Shown here one piece after another: positions 1 through 54,239 of a stretch of DNA of 54,239 nucleotides. How positions within the stretch are numbered: the first letter of the stretch is position 1; each line of letters starts with the position of its first letter. The stretch comes from an uncultured Verrucomicrobiales bacterium (GTDB taxonomy: Bacteria > Verrucomicrobiota > Verrucomicrobiia > Verrucomicrobiales > Akkermansiaceae), in NCBI GenBank assembly GCA_937934595.1, contig CALGZA010000003.1:1-54239 (forward strand), read 5' to 3'. A model generated the notes under the pieces. It was not told where the DNA came from, ran no database searches, and was given only the letters and a program-made list of their open reading frames with translations. The position numbers and the translations under genes were made by a program.

Positions 1-204
1 AACAGGATGATCCGCCTCTTCTGCTGCATACTCAAGGCAAGCGGCGATGTCCTCAGCTTCAAGATAAGGAAAATCTTCAAGGATGTCTGCATGGCTTTCA
101 CCTGCAGCTAGTAAATCCAGCACGTCCTTGACTCGGATACGTATTCCACGGATGCAAGGTCTACCTCCGCATTGTTTAGGATTAAAAGTGATTCTTTCGT
201 TCAT
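1..204 (-). CDS. DUF433 family protein, putative antitoxin (partial)
   Basis: The frame reads from an ATG at 202-204 to the left edge of the window without a stop, giving 68 residues of a protein usually about 75-80 long, so only the C-terminal tip is missing. It begins MNERITFNPKQCGGRPCIRG and continues with a 'DVLDLLAAGESHADIL..FPYLE.EDI..CLEYAA' helix pattern, the signature of DUF433, a small winged-helix-like family often found as the antitoxin partner of PIN or DUF5615 toxins. The toxin, if present, would lie left of the window. Base composition is balanced, unlike the A/C-rich plus strand of the core, which suggests recent acquisition. Confidence 0.85.
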   Translation of the reverse strand, partial: MNERITFNPKQCGGRPCIRGIRIRVKDVLDLLAAGESHADILEDFPYLEAEDIAACLEYAAEEADHPV

Positions 205-244
205 GGTTGTAGTATAGTTCATTATTTCTATTTGGTAAAGGTTT

Positions 245-400
245 TCAACGTAGCATTGCTGGGTGGGTTGCGGTGTGGATCTCTTTGAGCTTTCTGATGC
301 TCACTTGAGCATAAATCTGAGTGGTGCTAATGTCGGCATGTCCTAGCTGATACTGAATAAATCTGATGTCGGCTCCGTTTTCTAGCATGAGGGTGGCACT
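245..400 (-). pseudogene. Tyrosine recombinase (integrase) C-terminal remnant
   Basis: About 50 codons match the extreme C-terminus of XerC/XerD-like phage integrases: '[20 protein letters not shown]' followed by '[26 protein letters not shown]'. The second His of the active-site box (LGH) and the catalytic Tyr (TQIY) are present, while the first Arg and R-H-x-x-R box are gone. Homology stops at about position 394-400, exactly where the 401-479 hairpin begins; the first dozen codons of the open frame (up to an ATG at 434-436) are read from that hairpin. This is a broken gene, not an active recombinase. Confidence 0.85.
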
Positions 401-479
401 GTACCTGTAACCTTTTTTCGTATTTAGTATTAGCACATTAGCCGTGCGATTACTCTCCGAAAAAAGGTTACAGGTACAC
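401..479. repeat. 79-bp palindromic hairpin element
   Basis: Positions 401-421 (starting TGTACCTGTAACC) and 459-479 (ending GGTTACAGGTACA) form a perfect 21-bp inverted repeat around a 37-bp centre that itself holds a short GCAC/GTGC pairing (434-437 and 445-448). The T6 tract sits on the inner side of the left arm. Coding homology of two unrelated genes ends at its outer edges: the recombinase on the left and a secreted-protein gene on the right, whose stop codon is supplied by the arm. The structure could be a REP/MITE-like element; I do not recognise a named family. Confidence 0.8.
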
Positions 480-641
480 CCCAGACCACTGAATAAAATA
501 AGTTCTACCTGCCTTCCCCTCCCACTTCAACTCAACCTGATCATGATTTAACTTAAATAGCTCAGTCCTGTCTCTAACTTGAGATGCTATAGGCAGACTT
601 AACACACAAAATCCAAATATGAACAAAGCTTTTAGTTTCAT
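468..641 (-). pseudogene. Truncated exported protein
   Basis: An ATG at 639-641 opens a frame with a clear signal peptide (MKLKALFIFGFCVLSLPIAS, cleavage after about residue 20). The mature part ends '[19 protein letters not shown]' and then runs into the right arm of the hairpin element, which provides VYL and a TAA stop. The 'RTYFIQWS' string resembles the C-terminal beta module of secreted Verrucomicrobia-type proteins (compare 'YQWSLNMKDW' in the M6 protease and 'YEWSDDLVNW' in the LamG protein here), where about 50 more residues would follow. A longer frame starting at 680 is possible but loses the signal-peptide start. Probably a gene cut short by rearrangement. Confidence 0.55.
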
Positions 642-795
642 AACGCTTCGGCATGTTTTGAGCAACGAATAGTCAAACACAAACTAAAAAACACTTTTCC
701 TATTTTAAGATTGCTCACCCACAAGCATACAATAAAACAATACAACTCATCTACAACCATACACCCACTAAAAACCAGCACCACTCATCACCCCT

Positions 796-2013
796 ATGCA
801 ATCACCAAAAACAATAGCCATCATCGGAACACTAGACTCCAAAGGAATCGAACACCAATTCCTCGCAGACACCATCAAAGCACTAGGACACAAAACTCTC
901 CTCATAGACCTCGGCAGCGGCTCAGAACCACAAATAAAAGTAGACATCACTCGCCACCAAGTCGCCAAAGCCGCTAACCTAAACCTCCAACCCATCCTTG
1001 ACCGCCAAGACCGCGGCGAATGCATCGCAGCCATCGCCAAAGCCGCTCCCGCCATACTCAAAAAACTCCTTGCATCAGAATCCATCCATGCAGTCATCTC
1101 ACTCGGAGGAGGAGGAGGCACAGCTCTCGCCACATCCGCCATGAAAGAACTCCCACTCGGCATCCCTAAAATCATGGTCTCCACACTCGCCAGCGGAAAC
1201 ACCGCACACTACATCGGCACATCAGACATCACCATGATCCCAGCCATAGTAGACATCACAGGACTAAACTCCATCTCCAAAACCATCTTCACCCAAGCAG
1301 CACACGCCATCTGCGGCATGGCAGAAGCATCCCCTAACCTCACAAACACCAAGCCCATCATCGTCGCCAGCATGTTCGGTAACACCACAGAATGCATCAA
1401 CACAGCAAAAGAAATCCTAGAAAACGCAGGCTACGAAGTCCTCGTATTCCACGCCACAGGCACCGGAGGAAAAACCATGGAAGCACTCATCGAATCTGGC
1501 ATGGTCAAAGGAATACTAGACATCACCACCACAGAATGGGCAGACGAGCTAGTCGGAGCCACACTCTCAGCTGGCCCCACCCGCATGGACGCCATGACCA
1601 CCGCAGCCATCCCCGCAGTCATCGCACCAGGATGCCTAGACATGGCAAACTTCGGTGAACCACACACCATCCCAGATCATTTCGCATCACGCACACTCTA
1701 CCACCATAATCCACAAGTCACACTCATGCGCACAAATGCTCAAGAATGCGCAGAACTCGGCAAAATAATCGCACAGAAAGCCAACGCAAACCCAGCACCC
1801 ACTGCCATCCTAAACCCACTAAAAACCGTCAGCATCATCTCCGCTAAAGGCCAGCCATTCCATGACCCAGATGCAGATTCCGCACTATTCAACGCCATAC
1901 ACCAACACGCCACAGTTCCAGTCATCGACTACAACGAAGAAATAAACAGCCACACATTCGCCAAAGCAGCCGCTCTCAAACTACTCGAACTCATCAAAAT
2001 CTCTAACCAATAA
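796..2013 (+). CDS. UPF0261 / Tm-1-like ATP-binding domain protein
   Basis: The 405-residue product has the full length of the UPF0261 family, whose plant member is the N-terminal domain of tomato Tm-1. Visible hallmarks are the N-terminal IAIIGTLDSKG (about residues 7-17), the glycine-rich ISLGGGGGTA (101-110) followed by 'GIPKIMVSTLASGNTAHYIG' (122-141), and a second Rossmann-like half from about residue 185 with 'FHATGTGGKTMEALI'. The family is thought to bind nucleotide; no enzymatic role is settled. It is followed 32 bp later by a Dabb-domain gene, probably in one transcript. The start has no Shine-Dalgarno sequence, as usual in this window. Confidence 0.9.
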   Translation: MQSPKTIAIIGTLDSKGIEHQFLADTIKALGHKTLLIDLGSGSEPQIKVDITRHQVAKAANLNLQPILDRQDRGECIAAIAKAAPAILKKLLASESIHAVISLGGGGGTALATSAMKELPLGIPKIMVSTLASGNTAHYIGTSDITMIPAIVDITGLNSISKTIFTQAAHAICGMAEASPNLTNTKPIIVASMFGNTTECINTAKEILENAGYEVLVFHATGTGGKTMEALIESGMVKGILDITTTEWADELVGATLSAGPTRMDAMTTAAIPAVIAPGCLDMANFGEPHTIPDHFASRTLYHHNPQVTLMRTNAQECAELGKIIAQKANANPAPTAILNPLKTVSIISAKGQPFHDPDADSALFNAIHQHATVPVIDYNEEINSHTFAKAAALKLLELIKISNQ

Positions 2014-2045
2014 AAACCAAAATAAATAAAACCAATCCAAAAACC

Positions 2046-2354
2046 ATGACCAGACACTTCGGAATATTCAAATTCAACCCAGACACTACACCATCCAAAA
2101 TCAACGAATGCTTCACAGCACTCCAAAGCATGGTCGGACAAATCCCCGGACTACTCACCTGCGAACACGGACCATACAAATCAGAAGAAGGACTAAACGA
2201 AGACTTCACACACGGATTCATCATGACATTCGACTCACCAGAATCACGTGACGCATACCTCCCTCACCCCATACACGAAAAAGTCAAAGAAATCATCGTC
2301 CCCTGCCTCGAGCGAGTCATCGTCTTCGACTTCGATGTAAACAACAACAACTAA
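2046..2354 (+). CDS. Dabb (stress-responsive A/B barrel) domain protein
   Basis: A 102-residue single-domain protein. The pattern 'RHFGIFKFNPDTTPSKINEC', then 'ALQSMVGQIPGLLTCEHG', 'FIMTFDSPESRDAYLPHPIH' and 'VIVFDFDV' is typical of dimeric ferredoxin-like alpha/beta barrel (Dabb) proteins. The conserved His of the 'HPIHEKV' segment is present. Members range from plant stress proteins to small cyclases; no substrate can be inferred here. It lies 32 bp downstream of the UPF0261 gene in the same orientation and may act with it. Confidence 0.85.
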   Translation: MTRHFGIFKFNPDTTPSKINECFTALQSMVGQIPGLLTCEHGPYKSEEGLNEDFTHGFIMTFDSPESRDAYLPHPIHEKVKEIIVPCLERVIVFDFDVNNNN

Positions 2355-2440
2355 AACCACCGCCTAAGATAAATTTTCCACCCAGCTCACTCAATTGGCT
2401 TGATAGAATCTCCACCAGAGATGATCATCAGCCACCAGCC

Positions 2441-3811
2441 ATGCCAGCATCACCTGCTAAATTAAATAAAATACTCATCCCTATCGCCCTCCTATTAGCA
2501 GGCGTCGCAGCTGCCTACACACTCATCCCCCTCGAAAAAGCCGTAGTCGCAGAACAATTCATAGGCTATCCAGACTCACACAAAAAAGCCCATGAACTCC
2601 GCATCTGGCTCCTCGGCGGACTCTGTAGCCTCCCCTTCATTTGCAGCATAGCATACTACTGCATGGACAGACTAGACCGCTACACCCTAAGAATATTCTT
2701 CAACGCATTCCTCATCTGCTTCGGAGCCCTATTCGCCATCATGTTCCTAGAAGACATCCAAGACAACCTATCTGACTTCCAACAATCAGACCAAATGGCA
2801 AAACTCATGCTCAGGCACTACATCACAAAAATGCCAGCACTCATCGTCTTCATCCTCCCATACTCACTCATGCTATCACTCCTCTGGGCTCTCGGAAAAA
2901 TGTCAAAAAGCCAAGAACTCGTATCCATCATCCAAACAGGAAGAGGAGTCATGCGCTTCACCAGACCACTCGTACTCGTCGGAATCACATGCACCATCAT
3001 CTGCATCATATTCAACTACCACTGGGCCCCACACGCAGAAAGCCAAGAAAAACTCATACTCAACGAAGCAAAAGGAAAAACCTCAAACGCAGCAGAATCA
3101 GTCGCATTCCAAAACAAACAAGACTCAAGACACTGGCTCGTAGGTTCATTCCCCTTCGCCCACTCACAAGGAAAACCCCTCAAAAACATCGAAATCACCA
3201 CCCTCGATGAAAAACACAAAGCAACAAAAAAAATACTCGCAAAACAAGCCACATGGTCACTCAAAACTCGCCAATGGACACTCACAAACCCCATCACCTT
3301 TGACTTAGCAAACTCACAGCCAAACCACCCAGCTAAAGTCACCGTATCCAAAGAAAACATGATTACCAACTGGCAAGAAACACCCTGGCAAATCATCAAC
3401 CCAGGACTCAAAGCTCCATACCTCGGAATCCCAGGACTCAAAAGCTGGCTAATCAACCATCACGACAACCCACTCTCAGACAAACGCTCCTACCAAACCC
3501 ACCTCCACTACAGAATCGCACAGCCCTTCATCTGCCTCATCATCATCCTACTCGCAGCCCCACTCGGCATCGTCCTAAACAGACGGGGAGTCAGCGGCGG
3601 AGTCGCCATCGCCATATTCCTCTGCGCAGGCATGATCTTCTGCTCCACCGTATTCCCCACACTCGGAGAATCCGGCCACCTCCCACCCATCATCGCAGCC
3701 TGGGCCACTAACATCCTATTCGGACTCATCGCCATCTTCCTATTCTACCGCCGCATCAAAGGACAACCCATCTACCAAACCATCAAAAACCTCATACCAA
3801 ACAGTCAATAA
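2441..3811 (+). CDS. LptF/LptG-type permease (YjgP/YjgQ family)
   Basis: The 456-residue membrane protein shows the YjgP/YjgQ layout: an N-terminal helix pair, the 'LDRYTLRIFFNAFLICFGALF' segment (about residues 78-98), helices with 'LPYSLMLSLLWALGKMSKSQELV', a central periplasmic beta-jellyroll region (about 195-335), and three or four C-terminal helices with 'APLGIVLNRRGVSGG'. LptF and LptG form the transmembrane part of the LptB2FG exporter that extracts lipopolysaccharide from the inner membrane. An extra N-terminal hydrophobic segment (residues 10-27) precedes the usual start of the family. No lptB or second permease is in the window, so F versus G cannot be assigned. Confidence 0.85.
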   Translation: MPASPAKLNKILIPIALLLAGVAAAYTLIPLEKAVVAEQFIGYPDSHKKAHELRIWLLGGLCSLPFICSIAYYCMDRLDRYTLRIFFNAFLICFGALFAIMFLEDIQDNLSDFQQSDQMAKLMLRHYITKMPALIVFILPYSLMLSLLWALGKMSKSQELVSIIQTGRGVMRFTRPLVLVGITCTIICIIFNYHWAPHAESQEKLILNEAKGKTSNAAESVAFQNKQDSRHWLVGSFPFAHSQGKPLKNIEITTLDEKHKATKKILAKQATWSLKTRQWTLTNPITFDLANSQPNHPAKVTVSKENMITNWQETPWQIINPGLKAPYLGIPGLKSWLINHHDNPLSDKRSYQTHLHYRIAQPFICLIIILLAAPLGIVLNRRGVSGGVAIAIFLCAGMIFCSTVFPTLGESGHLPPIIAAWATNILFGLIAIFLFYRRIKGQPIYQTIKNLIPNSQ

Positions 3812-3844
3812 ACCCTCACAAAAAATACCAACACACTAAAAATC

Positions 3845-4471
3845 ATGGCACTACCAGAAGCTTGGTCCATCAAAGCACGCGCCCACCAATGCGCCATCTC
3901 AGAAATAAAATTCCAAGACCAACAAGAATTCTACACCGCTATCTTCCCAGACCCAGAATCCAGCGGATACCTCCGCATGGACTTCTCAATAGACGCCTGG
4001 AAAAACAGACCTCCAGAACTCGCCAAACCCTTCTCATTCTGGAAAAACACCTACGAAATACTACCCACAGAAAACCAAGAAGAAGCCGTCACCAAAGAAT
4101 CCGCTGAACAACTCCTCTCCAGACTCATCGAAGAAGACCATGAACACACCGAAAACGCTCGCTACATCCTCGCCGTCATGCTCGAACGAAAAAAACTCCT
4201 CAAAGAAACTGACAAACAAACAACACCTAACGGAATACTCAGAATCTACGAACACCGCAAAAATGGCGAAATCTACATCGTCCTAGACCCAAACATCCCA
4301 CTAAACCAAATCGAAGCAGTCCAAAAAGAAGTCTCAGAACTACTAGACGCAAACAACAAACAAGAAGAAACACCAACTAACCCAGAAAAAGAAACCACCC
4401 CAGAAACACCAGAAACTCCAGAAACTAGCCAGACCACAGAAACCCCAACTCCTCCCACAGAACAAACCTAA
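3845..4471 (+). CDS. Conserved hypothetical protein, possibly Verrucomicrobia-specific
   Basis: A soluble, acidic 208-residue protein without signal peptide or membrane helix. It opens with 'WSIKARAHQCAISEIKFQDQ', contains 'FSFWKNTYEILP' and 'ENARYILAVMLERKKLLKE', and ends in a low-complexity Thr/Pro/Glu tail (about residues 172-208). I recall similar short proteins with a His/Cys start and 'ILA.MLERK' helix in Verrucomicrobia genomes, always uncharacterised. It follows the LptF/G-type gene by 33 bp. Its stop codon overlaps that of the opposing TrkH gene (4468-4471), so the two transcripts must end inside each other. Confidence 0.75.
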   Translation: MALPEAWSIKARAHQCAISEIKFQDQQEFYTAIFPDPESSGYLRMDFSIDAWKNRPPELAKPFSFWKNTYEILPTENQEEAVTKESAEQLLSRLIEEDHEHTENARYILAVMLERKKLLKETDKQTTPNGILRIYEHRKNGEIYIVLDPNIPLNQIEAVQKEVSELLDANNKQEETPTNPEKETTPETPETPETSQTTETPTPPTEQT

Positions 4472-5943
4472 TACCTCCTCCAAAGTCGGCGACTCAACAA
4501 CACCAACAACGCAATAAACTCCAACCTCCCCAAAATCATCAGCATCGATAAAACACCCAACGATGGAGCAGATAAAATCGAAAAATTTCGCGTCGGCCCC
4601 AGCTCCCCAAAAGCCGGACCTATATTACATATCGCTGACAAAACCGAAGACGCACAACTAATAATATCCAAACCAGGCTCCAACAAACAAATCACCATCG
4701 TCCCAGCCAAAAAGAAAAACACCGCCACAGAAGTCACCACATAAACAGAACGAATCACCTGATCATCAACCGTCCGCCCATTCATCTGTAACTTCAACAC
4801 CACATTAGGCCGAAATCCCCTAATAATCTCATTCTTCATAGACCGGATCCATAACAACACCCGGCTCACCTTCAACCCCCCAGATGTAGACCCAGAACAC
4901 CCACCAACTATCATCAACAACAAAATAACCTGCTTACACAAAACCGGCCAACTATCATAATCCCCCACCACAAAACCAGTCGTCGTCACCATACTTATCA
5001 CATTAAAAATCACATCCACCACACACCCTGCACAATCACTCACAGAATGTGTCACCAAAATAACAACAATAGCCATCACCGTTATAAACACATACCAGCG
5101 CGTCTCCTCATGCCGCCTAAGAACCATAACATCTCGCTTCTTTAATAACCTCATATACAAAGGAAAACTCACCCCACCCAGCAACATCAACAAAGACAAC
5201 CACAGCTTAACTCCATCAGAAAAACCAGTAATACTATCATCCTCAGTACCAAAACCAGCCGTAGATACAGCCGTCAACCCATGATTTATCGCCTGAAACA
5301 AGCTCATATCCATACACCACAAACCAACTATACATACCACCGTCAAACCAATATAAATCCTCCACAAATTCCTCATCGCCGTCCTCAAATCACTATTCGA
5401 AAGATCAGAACCATGAATCGATGACTCAAAGCTAAGCAACGTCTTACCCCTCGACTCCCCAGAAAATATCAACAAAAACGCACCCAAAATACCCATCCCC
5501 CCCAACCACTGACTCACGGACCTCCACAACAAAGTCGTCTCAGACAAAGCCTCAACAGAAACAAAAATACTAGCTCCAGTCGTAGTCAAACCAGAACAAG
5601 CCTCAAATATTGCCTCCCACCAACTCACCTCTAAAATACAAAAATAATGCGGCAATGACGCAAAAAACGAACACAAAATCCACCCCAAACCCACAACCGC
5701 TATAGCCTCCCTCCTATAAATCTTCTTATCCTTCACACCCCTCAGCCTAAACCTCCCCACACCATAAAAAACTGCCCCACAAAACAACGTGACCAAAACA
5801 GAAAACCACCACCCCTCATAACTCACCGCCATACCTGCCCTCTCAGAAGGAATCAACCATCCCAGCAACATACAAATCATCATACTCACCGCCAACAACA
5901 TGACCAGCGTCCCCAATGACTTAAAAATTATACTAAAATTCAT
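4468..5943 (-). CDS. trkH: TrkH family potassium uptake protein
   Basis: The 491-residue protein is a full-length membrane pore subunit of the Trk/Ktr superfamily. Four MPM repeats can be followed: 'LPHYFC.....EAIFEACSGLTTTGASIF' (filter 1 TTTGAS), 'NHGLTAVSTAGFGTEDDS' (filter 2 STAGFG), 'VISMVTTTGFVVGDYDSWP' (filter 3 TTTGFV) and 'SSVLSAICNIGPAFGELGPT' (filter 4 CNIGPAFG). It would import K+ across the inner membrane, normally gated by a cytoplasmic TrkA/KtrA ring; no such gene is in the window. The protein is rich in Val, Gly, Leu, Trp and Cys, as expected for minus-strand genes here. Confidence 0.92.
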   Translation of the reverse strand: MNFSIIFKSLGTLVMLLAVSMMICMLLGWLIPSERAGMAVSYEGWWFSVLVTLFCGAVFYGVGRFRLRGVKDKKIYRREAIAVVGLGWILCSFFASLPHYFCILEVSWWEAIFEACSGLTTTGASIFVSVEALSETTLLWRSVSQWLGGMGILGAFLLIFSGESRGKTLLSFESSIHGSDLSNSDLRTAMRNLWRIYIGLTVVCIVGLWCMDMSLFQAINHGLTAVSTAGFGTEDDSITGFSDGVKLWLSLLMLLGGVSFPLYMRLLKKRDVMVLRRHEETRWYVFITVMAIVVILVTHSVSDCAGCVVDVIFNVISMVTTTGFVVGDYDSWPVLCKQVILLLMIVGGCSGSTSGGLKVSRVLLWIRSMKNEIIRGFRPNVVLKLQMNGRTVDDQVIRSVYVVTSVAVFFFLAGTMVICLLEPGLDIISCASSVLSAICNIGPAFGELGPTRNFSILSAPSLGVLSMLMILGRLEFIALLVLLSRRLWRRY

Positions 5944-6022
5944 ACTCCATAACCCACTACTAAAGCAGGAGGCACGAAACTACACACTTCCACCAAATTT
6001 ACAACAACCAACTAATCACCAC

Positions 6023-7978
6023 TCACCCCCCCGCCACCGCATCAACCTTAATCCTAAAGAAAATCTTCTCCTTGACCGAATCAGGCATAAACTTCGGACG
6101 CCCAGGCACACTCAAATCACCACTCACTGTCCCACCACCCACTGGCCCATCCCCACCATTCACAACATACCAGTCCTTCATATTCAACGACCACTGATAA
6201 CTCACACTCAAAGGAACTACAGGATTAGCATTCACAGAATGTAACAACAACATACCACCATCAGACAGAACCTCTAATTGCGTAGCAACATTAAACGACT
6301 CAGGATCCGTCCCCAAATAATGCTCAACTAAATCAGATACCCCATCTCCATCAGAATCACCACCTGCTACAAAAGGAAATGCCCTCGTAGCTAAACTCGC
6401 TACATTACTAGAAACAGAAACACTATTCCCTATAAAAGAATACACTTTATACTGATAAAACTTACCACTCAGAGCAGTTGTATCCAAAAACGATGTCCTC
6501 CCAGCTGGTAACCTAATAAGCTCAGTAAACGCACCCCCAACTTCACCCCTCTCCAAAATAAATCCATCCTCATCACCTGATTCATCAGACCAGCTCAACT
6601 GAACCAAAGAACCCGCACCATTACTCGCTAACAAACTACCCGGACCCACAGGTGCTGTCGCCAGTATCTCAAACTTAAAAGTCATCGTCTGACCCGCTAC
6701 ACTTATATCATAAATACGCACCCCAGTCCTCTTCAAAACACCATTATCATAAGAATCAGAACTCGGAACCGTATCAGGACCAAGCTCAGACTGAGTAGCA
6801 GATGAATAATAATCACCTAGGTCACCAAGCTTACCCTTCTCTAAATCATACTCACCATCAGCCTGCTTCAGCGCTACCTTATAATGTTTTGCCGGCCATA
6901 CCCCATCACCAGGATAACCCTCCTCAGTCAGCTGTGCAGACTCATCAATATGATAAATAGCCAGCCCTCCCTTACCATTTGTATTCGTCCTATTTTCTAT
7001 CAACAAATACTCATCCGCACCATAACCATGCTTTATTTTATAAACCTGAGATGAAGTATTTGATGCCTCTATAGTATACGTCCCTGCCTCACTAATCAAT
7101 GTAGGATTAACCCAGCCTAACTCAACCTTAACCCATGCACACAAAGGAGCGGGATATTTACCTGTCGGATCAGCTCCAAACGCATCCCCCATTACACAAT
7201 GATTAGCAACACCTCGCCCTTGATTACCATCCCCGTTACTATCATCATAATCATAAAGATCAGGAATTTTAAAAATATGCGTGTATTCATGAGCAGATAA
7301 ACTTAATGCAGATATCTTCTGCCCAGTTTTACCCCTCAACGCTGGCATCAAAGCATACCTATCTGCCCTAAAACCAGATGGAGACCTCCAAGATCTCAAT
7401 ATAATGTGCGAGTGAGACCATAACCGGTCCTTACCTTCCGCACCCAAATCATCAACACCTCCCACCTCAGCCCCACGACCTGAATGAAAAATCGTAACCG
7501 AATTAATCTTCCCTTCACCATCATAAACAAAATCACCCAGCTTAACATGAGGATTCGCCTTCTGCAGAGCAGATCCAGGCGTGTCAAGTTGAGTCAAAAT
7601 CTCAGGAACAGCCTCATCCCTCAGTTTAGGTGCACCTGCTAAACCATAATTCCCACCCGCATAATAACTCTCCGGATGATCTAAAGTAATCCACTCCGTA
7701 ACCACAGACTCAACATCCAAATTACCATAAGAGTTTCTTAGGAAATAAGACCTCATACTCCCAGACGGCGCTATCACAGCATCAGTCGTCGGAGAATTGA
7801 GCAAAGTCTCAAAATCCGCCTTACTCGGCAGCGCCCTATCCACATGATCAGAAAAACGTAACAACAAAACTAAATTTTTCCTCTGAAGCTGACCATAAGA
7901 ACTACCCACCAAAAAAAACATTAAGGAGGTAATTATGGAAACTAATAATAAGCGTCTTTCTAAATATCCCCAATTCAT
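6023..7978 (-). CDS. Secreted M6 family metalloprotease with FN3-like and calcium-type modules
   Basis: The product (about 651 residues from the ATG at 7978; a TTG at 7984 is an alternative) has a hydrophobic signal segment ending near 'VGSSYGQ'. The catalytic domain carries the zinc site HEYTHIFKIPDLYD at about residues 230-243 (HExxH plus a downstream Asp), as in M6 peptidases such as immune inhibitor A. The C-terminal third holds a fibronectin-III-like stretch (about 455-535, 'LVQLSWSDESGDEDGFILER'), an Asp-rich repeat 'GDSDGDGVSDLVEHYLGTDP' resembling thrombospondin type 3, and a final beta module with 'YQWSLNMKDW' shared with other exported proteins here. It likely degrades extracellular protein. 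Confidence 0.88.
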   Translation of the reverse strand: MNWGYLERRLLLVSIITSLMFFLVGSSYGQLQRKNLVLLLRFSDHVDRALPSKADFETLLNSPTTDAVIAPSGSMRSYFLRNSYGNLDVESVVTEWITLDHPESYYAGGNYGLAGAPKLRDEAVPEILTQLDTPGSALQKANPHVKLGDFVYDGEGKINSVTIFHSGRGAEVGGVDDLGAEGKDRLWSHSHIILRSWRSPSGFRADRYALMPALRGKTGQKISALSLSAHEYTHIFKIPDLYDYDDSNGDGNQGRGVANHCVMGDAFGADPTGKYPAPLCAWVKVELGWVNPTLISEAGTYTIEASNTSSQVYKIKHGYGADEYLLIENRTNTNGKGGLAIYHIDESAQLTEEGYPGDGVWPAKHYKVALKQADGEYDLEKGKLGDLGDYYSSATQSELGPDTVPSSDSYDNGVLKRTGVRIYDISVAGQTMTFKFEILATAPVGPGSLLASNGAGSLVQLSWSDESGDEDGFILERGEVGGAFTELIRLPAGRTSFLDTTALSGKFYQYKVYSFIGNSVSVSSNVASLATRAFPFVAGGDSDGDGVSDLVEHYLGTDPESFNVATQLEVLSDGGMLLLHSVNANPVVPLSVSYQWSLNMKDWYVVNGGDGPVGGGTVSGDLSVPGRPKFMPDSVKEKIFFRIKVDAVAGG

Positions 7979-8454
7979 AGTCAATATTCACAATAGTTCC
8001 TTATTCCCATCTAACCAGAAAAAACATTCATTCCGCAAATCCAGAAAAAACACCTCACACCATTTGAACTGTTAGAATGGATTGATAGCACAACAAGATA
8101 GCAAGAGTAGCAAGGCAAGAGGAAAGCGAATAGTGGACTATCCAACTGACGAATAACGAAACTAATCTTGATATATTGTTTTGCTCTTCAAAAAAATCAG
8201 CTCTGCTGCTGTTCCCAAATGTTTTAAAACTACTATCAACCCAGAATAACTGTGAAAATGGCATCATCTCTAAAAGAGAAAAAACCGCTTCAATAAATCA
8301 CAAACCTCGTTTAACCCATCACATAAATTCACATAACGAATTCAACTTAAAACAAAAACATGATCACACCGCATCATACCACCACTAGAAAAACATCCCC
8401 CTAACTCAAGGGGATTTCATATATCTGCTCTATGACACTAAATTCAAAATAAAA
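7979..8454. other. Intergenic region with palindromic repeat and atypical composition
   Basis: No convincing gene lies between the M6 protease start and the end of the helicase gene. Positions 8059-8080 hold a 22-bp imperfect palindrome that recurs at 17677-17698. From about 8080 to 8220 the plus strand is purine-rich with many G (tagcaaggcaagaggaaagc at 8108-8127), against the A/C bias of all surroundings, so this may be an inserted or decayed sequence. Open frames on both strands are short and show no recognisable protein. Confidence 0.5.
8059..8080. repeat. 22-bp interspersed palindrome, copy 1
   Basis: The sequence is ACCATT-TG-AAC-T-GTT-AG-AATGG, an imperfect palindrome centred on AACtGTT with outer arms ACCATT/AATGG. 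A second copy at 17677-17698 differs at a single base. Both copies lie in non-coding DNA. They could be protein-binding sites, small interspersed repeats or remnants of insertion-sequence ends. Confidence 0.6.
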
Positions 8455-11172
8455 CTAATTCCTCCACACCAACTTCAACCCATCTAGCCTCACCCTAGCA
8501 GAACGAATCGCACTATCTAAATCAGTAATTTGAGACCTCAACTTCTCAATCTCAACCCCACTAACAGCCGTATTAACCTCTGCCAGATCCTCGAGTCGGC
8601 TCAGCTCCGCTCCCATCTTCTCCTGCATTCTTTCCACTCCATCACCCACTATAGTTAACATCTTAGCCTCAGCTAACTCCTCACACTTCGCCATCATAGC
8701 AGGCATTAACTTAGTCTTAAGCATCTCATTACTTAAAAGCTTCCTCAAATTACCCTCCCGTAACCTAACTTTTCTCAATCCAGCATTCTCACTAGCATCA
8801 GCCAAATTATGATCCACCGCCACCCTAACAGGCTTAGCTGGTAAAAACCGATCAACATTCAAAAACCCAGGAGCAACAACCTCAGCAACATAAAACGCCT
8901 CAAGATAAACACCCTTCTCACCACTAGCCTCCCACACTCCAAAACTAGCATTCCCAGTCTCACCAGCCAGCATCACATCAAGGGCACTCCTAACCAAAGG
9001 ATGATCCATGCTAATAAACCTCACATCCTCTCTGCTCAGCGCATAATCTCTATCAAACGTAACCAGAAGCCCCTCCTCAGGAATATCTCCAGCCAAGTCC
9101 GTCTTCATATGAGTGACAGACAGTAAATAACTGCGCGAGTCCATCTCCTCTATCCCCAAACCCAAATGATCTAACAACCTCAAAACAAACTTCTCAAAAC
9201 CCGGATCATCATCCACCGCTTCAATCCGGTCAATCATCTTCTGTGAATCATCTATTCGATAAGAATTGAGAGCCAGAAGCTTCTCCTGCCCACTCATAAG
9301 CTTCTTCTTCACATCCAGCATCTGCTTCCTTGAAAAAGTAATAAGATCATCCATACCCTCATCGCTATACATCATCTTCAGTAGCTCTAACATCTCACCG
9401 CAAGCACGGTAAACCTCAGTTGCACCATGAACATTATTCTCAAAAGCATTCAAACCCTCATGATACCACCTTGCCAAAACCTCACCATCAGTCCCAGCCT
9501 CATACGGCACATGAATATGAATTGCATCAGTCTGACCTATCCTATCTAAACGCCCTATGCGCTGCTCCAAAAGCTCAGGATCATCCGGTAAATCAAACAT
9601 CACTAAATGATGCGCAAACTGAAAATTACGACCCTCGCTACCTATCTCACTACATAGCAATATCTGTGCACCATCCTCATCCGCAAAATAAGCAGCATTC
9701 CTATCACGCTGAATCAAAGTCAAGTCCTCATGAAAAAGCCCCACCTCCACATTAACCTCCTCTTTTAATGCATGAGCTATACTCTCAGCACGCTTCCGTG
9801 TTTTCGTTATAAGCAGAACCTTCTCTCCATCCTCACCTAACCCTAGCTCCTTGATCAAACCAGCCAGCCACTTCACCTTGCCACCCTCCTCCAGTTTTAC
9901 CAAATGCGCCTTCCTATCAGGAAAACCAGAAAGATAATCCCTCGTATTTCTAAACATCACCCTCCCAGGACCAAACCCATCTAACAAATCTTCAATCAAT
10001 TGATCCCTCGCATCATCATCCCCACCCACATAACTCTCCATCCCACTCTTAACTCGTTGAGAACTCTTACTAAACTTCTTAACCTCTGCAGCACTCGGCA
10101 TATCACCTTTACTCAGTTTAGCTAATAATTTCGCTATAGACTCATACTCCTCACTCTCCTTCAAATAAGACTTCAAATCAGAAAAACGATCACTATCTAA
10201 CAACCTAAGCCTAGCAAAATGCCCCTCAGGACCAAGCTGCTGAGGAGTTGCCGTCAGCAACAAAACAGCCTCAGTCTGCGAAGATATCTTATCCACCAGT
10301 GCATACTCAGCACTCACCTCATCCTCACTCCATTCAAGATGATGAGCTTCATCCACTATCAACATATCCCAACCAGCCTCCAGTGCCTGCCCAGAACGAA
10401 CCTCACTTTGCGTTAGAAAATCAATACTCGCTATCACTAACTGACTATCCAAAAAAGGATTCACCTTATTATGCTCCTCAATAGCTAGGCATCGCTCCTC
10501 ATCAAAAAGACTAAACATCATATTAAACCTTCGCATCAACTCAACAAACCACTGATGAACTAAACTCTCCGGTAAAACAATCAGCACCCTATCCGCACGC
10601 CCAGTCAAATGCAACCGATGCATTATCATACACGCCTCAATAGTTTTCCCTAAACCCACCTCATCCGCTAACAACACCCGCGGACGTACCCGCTTAGACA
10701 CCTCACTAACTATAGACATCTGATGCGGAATCAAATCAGCTCGTGCACCTATAAAACCTCGCAGCACACTGCCCTTAATCTGACTATTCCTATAAAGTGA
10801 CTCCACCCTCAACCTAAAATTCCTATAATCATCCACAGCACCACCTAACAACCTGTCCTGTGGCTTATTAAGTGACATGCTATCACTAAGCTCCCCCTCC
10901 TCCAGCACCCTACTCTCTGTCACATACAGAACCACATCGCCCTTCTGCTGAACCTCCACCACATCTAACTCCTCATCATCATGTGTCAAAACCCTGTCCC
11001 CCTTTCCAAAAATAACACGCCTCAATGGCGCAGAATCAACCGAATATTTCCGCCTCTGCTCAACAGCAGGAAAAAGTATATCTACAACACTATTTTCAAT
11101 ACTAAGCACCATACCCAGTCCCATCTCCGGCTCCGAGTCACTGACCCATCTCTGCCCTGTTGCTATATCCAT
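8455..11172 (-). CDS. rapA: RapA-type SNF2/DEAD-like helicase (RNA polymerase-associated)
   Basis: At 905 residues this is close to the 968 of E. coli RapA, a Swi2/Snf2 ATPase that recycles stalled RNA polymerase. An N-terminal Tudor-like region (residues 1-95, 'GQRWVSDSEPEMGLGMVLSI') resembles the RapA N-terminal domain. Motif I is ADEVGLGKT (169-177), motif II VDEAHHL (273-279), motif III LTATP, and motif VI 'LEQRIGRLDRIGQT'. The C-terminal third fits the RapA C-terminal domain, including 'SYLLSVTHMKTDLAGDIPEEG'. The next gene upstream on the same strand is AsmA-like, 69 bp away. Generic annotation could be 'DEAD/DEAH helicase', but the N- and C-terminal parts favour RapA. Confidence 0.88.
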   Translation of the reverse strand: MDIATGQRWVSDSEPEMGLGMVLSIENSVVDILFPAVEQRRKYSVDSAPLRRVIFGKGDRVLTHDDEELDVVEVQQKGDVVLYVTESRVLEEGELSDSMSLNKPQDRLLGGAVDDYRNFRLRVESLYRNSQIKGSVLRGFIGARADLIPHQMSIVSEVSKRVRPRVLLADEVGLGKTIEACMIMHRLHLTGRADRVLIVLPESLVHQWFVELMRRFNMMFSLFDEERCLAIEEHNKVNPFLDSQLVIASIDFLTQSEVRSGQALEAGWDMLIVDEAHHLEWSEDEVSAEYALVDKISSQTEAVLLLTATPQQLGPEGHFARLRLLDSDRFSDLKSYLKESEEYESIAKLLAKLSKGDMPSAAEVKKFSKSSQRVKSGMESYVGGDDDARDQLIEDLLDGFGPGRVMFRNTRDYLSGFPDRKAHLVKLEEGGKVKWLAGLIKELGLGEDGEKVLLITKTRKRAESIAHALKEEVNVEVGLFHEDLTLIQRDRNAAYFADEDGAQILLCSEIGSEGRNFQFAHHLVMFDLPDDPELLEQRIGRLDRIGQTDAIHIHVPYEAGTDGEVLARWYHEGLNAFENNVHGATEVYRACGEMLELLKMMYSDEGMDDLITFSRKQMLDVKKKLMSGQEKLLALNSYRIDDSQKMIDRIEAVDDDPGFEKFVLRLLDHLGLGIEEMDSRSYLLSVTHMKTDLAGDIPEEGLLVTFDRDYALSREDVRFISMDHPLVRSALDVMLAGETGNASFGVWEASGEKGVYLEAFYVAEVVAPGFLNVDRFLPAKPVRVAVDHNLADASENAGLRKVRLREGNLRKLLSNEMLKTKLMPAMMAKCEELAEAKMLTIVGDGVERMQEKMGAELSRLEDLAEVNTAVSGVEIEKLRSQITDLDSAIRSARVRLDGLKLVWRN

Positions 11173-11240
11173 GTACTCTTGAAATATCTTAAATTTAAAA
11201 TGCTAAAACCCCTAAGAACAACCTCATCAGACCATTCCTT

Positions 11241-12911
11241 CTAAAAAGGCAATATCTTATTTAAATCAGGAATCAAGCCTCCATCTTTCTTTTTACCCTC
11301 ATCTTTCTTTTTACCACCCTCACCATTACCACTTCCTGTCACAGCTTCAAAAACTCCTTCAACTGCTTCTAGCCCATTCTCCATCAAACCATTACCTCCC
11401 TTAGACCCCGCTCCTCCACGCAGAAGATTTAATAGAACCTTAGGATTCATAACCTTATTCTTATCCATCAGCTTCTCAATAATTTCTAAATTCGACCCCT
11501 CAGTATGTAACAACTTCTTTACCATTTTTGGATTCACAACCTGACCAGTCATCTTAAATATGTCTCCGATAGCAGCATCTATAGCAGCATTCACCAACCT
11601 GTCTTTAAGATCCTCAGTTATGTTATCTAACGTCCCTCCTATCTTAACCTTAGCCCACAAAAGACCATCCTTACCGTGCTTAAATACCTTACCCCTTGCT
11701 CCCGGAATTTTACTAATGTAAACCTCAGGAACCCCCACATCTAACAGCCCATTAATACGCTCACCCTCTATCCTAAGATAACCCTCCACTTTCAGCAAAC
11801 CCGGACTATCCAATATAATATCCCTCAAAGTAATCTCATCCCTATACTTCTCAACAACACATTCAAATTTATCAAAACGTAACGTCTTATACTTAGGCTC
11901 AAAAAATTGCTTCGAAATCACATCCAGCAAAGGAAGCGCCATCAACGTCCCATCATTAATCTCTATTTGCCCCACTATCTTAGGCTCACTACCTCCATAT
12001 GGCCGTATCCTAAAACTCCCCTCCACATCACCCCTCAGATGCCGATGCCAATTATCAGGAAACACATCCTGACACTTCAACCCCGTCAATACCCCCTTCA
12101 TATCATAAAGCTGTCTCGCTCCCTCTGCTAAATCAACAACCCCATTCAGCTGAACCTCACCACTCTTAAATATCCTCATCGAAAGATCTTTCACATAGAT
12201 CTCCTCATCAACAGAACTTATCTCCCCCTTCTCAATAGTAGCCAATGTCAAAAAAGAAAACGGCAACTTAACAGTCCCACCATTAATGACCCCTCTATAA
12301 GTACCTTGGTCATTCGCAGCCTCAAGCCGCACCCCCCTCACTAAAAAATCTCCAGAATGACTCTTCACCACTGCATCCAAATCATATATCTCAGCATTTT
12401 CAAACTCCACCTCCTCAGGTAGGAGACTCGCCAAAAAACCTTTCTCCTTTTCTACCCGCTCAAATCTCAAAAAATCCTTCCTAAGATCCAAAACCGCACT
12501 CACACTATCAAGCTCAATATTTCTTATCGTGAACTTATCCCGTTTAATGAAATCCATCTCCACATCTAATGAGAGATTCTCAACCTCAGCAGACTCTATC
12601 GCACCCTCACCACTTACACTCACCTTATCATTTTTCGCACTCAGACCACTCCACTTAAAATCTCCAAACTCAACCTTACACCCCACTTCTGCTCCCACCT
12701 GCTTAGCTAAATCATCCCTAAAATCATCACTATGCAAAAAAGTAATCACCTTATTGTAAGCAATAACCCCGCCCACCAACATCACAACTAAAACCACCAA
12801 AAGCAACTTCCACCACAACCCACCATACCTTTTGCTTGGCTTCTTGCCTGACTCCACACTCACACTTTTTTTCACACTCGATTTCTTTCGTTGCCTACGG
12901 GACATGCCCAC
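11241..12911 (-). CDS. AsmA-like inner-membrane-anchored protein
   Basis: The 556-residue protein starts with a very basic segment, then one membrane helix (about residues 32-52, 'WWKLLLVVLVVMLVGGVIAY'), then a long beta-rich periplasmic part with repeated 'V.G.L.I......LLDV' strands typical of AsmA/TamB-like lipid-transfer proteins. 'GQIEINDGTLMALPLLDVIS' and 'LDSPGLLKVEGYLRIEGERI' fit an AsmA C-terminal region. The tail is Gly/Lys-rich (GNGEGGKKKDEGKKKDGG). AsmA-like proteins are implicated in phospholipid traffic to the outer membrane; the precise role here is unknown. Helicase and AsmA-like genes may form one transcript. Confidence 0.65.
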   Translation of the reverse strand: MGMSRRQRKKSSVKKSVSVESGKKPSKRYGGLWWKLLLVVLVVMLVGGVIAYNKVITFLHSDDFRDDLAKQVGAEVGCKVEFGDFKWSGLSAKNDKVSVSGEGAIESAEVENLSLDVEMDFIKRDKFTIRNIELDSVSAVLDLRKDFLRFERVEKEKGFLASLLPEEVEFENAEIYDLDAVVKSHSGDFLVRGVRLEAANDQGTYRGVINGGTVKLPFSFLTLATIEKGEISSVDEEIYVKDLSMRIFKSGEVQLNGVVDLAEGARQLYDMKGVLTGLKCQDVFPDNWHRHLRGDVEGSFRIRPYGGSEPKIVGQIEINDGTLMALPLLDVISKQFFEPKYKTLRFDKFECVVEKYRDEITLRDIILDSPGLLKVEGYLRIEGERINGLLDVGVPEVYISKIPGARGKVFKHGKDGLLWAKVKIGGTLDNITEDLKDRLVNAAIDAAIGDIFKMTGQVVNPKMVKKLLHTEGSNLEIIEKLMDKNKVMNPKVLLNLLRGGAGSKGGNGLMENGLEAVEGVFEAVTGSGNGEGGKKKDEGKKKDGGLIPDLNKILPF

Positions 12912-12973
12912 AAAATAACCATTATTAAAAATCTCTCAAGGTTTCTTCTCGCCAAAATAAAAAAATTACGTTT

Positions 12974-13004
12974 TTGTAACCATGTTAAATAAACCACTTA
13001 TACT
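12974..13004 (+). promoter_or_regulatory. Putative sigma-70 promoter for the ABC transporter gene
   Basis: A TATACT -10 box at 12999-13004 is preceded by TTGTAA at 12974-12979 with a long 19-bp spacer. The first usable start codon (GTG, 13013) lies only 8 nt after the -10 box, so the transcript would begin at or next to the start codon and be essentially leaderless. The same TATACT hexamer precedes the genes at 15672 and 52433. Confidence 0.45.
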
Positions 13005-13012
13005 GTAATATC

Positions 13013-15052
13013 GTGCTAGAATTAAAAGACTTCTGTTTCACCATAGACAAAGACGGCGAACCACTCAACCTGATCGACCGTGTAAATCTCAAAATTCCAA
13101 CAGGCCACTTCATGGCAATAGTAGGACCCTCAGGCTGTGGTAAAACCACCCTCCTTAACACCATTGCCGGACTCAACCAAATGTCCGAAGGCTCCATATT
13201 CTGGAAAGGCCGTGACCTAGAAGAAGATGGGGACCTCGAGCCAGCAGAACTCGGATACGTCCCACAGTTCTCCATCGCATATGATGAGCTAACCGTCGAT
13301 GAATCAATCGAAGCCGTCACAAAATTACGCGTCAAAACCAGTAACCTAGATGAACTAGACCTACGCATAGACAGAGTACTCGAAGAAACCGGGCTCGCCT
13401 CCATCGCGGACAGATATGTCAAAGTCCTATCAGGCGGACAAAAACGCCGCCTCGGACTCGCCATGGAACTCGTCACAGACCCCACTCTTCTCCTCTGTGA
13501 CGAAGTTACCTCAGGCCTCGACCCACGCTCAGAAAGAGACATCGTACGCAGACTCCACGCCCTCTCACGTAGAGACGGCCGCGTTGTCATCTCCGTCACT
13601 CACTCACTAGCCCACCTAGAATTGTATGACTCCATTCTAGTACTGCACGAAGGTAAAGTCGCCTACCATGGTCCACCATCAGGACTCACCCACTACTTCT
13701 CCGTAGAAGATACAGAAGAAATATACCCCCGCCTCGCTAAGCAAGCATCATCAAAATGGAGAGCATCGTGGAACAAACACGCAGAAACATACTACGACAA
13801 AATAAATAGAAACCGAACCAAACTCATCCTAGATGGAAAGCTAGACGCACCACTCATAAAACCTACAGAAATAGCCAGCCAGCCAAACACAGCCACAGCA
13901 CCCCTAGACATCGAAGACGAAGACCTCGAACTCGACAATAACGGCGAAGTCACAAGCAAGCTATCCAAACGCCGGAGCCGCAGCAAAAAGAAAGCCCAGT
14001 CTCAACACACTTCGAGCCAAATAATAAAGAATAAAGAAGATAGCACAGATCTAACTTCACAGAAAGAAGCTCACGAGGAAAACACCAATAAAACTCCGCC
14101 ATCAGAACCAGAACCAAATAACAAGAACCCTGAAGAAATAATCACAGAAGAAGAGCTAGACCACAATCCTAACCCCGTCAAAACCCCCGCTGCACTAAGC
14201 CAATTCTGTACACTCCTAGCGCGCCGTTGGAAAATATTCTTTCGCGACCGCGGTCAAGTCCTACTGCAGCTCGCCATCATGATCTGCTTCCCACTCATAG
14301 TCATCCTATTCGCTGACCAAGGAAACGAGAGCCTACTCAGCTACGCTGACTCAGGCACCGACTACTCACAAGCTGGGCTAGAAGCCAGTAAAGATATAGG
14401 CATAAACCGCGCCAAAGTCGGCGGAGCCGTATCTGGCATCATCATGTTCCAAATGGTACTCCTCGCTCTCATGGGCTCTAACAATGCCGCACGAGAAATC
14501 GCAGGTGAACGTAAAATCATGGAAAAAGAAAAGTTTGGCGGCGTCAGCCCACTAGCTTACCTCCTCAGCAAGATCACCTTCCTCTCCGCCATCATACTCA
14601 TTCAGTCACTAATTATGGGAATCGCAGTAGAAGCAGCATGGAGCTTTAAAGGAGAATCCTCATCAAGCTACCTAGACCACTTCATCTTCCTCGTCATGAT
14701 CAATGCAGCCATGACATTCATATGCTTAGGCATCTCATCACTAATGAATACCGCAGAAAAAGCATCACTCCTATCCATCTACCTAGTCGGCTTCCAGCTA
14801 CCTCTGTCAGGCGCAGTCCTCGCACTGCCAGACACAGTCGGCCTAATTACCAGACCATTTATCTCTGCATACTGGGCCTGGTCAGGAAGCTTAAGCCACC
14901 TAAGAACAGACTACTACGACGCAGTGAAAGATGTCACCCAGACTCCCATAGACAATGGATCAAACCTCAGCCTATTCATCCTCTCAGCACAGATCATCAT
15001 TGGCCTCGTTTTCACCTACATCGGCATCAAACGCCATCAGTGGGAACACTAA
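13013..15052 (+). CDS. ABC transporter, fused ATPase and ABC-2 permease (ABCG-like half-transporter)
   Basis: The 679-residue protein joins an N-terminal ATPase to a C-terminal permease. The ATPase shows Walker A GPSGCGKT (38-45), signature LSGGQ (139-143), Walker B LLLCDEVTSGLD (159-170) and the switch His in SVTHS. A long charged linker (about 255-395, rich in Lys, Glu, Asn and Ser) follows, then six predicted helices of ABC-2 type, including 'LARRWKIFFRDRGQVLLQLA' and 'GERKIMEKEKFGGVSPLAYL'. This is the ABCG half-transporter order; homodimers export lipophilic compounds, but no substrate can be read here. Translation begins at GTG; no ATG is better placed. A terminator follows at 15083. 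Confidence 0.88.
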   Translation: MLELKDFCFTIDKDGEPLNLIDRVNLKIPTGHFMAIVGPSGCGKTTLLNTIAGLNQMSEGSIFWKGRDLEEDGDLEPAELGYVPQFSIAYDELTVDESIEAVTKLRVKTSNLDELDLRIDRVLEETGLASIADRYVKVLSGGQKRRLGLAMELVTDPTLLLCDEVTSGLDPRSERDIVRRLHALSRRDGRVVISVTHSLAHLELYDSILVLHEGKVAYHGPPSGLTHYFSVEDTEEIYPRLAKQASSKWRASWNKHAETYYDKINRNRTKLILDGKLDAPLIKPTEIASQPNTATAPLDIEDEDLELDNNGEVTSKLSKRRSRSKKKAQSQHTSSQIIKNKEDSTDLTSQKEAHEENTNKTPPSEPEPNNKNPEEIITEEELDHNPNPVKTPAALSQFCTLLARRWKIFFRDRGQVLLQLAIMICFPLIVILFADQGNESLLSYADSGTDYSQAGLEASKDIGINRAKVGGAVSGIIMFQMVLLALMGSNNAAREIAGERKIMEKEKFGGVSPLAYLLSKITFLSAIILIQSLIMGIAVEAAWSFKGESSSSYLDHFIFLVMINAAMTFICLGISSLMNTAEKASLLSIYLVGFQLPLSGAVLALPDTVGLITRPFISAYWAWSGSLSHLRTDYYDAVKDVTQTPIDNGSNLSLFILSAQIIIGLVFTYIGIKRHQWEH

Positions 15053-15082
15053 TTTTAATAAATTGACTCACAATATGAATTT

Positions 15083-15117
15083 ATGCCTTGCTGAAGCTCC
15101 TTCAGCAAGGCATTTTA
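15083..15117 (+). terminator. Rho-independent terminator after the ABC transporter gene
   Basis: Positions 15083-15095 (ATGCCTTGCTGAA) pair perfectly with 15101-15113 around the loop GCTCC, followed by a short T run (TTTT at 15113-15116). It lies 30 bp after the stop codon at 15052. Confidence 0.85.
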
Positions 15118-15202
15118 ATAACTATAAAAATTACTTTCTCCGTGTAACCTCAGAGAAAAAAATCCTTATATAGAATCAACTAATAAAAATAAAAAAAATC
15201 AA

Positions 15203-15601
15203 ATGGCTCGCAGAAAACGTAAAAAACAATCATCTTCTTCTAACCCTATCCCTATCATCATCGGTGTAGTATGCGCCATCCTCCTACTCGGCGCTGGATT
15301 CTTCTACGTTACCAGGAGTAAACCAACTAACGCAAACCCACTCAATGCTGAAACCTACACCAAAAACCCGTCCGCATTAACCGGGTCAACATTCACCGTA
15401 AAAGGAGAAGTCGTAAAAAAATTACATTATGAAGAAGGCGTCACCCAGGTCATCCACGTATCATACCAAAACGAAGAAATCTCCATCATCATCCCTGATA
15501 AAGTAAAAGGCCCTAACATCAATACAAAACAAGAATACACCTTCACTGTCACTGCAAAAAATGATGACTGGCTTGTAGCCAAAGCATACACAGATAAGTA
15601 A
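15203..15601 (+). CDS. Small membrane-anchored protein with possible OB-fold domain
   Basis: A 132-residue protein with a Lys/Arg-rich start (MARRKRKKQSS), one membrane helix (about residues 15-36) and a periplasmic beta domain: 'NPSALTGSTFTVKGEVVKKL', 'VIHVSYQNEEISIIIPD', 'KQEYTFTVTAKNDDWLVAKA'. The pattern 'G..F.V.GEV' with alternating strands suggests a small OB-fold such as the tRNA_anti-like group, but this is only a structural guess. The positive-inside rule puts the domain outside the cytoplasm. It stands between two terminator/promoter signals and is probably monocistronic. Confidence 0.65.
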   Translation: MARRKRKKQSSSSNPIPIIIGVVCAILLLGAGFFYVTRSKPTNANPLNAETYTKNPSALTGSTFTVKGEVVKKLHYEEGVTQVIHVSYQNEEISIIIPDKVKGPNINTKQEYTFTVTAKNDDWLVAKAYTDK

Positions 15602-15616
15602 TTTCCATTTGTTTAG

Positions 15617-15645
15617 TTGCCACTTCTAAAAAGAGAAAGTATACT
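15617..15645 (+). promoter_or_regulatory. Sigma-70-type promoter for the 15672 gene
   Basis: TTGCCA (15617-15622) and TATACT (15640-15645) are separated by exactly 17 bp, close to the sigma-70 consensus. The start codon at 15672 would leave a leader of about 20 nt. This is the clearest promoter in the window. Confidence 0.7.
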
Positions 15646-15671
15646 AAACTACTAAATCTTAACGTTCAACC

Positions 15672-17651
15672 ATGAAAAAAACACTCATAGCAGCACTTAT
15701 AGCATCAGGTTCCATAACACCCTTATTCGCTCAAAAACCACCTCAACTACCCAGTGGTGGCGCAAAAAATACAGGTGGTGGAGGGAACGATACCATTCAG
15801 AGACACGACACGGGCGGTGGCCCATCTGCTCACGGTCAAGAAATCCCCATGATTGACCCCACCAACAAAACAATTGATTTCCAAGGCAAAAAATACAGCC
15901 TCATGGACAACAATCTAGGCGGCCAATTCGAAGCCTACCTCGCTACAGACACCCTTTCAGCTGTATCTGCTATAGAATACCGTAAGACACTTCGCCTCAT
16001 CCTAGACTACCTTGCTCCAAACAAAACAAAAGGGGCCAGAATCAAACCAGCATACAACCTCTTATCTAAAGCATCTCAATATCCAGGCGACGGTAACCTA
16101 TGCGAATCACTTGCCAACGCCATATACGCAGCAAAGCTTACTCAAAACAAAGGCGGAAATAATAAAGAATACATCACCAAACTTCGTAATGAAGAAAAAA
16201 AGCTCGTTAACAATATGGGAGTTCTTGAGAACAAACTCGAAATAAATCCCAAAAATAAAGGCGGTGGAAAAAGAGGCGGCAGAAAAGGCGGAGGTATTCA
16301 AGGCGGAACATCCGGAGTAGACTCCATAGAATACAAAATGATGCAAAAAAGAATCCTCGAAATTGCCGCCATCATCAAGAAAACAGAAATAGAAGGCACC
16401 ATAGACATCGCCCAGTCTAAAATTCAATACCAATCCATGATGGTACAGCTATTCATGCAACGCAGATTCGACCACGTCGTCATGGCAGCTAGATTCTATA
16501 ACCTACTCTATAAAGACGGCGATAACAAGATGAGACTCAAAAGAGGATCAGACACTGAAAAATTCTTCTCAGAAGGTATCGGCGTAAACCCAACCGTCGC
16601 AGGCCTCGATGCAGCTGCTAACGAAGCCATCAGAAAAGTAAAAACACTCATCAGCGCATTCGAAAACAACATAAAATCTAACCGTATACACGCCGCATCT
16701 GAAAGACTAGTAGAAGCATTCGCTATAGGAGAATTCACCACAGCCGTGCAAGTTGTCCCATACAAAAACAAAAACAAAATACAACAATACGTCCAAGACG
16801 CTAATGATCTAATCAAAACCCTAGAAGCCAAAGACCTCGAAAGAGGAGAAGAACTCAACAAGAGTCTTAAAAAACAAGCATCGGACTACAACGCTTCAGA
16901 AGCCACCTCATACATAGCCGGCAAAAAAACTGAATCCATAAGCTATGCAAGAGACGCTAAAATGGCCCTCTACCAAATGAAAAAAGCCACTGAATCTCAA
17001 GAGCGTAATAACCAAGACAATAGGTTTAAAAGCTCTATGTTCAGAGCCACTTCTGCATGGCCCTCTAATCCAGACCTCAAAGAAATTAACGACCTATTAG
17101 ACAGAGTTATTAAAGGAGCAGAAGAAGGTGAAGACCTACTCCTATCAGCACGTAAAGATTTCGACCACTACATCGAAACCAAATCTTGGAACGCTATACT
17201 CAACGATGATAACCTTCCACGTTTCACAGCCGCCTTCGGAATGTCTAAAGAAGCACAAGACTTCACGAGAAGAAAAAAACTGAAAGAAATCATTAAAGAA
17301 AAAACGTCAGTCATAGCCGCAATCAGAAAAGCCCAAGCTCTCGATGATGGTGGCTCCCCTGAAGCCGCATGGGAAGCCATACACATCGAATTCCAAAAAC
17401 ACCCAGATGATATAGAACTATCCAGAGCACTCGCATCATACAGTGGCAAGGCAGCTAAATTCTCTAACTTGATCGCTCAAGCAAAAGGATTCGAAAAAGA
17501 CTCCCCAACTTCGGCAAGAGCTCTAACGTATTACCTAAAAGCAGAAAAAATTAACCCCAGAAGCCAATACGCTTCAGACGGTATACAGCGAATCATTGAA
17601 GCAAAATTCGATAAAGCTGAACAAATCGTCCAAAGCATCAACGAAGAATAA
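15672..17651 (+). CDS. Exported helical repeat protein of unknown function
   Basis: A 659-residue protein with a good signal peptide (MKKTLIAALIASGSITPLFA, cleavage near residue 20). A Gly-rich segment follows (about 27-60), and a second Gly/Lys/Arg patch (about 193-214, GGGKRGGRKGGG) interrupts a mostly alpha-helical body. The C-terminal region (about 555-650: 'AQALDDGGSPEAAWEAIHIE', 'TSARALTYYLKAEKINPRSQ') looks like tetratricopeptide-type helix pairs. No catalytic motif is visible. It has its own promoter and ends before a shared terminator, so it is probably a single-gene unit. Confidence 0.7.
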   Translation: MKKTLIAALIASGSITPLFAQKPPQLPSGGAKNTGGGGNDTIQRHDTGGGPSAHGQEIPMIDPTNKTIDFQGKKYSLMDNNLGGQFEAYLATDTLSAVSAIEYRKTLRLILDYLAPNKTKGARIKPAYNLLSKASQYPGDGNLCESLANAIYAAKLTQNKGGNNKEYITKLRNEEKKLVNNMGVLENKLEINPKNKGGGKRGGRKGGGIQGGTSGVDSIEYKMMQKRILEIAAIIKKTEIEGTIDIAQSKIQYQSMMVQLFMQRRFDHVVMAARFYNLLYKDGDNKMRLKRGSDTEKFFSEGIGVNPTVAGLDAAANEAIRKVKTLISAFENNIKSNRIHAASERLVEAFAIGEFTTAVQVVPYKNKNKIQQYVQDANDLIKTLEAKDLERGEELNKSLKKQASDYNASEATSYIAGKKTESISYARDAKMALYQMKKATESQERNNQDNRFKSSMFRATSAWPSNPDLKEINDLLDRVIKGAEEGEDLLLSARKDFDHYIETKSWNAILNDDNLPRFTAAFGMSKEAQDFTRRKKLKEIIKEKTSVIAAIRKAQALDDGGSPEAAWEAIHIEFQKHPDDIELSRALASYSGKAAKFSNLIAQAKGFEKDSPTSARALTYYLKAEKINPRSQYASDGIQRIIEAKFDKAEQIVQSINEE

Positions 17652-17676
17652 GAAAACCTCCTCTCCCACGTATTAT

Positions 17677-17698
17677 ACCATTAGAACTGTTAGAATGG
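17677..17698. repeat. 22-bp interspersed palindrome, copy 2
   Basis: The sequence is ACCATT-AG-AAC-T-GTT-AG-AATGG and matches 8059-8080 at 21 of 22 positions. It lies 25 bp after the stop of the exported helical protein and 44 bp before the shared terminator. The change relative to copy 1 makes the two inner dinucleotides identical (AG/AG). Confidence 0.6.
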
Positions 17699-17741
17699 TA
17701 TTAAATCATTGAGGCTCTTATCGCCCAACAATTAAACAAAT

Positions 17742-17774
17742 AAAAAAGCCTGCTGAATTCAGCAGGCTTTTTTT
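17742..17774. terminator. Bidirectional terminator between convergent genes
   Basis: A perfect palindrome, AAAAAAGCCTGCTGAA joined to TTCAGCAGGCTTTTTT, has an A run on the left and a T run (17768-17774) on the right. It can therefore end transcription of the exported protein gene (stop 17651, plus strand) and of infC (stop 17839, minus strand). Its position shows that infC is the last gene of its operon. Confidence 0.9.
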
Positions 17775-17838
17775 GTATATTGAATAATGAATATCTGCCA
17801 CCCAGGATCTTATAGCCAGACAACAGATAATAAAAATA

Positions 17839-18471
17839 TTACTCCTCTGATTCCCCTGTCTCTTCTGAATCCTCTGAATCATCTGAATCATCATACTCAT
17901 CATCATCATGAGCGGTGAACTTCCTCACCCTCTTCTCCTCAGGTAACGGAGACAAAAGCATACTTACATTTCTCCCAGCTAGCCTTGGTGGTTGATCTAC
18001 AGCAGCCATTCCCACCATATCAGCAACAACCCGCTTAAGAACCTCCACACCAAGCTGCTTATGAGCATTCTCTCGTCCACGGAACATCAAGCCAACCTTC
18101 ACCTTGCTACCCTCATCAAGAAACTTCTCAATACGAGAACACTTCAAATTATAATCATGCTCCTCAGTACGTACTCTGAACTTTATCTCCTTCAGCTTAG
18201 GAGCACTATTCACCTTACCCTTCTTAAGCTTGGACATCTGGTACTTATGTTTACCAAAGTCACAAATCTTACAAACTGGCGGGTCAGACTTCGCTGTGAT
18301 CTCTACAAGATCAAGACCTAATGATTTTGCCTTCTGTAACGCTTCCTGTGAACTCATCACTCCTAACTGATCTCCGTTATCCATCACTACTCGGATTTTC
18401 GGCGCCCGAATGTACTGATTAACTCGGGTCATCTCGCGGCGTTTTCTATATGGCTTATTTGGCTTAGCTAT
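17839..18471 (-). CDS. infC: Translation initiation factor IF-3
   Basis: IF-3 binds the 30S subunit and rejects non-canonical start codons. 'TRVNQYIRAPKIRVV..NG..LGVMSSQEAL', 'DLVEI...SDPPVCKICDFGKHKYQ' and the C-domain 'KEIKFRVRTEEHDYNLK' with 'KVGLMFRGRENAH' are diagnostic. The first ATG (18432) would cut off the family N-terminus. Thirteen codons upstream, ATA at 18469-18471 begins a conserved-looking MAKPNKPYRKRRE leader 8 nt after a perfect AGGAGG (18480-18485); I take this as the start (210 residues). Rare starts in infC are known for autoregulation. The C-terminal tail after about residue 183 is a long Asp/Glu/Ser run that typical IF-3 lacks. thrS lies upstream; rpmI and rplT are not downstream. 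Confidence 0.93.
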   Translation of the reverse strand: MAKPNKPYRKRREMTRVNQYIRAPKIRVVMDNGDQLGVMSSQEALQKAKSLGLDLVEITAKSDPPVCKICDFGKHKYQMSKLKKGKVNSAPKLKEIKFRVRTEEHDYNLKCSRIEKFLDEGSKVKVGLMFRGRENAHKQLGVEVLKRVVADMVGMAAVDQPPRLAGRNVSMLLSPLPEEKRVRKFTAHDDDEYDDSDDSEDSEETGESEE

Positions 18472-18479
18472 GGTTTTAT

Positions 18480-18485
18480 CCTCCT
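18480..18485 (-). promoter_or_regulatory. Strong Shine-Dalgarno sequence that fixes the infC ATA start
   Basis: On the minus strand these bases read AGGAGG, followed by GATAAAACC-type spacing of 8 nt to the ATA codon at 18471. It is the only canonical Shine-Dalgarno I found before a gene in this window, and it is 47 nt from the ATG at 18432, far too distant to serve that codon. Confidence 0.85.
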
Positions 18486-18507
18486 AATTGTTTGTTTGTT
18501 TTCGGCT

Positions 18508-18558
18508 CCCCAATAGCCACAGAATGCAGCTATCTTTCAGACATGAAAGACTATGGGG
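18508..18558 (-). ncRNA. Candidate cis-regulatory RNA, three-way junction in the infC leader
   Basis: Read on the minus strand, 51 nt fold without effort into three stems. P1 is CCCCA/UGGGG (18554-18558 with 18508-18512). P2 is UCUUUCA-UGUC-UGAAAGA (18533-18550, 7 bp, tetraloop). P3 is UAGCUGC-AUUCU-GUGGCUA (18514-18532, 7 bp with two G-U pairs). Only three bases (18551-18553) and one base (18513) at the junction stay unpaired. The element ends 22 nt before the infC Shine-Dalgarno and starts 46 nt after the thrS stop. No U run follows, so it is not an intrinsic terminator. Candidate ligands are IF-3, a ribosomal protein or none. Confidence 0.6.
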
Positions 18559-18604
18559 AAAAAATAGGTTATTCTCACTACTCGCTAAAATCATCACATC
18601 ACTT

Positions 18605-20482
18605 CTACAGTGACCTGTCGCTGATTTCTTTTGATATGTTTGTAACAAATTCATCGAGTGTGAATGTACCAAGATCTTGCTTATCTCGGTGACGGACAGA
18701 TACAGAATTAGTCTCTGCCTCCTTACCGCCTATGACCAACATGTAAGGCACTCTATCTAATCTGGCAAGTCGAATTTTCGCTCCCAGCTTCTCAGCCGCC
18801 CTATCCACACTAACTCTGACTCCCGCATCAGCCAGCCTCTTCGCCGCTGCCTCACCTTCAACCATGAATTTATCTGACAACGGTAACACCCTAACCTGCT
18901 CAGGAGCAAGCCACGTCGGGAACTTACCCTCAAAATGCTCAATCAATAAACCAACAAAACGCTCCAGTGAACCAAACGGCGCTCGGTGAATCATTACAGG
19001 CCTATGTGGCTTATTATCCTTACCCACATAACTCAAGTTAAACCTCTCAGGCAAATTAAAATCAAGCTGAACCGTACCCAACTGCCAATCCCTACCTATG
19101 ACATCCTTTACCACAAAATCAATCTTAGGCCCATAAAACGCAGCCTCACCAACCTCAACAGTATAATCTGCTCCTAACTTCTCCACTGCCTTCTTCAGTG
19201 AATCCTCGGCCTTCTCCCATACTGCCCTCTCCCCCACATACTTATCACTATCAGGATCACTAAAAGAAAGCCTCACACGGTAATCAGTCATCCCAAGTGT
19301 CACTAAAACCTTCTCAACAAGCCCCAAACACCCCTGTATCTCATCATCCACCTGCTCAGGCAGACAGAACAAATGCGCATCATCCTGAGTAAAACCACGC
19401 ACACGCGTCATGCCACCTAACTCTCCAGACTGCTCCCAACGGTAAACCGTCCCAAACTCAGCCAACCTCACAGGTAAATCCCGGTAACTCCTATGCTCAC
19501 TACTATATATCTTGATATGATGCGGGCAGTTCATAGGCCTTAGCATATACCCCTCTATCTCACCATTCTTCAGCGCATTAGTTAGCTCACCACAGGCCAC
19601 ACCCTCATCAGATAACTTCTCCAATGCCCCTCGCTCTGGAATCGGTGCATACTGACTATCCTCATAAAAAGGAAAATGCCCAGATGTCCTATAAAGATCT
19701 AACTTACCAATATGAGGTGTAAACACCTGACTATAACCCTGCTTGTCTAATTCACACGTTATAAAATCCTGTAGCTGACGCCTCACCATTGCACCCTTCG
19801 GCTTCCATAGTATCAAACCCTGCCCCACTTCCTCATCAATATGAAATAACCCTAACTCACGACCCAAACGTCGATGATCACGCTTCTTAGCCTCCTCTAA
19901 CTGCTCCAAATGATCACTCAGTAAAGTAGCATTCTTAAAACACGTCCCATAAACACGCTGCAAAGACTCACGATCTTTATCACCCTTATAAAAAGCACTC
20001 GCCACACTCAAAACCTTATGCGCCTTACAGTTACCTGTTCGCCCCACATGAGGACCCGCACAAAGATCCCAAAAATCATTATTCTTATAAATAGATATCT
20101 CCTCACCCTCCGGAATACTCCCCAACAAATCCACCTTAAACTTACTACCACCCTCCCGCTCAGACAAACCACCCAATCGCCCACTCAGCGCTAATTCCAT
20201 AGCCTCCTCACGGCTCACTACTACACGCTCAAAAGGCGAGTTCTCCTTCACTACCTTCTTCATCTCCGCCTCTATCTTCGGAAAATCATCAGGATTCAAA
20301 CGGTGTGACATCTCAAGATCATAATAAAAACCACTCTCCACAGGAGGCCCACCAGCAAGCTGAGCATCTGGCCACAGCCTCAAGATAGCTGTCGCCAAAA
20401 CATGCGCACAACTATGACGTAAACGCTCCAAGTCACTCATATTATGACGCTCCTCTAGTGATTTTCTCTCTTTGTCAGACAT
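18605..20482 (-). CDS. thrS: Threonyl-tRNA synthetase lacking the TGS domain
   Basis: This class II synthetase charges tRNA-Thr. From the ATG at 20482 it has 625 residues. The editing domain shows HSCAH (23-27) and 'DLCAGPHVG'; the catalytic core shows 'MLRPMNCPHHIKIYSSEHRS' (zinc Cys and motif 1/2 region), 'FTQDDAHLFC' and 'HRAPFGSLERFVGLLIEHFE' (motif 3); the C-terminus is a HGTP anticodon-binding domain. The usual N-terminal TGS domain (about 60 residues) is absent: the editing domain starts almost at once, and upstream in-frame codons (to 20566) do not look like TGS. infC follows 133 bp downstream, the classic thrS-infC order. Confidence 0.93.
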   Translation of the reverse strand: MSDKERKSLEERHNMSDLERLRHSCAHVLATAILRLWPDAQLAGGPPVESGFYYDLEMSHRLNPDDFPKIEAEMKKVVKENSPFERVVVSREEAMELALSGRLGGLSEREGGSKFKVDLLGSIPEGEEISIYKNNDFWDLCAGPHVGRTGNCKAHKVLSVASAFYKGDKDRESLQRVYGTCFKNATLLSDHLEQLEEAKKRDHRRLGRELGLFHIDEEVGQGLILWKPKGAMVRRQLQDFITCELDKQGYSQVFTPHIGKLDLYRTSGHFPFYEDSQYAPIPERGALEKLSDEGVACGELTNALKNGEIEGYMLRPMNCPHHIKIYSSEHRSYRDLPVRLAEFGTVYRWEQSGELGGMTRVRGFTQDDAHLFCLPEQVDDEIQGCLGLVEKVLVTLGMTDYRVRLSFSDPDSDKYVGERAVWEKAEDSLKKAVEKLGADYTVEVGEAAFYGPKIDFVVKDVIGRDWQLGTVQLDFNLPERFNLSYVGKDNKPHRPVMIHRAPFGSLERFVGLLIEHFEGKFPTWLAPEQVRVLPLSDKFMVEGEAAAKRLADAGVRVSVDRAAEKLGAKIRLARLDRVPYMLVIGGKEAETNSVSVRHRDKQDLGTFTLDEFVTNISKEISDRSL

Positions 20483-20808
20483 ATCTATGCCTAAAAACCA
20501 CTCCACCCCATATTTTGCAATGAAAAAGAAACCTCCCCACCATTTTCTGCGCAACCATTTAATCACTACTCAGTAAAGCCCCCCCTTGAGTAAGCAAAAC
20601 AAAATATCAAAACTCATCAAACATATATATTTTAAAAAAAATAACCCAAACCCTAATCCCTTAGCGAACATCTTCAGCTCCTAAAAACACACACAAAAAA
20701 TCATAACCAACTCATCAAAAGCAAATTAATACAGTTTTCATAAAATTTAATGAATATTTAATTTACGACTTTACAGACTAATAATATTAGATTATTATTC
20801 CAACTATC

Positions 20809-21753
20809 ATGAAAACATTACTTATCTCAACAGCTCTACTCGCCGCACCTCTGGTCGGGACAGCGCTAGCTCAAGGCAAGCCAGCCATACACAACAACCT
20901 CGTCAGTGAGCAAGAACGCCAGATCAAAGAGCTCAAAAAAGAAGTCTCTTCCTTAAGATCACTCCTTAACCTTGAACGCCGCAAAAACGGTAAACCTGCC
21001 CTCTCCACTTCATCAGACAAATCATACTCTTCTCACACAGTAAAAGCAGGAGACACATTCAGCAGCATTTCTCGCAAATATGGTATCAGCGTCAGCTCAC
21101 TCATCACTTCAAATCCAAGCGTCAAACCTTCCAGAATCGCAATCAATCAAAAGCTAGTCATCCCCCGTGCTAACACAAAAATAGTCGCGTCTAATAAGCC
21201 AGTTACTACTAAGTCCAGCACCAGTAAAAACACCATAGCAACATCAAATACATCAACCTACAAAGTCAACAAAGGAGACACCTTCTTCCATATCGCAAAA
21301 AGACACAAAATGTCAGTTGCCGCACTAAAAGCAGCCAACCCCAACGTAAACCCTGGAAGACTAAAAATCGGCCAAACACTCAGACTCAATAAATACTCAC
21401 CAAAACCAGTCGCCAAATCACAACCAAAAACAACCTCCAGCAAACGCTACAATAATAAAAAAACCTCCAGCGCATACAAACCACTTCCAAAAGTAGTTTC
21501 CAAGCCAGCAGATGTAAAAAAAATATACAACAACAAACCCGTTTCTAACCCCGTTTCTGAGCCAGTAGAATCCTACATCCAACAATCCGGCAACATCGCC
21601 AGAACTGTCCCAGTTAAACGTGAAATGACATACGGCGCTTTCGCAAGACAACACAATACATCAATCACAGTATTAAACACTCTCAACGGACTAGACCTCC
21701 CCGCAGACGAGCCAATGGCTGTCGGATCAGAGCTCTTCATACCGAACAACTAA
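20809..21753 (+). CDS. Exported protein with LysM repeats
   Basis: The 314-residue product has a signal peptide (MKTLLISTALLAAPLVGTALA), a short coiled-coil segment (about 31-58, 'EQERQIKELKKEVSSLRSLL'), and LysM domains at about 76-120 ('HTVKAGDTFSSISRKYGISV') and 151-196 ('YKVNKGDTFFHIAKRHKMSV'), with a more divergent third copy at about 268-313 ('REMTYGAFARQHNTSITVLN'). Ser/Thr/Lys-rich linkers join them. LysM binds N-acetylglucosamine polymers, so the protein probably sits on peptidoglycan in the periplasm. No hydrolase domain is attached. It is transcribed divergently from thrS and ends at a strong terminator. Confidence 0.88.
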   Translation: MKTLLISTALLAAPLVGTALAQGKPAIHNNLVSEQERQIKELKKEVSSLRSLLNLERRKNGKPALSTSSDKSYSSHTVKAGDTFSSISRKYGISVSSLITSNPSVKPSRIAINQKLVIPRANTKIVASNKPVTTKSSTSKNTIATSNTSTYKVNKGDTFFHIAKRHKMSVAALKAANPNVNPGRLKIGQTLRLNKYSPKPVAKSQPKTTSSKRYNNKKTSSAYKPLPKVVSKPADVKKIYNNKPVSNPVSEPVESYIQQSGNIARTVPVKREMTYGAFARQHNTSITVLNTLNGLDLPADEPMAVGSELFIPNN

Positions 21754-21804
21754 AAACAACTTTTTCATTGGACAAGTAAACGCTGCGGAGGCAGCTATAT
21801 GTAG

Positions 21805-21835
21805 TGCCCAGAGAGCTCGCTCTCTGGGCATTTTT
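21805..21835. terminator. Terminator between the LysM gene and the UvrD helicase gene
   Basis: TGCCCAGAGAG (21805-21815) pairs perfectly with 21820-21830 around a CTCG loop, followed by TTTTT (21831-21835). It lies 51 bp after the LysM stop. It can also act weakly on the opposite strand, where the helicase gene ends at 21849, although no matching A run is present on that side. Confidence 0.88.
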
Positions 21836-21848
21836 ACGCCCTAAAACA

Positions 21849-23861
21849 CTACTCCAACATATCCTTCAAACTAGAAAAGAAACTCTCCTGCTCTTCCTCA
21901 GTAGCCTCCGCACCCATTATATCCTCATAATCAGACTCATCAATATACTGAAAATCCAACTCCTTAAGAAACAAACTACTCTCACAGTGAACCCGCTCAC
22001 CATACTTACTCCGATAATTACAATAAGTCATCGTCAACTCATCCTGAGCACGCGTAATCCCCACATACAATAAACGCCTCTCCTCATCCACAGTACCCTC
22101 CTCCTGACTCCGCTTATGAGGTAAAATCCCATTCTCCAAACCCACTAAATAAACAATAGGAAACTCCAGCCCCTTCGAAGCATGAAGCGTTATCAAACAC
22201 ACCCCCTTCTGCTTCTCTATATCATCATCATCCCTATTCTCCTGCAGCGCCATCCTATCTAAAAATTGCTGCAGACTCTTACCCTGCCTCGAAGCATCCC
22301 TAAGATAATCAATCACATCATGTATACCCTCCGCACGCTTCTCCTTCTCAGCATCCGTCTTACACCCACGTATCATCCACTCATGATACTCTATCTCCTC
22401 TAAAAACTCCTTCAGAACATCCCCCATATTCTCCTTACTCTGAACATCCAGCATCCTACCCCTAACCCCCGCCACCAACTCAGTAAACTCCCTCACAGCT
22501 CCGCGAACCTTCGCACTCAACTGCTCTAAAACCTCCTCTTCATTCATCACCTCCCACACACTACAATCACGCTCCCTACTCGCCTCAGTCATTAACAACA
22601 CTGACCCCTGCCCTATACCTCGAGGTGGAGCACCTATAACCCTCAACAAAGGAACATCACTCATCGGATTGTAAAACACCTGCAAATAAGCCAACACATC
22701 CCTTACCTCCTTCTTATCAAAAAAACTCTGAGCTCCCACCACCCTATACGGTATATCATAGGTCCGCATCGCCGTCTCCAAGTTCCTACTCTGCTGATTC
22801 GTCCTAAACAAAATAGCAAAATCCTCCCACGGCTTCTTACCCCCCCTACACCTATCCAGCACCTCTTCAGCAATAAACTCCGCCTCCTCCTCATCCCCCG
22901 GCATACTAATCAAACGTAACTGCCGCCCACCAGCATGAAAAGGCTTTAACTCCTTCTCACGCCTACCAATATTATTCTTAATCAACGAATTCGCCGTATG
23001 CAAAACAGCAGCACTACTACGGTAATTCACCTCTAATAATATCACCTTCGGATCCGGAAAAAACCTCTCAAACTGCAAAATATTCGTCACATCAGCACCT
23101 CGCCAACCATAAATACTCTGATCATCATCACCCACCACACATATATTATACGGCGCTCCCACCAACTGCTGCACCAACTTCATCTGTAACCCATTCGTAT
23201 CCTGAAACTCATCCACAGTCACATACTTATACTTCTCCCGCAGCACCTCACGCACATCCCCATGCTCACGTAGCAACCTCTCAGCAAGAACCAACAAATC
23301 ATCAAAATCAACCGCATTCTGAGCTCGTAACTCAGAAGTATAAGCCTTCGCTATCACCGAAACCAACTCATCAGCATGATCATCAGGCTCCAGACCATCA
23401 TTCTTATTCTTAGAAATCATGCTCAAAACCTGCATCGCATCCAAATTCAAATCCTTACCACCCTTCCTCACTATCAACTGCTTCATCAACCCCACCTGAT
23501 CACTACCCGCGTATATCGTAAAATTCTTCTTATACCCCAGCTTCTCTATACCCTCCCTAAGAATCCGCACACAAAGCGAGTGAAACGTACAAACTGTCAA
23601 CTCCTTAGCTGACTTCTTATCCACCATCCCACTCACCCGCTCACGCATCTCCACCGCACTCTTATTTGTAAAAGTCACAGCCAAGATCTGCCCAGGAAGT
23701 ATACCTTTCTCCAGCATGTGTGATATCCTACACGTCACCGTCCGCGTCTTTCCAGTACCCGCTCCCGCTAAAATCAAAACAGGCCCATCCAGAGAGTTCA
23801 CCGCCTCCCGCTGAGCAGAATTAAGACTAGAAAATGAAAAACCCTCTGACATAAAATGCAT
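21849..23861 (-). CDS. uvrD: UvrD/PcrA-type ATP-dependent DNA helicase
   Basis: The 670-residue protein is a superfamily 1A 3'-5' helicase for excision and mismatch repair. Motifs in order: Q motif 'LNSAQREAV' (13-21), Walker A GAGTGKT (33-39), Ia 'AVTFTNKSAVEMRERV', II DEFQDTN, III VGDDDQSIYGWRGA, IV 'LEVNYRSS', V 'LITLHASKGLEFPIVYLVGLENG', VI 'DEERRLLYVGITRAQDELTMTYC'. It lacks the C-terminal Tudor tail of PcrA/UvrD and ends in an acidic segment (YEDIMGAEATEEEQESFFSS). An ATG nine bases inside the frame (23852) is an alternative start. Rep, UvrD and PcrA cannot be told apart by reading alone. Confidence 0.92.
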   Translation of the reverse strand: MHFMSEGFSFSSLNSAQREAVNSLDGPVLILAGAGTGKTRTVTCRISHMLEKGILPGQILAVTFTNKSAVEMRERVSGMVDKKSAKELTVCTFHSLCVRILREGIEKLGYKKNFTIYAGSDQVGLMKQLIVRKGGKDLNLDAMQVLSMISKNKNDGLEPDDHADELVSVIAKAYTSELRAQNAVDFDDLLVLAERLLREHGDVREVLREKYKYVTVDEFQDTNGLQMKLVQQLVGAPYNICVVGDDDQSIYGWRGADVTNILQFERFFPDPKVILLEVNYRSSAAVLHTANSLIKNNIGRREKELKPFHAGGRQLRLISMPGDEEEAEFIAEEVLDRCRGGKKPWEDFAILFRTNQQSRNLETAMRTYDIPYRVVGAQSFFDKKEVRDVLAYLQVFYNPMSDVPLLRVIGAPPRGIGQGSVLLMTEASRERDCSVWEVMNEEEVLEQLSAKVRGAVREFTELVAGVRGRMLDVQSKENMGDVLKEFLEEIEYHEWMIRGCKTDAEKEKRAEGIHDVIDYLRDASRQGKSLQQFLDRMALQENRDDDDIEKQKGVCLITLHASKGLEFPIVYLVGLENGILPHKRSQEEGTVDEERRLLYVGITRAQDELTMTYCNYRSKYGERVHCESSLFLKELDFQYIDESDYEDIMGAEATEEEQESFFSSLKDMLE

Positions 23862-23998
23862 AATTCTTCAGACACATCTAACTGTCAACACTCATCATAC
23901 ATGCCGCAAAAAACTAACCAAATCACCTCAAATAAACACCATCAAAACCCAAAAGTTTTTTCTGGCAACTCAACAGTCATTCATACACCATCCTAACA

Positions 23999-24985
23999 AT
24001 GAAAAATCAATGGATCTCAACACTCACCGCAGCAATCACCCTCTGCATAGCAACAGCAAATGACAAACCAAACCCAGTTGAAGTAGGCATCGTCAAATGG
24101 CAAAGAAACTACGCCGAATCTCTAACCCAAGCTCAAAAATCAAACAAACCCATCTTCGCTCTATTCCAAGAAGTCCCAGGCTGAGGCGGCTGCCAACGGT
24201 TTGGTCAAACCGTCCTCACTAACCCACTCCTAGTCGACGTCATCGAATCAAAATTCATCCCCCTACTCATAATCAACAACAAAAAAGGCATCGACGCCCA
24301 AATTCTAAAAAAATTCAAAGAAAAAGCATGGAACTACCAAGTCATGAGATTCTTCGATAAAACAGAATCAGACATCATACCCAGACACGGCAAAATCTGG
24401 ACCATGGAAAAACTCGTCCCTCGTATCGAAAAAGTCCTAACCACTAAAAAAATCCCCATCCCAGAAACACTCAAACTCCTAAAACTAGACTCCCAAAAAA
24501 ACAAACACAACACCATCGCACTCGCCATGCACTGCTTCTGGACAGGCGAAATGCACCTCGGCGCCATCGATGGAGTAGTCACTACAGAAGCAGGATTCTA
24601 CGACAAAAAAGAAGTCACACTCGTAACCTACCACACAGAAACCATCGACCTAAAAACCCTCATACAAAAAGCAGCCAAAGTCAAATGCGCCAACAAAATC
24701 TACCTAAAAACTGACCAAGAAATCAAACTAGCCAAATCATTCACCAAACTAAAAACTGACCAACTCATCATAAAAAACTACACACCAGCTAAAATCGCCG
24801 ACCAGAAAAAACAACTCGCAGACACCCCATTCGCTGGCCTCAAGCTCACCCCATCACAAGCCACAAAAGTCAACGCCTTCGCACGCAGCGCCCCCAAAAA
24901 AGCACAAACCTACCTCACCCAAAAACAACGACAACTCATCCAGCCCAACAAACCAAAAACAACAAAACAAGAAATACCCAACTAA
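23999..24985 (+). CDS. Probable selenoprotein: thioredoxin-like U-x-x-C domain plus MsrA-like domain (TGA recoded at codon 62)
   Basis: Conceptual translation runs 328 residues from the ATG to TAA if the TGA at 24182-24184 is read as selenocysteine. A signal segment (about 1-20) precedes a thioredoxin-like domain: 'QKSNKPIFALFQEVPG', then Sec62-Gly-Gly-Cys65, then 'QRFGQTVLTNPLLVDVIESK' and 'FIPLLIINN'. This resembles what NCBI calls the VPGUxxT thioredoxin-like (seleno)protein family (recalled, not checked), here with Cys as the fourth residue. From about residue 170 a second domain resembles peptide-methionine sulfoxide reductase A: 'AMHCFWTGEMHLGAIDGVVT' with Cys179, then 'EAGFYDKKEVTLVTYHTETI'. 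The reading frame, codon use and family similarity continue unbroken across the TGA, and a SECIS-like hairpin follows it. Likely an envelope thiol/selenol oxidoreductase. Confidence 0.85.
24182..24218 (+). promoter_or_regulatory. Bacterial SECIS-type hairpin directing Sec insertion at TGA 24182
   Basis: After the TGA come 18 nt and then an apical loop GGUC (24203-24206) closed by a perfect 7-bp stem, ACGGTTT (24196-24202) with AAACCGT (24207-24213). TGAGG (24182-24186) can also pair with CCTCA (24214-24218), giving a lower stem containing the UGA. In E. coli fdhF the UGA is likewise followed by 18 nt and a GGUCU loop, whose G and U are contacted by SelB. All of the hairpin is coding, as bacterial SECIS elements must be. 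Confidence 0.82.
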
Positions 24986-25042
24986 CAAATCAACCCACAA
25001 CCCAAATCCCTCCCTACCACAAAAAAACTCCAAACTCACAGC

Positions 25043-25495
25043 ATGAAAAACAACCTGCCAGCCCTCTGCACCACCATCATCATCGCATCATTCCCACTCA
25101 TCACCCTCACAAGCTGCACCCCAGGAAACACCACAAACAATAACCAAACACAAACCACAATCCACACCAAAATCGACAGCACCGCCAAGATCATAAACGC
25201 AAAATACGGCACCAAATACCAAATCTACGGAAACACCATCGCCAAATTCCCACACTTTGACCTATCACACTTCAGCCAACAAACCCTAACATCCACCAAA
25301 GACGCCATCCACACCTACGAGATCACCAGCAAAGACGGATTCGCCAAAACACACATCACCTGGAACCCCAGTAACCCCGAAAGAAAACACTTCTCCATAG
25401 AAGGACTCCACTTCTACTACCACAGTAACACCCAAGGATCCATTAACATCTACATGCCCCCACAACTACTCGCCCTAAATCACCCTAAACCATGA
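25043..25495 (+). CDS. Putative lipoprotein of unknown function
   Basis: The 150-residue product has a lipoprotein signal: a basic start, a hydrophobic stretch and the lipobox LTSC with Cys25 as the lipidated residue. An Asn/Thr-rich linker follows, then a small domain with 'IINAKYGTKYQIYGNTIAKF' and 'SIEGLHFYYHSNTQGSINIY'. No family was recognised. It lies 57 bp after the selenoprotein gene and its TGA stop overlaps the ATG of the next gene by four bases (ATGA), implying translational coupling with the DUF3817 protein. Confidence 0.7.
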   Translation: MKNNLPALCTTIIIASFPLITLTSCTPGNTTNNNQTQTTIHTKIDSTAKIINAKYGTKYQIYGNTIAKFPHFDLSHFSQQTLTSTKDAIHTYEITSKDGFAKTHITWNPSNPERKHFSIEGLHFYYHSNTQGSINIYMPPQLLALNHPKP

Positions 25496-25788
25496 AATTC
25501 AACTCACCAGTCAGCTACCTCCGCGTCTTCAGTCTACTAGACGCACTCTCCTTCATCTACCTCCTATACTGCTCCATCTACCTCAAACACATCATGGGAG
25601 ACGATGCCGCCATCAACACACCTGGCAAGATCCACGGAGTCATCTTCTGCTTCTTCGGACTCGCCCTCCTCATATCCACCATCATAAAAAACTGGTCCTT
25701 CAAAACCTTCCTTCTCATCGGCCTATCATCCCTCATCCCATTCGCACCATTCTGGGTAGAAACATGGCTCAAAAAACAAGACAACTAA
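25492..25788 (+). CDS. DUF3817 family membrane protein
   Basis: The 98-residue protein has three hydrophobic helices and the DUF3817 pattern: 'YLRVFSLLDALSFIYLLYC' at the start, a conserved 'KIHGVIFCFFGLALLIST' helix, and a 'SLIPFAPFWVETWLKKQ' end. The family is a small integral membrane domain of unknown function (YdzA-like). It overlaps the lipoprotein gene by 4 bp and is followed after 15 bp by another tiny membrane protein, so the three form a compact unit behind the selenoprotein gene. Confidence 0.85.
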   Translation: MKFNSPVSYLRVFSLLDALSFIYLLYCSIYLKHIMGDDAAINTPGKIHGVIFCFFGLALLISTIIKNWSFKTFLLIGLSSLIPFAPFWVETWLKKQDN

Positions 25789-25803
25789 ATACCCGCTGAA
25801 ACC

Positions 25804-26010
25804 ATGATCATAGTCAAAATCGGCCTCAGCATCTTCATCCTCCTCTGGGCCACCCTCGCAATCTGGCTCATCATCAACTACAACAAACTCTTCGGACCAA
25901 ACCCAGACGACCCCGCAGAATCACCCGGCGCACGCTCATTCGGCGTCGCCCACATCATCGCCGTATGGATCGGCGCCATGGCTCTAGCCATCTACTTCCT
26001 CTGTAAATAA
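25804..26010 (+). CDS. Small two-helix membrane protein
   Basis: A 68-residue protein with two membrane helices (about residues 5-27 and 48-66) joined by an acidic, Pro-rich loop (GPNPDDPAESPGARS). It begins 15 bp after the DUF3817 gene and shares its A/C-rich codon use, which argues that it is a real gene. No function can be proposed. It ends 45 bp before the opposing mnmA stop. Confidence 0.65.
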   Translation: MIIVKIGLSIFILLWATLAIWLIINYNKLFGPNPDDPAESPGARSFGVAHIIAVWIGAMALAIYFLCK

Positions 26011-26054
26011 CCACCCACATAATACATACCCACCCGCCTAAAAAAAAATCACCC

Positions 26055-27137
26055 CTAACCCTTCATAAAAACCCCACCCCCAAGAAGAACTCCATTCTCA
26101 TAAAAACCACAAATCTGACCCGGAGTTATCGCCCTCTGAGGTCGTATGAAATCCACCATAAACCTCCCATCCTCCCCCTCAATAGGCGCCACCATAGCTG
26201 CCTCACTCTTCGCTCTATACCTGGGCTGCGCCTCTATCTTGCGCCGACCCAACACAGGCTTATTAACCCAAGTCACAGAACCCACCACACAGCTACTCGT
26301 ATAAAGACCCTCCGTACCTGACTCATCATAACCCACTATCAACTCATTCCTATCAGCATCCTTACCCACCACTACATAAGCCAGCCCCTCACGCGGCGAA
26401 GCCACACCATGACCCTTCCGCTGCCCCAGAGTATACAAATGCAACCCCTTATGTCTCCCTAACCTCTTCCCTCCATCATCCACTATATCACCCGGTCTAT
26501 CAGGAACATAATGCCTCAAAAAATCAGTCATCTTCACATTCCCTATAAAACAAATACCCTGACTATCCTTCTTCGCCGCAGTAGGTAAATCAAACCTCAC
26601 AGCAGCCTCCCTTACCTCAGGCTTCTGCATCTCCCCACACGGAAACAAAGCATACTTAGCCTGATGCTGCTCCATCAACGCCAAAAAATAACTCTGATCC
26701 TTATTAGTATCTGCACCCCTCAAAATATCAGAACTCCCATCCTCACGCTCCCGTTTCCTCGCATAATGGCCAGTAGCCACCGCCTCAAAACCCTGACCCA
26801 GCGCATAATCTAAAAACACACCAAACTTCATCTCTCGGTTACAATACACATCAGGATTCGGTGTAATCCCACTCCGATACCCATCCAACAAATAATCTAC
26901 AATCCGCTCCTGATACTGATCTATCAAATCAACCACCCTAAACTCTATACCCAACTTCTTCGCCACAGCATAAGCATCATCCACATCATCCTGCCACGGA
27001 CAATCACCAGGAACATTATCAGCATTAATCCAGTTCTTCATATAAGCACCAGTCACCTCATGGCCCTGCTCAACTAACAACGCAGCAGCCACGCTAGAAT
27101 CCACACCCCCAGATAAACCTACTAAAATCTTAGCCAT
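26055..27137 (-). CDS. mnmA: tRNA-specific 2-thiouridylase MnmA
   Basis: The 360-residue enzyme inserts sulfur at C2 of the wobble uridine of tRNA-Lys, -Glu and -Gln. It has the PP-loop SGGVDS (9-14), the catalytic Cys99 in 'PNPDVYCNREMKFG', the second Cys196 in 'DSQGICFIGN', and 'HKGLHLYTLGQRKGHGV'. The C-terminal beta-barrel ends with 'RAITPGQICGFYENGVLLGGG'. The length matches the family. A cysteine desulfurase that could feed sulfur lies at 37728-38909. The gene stands alone on the minus strand and is divergent from the next gene. Confidence 0.95.
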   Translation of the reverse strand: MAKILVGLSGGVDSSVAAALLVEQGHEVTGAYMKNWINADNVPGDCPWQDDVDDAYAVAKKLGIEFRVVDLIDQYQERIVDYLLDGYRSGITPNPDVYCNREMKFGVFLDYALGQGFEAVATGHYARKREREDGSSDILRGADTNKDQSYFLALMEQHQAKYALFPCGEMQKPEVREAAVRFDLPTAAKKDSQGICFIGNVKMTDFLRHYVPDRPGDIVDDGGKRLGRHKGLHLYTLGQRKGHGVASPREGLAYVVVGKDADRNELIVGYDESGTEGLYTSSCVVGSVTWVNKPVLGRRKIEAQPRYRAKSEAAMVAPIEGEDGRFMVDFIRPQRAITPGQICGFYENGVLLGGGVFMKG

Positions 27138-27236
27138 GACAAATAGCTAAATCATACTCGCCCCAACCGCCAACTTTATTTTCCCCATCGCGTAAACTTC
27201 TTGATTCAACAGCCACATACCACCTACAACTCAGCC

Positions 27237-28082
27237 ATGTCTGACACGCCCAAAGAGACCAACAATCAAAACCCAAATAATAAAAACAATGATAACGAGA
27301 AAACAAACTCCAACCACATCGCAGGTTGTGGCATTTTCCTAGTCATACTCGCCACCGTCATCTTCATAGCCGTGGTCTCCATCTACAGCTATTTTGATTA
27401 CAAAAACGCATTCATCAAATTCAGCGAAGAAACCATCACCCCTACCAAATTAGCAACCACAGAAAACCCAGAAGCAGTCAAAGCAATCGACAAGAAATTC
27501 TCAGAATTCGGAGCACTAGTCATTGAAAATAAAACAGCCACCATGGCTCTCACCACAGACGAAATCAACCTCGCCATCGCTCACTTCCCTAAACTAGAAG
27601 AATTCAGAAATAAACTCTACATCACCAATATCACAAAAACTCACATCCAAGCCAGAGCCACATTCCCCATAAACGCAGGATTCGACGGCATCAGACACAT
27701 CAACGGAAAACTCATGCTCAAACCCGTCATCGCACAAGGTTCCATCTTCCCCATCGTAGATGCTATTCAAGCCGACACCAAACAAGAGATACCCGAAAAA
27801 GTACTCAAAGCCATCCCTGTCCTAATGTTCGCCGGCTATAGAAATGACGAAACCATCCAAGCCGTCTTCCATAAACTAACCAAAGTCGAGCTAACAAACG
27901 GAGCCATCCACATCACCAGCGAACCAGGAAAAACCGCCATCCCCATCATCGACATGGACGTCACAGAAGAAACCTCAGCCGGTGTCCAACTATTCATATT
28001 ACTCACATTTATCTTCATCACCACACTCCTATTCGCATTCTGGTTCTCTAAACACAAAAAGAAACAAATCGCCCAGCAATAA
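27237..28082 (+). CDS. Bitopic or two-helix membrane protein of unknown function
   Basis: From the ATG at 27237 the product has 281 residues: an Asn/Lys-rich cytoplasmic start, a membrane helix (about 23-46, 'GCGIFLVILATVIFIAVVSI'), an extracytoplasmic domain of about 190 residues with 'ALTTDEINLAIAHFPKLEEF' and 'RATFPINAGFDGIRHINGKL', and a C-terminal helix (about 250-270) before a KHKKK tail. An upstream TTG at 27201 is in frame but less likely. The family was not recognised; the layout recalls membrane-tethered lipid-binding or assembly factors. Confidence 0.7.
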   Translation: MSDTPKETNNQNPNNKNNDNEKTNSNHIAGCGIFLVILATVIFIAVVSIYSYFDYKNAFIKFSEETITPTKLATTENPEAVKAIDKKFSEFGALVIENKTATMALTTDEINLAIAHFPKLEEFRNKLYITNITKTHIQARATFPINAGFDGIRHINGKLMLKPVIAQGSIFPIVDAIQADTKQEIPEKVLKAIPVLMFAGYRNDETIQAVFHKLTKVELTNGAIHITSEPGKTAIPIIDMDVTEETSAGVQLFILLTFIFITTLLFAFWFSKHKKKQIAQQ

Positions 28083-28140
28083 CTCATCCATCGAGACTAT
28101 CCACTTGCCAATACTTAATAATTTCTGTAATACTAAACGC

Positions 28141-28650
28141 ATGGAATCTCATGAAGTCTTGAAACATGCGTTTGATAAATCATCACCAAAGCAAGTAGCC
28201 TCTCAGCTAGGTGTCTCACTGTCACTCGTCTACAAATGGGCTCAAGAGCAATCAGACTCAGGATCAGGAAGCAGAAACCCCCTAGACAGAGTTGTAGAGC
28301 TATACAAACTCACAGGTGACCCAAGAATACTAGAATACATCTGTGAACAATGTGATGGATACTTCGTCAGAAACCCTATCAGCCGCTGCGAAAAAGGATT
28401 CCAAGTACTACCAGCCACTAACGAAATCGTCGGCCAGTTCTCATCCCTACTTATGCGCATCTCAGGTGCAGCTCAAGACAACTCCATCACCAATGACGAA
28501 GCAGAAGACATCCGTAACAGCTGGGACAAACTAAAAGGATACGGCGAAGGATTCGTCCGCTGCTGCGAAGAAGGTGACTTCGAGCTAATGGAAGAAGACC
28601 CAGCTGAACAGAAACCAGCAGAACCAGAAATCCGCAGAACCCTCTACTAA
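28141..28650 (+). CDS. Phage CII-like DNA-binding regulator
   Basis: The 169-residue protein begins MESHEVLKHAFDKSSPKQVA with a helix-turn-helix, 'PKQVASQLGVSLSLVYKWAQ' (about residues 16-35), followed by 'NPLDRVVELYKLTGDPRILE'. This matches the CII-type (Phage_CP76) regulatory domain in its gene-neutral chromosomal form; I recall it as widespread in Verrucomicrobia. Two Cys and 'CEQCDGYFVRNP' follow; a weak Cys cluster (EQCDGYF, ISRCEKG, RCCEEG) could bind metal but the spacing is not typical. An in-frame ATG at 27982 lies inside the previous gene and is rejected as a start. Promoter-proximal region 28083-28140 shows no clear operator. Confidence 0.75.
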   Translation: MESHEVLKHAFDKSSPKQVASQLGVSLSLVYKWAQEQSDSGSGSRNPLDRVVELYKLTGDPRILEYICEQCDGYFVRNPISRCEKGFQVLPATNEIVGQFSSLLMRISGAAQDNSITNDEAEDIRNSWDKLKGYGEGFVRCCEEGDFELMEEDPAEQKPAEPEIRRTLY

Positions 28651-29022
28651 AAAAATATCCAAATACAAGCTCTGCACCCACATACCATAATAAAACAGCA
28701 CCATACTCATACCTAAACAAAACCTCCACTCACTTAGCCATCATGCCTATCAAAAGGACAAATGGCATTTTACTTTTGCATCCAAACAGGGAATGACTTT
28801 GAAAAGATAAAAGTGTCACCACTGAATAAGAAACCACATAAATACAAAAGTCTCCACACCCTTCCTCAGTGTGAAACACTCTCTTAAGTAACTAATAACT
28901 ATATCTACCATTTTGCTAATCTCTTATACAGATAGCTATTAGTTTTACCCATGGCATCGATACCCCAGTCTACACGCTCTCTAGAATACCCCTAAACCCA
29001 GCCATCCAGGCCTTCAGCAAGA
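28651..29022. other. Gene-free stretch between convergent genes
   Basis: No coding sequence is supported here. A weak hairpin, ATGCC/GGCAT with a 16-nt loop (28743-28768) followed by TTTACTTTT, could terminate the CII-like regulator transcript, but the stem is only 5 bp. The rest is A-rich and unstructured. Confidence 0.4.
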
Positions 29023-32000
29023 TCAATGATCCGCAACCCTGAAGAAAAACTCAAAACTACCCCTACTAGCTTTCGCTATCAAGGTAACCCTATCCCCTAC
29101 TATAAGCCTATCCACACTAACCGTCGTTCCATCCGCTATCGCATCCCTTCCGTCAGCTTTATACCAGTTCACCAAATCATCTGACCACTCATACTGAATA
29201 GCCCCATTCAGTGCTGCTCCAAGGGATCTATGCTCAATACGGTATTCACCTTTAACAATATCTTGCGAGACTAACTTCACATCCAGTGATGAGGCATCCG
29301 GTAATACAGGTCTCGCAGAACCTATTACAGCACTTGCACTCACTACACGACTCGGACGTGATGTATGGAACAATGCCGTCACCTCCGCCGCACTCAGTTT
29401 CCTGTCATATAAATACACCTCATCTAATGTATCAGCAAAACGTTGCCTACCACCCTGATAATTACCAATACACTGAACATTAGTATCCACCGTAAAACCA
29501 GTAACAGTCCCCACCAATTTACCATCAATATAATAATCCACCTTGTTAGCAGTGCCTACCGCAGTAACCATACGCCATATTCCTTCTTCTCGCCTAAGCT
29601 CCATCCCACTTGCTTTATGACCAAAGTGAAATAAACCCAAATCACTCGCATCATAATTAACAATGACATGGTGATGCCTAGACCCTCGGAACAACGTACG
29701 CCACCCATTTTCATCAAGTCCCTCATACCAAGCAGAAACGGTCCAGCTACCTCCCAAAGGTATACCAATATGATCTAATTTACTATTGTCATTAACAAAT
29801 GAAGCACCTCCTTGAGAAATGCCCGCACTCGTAAAGTCCACTCCATTAGCCATCAGATCATACCCGTTGCCACTATCATCTTTTCCTATATTATTAACGT
29901 CATTAAAAGAGTAATACGCTTTCACCCCCTCGGGTAAAACATGCTGAACAACGTCATTCCCATTCCCAGACTCCACATCATTATCCTGTAACTTTCTCGC
30001 ACTGGCTTTATACAAGTCCGTAATTTCCGCAGCATTTAGTTGCCTACTGTAGAGATAAACCTCGTCCAGCGTGTCAGCAAATCGCTGACCACCTCCCTGG
30101 AAATTACCTATACATTTAACATCGGAATCTACTGTAAATCCAGTCACACTCCCTACAAAACGACCATCAATGTAATACTCCACCTTATTCGCCGTCCCTA
30201 CCGCAGTTACCATATGCCACACCCCTACTTCACGCTTAAGATCCATCCCACTACCTCTATGCCCAAAACGAAATAAACCCAAATCATCTTCATTGAAATT
30301 AACAATCACATGATGAAATCTAGTTCCTCGGAACAACGTGCGCCATCCGCCCGTTCCTAAACCCTCATACCAAGCAGAGACCGTCCAGCTCCCTCCCAAA
30401 GGAATACCAGAATGCTCTAATTTACTATTTCGGTTAGTGAAAGACGCCCCACCCTTGGATCCACCCACATTCGTAAAGTTCACATCAGATGACTTCAAAT
30501 TAAAACCATTACCACTATCATCTTTACCTACATTATTACTATCATTAAACGAATAATAAGCGGTATAACCTGGAGGAACTACTACCCCATCATCCATATC
30601 TTCACCAAAGTCACCACCCCCAGCACTCGCTATATAAAGACCCGCTACCTCTTCTGAGGATAACCCACGGTCATACAGGTATACTTCATCCAGTGTATCT
30701 GCAAAACGCTGCCCACCATTTTGAAAATTACCAATACACTGAACATCAGAATCTACTGTGTGACCACTCACAGTCCCAACCAACTTACCATCTATATAAT
30801 AGTCAACTTTGTTAGACGTCCCCACCGCAGTTACCATGCGCCAGACCCCATCTTCACGTCTTAAGTTCACACCACTATCCCTATGACCATTACGGAATAA
30901 ACCAAGGTCTTCTTGACTGAAATTAACAATCACATGATGGTAGCTCGCACCTCTAAATAAAGTCCTCCACCCGTCTGAATCCAAACCCTCAAACCATGCA
31001 GATACTGTCCAGTTCGCACCCAGCCTAATACTCGGATGAACAAGCTTACTATCATTAGAAGTAAATGCCGCCCCCCCTCCAGAACGACCAGAAGCCGTGA
31101 AGTTCACTTCTGAAGACATAAGATCATGCCCATTCCCACTATCATCTTTACCAATATTTTTGCTATCACTAAACGAATAATAGGCCTTATAACCTGATGG
31201 CACTCTGGCTCCTGCTAACCCACCACCATCAGTTTCACCTAGTTTAACGTCTCTAGCATCAACTAGACTCTGTAAAGCCGCTAATGTATTCGGATTGTTC
31301 CTATGCCTCCCTGGATAGGTGTAGTCGAAGTTATTATCATCCTCATTAATAGAGTTTAACACCCCAATAAACAGCTGTATCTCAGCAACCGTCCCCTCTT
31401 CTCTCAATGACTTAATCGCGCTATTTTTCTTTTCTCCAAATGGACTATCTAAAAAGTATCGTATTAGTTTTGTATACATAGAAGCATCTCTATTTACTAA
31501 TTTTTTCAGAAAAAACTTCCCACCTGAAAAGGTGTTTATAAGCCTGAAATTATAAAATTGATCAGGAAACAATCGATCATCCATCATGAAATCAAGTATC
31601 GAAAAATACTCCTCTTCTCTCAGCTTCTGTTTAAAACGACCACCCAGTAAACACTCAGCAGCCCATGAACGATAACGAACATGCTCACCCGGGTCATTCA
31701 TTATACCTGTAAGTTCAACCATCAAACGCTCCGCTACAGTTGAAGTTAAACTATTTTGAGAATATCTTAAAAAATCATACGCTCCCACACGGTCAATAAG
31801 GGAATCAGAAACTAGAGACTGCTCTACCCATCTTATATATTGTGCGTTTGTTGCATAACTACTTGCTGCCTTAGCTGACTCCCTTCGTAAATTAGGATTG
31901 TAATTATTTCTATGCCTCCAAACCCAAGCAAAGTCCTTAACCGTAGTTGCTGATAAATCCTCAAAAGCCAAATTCACCTCCGTATCAGAAAACCTAAGCC

Positions 32001-33306
32001 GTGAATCAGCAGCACGTCCAGTAATTAACAACTTGTTACGTACATGAGATAATGACAATATATTAGCAGGTATCTCACTTAAGGCACTATAACCTAAACC
32101 CTTTGAGGAAAAATGACGTGCACCGCCATCCCATCGGCGCTGATTCGTTCTCAACCAATGAGTCTCATTAAAAAATAGTGTAGATGCTCTATTTCCAGCT
32201 AAAGCCACTCCTAAACCTGTCCATATCTGACCAAAATAGGGACCTGTATGCCCTATCAATAACTCATCTTTACCCGCTATCGATAAACCGATGAAATATC
32301 GAGCGTCTTCTATTTCCCCCTCCAAAGCTAATGCTATTGCACACATTGCAGCTTTTCCATTCGAGGAAAAACCCGAGTCGTTGATGGTTTGACTAGTTAC
32401 TGAATAACCCACATCCCCGCCAACCATAGACTTAATATACCGTGTCACTCTGCGGTTCTGCTCTGTAATATGTGGATCCACCACTCCGCATTTCTCCGCC
32501 AACAACATCGAAATGTGTCCCTGTAACGTTGTCACTGTAATCTCACCATACCCCACTTGCTTAACAGGACTAAATTCATTATTAGGACTAGGTTCAACAT
32601 CCAAAAGATTCTCTACTATCGGACCATGCCCCCATCCACCGGATCCATTCCTATGCTTATGCAGCGTCTCACTTAACCTACGTATCATGGGTAATACAGC
32701 AGCGTCCCTTGTCATCAGATAATACTCACATAACGCTATATTGCGATACGCATTCGACCAGTTAGCATAACCCGCTATCTTAGGCGCAGTCTTAATATCT
32801 AAAGTAGATTTTGCTCTTTGGATTGCTCTAGCGTCTCCAGTAGACAGTAGTGCTATTTCATTAAGTGATCGCATATCCGTTCTCCCCCTATACTCAGTAT
32901 TTAAGATATAACCTATCGCATCACTTATCAGAGTATCACATTTTCCACAGTTAAATGGAGCAGATGCACTCCAACTTCCCTTCCGCGGAACCTGTAATGA
33001 CACCTTGCGCCCATTGGTCATAGTTATAGTCAATGCCCCACCATTAAAACCAGATTCAAGCCGGTTAAAATCACTCCCAAAATAACTCTTAGAATTAAAA
33101 CCCCTTAAATCTACTTCTTCACCTACAAATAATTTACCCGCAGCAGGCGAGCCAGGATAAACTGTGATTATCTTATTATCTCGCGTCTCAAAACCCAGTG
33201 GCCCCCAAAAATATTCACCCGGCCCAGCTTTGAGATTTAACACCATAATCAAACTATAAATACATAATTTGAATAAAAAAAACCTGCGTAAATAATTTTC
33301 CATCAT
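29023..33306 (-). CDS. Giant exported protein: PDZ-like region, helical toroid and three LamG domains
   Basis: This 1427-residue protein begins with a signal peptide (about 1-27). Residues about 35-105 look PDZ-like ('IITVYPGSPAAGKLFVGEEV'). Residues about 120-650 are helical with repeated 'NGSGGWGHGP', 'VTTLQGHISMLLAEKCG' and 'HTGPYFGQIWTGLGVALAG', recalling alpha-toroid (squalene-cyclase-like) folds and the DUF6288 group. Three LamG/concanavalin-like domains of about 210 residues follow (starting near 699, 911 and 1126), each opening 'GY.AYYSF.D..N.GKDDSGNG'. A C-terminal beta module with 'YEWSDDLVNW' ends the protein and resembles the tail of the M6 protease. It is probably cell-surface or secreted; ligand unknown. 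Confidence 0.78.
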   Translation of the reverse strand: MMENYLRRFFLFKLCIYSLIMVLNLKAGPGEYFWGPLGFETRDNKIITVYPGSPAAGKLFVGEEVDLRGFNSKSYFGSDFNRLESGFNGGALTITMTNGRKVSLQVPRKGSWSASAPFNCGKCDTLISDAIGYILNTEYRGRTDMRSLNEIALLSTGDARAIQRAKSTLDIKTAPKIAGYANWSNAYRNIALCEYYLMTRDAAVLPMIRRLSETLHKHRNGSGGWGHGPIVENLLDVEPSPNNEFSPVKQVGYGEITVTTLQGHISMLLAEKCGVVDPHITEQNRRVTRYIKSMVGGDVGYSVTSQTINDSGFSSNGKAAMCAIALALEGEIEDARYFIGLSIAGKDELLIGHTGPYFGQIWTGLGVALAGNRASTLFFNETHWLRTNQRRWDGGARHFSSKGLGYSALSEIPANILSLSHVRNKLLITGRAADSRLRFSDTEVNLAFEDLSATTVKDFAWVWRHRNNYNPNLRRESAKAASSYATNAQYIRWVEQSLVSDSLIDRVGAYDFLRYSQNSLTSTVAERLMVELTGIMNDPGEHVRYRSWAAECLLGGRFKQKLREEEYFSILDFMMDDRLFPDQFYNFRLINTFSGGKFFLKKLVNRDASMYTKLIRYFLDSPFGEKKNSAIKSLREEGTVAEIQLFIGVLNSINEDDNNFDYTYPGRHRNNPNTLAALQSLVDARDVKLGETDGGGLAGARVPSGYKAYYSFSDSKNIGKDDSGNGHDLMSSEVNFTASGRSGGGAAFTSNDSKLVHPSIRLGANWTVSAWFEGLDSDGWRTLFRGASYHHVIVNFSQEDLGLFRNGHRDSGVNLRREDGVWRMVTAVGTSNKVDYYIDGKLVGTVSGHTVDSDVQCIGNFQNGGQRFADTLDEVYLYDRGLSSEEVAGLYIASAGGGDFGEDMDDGVVVPPGYTAYYSFNDSNNVGKDDSGNGFNLKSSDVNFTNVGGSKGGASFTNRNSKLEHSGIPLGGSWTVSAWYEGLGTGGWRTLFRGTRFHHVIVNFNEDDLGLFRFGHRGSGMDLKREVGVWHMVTAVGTANKVEYYIDGRFVGSVTGFTVDSDVKCIGNFQGGGQRFADTLDEVYLYSRQLNAAEITDLYKASARKLQDNDVESGNGNDVVQHVLPEGVKAYYSFNDVNNIGKDDSGNGYDLMANGVDFTSAGISQGGASFVNDNSKLDHIGIPLGGSWTVSAWYEGLDENGWRTLFRGSRHHHVIVNYDASDLGLFHFGHKASGMELRREEGIWRMVTAVGTANKVDYYIDGKLVGTVTGFTVDTNVQCIGNYQGGRQRFADTLDEVYLYDRKLSAAEVTALFHTSRPSRVVSASAVIGSARPVLPDASSLDVKLVSQDIVKGEYRIEHRSLGAALNGAIQYEWSDDLVNWYKADGRDAIADGTTVSVDRLIVGDRVTLIAKASRGSFEFFFRVADH
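29350..31215 (-). repeat. Three tandem LamG-coding repeats of about 640 bp
   Basis: Units at about 29350-29935, 29990-30570 and 30620-31215 encode the LamG domains of the giant protein. The same strings recur in each, such as 'GASFTNRNSKLEHSGIPLGG' versus 'GASFVNDNSKLDHIGIPLGG', and 'ADTLDEVYLYDR' at each end. Similarity is high at nucleotide level as well (for example cgccatatattcc- and cgccacacc-type variants), indicating recent duplication and possible recombination between units. Confidence 0.75.
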
Positions 33307-33837
33307 TCATAAGCAAATACAGATTAATGATTTAAGTGTCAAATAAATATCACTATTCCTCTACAAACAAACCCTCATAAAGACAGCCATTCTTGTTAGA
33401 AAATACTGATCTCCCCAACCTATCAACACCTCATCACCAAACACGCAAACCAACCGTAAAGCCTTATCCTGCATAGAATGCCTCTCACTAGGCAGTCTAA
33501 AAAAAAGACAGTATTTCACCCTACAAAATATAAAATAAAACGAATAAATTTAAATCATCACAACTTCAAAATAAACAATGAATTACATCATCACACACAT
33601 CAAATAACCAAAAAACACACCTCTTAAACCCCAACCCATGCAACCAACAAATACTACATCCACCCCACTAACCCTACCTCTTCATTACGAATAATAAGCA
33701 GCTTAATAAGACAGCATAATGCAGGTGTGTTCACTACGGAACAACGTATATAATATCAAAAAACAATCATCCCATCTTATACTCAGGATCTCATTCACCA
33801 CTTGTAAAACAGCAAGCTTACCATATCATGAATATAC
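33307..33837. other. Gene-free divergent intergenic region
   Basis: About 530 bp separate the giant LamG gene and the phosphatase gene, which point away from each other. It is A/T-rich with no supported open frame. A TATAAT hexamer at 33749-33754 could be the -10 of the phosphatase gene, but no good -35 sits 17 bp upstream. No repeat or RNA was recognised. Confidence 0.4.
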
Positions 33838-34497
33838 ATGACTAAAAGAACGCTAGCTATTGGTGACATACACGGATGCTTAAACGCACTAAAAATCCTC
33901 TGGAAAACTATCAACCCTCAACCCTCTGACCAGATCATCTTCGTCGGAGACTACGTAGACAGAGGTCCAAACACTAAAGGAGTTATCGACTTTCTCATCG
34001 AAATCAAAAATAAATACAACGTCATCTTCCTATCTGGAAACCACGAAGAAAAACTATGCCTCGCGCGTTTCGGTGGCTCAGAAATTAAAGACTGGCTCGC
34101 TCACTGGGGCGGAAAAGAAACACTTGAATCATACGGTCAAAACGGAATCGATGCCATACCCGAAAGCCACTGGGAATTCATCAGAACATGTAAGCCATAT
34201 CACGAGACAAACTCACACATCTTCGTCCACGCAAACTTAGAACACGATGTCCCTCTGGAATGCCAGACACCCTTCACCCTCATTCATAAGAAATTCGGCT
34301 CCCCCCTACCCCACTCTTCAGGTAAAACCATGATCTGCGGCCACACGGCTCAGCAATCTCATCACCCAAAAAACCTAGGACATGCCATATGTATAGACAC
34401 TGACCTCGGACGCGGCGGATGGCTCACATGCCTACACGTAGAAACCAACAACTACTGGCAAGTAAACACCAAGGGAGAAACACGCTTCAACCAATAA
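33838..34497 (+). CDS. Serine/threonine-type metallophosphoesterase
   Basis: The 219-residue protein is a calcineurin-like phosphatase of PPP type. Metal-binding motifs are in order: GDIHG (8-12), GDYVDRG (about 37-43), GNHEE (66-70), then the His residues of 'IFVHANLEHDVP' and 'MICGHTAQQSHHP'. This is the small PrpE/ApaH-like architecture that acts on phosphoproteins or dinucleotide polyphosphates; the substrate cannot be read. It precedes the ECF sigma factor cluster by 84 bp and need not be part of it. Confidence 0.9.
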   Translation: MTKRTLAIGDIHGCLNALKILWKTINPQPSDQIIFVGDYVDRGPNTKGVIDFLIEIKNKYNVIFLSGNHEEKLCLARFGGSEIKDWLAHWGGKETLESYGQNGIDAIPESHWEFIRTCKPYHETNSHIFVHANLEHDVPLECQTPFTLIHKKFGSPLPHSSGKTMICGHTAQQSHHPKNLGHAICIDTDLGRGGWLTCLHVETNNYWQVNTKGETRFNQ

Positions 34498-34581
34498 AAA
34501 ACAATTAACCAACTACCACTAATAACAGAAACTCAATTCTATAATAAATTTTTAAACAAATATTAACTCTAAAAACGCTTA

Positions 34582-35211
34582 ATGAATGAAGATCAAAATA
34601 ACATGGTAAGCAATACAGCACCAGCGACTTCTTTGGATCACAACCAAATGAAATCCACAAAATCAGAAAACACTGAAGAAATCAGTTGGAGTTCATGGCT
34701 TCATGAAAACAACTCAAAACTTCTTCTTTTTGCTCGCCAACAAACTCGATCACTCGCAGACGCAGAGGACGTCCTACAAGACGCCCTCATCAAATTAGTC
34801 AAAAAAGAAGCCGACGGCTCATTCGAAGGAGGTCAGGCAGCCTGGCTACCATACATATACACCAGCATCAGACGATGCGCCATAGACCTAGGCAGAAAAG
34901 AAGACAGACGCAGCAAACGCGAAGAAAAATCAGAAAAAGACAAAATAATCCAATACGGCGAATTCTCAGACCCCTGGTTCAATACATCCAGCGCAGACGA
35001 TGAAGCTCGCAAATACCTCGAACAAGCACTCAAAAGCCTACCAGAAAAATTCGCCACCGTGATCACCCTTAAAATATGGGGCGAGCTCACATTCGCAGAA
35101 ATAGGCAATAAATTAAAAATATCCCAAAACACAGCAGCATCTAGATACCGATACGGACTAGAAGCTCTTAAAGCTAACCTCTCATCAGTTAAACAGATCG
35201 GAGATATCTAA
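34582..35211 (+). CDS. ECF-type RNA polymerase sigma factor
   Basis: The 209-residue protein shows sigma region 2 at about 40-105 ('LHENNSKLLLFARQQTRSLA' with 'DAEDVLQDALIKLVKKE') and region 4 at about 152-203 ('LKSLPEKFATVITLKIWGEL', 'TFAEIGNKLKISQNTAASRY'). Region 3 is missing, as in extracytoplasmic-function sigma factors. The first 30 residues are a Thr/Asn-rich extension. It heads a run with a one-helix membrane protein and an exported PDZ protein, so the membrane protein may be its anti-sigma factor. A TATAAT at 34540-34545 may be its -10 box. Confidence 0.9.
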   Translation: MNEDQNNMVSNTAPATSLDHNQMKSTKSENTEEISWSSWLHENNSKLLLFARQQTRSLADAEDVLQDALIKLVKKEADGSFEGGQAAWLPYIYTSIRRCAIDLGRKEDRRSKREEKSEKDKIIQYGEFSDPWFNTSSADDEARKYLEQALKSLPEKFATVITLKIWGELTFAEIGNKLKISQNTAASRYRYGLEALKANLSSVKQIGDI

Positions 35212-35240
35212 AAAAAACTCACACACACGCTCAATCAGTA

Positions 35241-35807
35241 ATGAACAACACGCTCAATAACGAACTCAAAAAGCTTGAAAACCAGCTCGCAGAACTCACA
35301 CCAAGAGAAATGCCCGCTGACATGCTTCAGCGCCTCGAATCAACCATGGCCTCAACACAACGCCAACAACATAAAATAATCTCCATACCAAATTGCGCAC
35401 CTACTCAAAATAACAACCAACCACACGCAAACTCCAGTAAACTACACTCCTGGGGAGCTGCTGCTGCAATCGCACTCCTTCTGGCCATCACAGCTGTATT
35501 CATGAGCAACAGCAATCAAGAAACACAAACCACCGCCAAAACACCAGAAACACAAAATCTAATAACCTCATCGGCCGTTCCAATGGAAGACAGATTAGCG
35601 GATAACTTCAAACCCCAATTCACCAGAAACATAATCCACGCCAGTTACGAAGGCATCACATACCCCTCAGATAAAAACAAATCTCCATCAAAGGTCATTC
35701 GCATCGAGTACACTGAAAAAGTCATCACCAAAGACAAAAATGGTAACCGCATTATCACCGAAAATTCATGTGTAGATCGCTTAATCAGCCCAGTTCTTAT
35801 TCGTTAA
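35241..35807 (+). CDS. Single-helix membrane protein, candidate anti-sigma factor
   Basis: The 188-residue protein has an N-terminal cytoplasmic helical part (about 1-70, 'LNNELKKLENQLAELTPREM'), one membrane helix (about 74-90, 'GAAAAIALLLAITAVFM') and a periplasmic part with 'FTRNIIHASYEGITYPSDKN'. It starts 30 bp after the sigma factor gene. Size, topology and position fit an anti-sigma factor, but no zinc-binding HxxxCxxC motif is present, so the role is inferred from context. Confidence 0.6.
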   Translation: MNNTLNNELKKLENQLAELTPREMPADMLQRLESTMASTQRQQHKIISIPNCAPTQNNNQPHANSSKLHSWGAAAAIALLLAITAVFMSNSNQETQTTAKTPETQNLITSSAVPMEDRLADNFKPQFTRNIIHASYEGITYPSDKNKSPSKVIRIEYTEKVITKDKNGNRIITENSCVDRLISPVLIR

Positions 35808-35869
35808 AAAAATGTATCAAAAAAAACTCAAACTCTCCTAACTCAGAATAAACCATACTACTTCATTAA

Positions 35870-36793
35870 ATGATGAAAACTCAACACCCTTTAAAATCGA
35901 TGATGAAATACGTAACCATAACAGCACTTGCTCTTTCATTCTCAGCACACGCTATTGAGAGACCCACACCTGCAGCCCAGCCCAAAGCAGAAATTAAACC
36001 AGCCGCCCAGCATCCAGTAGAAAATCAGAACTCTGGCTACCTCGGCATCGCAGGTGAGCCCATATCACCTCTCCTCTCAAACCACCTTAAACTTGAAGAA
36101 GGAATCGGTATGGCTCTAAAATACGTCGTACCAAAAAGCCCCGCAGACATCGCCGGACTAAAAGAGCTCGATATAATAACAAAAATCGCAGACAAACATA
36201 TCTCTACTCTACGTGACGTATCTAAGGCACTAGATGGTAAAAAAATTGGCGACACCGTCACCATCAATTTCATATCTCATGGCAAAAATATCACAAAAAA
36301 GGTTACACTCGGAACCAGGCCCAAAACAGGAGTCGGCAGCAAAGCCCTAAATGATCAACGCCCAGAAAACCAACTAGGCATCGATAAAAAACTCTTTGAA
36401 CAGTTTCCCAAAAAAGACAGAGAAAGACTCATGAGACTACTCATGGGAAAAAAAGACCGTTTCAAACTCCCAGACATAAATGAGTTCAACAAAAAACTCA
36501 AAGACCTTGAAAATCTCAACAACGGTGAAATACCAAAACTCATGGAACTTCCTAATCTCAAAATCCCTCATCTAAAAGGAAATGTCCACCGTCGCATCAA
36601 AATGCTAGACAAAGATGGCAGCGTCACACTCGAGTCAATCAACGGCCAAAAAAACATCGAACTATTCGATAGAGAAGGAAAACTTCTATACAAAGGCCCC
36701 TTCAACAACAAAGACGATAAACAAAAAGTCCCAGAAAATCTACAACACAGATTAGACAAACTCAACATCGAGATCACCCCAGACGATACATAA
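35870..36793 (+). CDS. Exported PDZ-domain protein of the sigma-factor cluster
   Basis: The 307-residue product (starting at either of two adjacent ATGs, 35870 or 35873) has a signal peptide ending near 'LSFSAHA'. A PDZ domain occupies about residues 55-150: 'SGYLGIAGEPISPLLSNHLK', 'GMALKYVVPKSPADIAGLKE', 'DIITKIADKHISTLRDVSKA'. No protease domain follows; the rest is a charged helical region with 'QFPKKDRERLMRLLMGKK' and a strand-rich end. It may sense envelope peptides or the output of the sigma factor, by analogy with PDZ proteins of sigma-E systems (inference). Confidence 0.75.
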   Translation: MMKTQHPLKSMMKYVTITALALSFSAHAIERPTPAAQPKAEIKPAAQHPVENQNSGYLGIAGEPISPLLSNHLKLEEGIGMALKYVVPKSPADIAGLKELDIITKIADKHISTLRDVSKALDGKKIGDTVTINFISHGKNITKKVTLGTRPKTGVGSKALNDQRPENQLGIDKKLFEQFPKKDRERLMRLLMGKKDRFKLPDINEFNKKLKDLENLNNGEIPKLMELPNLKIPHLKGNVHRRIKMLDKDGSVTLESINGQKNIELFDREGKLLYKGPFNNKDDKQKVPENLQHRLDKLNIEITPDDT

Positions 36794-36979
36794 ACAACCA
36801 ATTGCCACCCTTAAAGGCCTAAAACCTAAACACCCCCCAACCAGCCCAGTATAGCAACCCGCAGCCTCGCTATCTCCAGTAAACCACCTCCCAAATTGCC
36901 TCCAACTCAATAATACAACAATTTATGAATTTTGCTCTTGATATATTTCTCAAAGAGCTTAGTTCTTTCCCCACTAATT

Positions 36980-37240
36980 ATGGGACAACAATACAACAAG
37001 GTTTTAAAAAGAAAGCGCCGTAAAGAATACCTCCGCCGTAAAAAGGCTCTGTCGAATTCTACCGTCGCTCTGAAAAAAAGCAAACCAGCTAAAAAAGCAG
37101 CAGCTAAAAAAGAAGCTGCTCCTGCTAAAAAAGCAGCGAAGAAAACAGCAGCAAAAAAAACAGCAGCAAAAAAAGCTCCGGCTAAAAAAGCAGCTAAAAA
37201 AGCTCCTGCCAAAAAAGCAGCCAAAAAAACAGAAGACTAG
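36980..37240 (+). CDS. Lys/Ala-rich histone-H1-like protein
   Basis: From the ATG at 36980 the product has 86 residues. The first 30 (MGQQYNKVLKRKRRKEYLRR) are a conserved-looking basic head; the rest is a PAKKAAKK-type repeat as in bacterial histone-H1-like or AlgP-like proteins, which bind DNA or RNA through flexible basic tails. A hairpin-like sequence (GCTCTTGA/TCAAAGAGC, 36934-36958) precedes the gene; it may be part of the 5' leader. An upstream in-frame ATG (36932) gives a hydrophobic unsupported extension. A terminator follows at 37269. Confidence 0.85.
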   Translation: MGQQYNKVLKRKRRKEYLRRKKALSNSTVALKKSKPAKKAAAKKEAAPAKKAAKKTAAKKTAAKKAPAKKAAKKAPAKKAAKKTED

Positions 37241-37268
37241 TCACTCACTAGCCAACATAAAATTTACC

Positions 37269-37308
37269 GAGCCAGTCATAGCGCAAATTGCGTCCGACTG
37301 GCTCTTTT
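37269..37308 (+). terminator. Rho-independent terminator after the histone-H1-like gene
   Basis: GAGCCAGTC (37269-37277) pairs with GACTGGCTC (37296-37304); the enclosed GCGCAA/TTGCG bases can extend the helix. A TTTT-C-TT run follows (37305-37311). It lies 28 bp after the stop at 37240 and 22 bp before the next ATG. Confidence 0.8.
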
Positions 37309-37329
37309 CTTGTAAAACCACCACTCATC

Positions 37330-37725
37330 ATGGAAAAGGTTCTCATCGTAGACGGACACAGCGCCATTTTCTCCACACCCACCCTAGCGCAAAAACACTC
37401 GCAGAATCCCAACAGAACCAGACTAGAACTCATCACTGAACTCACCCACTTCCAAGACACCTCAGATTACAACGTTGTCCTAATCTATGACGGAAAAGGC
37501 GAACAACTAGACACCCCACTCAGACAAGATAAAGACATACTCGTCATGTATAGCCGTGCTAATCAAACCGCAGACGCCGTCATCGAAAGAATCGTAGCTA
37601 AACACGCTAAAAAATTTAAAGTCGAAGTAGCATCAAATGACAGACTCGTCCTAGACACCATCTCATCATTCGGAGCATTCCCCATGAGCATCCTCAGCAT
37701 GTGGGAACTCATTGATTCCTTATAA
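37330..37725 (+). CDS. NYN/YacP-like PIN-fold nuclease domain protein
   Basis: The 131-residue protein matches the YacP (Rae1-like) group of NYN RNases: 'KVLIVDGHSAIFS' with the first acidic residue, 'NVVLIYDGKGEQLD', 'DILVMYSRANQTADAVIERI' and 'EVASNDRLVLDTISSFGAF'. Bacillus Rae1/YacP cleaves mRNA on the ribosome; here the function is a family inference. The ATG at 37330 is chosen because the conserved VDGH follows within eight residues; the in-frame extension to 37288 overlaps the terminator. It ends 3 bp from the opposing cysteine desulfurase stop. Confidence 0.82.
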   Translation: MEKVLIVDGHSAIFSTPTLAQKHSQNPNRTRLELITELTHFQDTSDYNVVLIYDGKGEQLDTPLRQDKDILVMYSRANQTADAVIERIVAKHAKKFKVEVASNDRLVLDTISSFGAFPMSILSMWELIDSL

Positions 37726-37727
37726 AA

Positions 37728-38909
37728 TCACTCCGTATACACCACCACAGGCCCCACATTTCCCCCACCCTGAACCCGGCGCAGCTTCTTAACAGCCTTC
37801 ATAATACACTCAGCCGCCTCATCTACCTCTGCCTCAGTCGTAAAAATAGACAATGATATCCGGAGACTACTATTCGCTCGCTCAGTACTAAAGCCCATCG
37901 CACGCTGCACATGAGAAGGCTGCTGCTTACCAGTCATACAAGCAGAACCCGCAGAGCAAGCTACTCCATACTCATCCAGAAGAATCAGTAACCCAGATGC
38001 CTCGCAGCCTTCAAAAGACAAATGCGCCGTATTCGCTGACCGATACCCCAGCGCACCATTAACCAACACCCCATCTAGCCCATCCATTAAAATAGACTCC
38101 AGCCTATCCCTCAACACCCCAATCCCAGCATGACCATCAGCAGCTAACCTCCCAGCCATAATCTCTGCCGCCTTTCCCATCCCCACTATAGAAGCAACAT
38201 TCTCAGTCCCACTCCGCAATCCTCGCTCCTGCCCGCCCCCACGGAAAGTCGGATTAAAACGCAAACCACTACGTATAAACAACGCCCCCACCCCCTTAGG
38301 AGCATGAAACTTATGCCCTGAAATCGATAAAAAATCCACCCCCACCTCACCCACATCCACAGCCACCTTACCCACCGCTTGAATCGCGTCACTATGAAAC
38401 GGCACATCAGCAGCCTTAGCCATCTCACTTGCCTCAGCTATCGGCTGCACTATTCCCGTCTCATTATTAGCCCACATCAACGTCGCAAAACCAACCCCAT
38501 CCTGATTCACAGCCTTCTCCCACGCCTCTAAATCCAACCTACCACCAGCATCCACCCCCACCTTATCAATCACAAAACCATCCTCAGCCAAATGCTCACA
38601 AACACGTAAAATAGCACTATGCTCAATCTCGCTCGTAACAATCCTCCGGTTCTCACCACACATCCCAGATAACGACGCTAAAACAGAATTATTCGCCTCA
38701 GTCCCACTTCCCGTGAAATAAATCTCCCGCGAATCAGCCCCTATCAAACAAGCCACACTCTCACGCGCAGCCTCTATAGCAGCCTTCACCTCCCTCCCAG
38801 CACGGTAACCACTAGAGGGATTATAGCACTGGTCACTAAGATAAGGCAGCATCACCTCCAGCACCTCCGGATGAACCTGAGTAGTCGCATTACTGTCTAA
38901 GTAAATCAT
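37728..38909 (-). CDS. Cysteine desulfurase (NifS/IscS family)
   Basis: A 393-residue PLP enzyme that takes sulfur from cysteine for Fe-S clusters and tRNA thiolation. It starts at 'MIYLDSNATTQVHPEV', has 'TGSGTEANN' (66-74), the PLP lysine Lys200 in SGHKFHAPKG, 'RSGTENVASIVGMG', and the catalytic Cys324 in SAGSACMTG. The active-site loop sequence fits the NifS/IscS group I. An IscU/NifU-type scaffold gene lies at 43093-43575, and mnmA at 26055-27137. A selenocysteine lyase role is possible in principle but nothing specific supports it. Confidence 0.93.
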   Translation of the reverse strand: MIYLDSNATTQVHPEVLEVMLPYLSDQCYNPSSGYRAGREVKAAIEAARESVACLIGADSREIYFTGSGTEANNSVLASLSGMCGENRRIVTSEIEHSAILRVCEHLAEDGFVIDKVGVDAGGRLDLEAWEKAVNQDGVGFATLMWANNETGIVQPIAEASEMAKAADVPFHSDAIQAVGKVAVDVGEVGVDFLSISGHKFHAPKGVGALFIRSGLRFNPTFRGGGQERGLRSGTENVASIVGMGKAAEIMAGRLAADGHAGIGVLRDRLESILMDGLDGVLVNGALGYRSANTAHLSFEGCEASGLLILLDEYGVACSAGSACMTGKQQPSHVQRAMGFSTERANSSLRISLSIFTTEAEVDEAAECIMKAVKKLRRVQGGGNVGPVVVYTE

Positions 38910-39017
38910 AACCTTAAGCTAACTAAATATCCGTACATGACAACCCAGCAAATTGAAACTTGTAAGTTTTCATAGACATGCCAAATCATAGGAAACAAAT
39001 TACAAAAAATCTAAACC

Positions 39018-39773
39018 ATGCCAGACACCCCAAAGGAAAACAAAAAACCAGACAACTCATTACTAGACATCATCGTCAACGTCATCGCACCAGTAATGAT
39101 CCTCAGCTACATGAGCAAAGAGGAAGGCAAATTCTGGCACCTAGGCCCAGTTACCGCCATGTCCATAGCTCTCATCCTACCCCTCGCCTTCGGTATCTGG
39201 CACTTCGTCAAACACAAGAAGCTCAACCTCTTCTCCTGCGTAGGGCTATTCGCCATCCTTCTAACTGGCCTAATCACCATCTACCTCTTCTACGTCGAAT
39301 CTTCACGCCAATACGTCGGCATCATCTTCGGCATCAAAGAAGCAGTCCAGCCACTAGTCATCGGCTCACTCTTCCTCATCACACACAAAATGACTTCACC
39401 ACTACTAAACACATTCCTATACAACGATGGACTATTCGATGTAAAAAGAATCAAAAAAGCAGTCAAAGAAAATAACAACGAACCAGCTCATAACTCACTA
39501 CTCTGGAAATGCACCCTCATCATGTTCGGCTCATTCTGCATCAGCGCAGTGGCCAACCTCGCTCTCTCACTATACTTCTTTAAAGGTCTCTCATCCACAC
39601 TCGATAACTGGAAAGTCGAATACAATGAAATAGTCGGTAAAATAACAGGCTGGGGATTCCTCGTCATCGGTGCACCATTCATCTTCGTCATGGCATTCAT
39701 ATTATACTTCATGATCAAAGGACTCAAAAGAATCACAGGTCTCAAAACCGATGACATCCTCATAGCCAGATAA
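39018..39773 (+). CDS. Polytopic membrane protein, VC0807-like
   Basis: The 251-residue protein has about seven membrane helices, starting with 'LLDIIVNVIAPVMILSYMSK' and ending with 'FLVIGAPFIFVMAFILYFMI'. The pattern 'NVIAPVMIL', 'IALILPLAFGIWHFVKHKKL' and 'SPLLNTFLYNDGLFD' resembles the VC0807 family of bacterial membrane proteins, sometimes listed near MFS or septation-type intracellular proteins. No substrate is known. It is the first gene of a plus-strand run reaching uvrA. Confidence 0.7.
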   Translation: MPDTPKENKKPDNSLLDIIVNVIAPVMILSYMSKEEGKFWHLGPVTAMSIALILPLAFGIWHFVKHKKLNLFSCVGLFAILLTGLITIYLFYVESSRQYVGIIFGIKEAVQPLVIGSLFLITHKMTSPLLNTFLYNDGLFDVKRIKKAVKENNNEPAHNSLLWKCTLIMFGSFCISAVANLALSLYFFKGLSSTLDNWKVEYNEIVGKITGWGFLVIGAPFIFVMAFILYFMIKGLKRITGLKTDDILIAR

Positions 39774-39783
39774 TAATAAAACC

Positions 39784-41013
39784 ATGAAAATACCACACAG
39801 CACCCTACTAGCATCTCTGATAGCCATCGCATCAGTCGCAGGCGCTGTCATGTATTCGCATAAATCCATTAAAAACAAATCCACTAACCCACAACAACTA
39901 CAAAAAATCACAGAACTACAAAACCAAATCGATATCCTCAAAGGAGAAAATAAAACACTCAAAAAACTCCAAATCAACGGAGCAGAAATCAAACTCCCAA
40001 TCTCTCACTACAAATTCGTCGAAAAAAACCTAGGCCTCACATTCCCTAATCACGTTCCAGCAAGACGCGTAGACAACGAATACCTCGTAAAATCAGTCAC
40101 CTACCAATACACTCAACAATTCGGTATCGAAGGAATGGCTAAAAGACAATACGCATTCGAAAAACTAGGCTTAACCCCACCCAACCAATACCTCACTAAC
40201 CAGCTTGCCATCGCAGAAGCAGTTGGCGCCGTCGCCATCTATGACCACAGCGCTAAAGAAATCCTCCTCTCACCAGAGTTTGACGATGAAAACCTCCTCC
40301 ACACCACCAGCATCATCAAGCACCTATCCATCGCTCTCATCAAACTAAACTTCCCCCTCCAACAAGAAGAAAAAAATAACCTAACAGATGACGCCTACCA
40401 CGCCAGAGAAGCATTCATCAAAGGCAGAGCCACATCCATCGCCCAGCGCTACAGAAACATCACCTCCCTAAAAGGTGGCCACATGAAACAATTCAAGCCA
40501 AACACAGTAGCAAAAGAAACATTCCAATCACTCCCCATACTCATCCAAGGACTCGCTACATTCCCCACTATCTTCGGTAAATCATACATCGAAGAACTCA
40601 TGCTAAATAACAACTCAGTCTTCCCTGAGCTCTACCAGAACATGCCCAAGTCCACCGCCACCATCCTCGCCAAAACCATGCCAACCAAGGCCAGCATCCC
40701 ATCAAAAAAAAAACCAGCAGCCAACCAACACCTAGACACCCAACTCGGCCAAATATTCGCCATGCTCTACCTAAAACAACTAGGTAACAAACACACCGAG
40801 CTAGCAAAAAAACTTTCATCAGACCACCTCACCATCACACAAAACCAACAAATCCACACCACATCGTGGCAAACAAACTGGTCTACCGAAAAATACGCCC
40901 AGCTGTTTCACAAGCTAGCTAACGAACTAAGCACCATCCCCACGCCTAACCCCACCGTCAAAATCTCAGGAAAACAAGTGACCATAACAACTTCAGACAC
41001 ACAAAACAGCTAA
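39784..41013 (+). CDS. Membrane-anchored coiled-coil protein of unknown function
   Basis: The 409-residue protein begins with an N-terminal signal-anchor helix (about 6-24), followed by a coiled coil (about 35-62, 'LQKITELQNQIDILKGENKT') and a mixed soluble domain. 'YTQQFGIEGMAKRQYAFEKL' and 'LLHTTSIIKHLSIALIKLNF' are in its core; the family was not recognised. It begins 10 bp after the VC0807-like gene and ends 12 bp before hom, so it is almost certainly co-transcribed with them. Confidence 0.7.
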   Translation: MKIPHSTLLASLIAIASVAGAVMYSHKSIKNKSTNPQQLQKITELQNQIDILKGENKTLKKLQINGAEIKLPISHYKFVEKNLGLTFPNHVPARRVDNEYLVKSVTYQYTQQFGIEGMAKRQYAFEKLGLTPPNQYLTNQLAIAEAVGAVAIYDHSAKEILLSPEFDDENLLHTTSIIKHLSIALIKLNFPLQQEEKNNLTDDAYHAREAFIKGRATSIAQRYRNITSLKGGHMKQFKPNTVAKETFQSLPILIQGLATFPTIFGKSYIEELMLNNNSVFPELYQNMPKSTATILAKTMPTKASIPSKKKPAANQHLDTQLGQIFAMLYLKQLGNKHTELAKKLSSDHLTITQNQQIHTTSWQTNWSTEKYAQLFHKLANELSTIPTPNPTVKISGKQVTITTSDTQNS

Positions 41014-41025
41014 CAACTTATCACC

Positions 41026-42345
41026 ATGACAGAACAACTAAAAACGATTGGAGTAGGACTCGCTGGTTTCGGAACCGTAGGCACAGGAGTCTGGGAAACC
41101 ATCAACAAAAACGGCGACCTCATCACCAACCGATCTAGTAATCAATTCAAAATCAATATCGTCAAAGCAGCCGTCAAAGACATCAACAAAAAACGCATCA
41201 ACGACGCACCACCAAACCTATTCACCCCAGACTGGCAAGACGTCGTTAATAATCAAGACGTCCACATAGTTGTCGAGCTCATCGGCGGTACCACCACCGC
41301 CTTCGACATCGTCGCCGCAGCACTAAAGCTCGGTAAAACAGTCGTCACAGGAAACAAAGCACTCCTAGCAGAACGAGGCACAGAACTATTCCAGCTATCT
41401 AAACTACACAACGCCGCCATCCACTTCGAAGCCGCAGTTGCAGGTGGAATACCCATCATAAAAGCTGTCCACGACAGCTACGTAGGAAACAACATCGAGT
41501 CCATGACCGGTATCATCAACGGAACATCGAACTACATCCTAGAGCGCATGACCACTGCCGGCCTAGCATACCCAGAAGCCCTCCAAGAAGCACAACAACT
41601 AGGCTACGCAGAAGCAGACCCAACACTAGACGTAAACGGATGGGACGCTGCTCACAAAGCCATCCTACTAGCATCTCTCGCATACGGACCCATCATCCAG
41701 CCAGATGAAATCTACGTCAGAGGCATCGAACGCGTCACCAGCACAGACATAGCATTCGCTAACAAACTAGGATACAACATCAAGCTACTATCCGTCATCC
41801 GTAAACACCCTGACGGACAAATCGAACTCAGAACCCAGCCATCATTCATCCCTAAAAGCCACATCCTATCCAGCGTCAACGGCGTGTTCAATGCCATCGC
41901 ACTCAAAGGTGACGCCAGTGGCGACGCCCTCTTCTACGGCAGAGGCGCAGGCAAAGAACCCACAGCAAGCTCAGTCGTCGCAGACATCGTAGACGCCGCA
42001 CACACATGCTCATCCGGCGCTCCTCACAGAGGATTCCTCCCATACTCAGACAACACCTCCATCATGTCTATCGATGAAACATCCACACCCTACTACGTCA
42101 GATTCGATGTCACTGACAGACCCGGAGTCATCGCAGAAATAGCACAAATCCTAGCCAATGACGGAGTAGGCATCTCAGGAACACACTCACCAGTTGACCC
42201 AGAAAACCCAGATAAAGACTTCGTAGACATGGTCTTCCAGCTCCACACCTGCAACTTCGGAAAACTCAGATCTACTCTAAAAAAAGTCATAGCCCTAGAC
42301 TCAGTCAACTCAGAGCCTGTCGTATTCCGTATCGAAAACCTCTAA
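41026..42345 (+). CDS. hom: Homoserine dehydrogenase with ACT domain
   Basis: The 439-residue enzyme reduces aspartate semialdehyde to homoserine for threonine and methionine synthesis. The NAD(P) fold carries 'VGLAGFGTVGTGVW' (10-23); the catalytic domain has 'GNKALLAERGTEL', 'AAVAGGIPIIKAV', 'GIINGTSNYILERM' and 'LDVNGWDAAHKAILLASLAYG'. The C-terminal ACT domain (about 358-430, 'YYVRFDVTDRPGVIAEIAQI') implies threonine feedback. Monofunctional length; no thrB or thrC is adjacent. It lies 12 bp after the coiled-coil protein. Confidence 0.95.
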   Translation: MTEQLKTIGVGLAGFGTVGTGVWETINKNGDLITNRSSNQFKINIVKAAVKDINKKRINDAPPNLFTPDWQDVVNNQDVHIVVELIGGTTTAFDIVAAALKLGKTVVTGNKALLAERGTELFQLSKLHNAAIHFEAAVAGGIPIIKAVHDSYVGNNIESMTGIINGTSNYILERMTTAGLAYPEALQEAQQLGYAEADPTLDVNGWDAAHKAILLASLAYGPIIQPDEIYVRGIERVTSTDIAFANKLGYNIKLLSVIRKHPDGQIELRTQPSFIPKSHILSSVNGVFNAIALKGDASGDALFYGRGAGKEPTASSVVADIVDAAHTCSSGAPHRGFLPYSDNTSIMSIDETSTPYYVRFDVTDRPGVIAEIAQILANDGVGISGTHSPVDPENPDKDFVDMVFQLHTCNFGKLRSTLKKVIALDSVNSEPVVFRIENL

Positions 42346-42366
42346 TGTACAAAACACACTCAAACC

Positions 42367-43011
42367 ATGGGAGATCAAGAAAAAGACAAATATAAATCCT
42401 ATAAACGCTACGATGATCGCAGAAAAAATCGCTCCAACGATGACGATGATGACGACGACGACGATTACTACAAAAAAAGATACAACAAACGTCGAGACTA
42501 TAAAGAATATAAAAAAAGCACCGTAGAACGCATCCTCACACCAGGTAAAACAGCTAACAACATCGTAAAAACAGCCGCCACCGGAATCATTGCATGCGCC
42601 ACAGTTCTACTCATGCTCATATACAGCCTATCTGGTGACAGACTAGCCAGCGCAAGCTATCTACCACTCGCCACCCTCATTACCGGAGCTCTAACCTCAG
42701 CATCTATCTGGATCTTCGGAAGACCTAAATCAGAAGAAGCATACAACAAAGAATTCATCCTACTAAGAAGAGAACTAGAGGACCTAAACAACAGAATCAT
42801 CGACCTCAATGAAGAAAAATCCAACATGGAACTACGCCTCTCAAATGTCGAAGTACTAGAATCATTCGAAGACAAACTCGCTAAACACACCCTAGAAAAA
42901 AAAACCATAACCCACCCCAAAACCAAAATCGCCAGCTCCATACCCACCACATCAAACAACTCCGCCTCAGAAACAACAACAACAACACACTCAACCACCA
43001 TCACAGAGTAA
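42367..43011 (+). CDS. Acidic/basic low-complexity membrane protein with coiled coil
   Basis: The 214-residue protein starts with a strongly charged tail: a Lys/Asp/Tyr/Arg-rich head and nine consecutive Asp (about residues 27-35). Two adjacent hydrophobic segments follow (about 60-82 and 92-118, 'IIACATVLLMLIYSL', 'LPLATLITGALTSASIWIFG'), then a coiled coil (about 130-180, 'LLRRELEDLNNRIIDLNEEK') and a Ser/Thr-rich end. No family was recognised. It starts 21 bp after hom. Confidence 0.65.
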   Translation: MGDQEKDKYKSYKRYDDRRKNRSNDDDDDDDDDYYKKRYNKRRDYKEYKKSTVERILTPGKTANNIVKTAATGIIACATVLLMLIYSLSGDRLASASYLPLATLITGALTSASIWIFGRPKSEEAYNKEFILLRRELEDLNNRIIDLNEEKSNMELRLSNVEVLESFEDKLAKHTLEKKTITHPKTKIASSIPTTSNNSASETTTTTHSTTITE

Positions 43012-43092
43012 CCTCATCCCTCACCACCAATAATTCCCACATTCCCATATTCCCACTTGCTAACACACCTAATCATAACTTAAATACAACCC

Positions 43093-43575
43093 ATGAGTGA
43101 CTTTGAGAAAAACGTGCGTGAAACCCTTGCTAACCCAAAAAACCAAGGAGAAATGGAAGATGCTCACTCAGTCGGAACAGTCGGCTCACCAGACTGCGGT
43201 GACATGCTCAGAATGTGGCTCAAGTTCACAGAAAAAGACGGTAAAAAAATCATCGATAAAGCTTCATTCCAAAGCTTCGGATGCCAAACAGCCATCGCAG
43301 TCGCATCCATGGCCACAGAAATGCTCAAAGGCAAAACCGCCGAAGAAGCCCAGAACCTAAACGCAGCTGAACTATCCGCTGAACTCGGCCCACTTCCTCC
43401 CATGAAAATACACTGTGGACAACTCGTAGAAGGTGCACTCAAAAACGCACTCAACGAAGACTCAACAGAAACCAACACTCCAGAAATCCAAACAGATTCT
43501 CACACCCTAGCTAGCACCATCTCCAAACATAACAAAAAAACAGGCACCATCAAAATCATCAAACTAGAAGAATAG
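43093..43575 (+). CDS. IscU/NifU-type iron-sulfur cluster scaffold
   Basis: The 160-residue protein matches the scaffold domain on which the cysteine desulfurase builds Fe-S clusters. The three conserved Cys are present: Cys35 in GSPDCGD, Cys64 in 'SFGCQTAIAVASMATEML', and Cys108 in 'MKIHCGQLVEGALKNAL'. The C-terminal 50 residues (TETNTPEIQTDS onwards) are a Thr-rich extension without the NifU C-terminal domain. The desulfurase at 37728-38909 is its natural partner. It ends 5 bp before the fusion gene. Confidence 0.9.
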   Translation: MSDFEKNVRETLANPKNQGEMEDAHSVGTVGSPDCGDMLRMWLKFTEKDGKKIIDKASFQSFGCQTAIAVASMATEMLKGKTAEEAQNLNAAELSAELGPLPPMKIHCGQLVEGALKNALNEDSTETNTPEIQTDSHTLASTISKHNKKTGTIKIIKLEE

Positions 43576-43580
43576 CTAGT

Positions 43581-44891
43581 ATGCAACGATTCTACTCTAA
43601 GCTTGTACGGAAATCATACCGCACACTCAGACACCCACGTATCCGCAAGATAACATGGCTAAATAAAATTGTCTTCAAGCTTTTCAACCGCGCACTCTGG
43701 AGACCATGCATGAAAACTGTCGCCGTAGGACTATCCCTCGGCCTATTCAGCTCCATGCTCCCCATCCCCTTCCAAATGATCATTGCCGGCATCCTATGCT
43801 ACTACTTCCGTGCCAACATCCCCATCTCCCTCGCCGCCTGCTGGATTAGTAACCCCATCACCCAGCTCCCACTCTGGATCTTCCAAGAAAAACTAGGAGA
43901 AAAAATAAGAACATTCACAGACACAGGCTGGCTCAACTTCATCGACGTCACCGGTGAAGTACCACTCATAAACCTCCAGGTAAACCTCGCAAACTTTACA
44001 GTCGGCGTTGCAGCCACAGCTATCGGACTAGCCATCTTCGCCTTCCCACTAGTATTCAGCTTCTACAAATTAATCCCAAAAAAATACCTCCAATCCACTA
44101 AAAAAATTAAAAATAACAATCACACCCCTAAGCAAATGAACAAAATCCCAGTAGAAATCTTCACAGACAAACAACTCGCAGCCAACAAACTCGCAAAAGA
44201 AACCGCACAAATCATACACACAAACGACGCAAAAGGAAAAACAACCGTCCTCGGTCTCGCCACAGGCAGCTCACCCATCGTCTACTACAAAGCACTCATC
44301 GAACTACATAAAAAAGAAAACCTCTCATTCCAAAACGTCATCACCTTCAACCTAGACGAATACGCAGGCCTACCCCCAGAACACCCAGAAAGCTACTGGC
44401 ACTTCATGCACCAAAACCTCTTCAACCACATCGACATCAAACCAGAAAACATCAACCTACCATCAGGCACCGTCAGCCCAGAAGAAACACCAACTCACTG
44501 CTCTAAATACGAAGAAAACATCATCGCCGCTGGCGGAATAGATCTCCAGATCCTCGGCATAGGTCGCACCGGACACATCGGATTCAACGAACCAGGATCC
44601 CCTAAAGACTCACTCACCAGAGCAATCGAGCTAAACAACATCACCCGTGAAGACGCAGCACCCGCATTCAACGGCATTGAAAACGTACCCACTGCAGCCA
44701 TCACCATGGGATGCGGAACCATCCTCGCCGCCAAACGTATCGTCCTCATGGCCTGGGGAAAAAGCAAAGCCAGCATCGTAAACCAAGCTGTAACAGGCCC
44801 AGTAAACAACATCATATCCGCCTCCTACCTTCAAGAACACCATAACTCCAGCTTCTACATCGACCAAGAAGCAGCCAGCGAACTAAGCTAA
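43581..44891 (+). CDS. Fusion of a DUF2062 membrane domain and glucosamine-6-phosphate deaminase
   Basis: The 436-residue open frame holds two unrelated domains. Residues about 1-170 are DUF2062 with 'AVGLSLGLFSSMLPIPFQMI', 'PISLAACWISNPITQLPLWI' and several helices. Residues about 186-436 are a complete NagB: 'VLGLATGSSPIVYYKALIEL', the catalytic 'FNLDEYAGLPPEHPESYWHF', 'LGIGRTGHIGFNEPG' and 'MGCGTILAAKRIVLMAWG'. NagB converts glucosamine-6-phosphate to fructose-6-phosphate and ammonia. An in-frame ATG (44136) at the junction could restart NagB alone. The join lies in A-rich sequence (44099-44125); a one-base change would stop DUF2062, so fusion and artefact both remain possible. A nifU-type gene precedes it. 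Confidence 0.85.
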   Translation: MQRFYSKLVRKSYRTLRHPRIRKITWLNKIVFKLFNRALWRPCMKTVAVGLSLGLFSSMLPIPFQMIIAGILCYYFRANIPISLAACWISNPITQLPLWIFQEKLGEKIRTFTDTGWLNFIDVTGEVPLINLQVNLANFTVGVAATAIGLAIFAFPLVFSFYKLIPKKYLQSTKKIKNNNHTPKQMNKIPVEIFTDKQLAANKLAKETAQIIHTNDAKGKTTVLGLATGSSPIVYYKALIELHKKENLSFQNVITFNLDEYAGLPPEHPESYWHFMHQNLFNHIDIKPENINLPSGTVSPEETPTHCSKYEENIIAAGGIDLQILGIGRTGHIGFNEPGSPKDSLTRAIELNNITREDAAPAFNGIENVPTAAITMGCGTILAAKRIVLMAWGKSKASIVNQAVTGPVNNIISASYLQEHHNSSFYIDQEAASELS

Positions 44892-44935
44892 AAATAACCC
44901 CCTCCTCACTCAACAAGCATCAATCCACTCAGAAA

Positions 44936-47761
44936 TTGGACTCCATAAAAATAAGAGGAGCAAGACAGCACAACCTCAAAAATATCGATGTCGATCTCCC
45001 CAGAGGCAAACTCATCGTCATCACCGGCCCCTCAGGATCAGGCAAGTCATCACTCGCATTCAACACCCTCTACGCAGAAGGCCAGCGCCGTTACGTAGAA
45101 TCACTATCCGCATACGCCAGACAATTCCTAGACCAGTTCGAAAAACCAAACGTAGACTCCATCGAAGGACTCTCACCAGCCATCGCCATCGAACAAAAAA
45201 CCGGCGGAGTCAACCCACGCTCAACCATCGCAACCGCAACAGAAATATACGACTACCTCAGAATCCTCTTCGCCGCCGTAGGCACACCCTTCGACCCCGT
45301 CACAGGAGAAAAACTCCAGAAAATGACATCGGCCGACATCGTAAAATCATTATCAAACCACCCAGAAAAAACCAAACTAATCGTCCTCGCACCCGTCCCA
45401 CTTCAAGAAACTCAAGACCCAGATAGACTCCTCGCTGACCTCCAGCGCCAAGGATTCATCAGAATACGCCTTAATGACAACCTAACAGAAATCGAAGAAG
45501 CTCAGCAAAACTGGCCAGACAACATCACATCACTAGAAATCGTCATAGACAGACTCGTCATCAGAAAAGGCTCAGAATCAAGACTAGCAGACTCCATAGA
45601 AATGGCACTTCGCATCTGCGGATCAGAAACAAAAGCACTCGTCATGCCGCCAGAATCAGACCAATACTCAGAAACCTCATTTCTCACCAGCTACCGTAAC
45701 CCAAAAACAGGCTACGAGCTCCCCGCACTATCCCCAAAACACTTCTCATTCAACTCCCACCTCGGAGCATGCCCAGAATGCCAAGGACTCGGCACCAAAC
45801 TCTTCTGCGACCAAACTCTCATAGTCCCAGACACCAGCAAAAGCCTAAACCAAAAAGCCATCCAGATCTGGGGCGGAACCAAAAACAAAAAAGGATGGAT
45901 CCAAAGACAAGTCGAAGCCATAGCAGAACTCTTCAAAATAGACCTCGACAAACCATTCTCCAAACTCAGCCAAAAATACAAAGACGCCCTCTTCTACGGA
46001 CTAGGTGATCAAGAAATCACCATGATGTGGGAGCGCGACGGTCAGCTCATCCCATGGAAAAAAACCTACGAAGGCCTCTGTAACACAGTCGAAAGACTAT
46101 TCCGAGAAACAGATAGCGAAACCGTCAAAAAAAGCATGGCCAAATTCATGACCTCACAACACTGCAAAACATGTGACGGCAAACGACTCAAACCAGAAAT
46201 CCTCAACGTAAAAATCGCCAACCACAGCATACAAGACTTCTGCGCACTCCCAGTTGAAGACTCCATCGCCACACTAAACACCTTCCAACTCCCCAAAGAA
46301 AACGCCGACGTATGCCAAAACCTCATCAGCGAAGCACGCGAAAGACTAGAATTCCTAAACAACGTAGGACTAGGATACCTCACCCTCGACCGTAAAAGCG
46401 GAACCCTCTCCGGCGGCGAATCCCAGCGCATCAGACTCGCCACTCAGCTCGGAGCTAGCCTCGCAGGCGTCGTATACGTCCTAGACGAACCCTCCATCGG
46501 CCTCCACCAGCAAGACAACGCCATGCTCATCAATGCCCTCAAAAAACTCAGAGACGCAGGAAACACAGTCGTCGTCGTAGAACACGATGAAGAAACCATA
46601 CGCGCTGCCGACTGGGTCATAGACATCGGCCCAGAAGCAGGAAAAAACGGAGGAAACCTCCTATTCTCAGGCACCCCAAATGACCTACTCAAATCAAAAC
46701 ATTCACTAACAGCAAAATACCTAAAACAACCCCACCAGCCACCAAACCACTCAGAACCACCACACTCAGAACAATACCTCACCATCAAAGGAGCAACAGA
46801 ACACAACCTCAAAAACCTAACAGCCAAAATCCCCCTAAACCAACTCGTCTGCATCACAGGCTCATCAGGATCAGGTAAATCAACACTCATCCACAACATC
46901 CTACACCGCGCACTAGCCAGAAAATTTCACCGCGCCAAAGCCATCCCAGGAGCACACAAATCCATCGAAGGCATGGAACACATAGACCGAGTCATCGTAG
47001 TAGACCAGTCACCACTCGGTAAATCCCCCCGTTCTAACCCAGCCACATACACCGGCGCTCTAGACCACATCCGCGCACTCTTCGCCAAGCTACCACTATC
47101 TCGCCAGCGCGGATACAAAGCAGGCAGATTCTCATTCAACATCAAAGGCGGCAGATGTGAAAAATGCTCCGGTGACGGCGCTCTCAAAATCGACATGCAC
47201 TTCCTAGCAGACGCATACATCACCTGTGACTCATGCCAAGGAAAACGCTACAACAGAGAAACACTAGAAATCACCTACAAAGGAAAAAATATCGCAGACA
47301 TCCTAGACATGACCGCACAAGAAGCAGCTAACTTCTTCACCAGCATCCCAAAACTCGACGCCATCCTAAGCTCACTCGTAAAAATCGGACTAGGCTACAT
47401 CAAACTAGGACAACCAGCTAACACCCTCAGCGGAGGAGAAGCCCAGCGAGTAAAACTAGCCACCGAACTATCAAAAACATCCCTCGGAAACACCCTCTAC
47501 CTCCTAGATGAGCCCACCACAGGCCTGCACTTCAAAGACATCGAGATCCTCCTAACAGCTCTCAAAGACCTCCGTGACGCCGGAAACTCACTCATCATCG
47601 TCGAGCACAACCTAGACATCATCCGCCACGCAGACCACATCATAGACCTCGGACCAGGCGGAGGAAAACACGGCGGTAAAATCATCGCCACAGGATCACC
47701 ACTACAAATCTCCAAGACCAAAAAATCACTCACAGGTAAATGGCTAAATACCAATCAATAA
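44936..47761 (+). CDS. uvrA: UvrABC system protein A
   Basis: The 941-residue DNA-damage recognition ATPase starts at TTG (44936), since the first domain begins at once with 'IKIRGARQHNLKNIDVDLPR'. It has Walker A GPSGSGKS (31-38), 'GYLTLDRKSGTLSGGESQRI' (first signature), second Walker A GSSGSGKST, the Cys-rich 'RCEKCSGDGALKIDMHFLAD' with 'CDSCQGKRY' (second zinc module), and a second signature 'LGQPANTLSGGEAQRVKLAT'. In the first zinc module only 'GACPECQGLG' is found; the preceding Cys pair is replaced by 'SYRNPKTGYELPALSPKHFS'. UvrD, its pathway partner, is at 21849-23861. Confidence 0.95.
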   Translation: MDSIKIRGARQHNLKNIDVDLPRGKLIVITGPSGSGKSSLAFNTLYAEGQRRYVESLSAYARQFLDQFEKPNVDSIEGLSPAIAIEQKTGGVNPRSTIATATEIYDYLRILFAAVGTPFDPVTGEKLQKMTSADIVKSLSNHPEKTKLIVLAPVPLQETQDPDRLLADLQRQGFIRIRLNDNLTEIEEAQQNWPDNITSLEIVIDRLVIRKGSESRLADSIEMALRICGSETKALVMPPESDQYSETSFLTSYRNPKTGYELPALSPKHFSFNSHLGACPECQGLGTKLFCDQTLIVPDTSKSLNQKAIQIWGGTKNKKGWIQRQVEAIAELFKIDLDKPFSKLSQKYKDALFYGLGDQEITMMWERDGQLIPWKKTYEGLCNTVERLFRETDSETVKKSMAKFMTSQHCKTCDGKRLKPEILNVKIANHSIQDFCALPVEDSIATLNTFQLPKENADVCQNLISEARERLEFLNNVGLGYLTLDRKSGTLSGGESQRIRLATQLGASLAGVVYVLDEPSIGLHQQDNAMLINALKKLRDAGNTVVVVEHDEETIRAADWVIDIGPEAGKNGGNLLFSGTPNDLLKSKHSLTAKYLKQPHQPPNHSEPPHSEQYLTIKGATEHNLKNLTAKIPLNQLVCITGSSGSGKSTLIHNILHRALARKFHRAKAIPGAHKSIEGMEHIDRVIVVDQSPLGKSPRSNPATYTGALDHIRALFAKLPLSRQRGYKAGRFSFNIKGGRCEKCSGDGALKIDMHFLADAYITCDSCQGKRYNRETLEITYKGKNIADILDMTAQEAANFFTSIPKLDAILSSLVKIGLGYIKLGQPANTLSGGEAQRVKLATELSKTSLGNTLYLLDEPTTGLHFKDIEILLTALKDLRDAGNSLIIVEHNLDIIRHADHIIDLGPGGGKHGGKIIATGSPLQISKTKKSLTGKWLNTNQ

Positions 47762-47868
47762 TACACAGAAAATAAACTACATAGCCACTTTACTCCATAC
47801 CAAAACAAAACACAGAGCCAATACAATAAGCAACACTTCTCCCCACAAGCCCATACCTGCTAAAACTA

Positions 47869-49104
47869 TCACCTCCCCCAGTTCTTCCGCACCTCCGGCA
47901 TCAACCAAAGGGATGACACCAATATCAAACCCGCTCCTATCACACCCATAGCATGGGGCCCCACCCATAAAATAAGAGGAAAAGCCACAAACGCAGAAAC
48001 AATCCCCCTCAAACCAGTAAAGCAAGTATGCACACTCATATACTCGCCAACCTTATCCGCTGGCGCAAACTTCGTCGTCCATAAGCTCCATAAAATATTC
48101 CCCCCAGCCTTCCCCATCCCATGCAATGCCATACCCACACACAACCACAAATAACTCGGAGCAAAAAAGAACACCAAAACACCAGCAAAGAAAAATAAAT
48201 TCACCAAAACTCGTAAACGATAAAACTCCATCTTATCGTATATCGCCCCCCATATCACCACAGACACTATAAAAGCCAACATCGGCACCGTCGTAGTAAC
48301 CATACTAATCTTAGCCTCATCAAACGCAAAGCCATAGTAATCATTCGTTATATACTCCACAAATAAAGCCATGCACAACAAATTACCCAGCCCCAACAAC
48401 ATCCAAGTCGTAATCAATTTCCGAAACACATGGTCAGTCTTAAGGTGACCAAACGCATCTAACAAAACCAACTTCTGACTCCGCCTCAAATAAACAGGCT
48501 TCATCATCAACGTAAAAAAAACCTTCAATAAACTACACCCAGCAAAAACCCACAACAACACATCATAACCCACCCACCCCTCAACCAGCCACAACCCAGC
48601 CATATAAGCAAAACCCGCAGCAGCTGCAGCCCTCACCATACCCACCACCGAAAATAACCTACCTCGTATCTCCCCAGGGTAATGCTTCCTATATATCTGA
48701 GAAAGTAACGGCGCAGATATACTATGAGCCATCAACGCCACCACAACTCCAATAATATAACACTCCACCACACCATGACCTAAGGCCGCAACACCAAAAC
48801 CAAACGCAGAAACCAGCCATGCCAAACCAGCAGAAACATTCACACTCCAGCCTAAACGCCTAACTCCAGCAACAGAAAATAAACTCAACAACAAACCAAA
48901 AGCCGGCGCCGCCACAAAATAAGACTTACTTAACGTATCAACATGAAGATAACGTATCGCTATCATCAAGCCAAAAGTACTCACCACCGTCTCAGTCACT
49001 CCCATCGGAAATGCCCGGCAAAGATCCCAGAAAAACGTCTTCCGCCAAACCCCACTCTCTAAATCCGCATCCGCAGAAAATTCACCCTTACCTCGCTTCA
49101 CCAC
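47869..49104 (-). CDS. MFS transporter
   Basis: The 411-residue protein has twelve hydrophobic helices with 'YFVAAPAFGLLLSLFSVAGV' in the first half and 'YDKMEFYRLRVLVNLFFFAG' plus 'KVGEYMSVHTCFTGLRGIVS' in the second. The 'IYRKHYPGEIRGRLFSVVGM' loop between helices is an MFS-type signature. The class resembles sugar/peptide or drug exporters; substrate unknown. Its 5' end overlaps the 3' end of the heme A synthase gene by 17 bp, so the two are co-transcribed. Confidence 0.85.
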   Translation of the reverse strand: MVKRGKGEFSADADLESGVWRKTFFWDLCRAFPMGVTETVVSTFGLMIAIRYLHVDTLSKSYFVAAPAFGLLLSLFSVAGVRRLGWSVNVSAGLAWLVSAFGFGVAALGHGVVECYIIGVVVALMAHSISAPLLSQIYRKHYPGEIRGRLFSVVGMVRAAAAAGFAYMAGLWLVEGWVGYDVLLWVFAGCSLLKVFFTLMMKPVYLRRSQKLVLLDAFGHLKTDHVFRKLITTWMLLGLGNLLCMALFVEYITNDYYGFAFDEAKISMVTTTVPMLAFIVSVVIWGAIYDKMEFYRLRVLVNLFFFAGVLVFFFAPSYLWLCVGMALHGMGKAGGNILWSLWTTKFAPADKVGEYMSVHTCFTGLRGIVSAFVAFPLILWVGPHAMGVIGAGLILVSSLWLMPEVRKNWGR

Positions 49105-50146
49105 TCAATAAATCAGCATCTCCTCCATCAACCTGCCTGCCAAACGCACCCAGTAACCATACAAACATCCCACAAACTAAAATAGAAGAAAGCCCAATGT
49201 GCAAAACCTGAACCACCCTCAAAACCCCAACATTCGCCAATATCACACCCAAAACCATCTGAGACAAAACCATCCCCAGCACCACCTTCTCAGGCCAAGT
49301 CACCCCTCCCACCCTATCACCCCTACTTAACCCAAACCACCATAAACTCACCCCTAATATCAACCAAGAAAAACTACGATGAATCATATAAACCCAACTA
49401 CCCTCCAGCTCCAAAATCCACTCAGATCGAGGAGCATCACCATGAGATTTCTGCAATGTATCCGTCATCTCCCGAACCTGAGAACCCATCATCCCCTCAA
49501 TCAAAATCAAAGCAAATAACCCCAAACCTAAATACCTAACAAGCCTACCCCTCCCCTCATTAAACTCTAACAGCCAACGCCTATCTCCACCTCCCCACAC
49601 AAGATAAACCTGCACGCACATCAACAAAATAGCCAAAGCCATATGAGTCGTTATCGTCCCAGGCCGTAAACCAGAGTAAACTATCCGCGCTCCCATCCAT
49701 GCATTCACACCCACCAAAACCACCGCAAAAAAAGCACCATAAAATATCCATACCCGTGACACCCTAAAACGATACGCCATAATCATCGTCAAAACCGCAA
49801 AAAAACCAACAGGTATAGCACATAACCGATTCGTGAACTCCACCCAAGTATGCACAGGATTAAACTCCGCTAACACCGTCTCCCTCGTTATATCATCCGG
49901 ATTCCCACCATGCCGCTCTCGCTTCGCCTTATACTTAGCTAACGGCAAGGCATCCACATCTATCTCACTCACATCAGTAGGAGGAATATACTCCCCCCAG
50001 CACTTCGGCCAATCAGGACAACCCATCCCTGAACCAGTAGCACGCACCACAGCACCCACAAAAATAAGAGCCACAACAGAAACCAATGCTGCCAAGGCAA
50101 CCTTCTGAAATTTGCTAAATTCACTCGTTTGCTTACATGTGTCCAC
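49088..50146 (-). CDS. ctaA: Heme A synthase (COX15/CtaA)
   Basis: The polytopic enzyme oxidises heme O to heme A for cytochrome c oxidase. It has 'VVRATGSGMGCPDWPKCWGE', 'EFNPVHTWVEFTNRLCAIPV' (His for heme), 'ITTHMALAILLMCVQVYLVW' (His), 'WVYMIHRSFSWLILGVSLWW' and 'VVQVLHIGLSSILVCGMFVW'. It is the COX15-like long form. The start is uncertain: an ATG at 50215 gives 375 residues with a non-hydrophobic Cys-rich head; a GTG at 50146 gives 352 and is preferred because it removes that head. The following MFS gene overlaps by 17 bp. No cox operon genes are adjacent. Confidence 0.9.
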   Translation of the reverse strand: MDTCKQTSEFSKFQKVALAALVSVVALIFVGAVVRATGSGMGCPDWPKCWGEYIPPTDVSEIDVDALPLAKYKAKRERHGGNPDDITRETVLAEFNPVHTWVEFTNRLCAIPVGFFAVLTMIMAYRFRVSRVWIFYGAFFAVVLVGVNAWMGARIVYSGLRPGTITTHMALAILLMCVQVYLVWGGGDRRWLLEFNEGRGRLVRYLGLGLFALILIEGMMGSQVREMTDTLQKSHGDAPRSEWILELEGSWVYMIHRSFSWLILGVSLWWFGLSRGDRVGGVTWPEKVVLGMVLSQMVLGVILANVGVLRVVQVLHIGLSSILVCGMFVWLLGAFGRQVDGGDADLLSGEAR

Positions 50147-50277
50147 ACAGAACCTATAAGCCACATCATAATTTCTACAACCTGAAAAATAACCAACATT
50201 CACAACAACAAACAAAAACCAATATCACACCACCTCACTCCATCACCAAAAAACTCACCACATCCAAAAAAAAACAT

Positions 50278-50308
50278 CTTGTTTTTAACAAGAAAATAAC
50301 CCTGTTAT
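50278..50308. promoter_or_regulatory. Two adjacent palindromes, candidate operators of the hydroxyproline genes
   Basis: CTTGTT-TTT-AACAAG (50278-50292) and ATAAC-CCT-GTTAT (50296-50308) are two perfect palindromes, each with a 3-base centre, placed 15-45 bp before the epimerase ATG and in the divergent region shared with heme A synthase. Such paired short dyads commonly bind GntR-, LacI- or MarR-type dimers. No regulator gene for the pathway is in the window. Confidence 0.5.
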
Positions 50309-50322
50309 CAAACACAGATACC

Positions 50323-51288
50323 ATGAACACCCCATCCACAACACTAAAAATTATCGACTCCCACACAGCAGGAGAACCCACCAGAGTCATCATCGAAGGC
50401 ATACCAGAACTACCCAGCACCACACTCGCTCAAAAACGAGACACCCTAAAAGCAAAGCACGACTGGATACGCACCGCATCACTACTAGAACCAAGAGGAT
50501 TCCCCGCCATGGTTGGCGCCATTCTCACAGAACCACACGCCCCAGACTGCATCGCAGGTGTCATCTTCTTTAACAATGCAGGCTACCTCGGAATGTGCAT
50601 CCACGGAACCATCGGACTCGTCACCACACTCCAGCACATGGGAATCATCAACACCGGATCTCATCGCATAGACACACCAGTAGGAGTAGTCACCGCTCAC
50701 CTCCACAATGACAGATCAGTCACCATAGACAACGTCCCCTCATACCGCTACCAAAAGCAACTCACCCTAGAAGTCCCAAAATACGGAACCGTCACAGGTG
50801 ACATCGCATGGGGCGGAAACTGGTTCTACCTCATCGAAAGTAACAAAAAAACACCAGCCGTAAACCAAAACAACATCAAACAACTCACAGAATTCACCAC
50901 AGCCGTCAAAAACACCCTAGAATCCGCCAACATACAAGGAGACGATGGACACCCCGTAGACCACGTAGAAGTCTTCAGCCCTCCCACTGACCAACACTCA
51001 GACAGCAGAAACTTCGTCCTCTGCCCAGGCGCAGAATACGACCGCTCACCATGCGGAACAGGCACATCAGCCAAAATCGCCTGCCTCCACGCTGACGGCA
51101 AATTATCTCCAGGACAAACCTGGATACAAGCAGGCATCCTAAACACAACCTTCACAGGAACCTTCAAAACAATCACTAACCAAAATAAAATCACACCATC
51201 CATCACAGGATCAGCCTGGGTCAACGGAACATCAACAATCATAATCAACCCAGAAGATCCTTTCGCTACAGGTCTCACTAGTGTATAA
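50323..51288 (+). CDS. 4-hydroxyproline 2-epimerase (proline racemase family)
   Basis: The 321-residue enzyme interconverts trans-4-hydroxy-L-proline and cis-4-hydroxy-D-proline, the first step of bacterial hydroxyproline use. It begins 'IIDSHTAGEPTRVII' and holds both catalytic cysteines: Cys92 in 'GYLGMCIHGTIGL' and Cys244 in 'DRSPCGTGTSAKIACLHADG'. Cys/Cys supports racemase/epimerase rather than the Thr-containing dehydratases. In the first box the usual Gly after Cys is Ile. The ATG at 50323 is chosen; upstream in-frame sequence is repetitive and unsupported. A DapA-family gene follows 28 bp later and likely catalyses the third step. Confidence 0.88.
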   Translation: MNTPSTTLKIIDSHTAGEPTRVIIEGIPELPSTTLAQKRDTLKAKHDWIRTASLLEPRGFPAMVGAILTEPHAPDCIAGVIFFNNAGYLGMCIHGTIGLVTTLQHMGIINTGSHRIDTPVGVVTAHLHNDRSVTIDNVPSYRYQKQLTLEVPKYGTVTGDIAWGGNWFYLIESNKKTPAVNQNNIKQLTEFTTAVKNTLESANIQGDDGHPVDHVEVFSPPTDQHSDSRNFVLCPGAEYDRSPCGTGTSAKIACLHADGKLSPGQTWIQAGILNTTFTGTFKTITNQNKITPSITGSAWVNGTSTIIINPEDPFATGLTSV

Positions 51289-51316
51289 AAACCTCACATC
51301 ACAACCTAATAAACCA

Positions 51317-52264
51317 ATGAACAACCAAAATATCTTTTCAGGAACTATCCCAGCACTCATGACACCATGTGACGCTGACGGAAAACCAGACTTCGTAGCA
51401 CTCGTAAACACCGCAAAAAACCTCATCCAAGCCGGCATGGACGCAGTCGTTTACTGCGGATCCATGGGCGACTGGCCACTACTCACAGACCAAGAACGCA
51501 TGACTGGCGTCAAAGCTCTCGTAGACGCAGGCATTAAAACCATCGTCGGAACAGGCGCACAAAACACGCGCATCGCTGTCTCTCACGCCACTCACGCACG
51601 TGAAATCGGTGCACACGGACTCATGGTCATACCACGCGTACTATCCCGCGGACTCTCACCAGCTGCCCAGCAAAACCACTTCACAGCCATACTCGAAGCA
51701 GGTGGTCCAGAACTACCAGCAGTCATCTATAACTCACCACACTACGGATTCGAAACCAGAGCAGACCTATTCTTCAAACTCAATCAACAATTCCCCCAGC
51801 TCATCGGATTCAAAGAATTCGGCGGAGGAGAAGCTCTCAGCTACGCCGCCGAAAACATCACATCAGGTGACAACAACCTCACTCTCATGGTAGGAGTTGA
51901 CACACAAGCATTCCACGGATTCGTTAACTGCGGAGCCGTCGGAGCCATCACAGGTGTTGGCACCGCAATGCCAACAGAAATCCTCAAACTCGTAGACCTC
52001 TGCAAACAAGCAGCCACAGGAAACGCCAAAGCACGCAGACTAGCACTTGAACTCAATGAAGCAATGAGCGTTCTATGCACCTTCGATGAAGGAACTGACC
52101 TCGTACTCTACTACAAAAGACTCATGGTACTAGAAGGTAACCAAAACTACCAATTCCAAATCTACAGCGATGACAAACTCACCACGTCACAACAAGCACA
52201 CCTAGACTCCCAACACGCTCAATTCAAAAATTGGTGGAACTCATGGGAAGGTAAAGACGCATAA
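51317..52264 (+). CDS. DapA-family aldolase/deaminase, probably 1-pyrroline-4-hydroxy-2-carboxylate deaminase
   Basis: The 315-residue protein has the DHDPS/NAL TIM-barrel: 'GTIPALMTPCDADGKPDFVA', 'YCGSMGDWPLLTDQERM', 'VIYNSPHYGFETRADLFFKL' (Tyr) and the Schiff-base lysine in 'LIGFKEFGG'. Next to a 4-hydroxyproline epimerase the expected member is the deaminase that turns pyrroline-4-hydroxy-2-carboxylate into 2-oxoglutarate semialdehyde; this specificity is inferred from context. The 'GSMGDWPLL' variant of the GTTGE box fits that non-DapA subgroup. A GTG at 51281 would extend it by 12 residues; the ATG at 51317 is preferred. Confidence 0.82.
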   Translation: MNNQNIFSGTIPALMTPCDADGKPDFVALVNTAKNLIQAGMDAVVYCGSMGDWPLLTDQERMTGVKALVDAGIKTIVGTGAQNTRIAVSHATHAREIGAHGLMVIPRVLSRGLSPAAQQNHFTAILEAGGPELPAVIYNSPHYGFETRADLFFKLNQQFPQLIGFKEFGGGEALSYAAENITSGDNNLTLMVGVDTQAFHGFVNCGAVGAITGVGTAMPTEILKLVDLCKQAATGNAKARRLALELNEAMSVLCTFDEGTDLVLYYKRLMVLEGNQNYQFQIYSDDKLTTSQQAHLDSQHAQFKNWWNSWEGKDA

Positions 52265-52397
52265 CCATCCAATAACAATCAAATAAAACAACCTCCTCCC
52301 ACCCCCTAATTCAAAAAAATACATCCACCTCCCACTTCTCAGTCCACCCCCTAGATAAAAGGATGAAAGCCATTCACCGCATCTAAATGAATTTAAA

Positions 52398-52426
52398 CTT
52401 TCATTATCATACTTTCGGTATATACT
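52398..52426 (+). promoter_or_regulatory. Putative promoter of the SRPBCC gene
   Basis: TATACT at 52421-52426 lies 6 bp before the ATG at 52433, with TTTCAT at 52399-52404 and a 16-bp spacer. Transcription would start at or within the first codon, another apparently leaderless case. Confidence 0.4.
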
Positions 52427-52432
52427 GAAAAT

Positions 52433-52897
52433 ATGAGCACAGCGATCCACACACTAAATTCAGAACAAGAGCTACCCATCACTATGGACGAAGCATGGGA
52501 ATTCTTCTCAACCCCCAAAAACCTAGAAAAACTCACCCCAAAAAACCTCCAATTCAAAATCCTAACCTGCTCTCACGATAAAATGGTACAAGGTCAAATC
52601 ATCAGCTACAAAATCAGACTCATGCCCCTAGTCTGGATGAACTGGGTAACAGAAATCACCCTAGTCGATGGCAAATCATGCTTCGTAGACGACCAACGAT
52701 CAGGCCCCTACAAAATATGGCACCATCGCCACACATTCACAGAAACAGAAAACGGAGTCCTCATGCAAGACCAAGTCCACTACCTACTCCCCTTCGGCAT
52801 CATCGGCAAAATCGTCCACACCCTATTCGTTAAAGCCCAGCTAAAACGAATCTTCGCCTACAGAACCAAAATGCTATCAAAACACTTCAAAAACTAA
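52433..52897 (+). CDS. SRPBCC (START/Bet v1-like) domain protein
   Basis: The 154-residue protein is a single SRPBCC domain: 'LNSEQELPITMDEAWEFFST' with 'PKNLEKLTPKNLQFKIL', then 'YKIRLMPLVWMNWVTEITLV', 'FVDDQRSGPYKIWHHRHTFT' and 'DQVHYLLPFGIIGKIVHTLF'. These strings match the subgroup often fused or linked to TIGR01777 epimerases (cell-division-inhibitor-like in older annotation). It presumably binds a hydrophobic ligand. It stands alone and is followed directly by the heptamer array. Confidence 0.82.
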   Translation: MSTAIHTLNSEQELPITMDEAWEFFSTPKNLEKLTPKNLQFKILTCSHDKMVQGQIISYKIRLMPLVWMNWVTEITLVDGKSCFVDDQRSGPYKIWHHRHTFTETENGVLMQDQVHYLLPFGIIGKIVHTLFVKAQLKRIFAYRTKMLSKHFKN

Positions 52898-52899
52898 CA

Positions 52900-52976
52900 A
52901 AATTCCAAATTCCAAATTCTAAATTCCAAATTCTAAATTCTAAATTCTAAATTCTAAATTCTAAATTCTAAACTCC
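52900..52976. repeat. Heptanucleotide tandem repeat (AAATTCY)
   Basis: Ten uninterrupted 7-bp units of AAATTCT or AAATTCC and one degenerate AAACTCC form a clean tandem array. It starts 3 bp after the SRPBCC stop and supplies the stop codon and last residues of the opposing HAD gene (52961). C/T variants are at the left, homogeneous AAATTCT units in the middle and right. Copy number may vary by slipped-strand replication. Confidence 0.9.
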
Positions 52977-53680
52977 ACCAAACTCCCAATCACCAAATCC
53001 GCCTCACTAAAATCCAAACACCCAGTCAGCCTACTCGGAACCGCCACCGTAACACAACCCGCAGCATTTCCAGCCTTCACCCCATTTAGCGAATCCTCTA
53101 TCACCAGACACTCCCCTGCAGCTAATGAAAAGCGCTTCACAGCCTCCTCATAAAGATCCGGAGCAGGCTTTATACACGCAGCATCACCACGGCAAATAAC
53201 CTCATCCACAAGCTCCACCAAGCCCAGCTTCTCTAACCACGCATCCACCCAGCGATGCGTAGAACTAGAAACCACAGCCAACTTCATCTCTCTAAAAATT
53301 AAACGATCACTCTCAGAAACATCCGAAACACCAGCACCAAAAGATCCATCACCCCCCACTCCCAGTGCCTCAAACATCTCCCTAACTCCCGCTAAAACCT
53401 CTACACCCACCAGATCCCCCTCCAGCTCAACCTGCCGCTTTGCATTAATAGCAGGCCAATCAAACTCCTTCCCCGTCAACTCCTCTAAATACTTCTCTGG
53501 CGACCAAGTATCAAAATCTGAGCCTATACACTGCACATAAGTCTCTATCCCCAACTCATGCCCCTCACCCTCATAAACACGCTTCCAAGACTCATAAATA
53601 GGCCACTCCGTATCAATAATAACCCCATCAAAATCAAACAAAACAGCCTTCGCCCCCATAAGTAATTCCCTAGCTCTCAT
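52961..53680 (-). CDS. HAD-family phosphatase (beta-phosphoglucomutase-like)
   Basis: The 239-residue protein has the HAD motifs: 'VLFDFDGVIIDTEWPIYESW' (nucleophile Asp and DFDG), 'LAVVSSSTHRWVDAWLEKL' (motif II), 'GDAACIKPAPDLYEEAVKRF' (Lys, motif III) and 'CLVIEDSLNGVKAGNAAGCV' (motif IV). An unusual Gly/Asp-rich insertion 'GVGGDGSFGAGVSDVSESDR' lies between the cap and motif II. An inner ATG (53659) could also be the start. The last codons and the stop fall within the heptamer repeat array. Substrate unknown; a sugar phosphate is likely from family. Confidence 0.88.
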   Translation of the reverse strand: MRARELLMGAKAVLFDFDGVIIDTEWPIYESWKRVYEGEGHELGIETYVQCIGSDFDTWSPEKYLEELTGKEFDWPAINAKRQVELEGDLVGVEVLAGVREMFEALGVGGDGSFGAGVSDVSESDRLIFREMKLAVVSSSTHRWVDAWLEKLGLVELVDEVICRGDAACIKPAPDLYEEAVKRFSLAAGECLVIEDSLNGVKAGNAAGCVTVAVPSRLTGCLDFSEADLVIGSLVEFRI

Positions 53681-53812
53681 AGCCTATTACTAGAGGCTAA
53701 CAATCTAAAATCTCAAGCTCCTTTATAAATTTTTTTCTTACGGCAACCTCCGACAAGCAGTGTTTTTCTCGTAAATCTTAAATACTGAGTTTTCTAACAG
53801 AAAATTCTAAAG

Positions 53813-53855
53813 GTAGACCAAATCTAAATAAATTTGATCTGATAATTTGGTCTAC
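53813..53855. repeat. 11-bp inverted repeat near the IS remnants
   Basis: GTAGACCAAAT (53813-53823) and ATTTGGTCTAC (53845-53855) are perfect inverted repeats with a 21-bp A/T-rich centre. They lie in non-coding DNA between the HAD gene and the IS5 remnant. They could be a terminator-like hairpin, an operator or part of an IS end. A second small dyad, AGGGG-GATCA-CCCCT, lies just right at about 53900-53914. Confidence 0.6.
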
Positions 53856-53926
53856 TTTCGATTAATTTAAATGTTTTTCATGTTCTTTGGTTGTGTTTTA
53901 AGGGGGATCACCCCTAATTTCGAAGC

Positions 53927-54100
53927 TTAACGAACTAAAAAGGCATAGCGATCCATATTGTAGGTTAAATTACAAAAGGCATTGTGTTGTTTGGCTCTCT
54001 TAAGTCCTATTCGCCGAAAGAGGTCTGATCCCAGGTATTTCATCCGACCAAAGACATGCTCAACCCTCACTCTTATCCTGCTAACTTTCTTGTTGAATAC
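53927..54100 (-). pseudogene. IS5-family transposase C-terminal remnant
   Basis: Fifty-seven codons ending in TAA at 53927 read 'FNKKVSRIRVRVEHVFGRMK', 'YLGSDLFRRIGLKRAKQHNA' and 'FCNLTYNMDRYAFLVR'. This is the C-terminus of IS5-type DDE transposases, including the final Glu of the catalytic triad (RVEHVFG) and the 'NLTYNMDRY' end. All upstream parts are missing; homology breaks off at about 54100 where IS66 sequence begins. The element is inactive. Confidence 0.85.
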
Positions 54101-54239
54101 CCATCACTTTGGCGATCAACTACGCGCTTGGACAATGGGAGCAACAAAAAGAATACCTCAGCAACGGACACCTAGAAATCGACAACAACCTAGCGGAGAA
54201 CGGCGTACGTCCGACCAAGCTCGGCATGAAGAACTGGTT
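54100..54239 (+). pseudogene. IS66-family transposase C-terminal fragment, running off the window
   Basis: From about 54103 to the right edge the plus strand reads 'AINYALGQWEQQKEYLSNGH', 'LEIDNNLAENGVRPTKLGMK' and 'NW', the conserved C-terminal block of IS66 transposases (DDE domain end, 'EIDNNxAER' box, here with Asn in place of Arg after AE). No start codon is available; the element seems to be cut where it meets the IS5 remnant. It may continue to a natural end outside the window. Confidence 0.85.

Follow-up and report, generated by a model that had tools for sequence, protein, structure and literature searches.

A very probable selenoprotein gene of the OS_HP5 family predicted to join an exported thioredoxin-like domain to an MsrA-like domain

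The window, by which we mean the whole stretch of 54,239 nucleotides analysed here from an uncultured Verrucomicrobiales bacterium, contains a gene whose in-frame UGA at 24182 is very probably a selenocysteine (Sec) codon, and which we therefore regard as very probably a real selenoprotein gene. Judged by profile score, the gene is a further member of the existing selenoprotein family NF041383/OS_HP5. Its predicted product combines a thioredoxin-like (Trx) domain carrying the Sec with a compact MsrA-like domain carrying a conserved cysteine (Table 1). We consider it likely that this product is an exported Trx plus MsrA-like selenoprotein acting as a self-contained reductase of methionine-S-sulfoxide or a related sulfoxide.

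Table 1. Features of the selenoprotein gene, with coordinates in the window
Feature	Coordinates	Strand	Basis
Predicted selenoprotein gene, NCBIfam NF041383 (VPGUxxT type 2 / OS_HP5)	23999..24985	+	343.2 bits, cut-off 275
Probable export signal MKNQWISTLTAAITLCIATA, hydrophobic N-terminus	23999..24058	+	By eye; low pLDDT across most of residues 1-22
Thioredoxin / DsbH / DsbD-gamma-like domain, about residues 25-153	24071..24457	+	Thioredoxin_7 and VIA-align, Z about 13-14.7
In-frame UGA, predicted Sec62 of V-P-G-U-G-G-C (EVPG before U)	24182..24184	+	Sec/Cys in 81/81 full-length family sequences
Cys65, partner in the UxxC pair	24191..24193	+	Cys in 71/81 full-length sequences, 34/34 Sec members
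SECIS-like hairpin, 7-bp stem, GGUC loop 18 nt past the UGA	24196..24213	+	Folding, synonymous-codon null, family comparison
Possible closing stem UGAGG/CCUCA enclosing UGA and hairpin	24182..24218	+	-11.2 kcal/mol; rival fold -14.8
Compact MsrA-like domain, about residues 169-317	24503..24949	+	VIA-align, hhalign; PMSR below cut-off
Cys179 of M-H-C-F-W-T-G-E, predicted equivalent of the MsrA catalytic Cys/Sec	24533..24535	+	Cys 65, Sec 15, Gly 1 of 81; aligned to GCFW
Glu205, placed by alignment on the active-site Glu of MsrA (inferred to be Glu55 in the C. oremlandii enzyme)	24611..24613	+	Invariant 15/15; alignment
Cys230, candidate resolving Cys	24686..24688	+	Co-occurrence with Cys65, confounded by kinship

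Translation of the gene gives a frame of 328 codons closed by TAA, in which the TGA at codon 62 is the sole internal stop. This bears out an earlier, sequence-only reading of the same DNA, which had described one long frame interrupted by TGA alone and had foreseen that ordinary annotation would report a 61-residue peptide and a 213-residue protein; the window's ORF list has the same two pieces, 61 codons up to the TGA and a separate 213-residue ORF starting at 24344. TGA terminates five of the 36 window ORFs chosen by length as likely genes, so UGA is a normal stop here and the recoding would be local. A changed genetic code is ruled out by the same count. The hydrophobic N-terminus indicates that the product is probably exported.

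The match to NF041383 spans positions 1-286 of the 287-position model and, at 343.2 bits, exceeds the curated cut-off of 275, for which reason a new selenoprotein family was rejected. In the part of the 2026 review available to the comparison, the family appears as 'VPGUxxT family thioredoxin-like protein (hypothetical protein OS_HP5)', with the motif VPGU and one Sec (PMC13188914); an excerpt of a second review lists OS_HP5 with neither domain nor motif (PMC9312934). The window protein has the Sec after VPG at codon 62, while its fourth residue is Cys65 and not the Thr of the family name. Since the curated criterion of NF041383 is a score, that Thr is no criterion of membership. The sequence-only reading had seen in the UxxC a departure from families of the UxxT type, and so a new variant, and here it fails: all 34 full-length Sec members are UxxC, and none of the 106 sequences covering the site, out of 115 distinct ones, has Thr65. 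Among the full-length members sampled, nothing distinguishes the window protein. The 'probable new-variant selenoprotein' of that reading thus survives as a selenoprotein, through the Sec machinery, the SECIS-like hairpin and the Sec/Cys conservation in 81/81, and not as a new variant. A search for the type 1 family NF041382 returned no match at E <= 1e-60 in the 377 genomes of the phylum of L031 (Myxococcales), and the controls equally returned none, which makes the result uninformative on the UxxT name.

These counts come from genome samples that overlap and are spread unevenly over bacteria. Proteins above the NF041383 cut-off were found five times in 12 genomes of the window's own genus, 16 times in 260 of its family, ten times in 387 of its phylum, 32 times in 392 of the phylum of L026 (Planctomycetaceae) and 16 times in the 377 of the phylum of L031. 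Together with 18 added stretches, 126 stretches matched a family profile built in the analysis; removal of 11 duplicates left the 115 distinct sequences, comprising 81 of full length (window included), 23 with the Trx half only, six with the MsrA-like half only and five other partial ones. Counts at positions 62, 65 and 179 are taken over the 81. At position 62, 34 sequences have Sec and the remaining 47 have Cys, the outcome that the sequence-only reading expected of an alignment of homologs at codon 62 when it made Sec the leading residue of a thioredoxin-type UxxC. Position 65 holds Cys in 71 sequences, among them every one with Sec62, and otherwise Val (nine) or Ala (one); the Cys62 sequences divide into 37 CxxC and ten CxxV/A.

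Relatives in named genomes give a similar picture, with TGA at the same codon in four of 15 (two Rubritalea, one Verrucomicrobiales, one Planctomycetaceae), Cys in ten and one fragment that lacks the region. Both Rubritalea proteins are identical to proteins of two genomes of the window's genus (L021 to L067 and L022 to L068), and we therefore call the host Rubritalea-like. A quick tree built without the four tested columns, with 17 of its 78 inner branches starred and 35 open, requires position 62 to have changed at least 11 times and position 179 at least three times. On viral contigs, 21 stretches matched a pattern and none encoded a relative.

The gene's flanks in the window include a UvrD/Rep-type helicase and an LptC-like protein, the latter directly downstream (25043-25788, +; 20.4 bits, below its cut-off of 38) and followed by a DUF3817 protein. 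An ORF of 1427 residues lies further along at 29023-33306 (-). Around L021 lie, among others, a TPR protein, Lnt, Lit, LpxC/FabA and a quinolinate phosphoribosyltransferase, and a family scan of these two neighbourhoods found no shared neighbour partner.

The Trx half matches Pfam PF13899 (Thioredoxin_7) at 35 bits, above the gathering cut-off of 27. An AlphaFold model built from 15 sequences reaches a pLDDT of 89.2 and a pTM of 0.83, and VIA-align of this model matches residues 31-153 to 3f9u (Z 14.7), DsbH (2ju5, Z 13.6) and DsbD-gamma (2fwe, Z 13.4). About residues 25-153 are accordingly predicted to share the fold of DsbH, DsbD-gamma and AGR-type thioredoxin-like proteins (Z about 13-14), from which the window protein differs in having Sec-x-x-Cys and a different context.

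The sequence-only reading recognised this thioredoxin-like half and overlooked the second domain, which is MsrA-like and contains the conserved Cys179. Residues 166-317 of the model match MsrA in both VIA-align and Foldseek, the best VIA-align match being C. oremlandii MsrA (4u66; Z 15.6, rmsd 2.7, 147 aligned). The assignment is further supported by hhalign against a profile of seven MsrA-type proteins from these loci (98.7%, E 4.2e-16), which places Cys179 on the catalytic Cys/Sec of GCFW and Glu205 on the Glu of the H-x-E motif. Pfam PF01625 (PMSR) reaches 20.0 bits, below its gathering cut-off of 23.7, and for this reason we name the domain MsrA-like rather than MsrA. The segment with the Pro-x-Tyr of MsrAs, which we take to be that of Tyr47 of C. 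oremlandii MsrA, is absent and appears as an alignment gap in the window domain; around Gln89, Tyr90, His137 and Tyr140 of the same enzyme the alignment is unreliable.

C. oremlandii MsrA, a 1-Cys enzyme that is natively a selenoprotein, shares its fold, the C/U-F-W motif and the active-site Glu with the window domain. In that enzyme Glu55 lies in the active site and the C-terminal helical domain (145-209) is essential for activity (PMC4333827). The fold match of the predicted model extends to its residue 208-210, which suggests that the helical domain has a counterpart in the window protein. The two differ in that C. oremlandii MsrA lacks a Trx domain and relies on glutaredoxin for its recycling (PMC4333827), and in that the MsrA-like domain of the window protein is the shorter one, with Cys instead of Sec at the catalytic place. 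We also note that the window's own genome has a separate MsrA-type protein, named by motif and alignment, with a UGA in G-U-F-W-G (L094:820-1521, -, contig C42), and that a relative of it in genome G240 (L095) likewise has UGA in this motif.

Evidence on the MsrA-like site comes from Planctomycetota, in which 15 sequences of the full-length set of 81 show a second in-frame UGA precisely at the codon of the MsrA-like catalytic residue, in M-x-U-F/Y-W (L120, L122, L123, L131, L133, L134, L136-L139, L144-L147 and L149; L151 is partial). All 15 of these Sec179 sequences carry Sec62 too, most with a hairpin of their own behind the second UGA, and one of them, L122, scores 387.6 bits against the NF041383 model. 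All but one of the 81 have Cys or Sec at position 179, which together with the second UGA in 15 points to redox chemistry at the site. The family as described in the available part of PMC13188914 has one Sec, whereas some sampled members have two UGA. Two Sec in OS_HP5 proteins are undescribed in the parts compared of PMC13188914, PMC9312934 and PMC4807772 (on planctomycete selenoproteins). As far as those excerpts go, neither the double-UGA members nor the Trx-MsrA reading is found in the reviews PMC13188914 and PMC9312934; database records may already annotate two Sec.

The candidate resolving Cys230 is found in 56 of the 71 full-length sequences with Cys65 and in none of the ten without it (Fisher 1.7e-6), which is the pattern that two resolving thiols would give. 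On the tree this co-occurrence reduces to just two independent pairs on well supported branches, a number with which significance is unreachable, and Sec62 and Sec179 form one independent pair, too few to inform.

Most full-length members carry the two halves as one fused protein. A Sec-Trx half that instead stops after about 160-200 residues occurs in genus g204 and in part of the g1 and g202 genomes (e.g. L070, L071, L083, L084, L086). Within the window's own family, separate halves or a lone Trx half are seen in L083-L093 (except the Cys form L090), L070, L071 and L158-L161, and in L072, L164 and L165. The last three are MsrA-like halves on a different contig, in genomes G396, G546 and G578, and that of G396 starts with its own hydrophobic leader; the other split genomes gave no separate MsrA-like half at E <= 1e-30. 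The split forms indicate that the halves are linked, yet that the Trx half can be free-standing. The 23 Trx-half-only sequences include some that are broken and some with other C-termini, and L082 (1495-2316, -) keeps Sec62, has lost Cys179 and has an MsrA-like half that looks degenerate. These cases suggest that the Trx half can act without the MsrA-like site.

A free-standing Trx half is also what would be expected if the protein were a selenoprotein of another kind, namely a thiol:disulfide oxidoreductase that is exported and in which the MsrA-like half has degenerated into a scaffold or a domain for binding substrate. This reading, which we hold to be unlikely, would further accommodate an MsrA-like half that is shorter than MsrA and falls below the PMSR cut-off, and a genome that already has a separate MsrA-type gene in L094; it is at odds with the Cys or Sec retained at position 179 in all but one full-length sequence, with the second UGA at that very codon, and with a Glu205 that is invariant in 15 of 15. 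We favour the sulfoxide reductase over the non-reductase reading.

The selenoprotein assignment itself is supported by the Sec machinery. In the window's own genome, of 3.15 Mb and 95.9% completeness, selA (510 bits), selB (301) and selD (375) are all above their cut-offs, and a tRNA-Sec (selC) scores 57.1 bits against a gathering score of 47, so that all four genes for which the sequence-only reading had suggested a search are present. The selD gene (L010, contig C6) has an in-frame TGA of its own, in C-G-G-U-A-S, and SelD is probably itself a selenoprotein. Of the 80 genomes tested from the 102 listed, 46 have a Sec member and 34 have Cys members only; selB exceeded the curated cut-off in 42 of the former, among them all 15 with double-Sec members, and in 14 of the latter (Fisher 1.5e-6, uncorrected for kinship). 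The four Sec genomes in which selB was not found above the cut-off are G390, G394, G578 and G1227; G390, 82% complete, has a selB fragment of 207 residues at 238 bits, and completeness is 93% for G394 and 65% for G578.

Behind the UGA, the arms ACGGTTT (24196-24202) and AAACCGT (24207-24213) enclose the loop GGTC (24203-24206), exactly the perfect 7-bp hairpin with a GGUC loop 18 nt after the UGA that had been described from the sequence. The spacing and loop are, we presume, those of E. coli fdhF. The pairing of TGAGG (24182-24186) with CCTCA (24214-24218), which had been proposed to close the hairpin around the UGA, is available. This hairpin is the best qualifying one in a test against a protein-preserving null, where the encoded protein is fixed and synonymous codons are drawn from the gene itself (-6.1 kcal/mol, z -3.2, p 0.020). 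Bacterial SECIS elements are recognised by a hairpin shortly after the UGA with a G in a small apical loop (PMC1088965), and the window hairpin has both features, though it is not the minimum-energy fold. The 38-nt segment instead folds best as a CCAA/TTGG hairpin at -14.8 kcal/mol, vs -11.2 kcal/mol for the SECIS-like hairpin with closing stem, and this competition counts against a simple SECIS reading. An Rfam scan of the window gave 0 matches at gathering score.

Across the family, hairpins are associated with the UGA at both sites. Scored against synonymous-codon shuffles of each sequence, hairpins at the first site have a mean z of -1.84 in 56 Sec sequences (28 at p<=0.05) vs -0.14 in 50 Cys sequences (4), and those at the second a mean z of -1.89 in 15 Sec sequences (8) vs 0.11 in 72 Cys sequences (4); Mann-Whitney tests on z give p 1.4e-10 and 9.0e-8, respectively, uncorrected for kinship. 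Individually, half of the Sec sequences fail p 0.05. Five inner pairs can form in the window register, with the loop 18 nt after the UGA, in 5/56 Sec and 0/50 Cys sequences, in the register one base further in 19/56 and 2/50, and in the register of the second UGA in 13/16 and 1/72. Several stem pairs have changed on both sides between members, and the register varies by clade, other Sec members having a later hairpin with its loop 22-27 nt past the UGA. One Sec member, L133, has no qualifying hairpin at the first UGA, and with registers varying in this way no one stem is conserved throughout the Sec members. That the TGA is a true stop, left by a pseudogene, a sequencing error or two short genes, is very improbable. 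Ordinary annotation does give 61 and 213 residues, TGA does end five of 36 chosen window ORFs and another fold is lower in energy than the SECIS-like one; against these points, relatives in other genomes and in a second phylum share the TGA at this codon, the site holds exclusively Sec or Cys in 81/81, the Sec machinery is complete and the hairpins are tied to the TGA.

The Sec coding signals, family, domains and conserved residues above were computed; from them we infer export, substrate, donor, enzymology and the sequence in which electrons move. In the proposed mechanism, SelB and tRNA-Sec would read the UGA at 24182 as Sec, aided by the downstream hairpin. Cys179 would take the sulfoxide oxygen and become a sulfenic acid, which Cys230, where present, would resolve to a disulfide. 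The Sec62/Cys65 domain could then reduce this disulfide and so recycle the MsrA-like site, itself being re-reduced by a membrane donor of the DsbD/CcdA type. More tentatively, and with the balance of our judgement falling slightly short of it, the whole of NF041383 may be two-site, self-recycling exported sulfoxide reductases with Sec at the Trx site; in one Planctomycetota lineage Sec would occupy the MsrA site too and electrons would pass from selenium to selenium within the chain, Cys65 and Cys230 would be the resolving residues, and the window protein would be a single-Sec form.

The working model nearest to such an arrangement is Neisseria PilB; it has, to our knowledge, no Sec, and an additional MsrB domain sets it apart from the window protein. 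Like the window protein, PilB has a Trx-like domain ahead of MsrA in one chain, and in the periplasm DsbD reduces this N-terminal domain, which in turn serves the Msr domains (PMC6210582). Within the molecule, MsrB alone is served efficiently, the MsrA domain being reduced between molecules (PMC6210582), and this slightly lowers our confidence in the fuller explanation.

With this gene, a selenoprotein family that is known but uncharacterised gains one more member. For OS_HP5, hypothetical in the available text of two reviews, the comparison yields a function open to testing, that of a Trx domain joined to an MsrA-like one. Nature has in effect run an experiment in Planctomycetota, where the second UGA singles out Cys179 as a redox site, and the occurrence of the halves both fused and split ties the two together. 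If the proposal is true, the family would provide a single-chain model of tandem selenium use in oxidative repair outside the cytoplasm.
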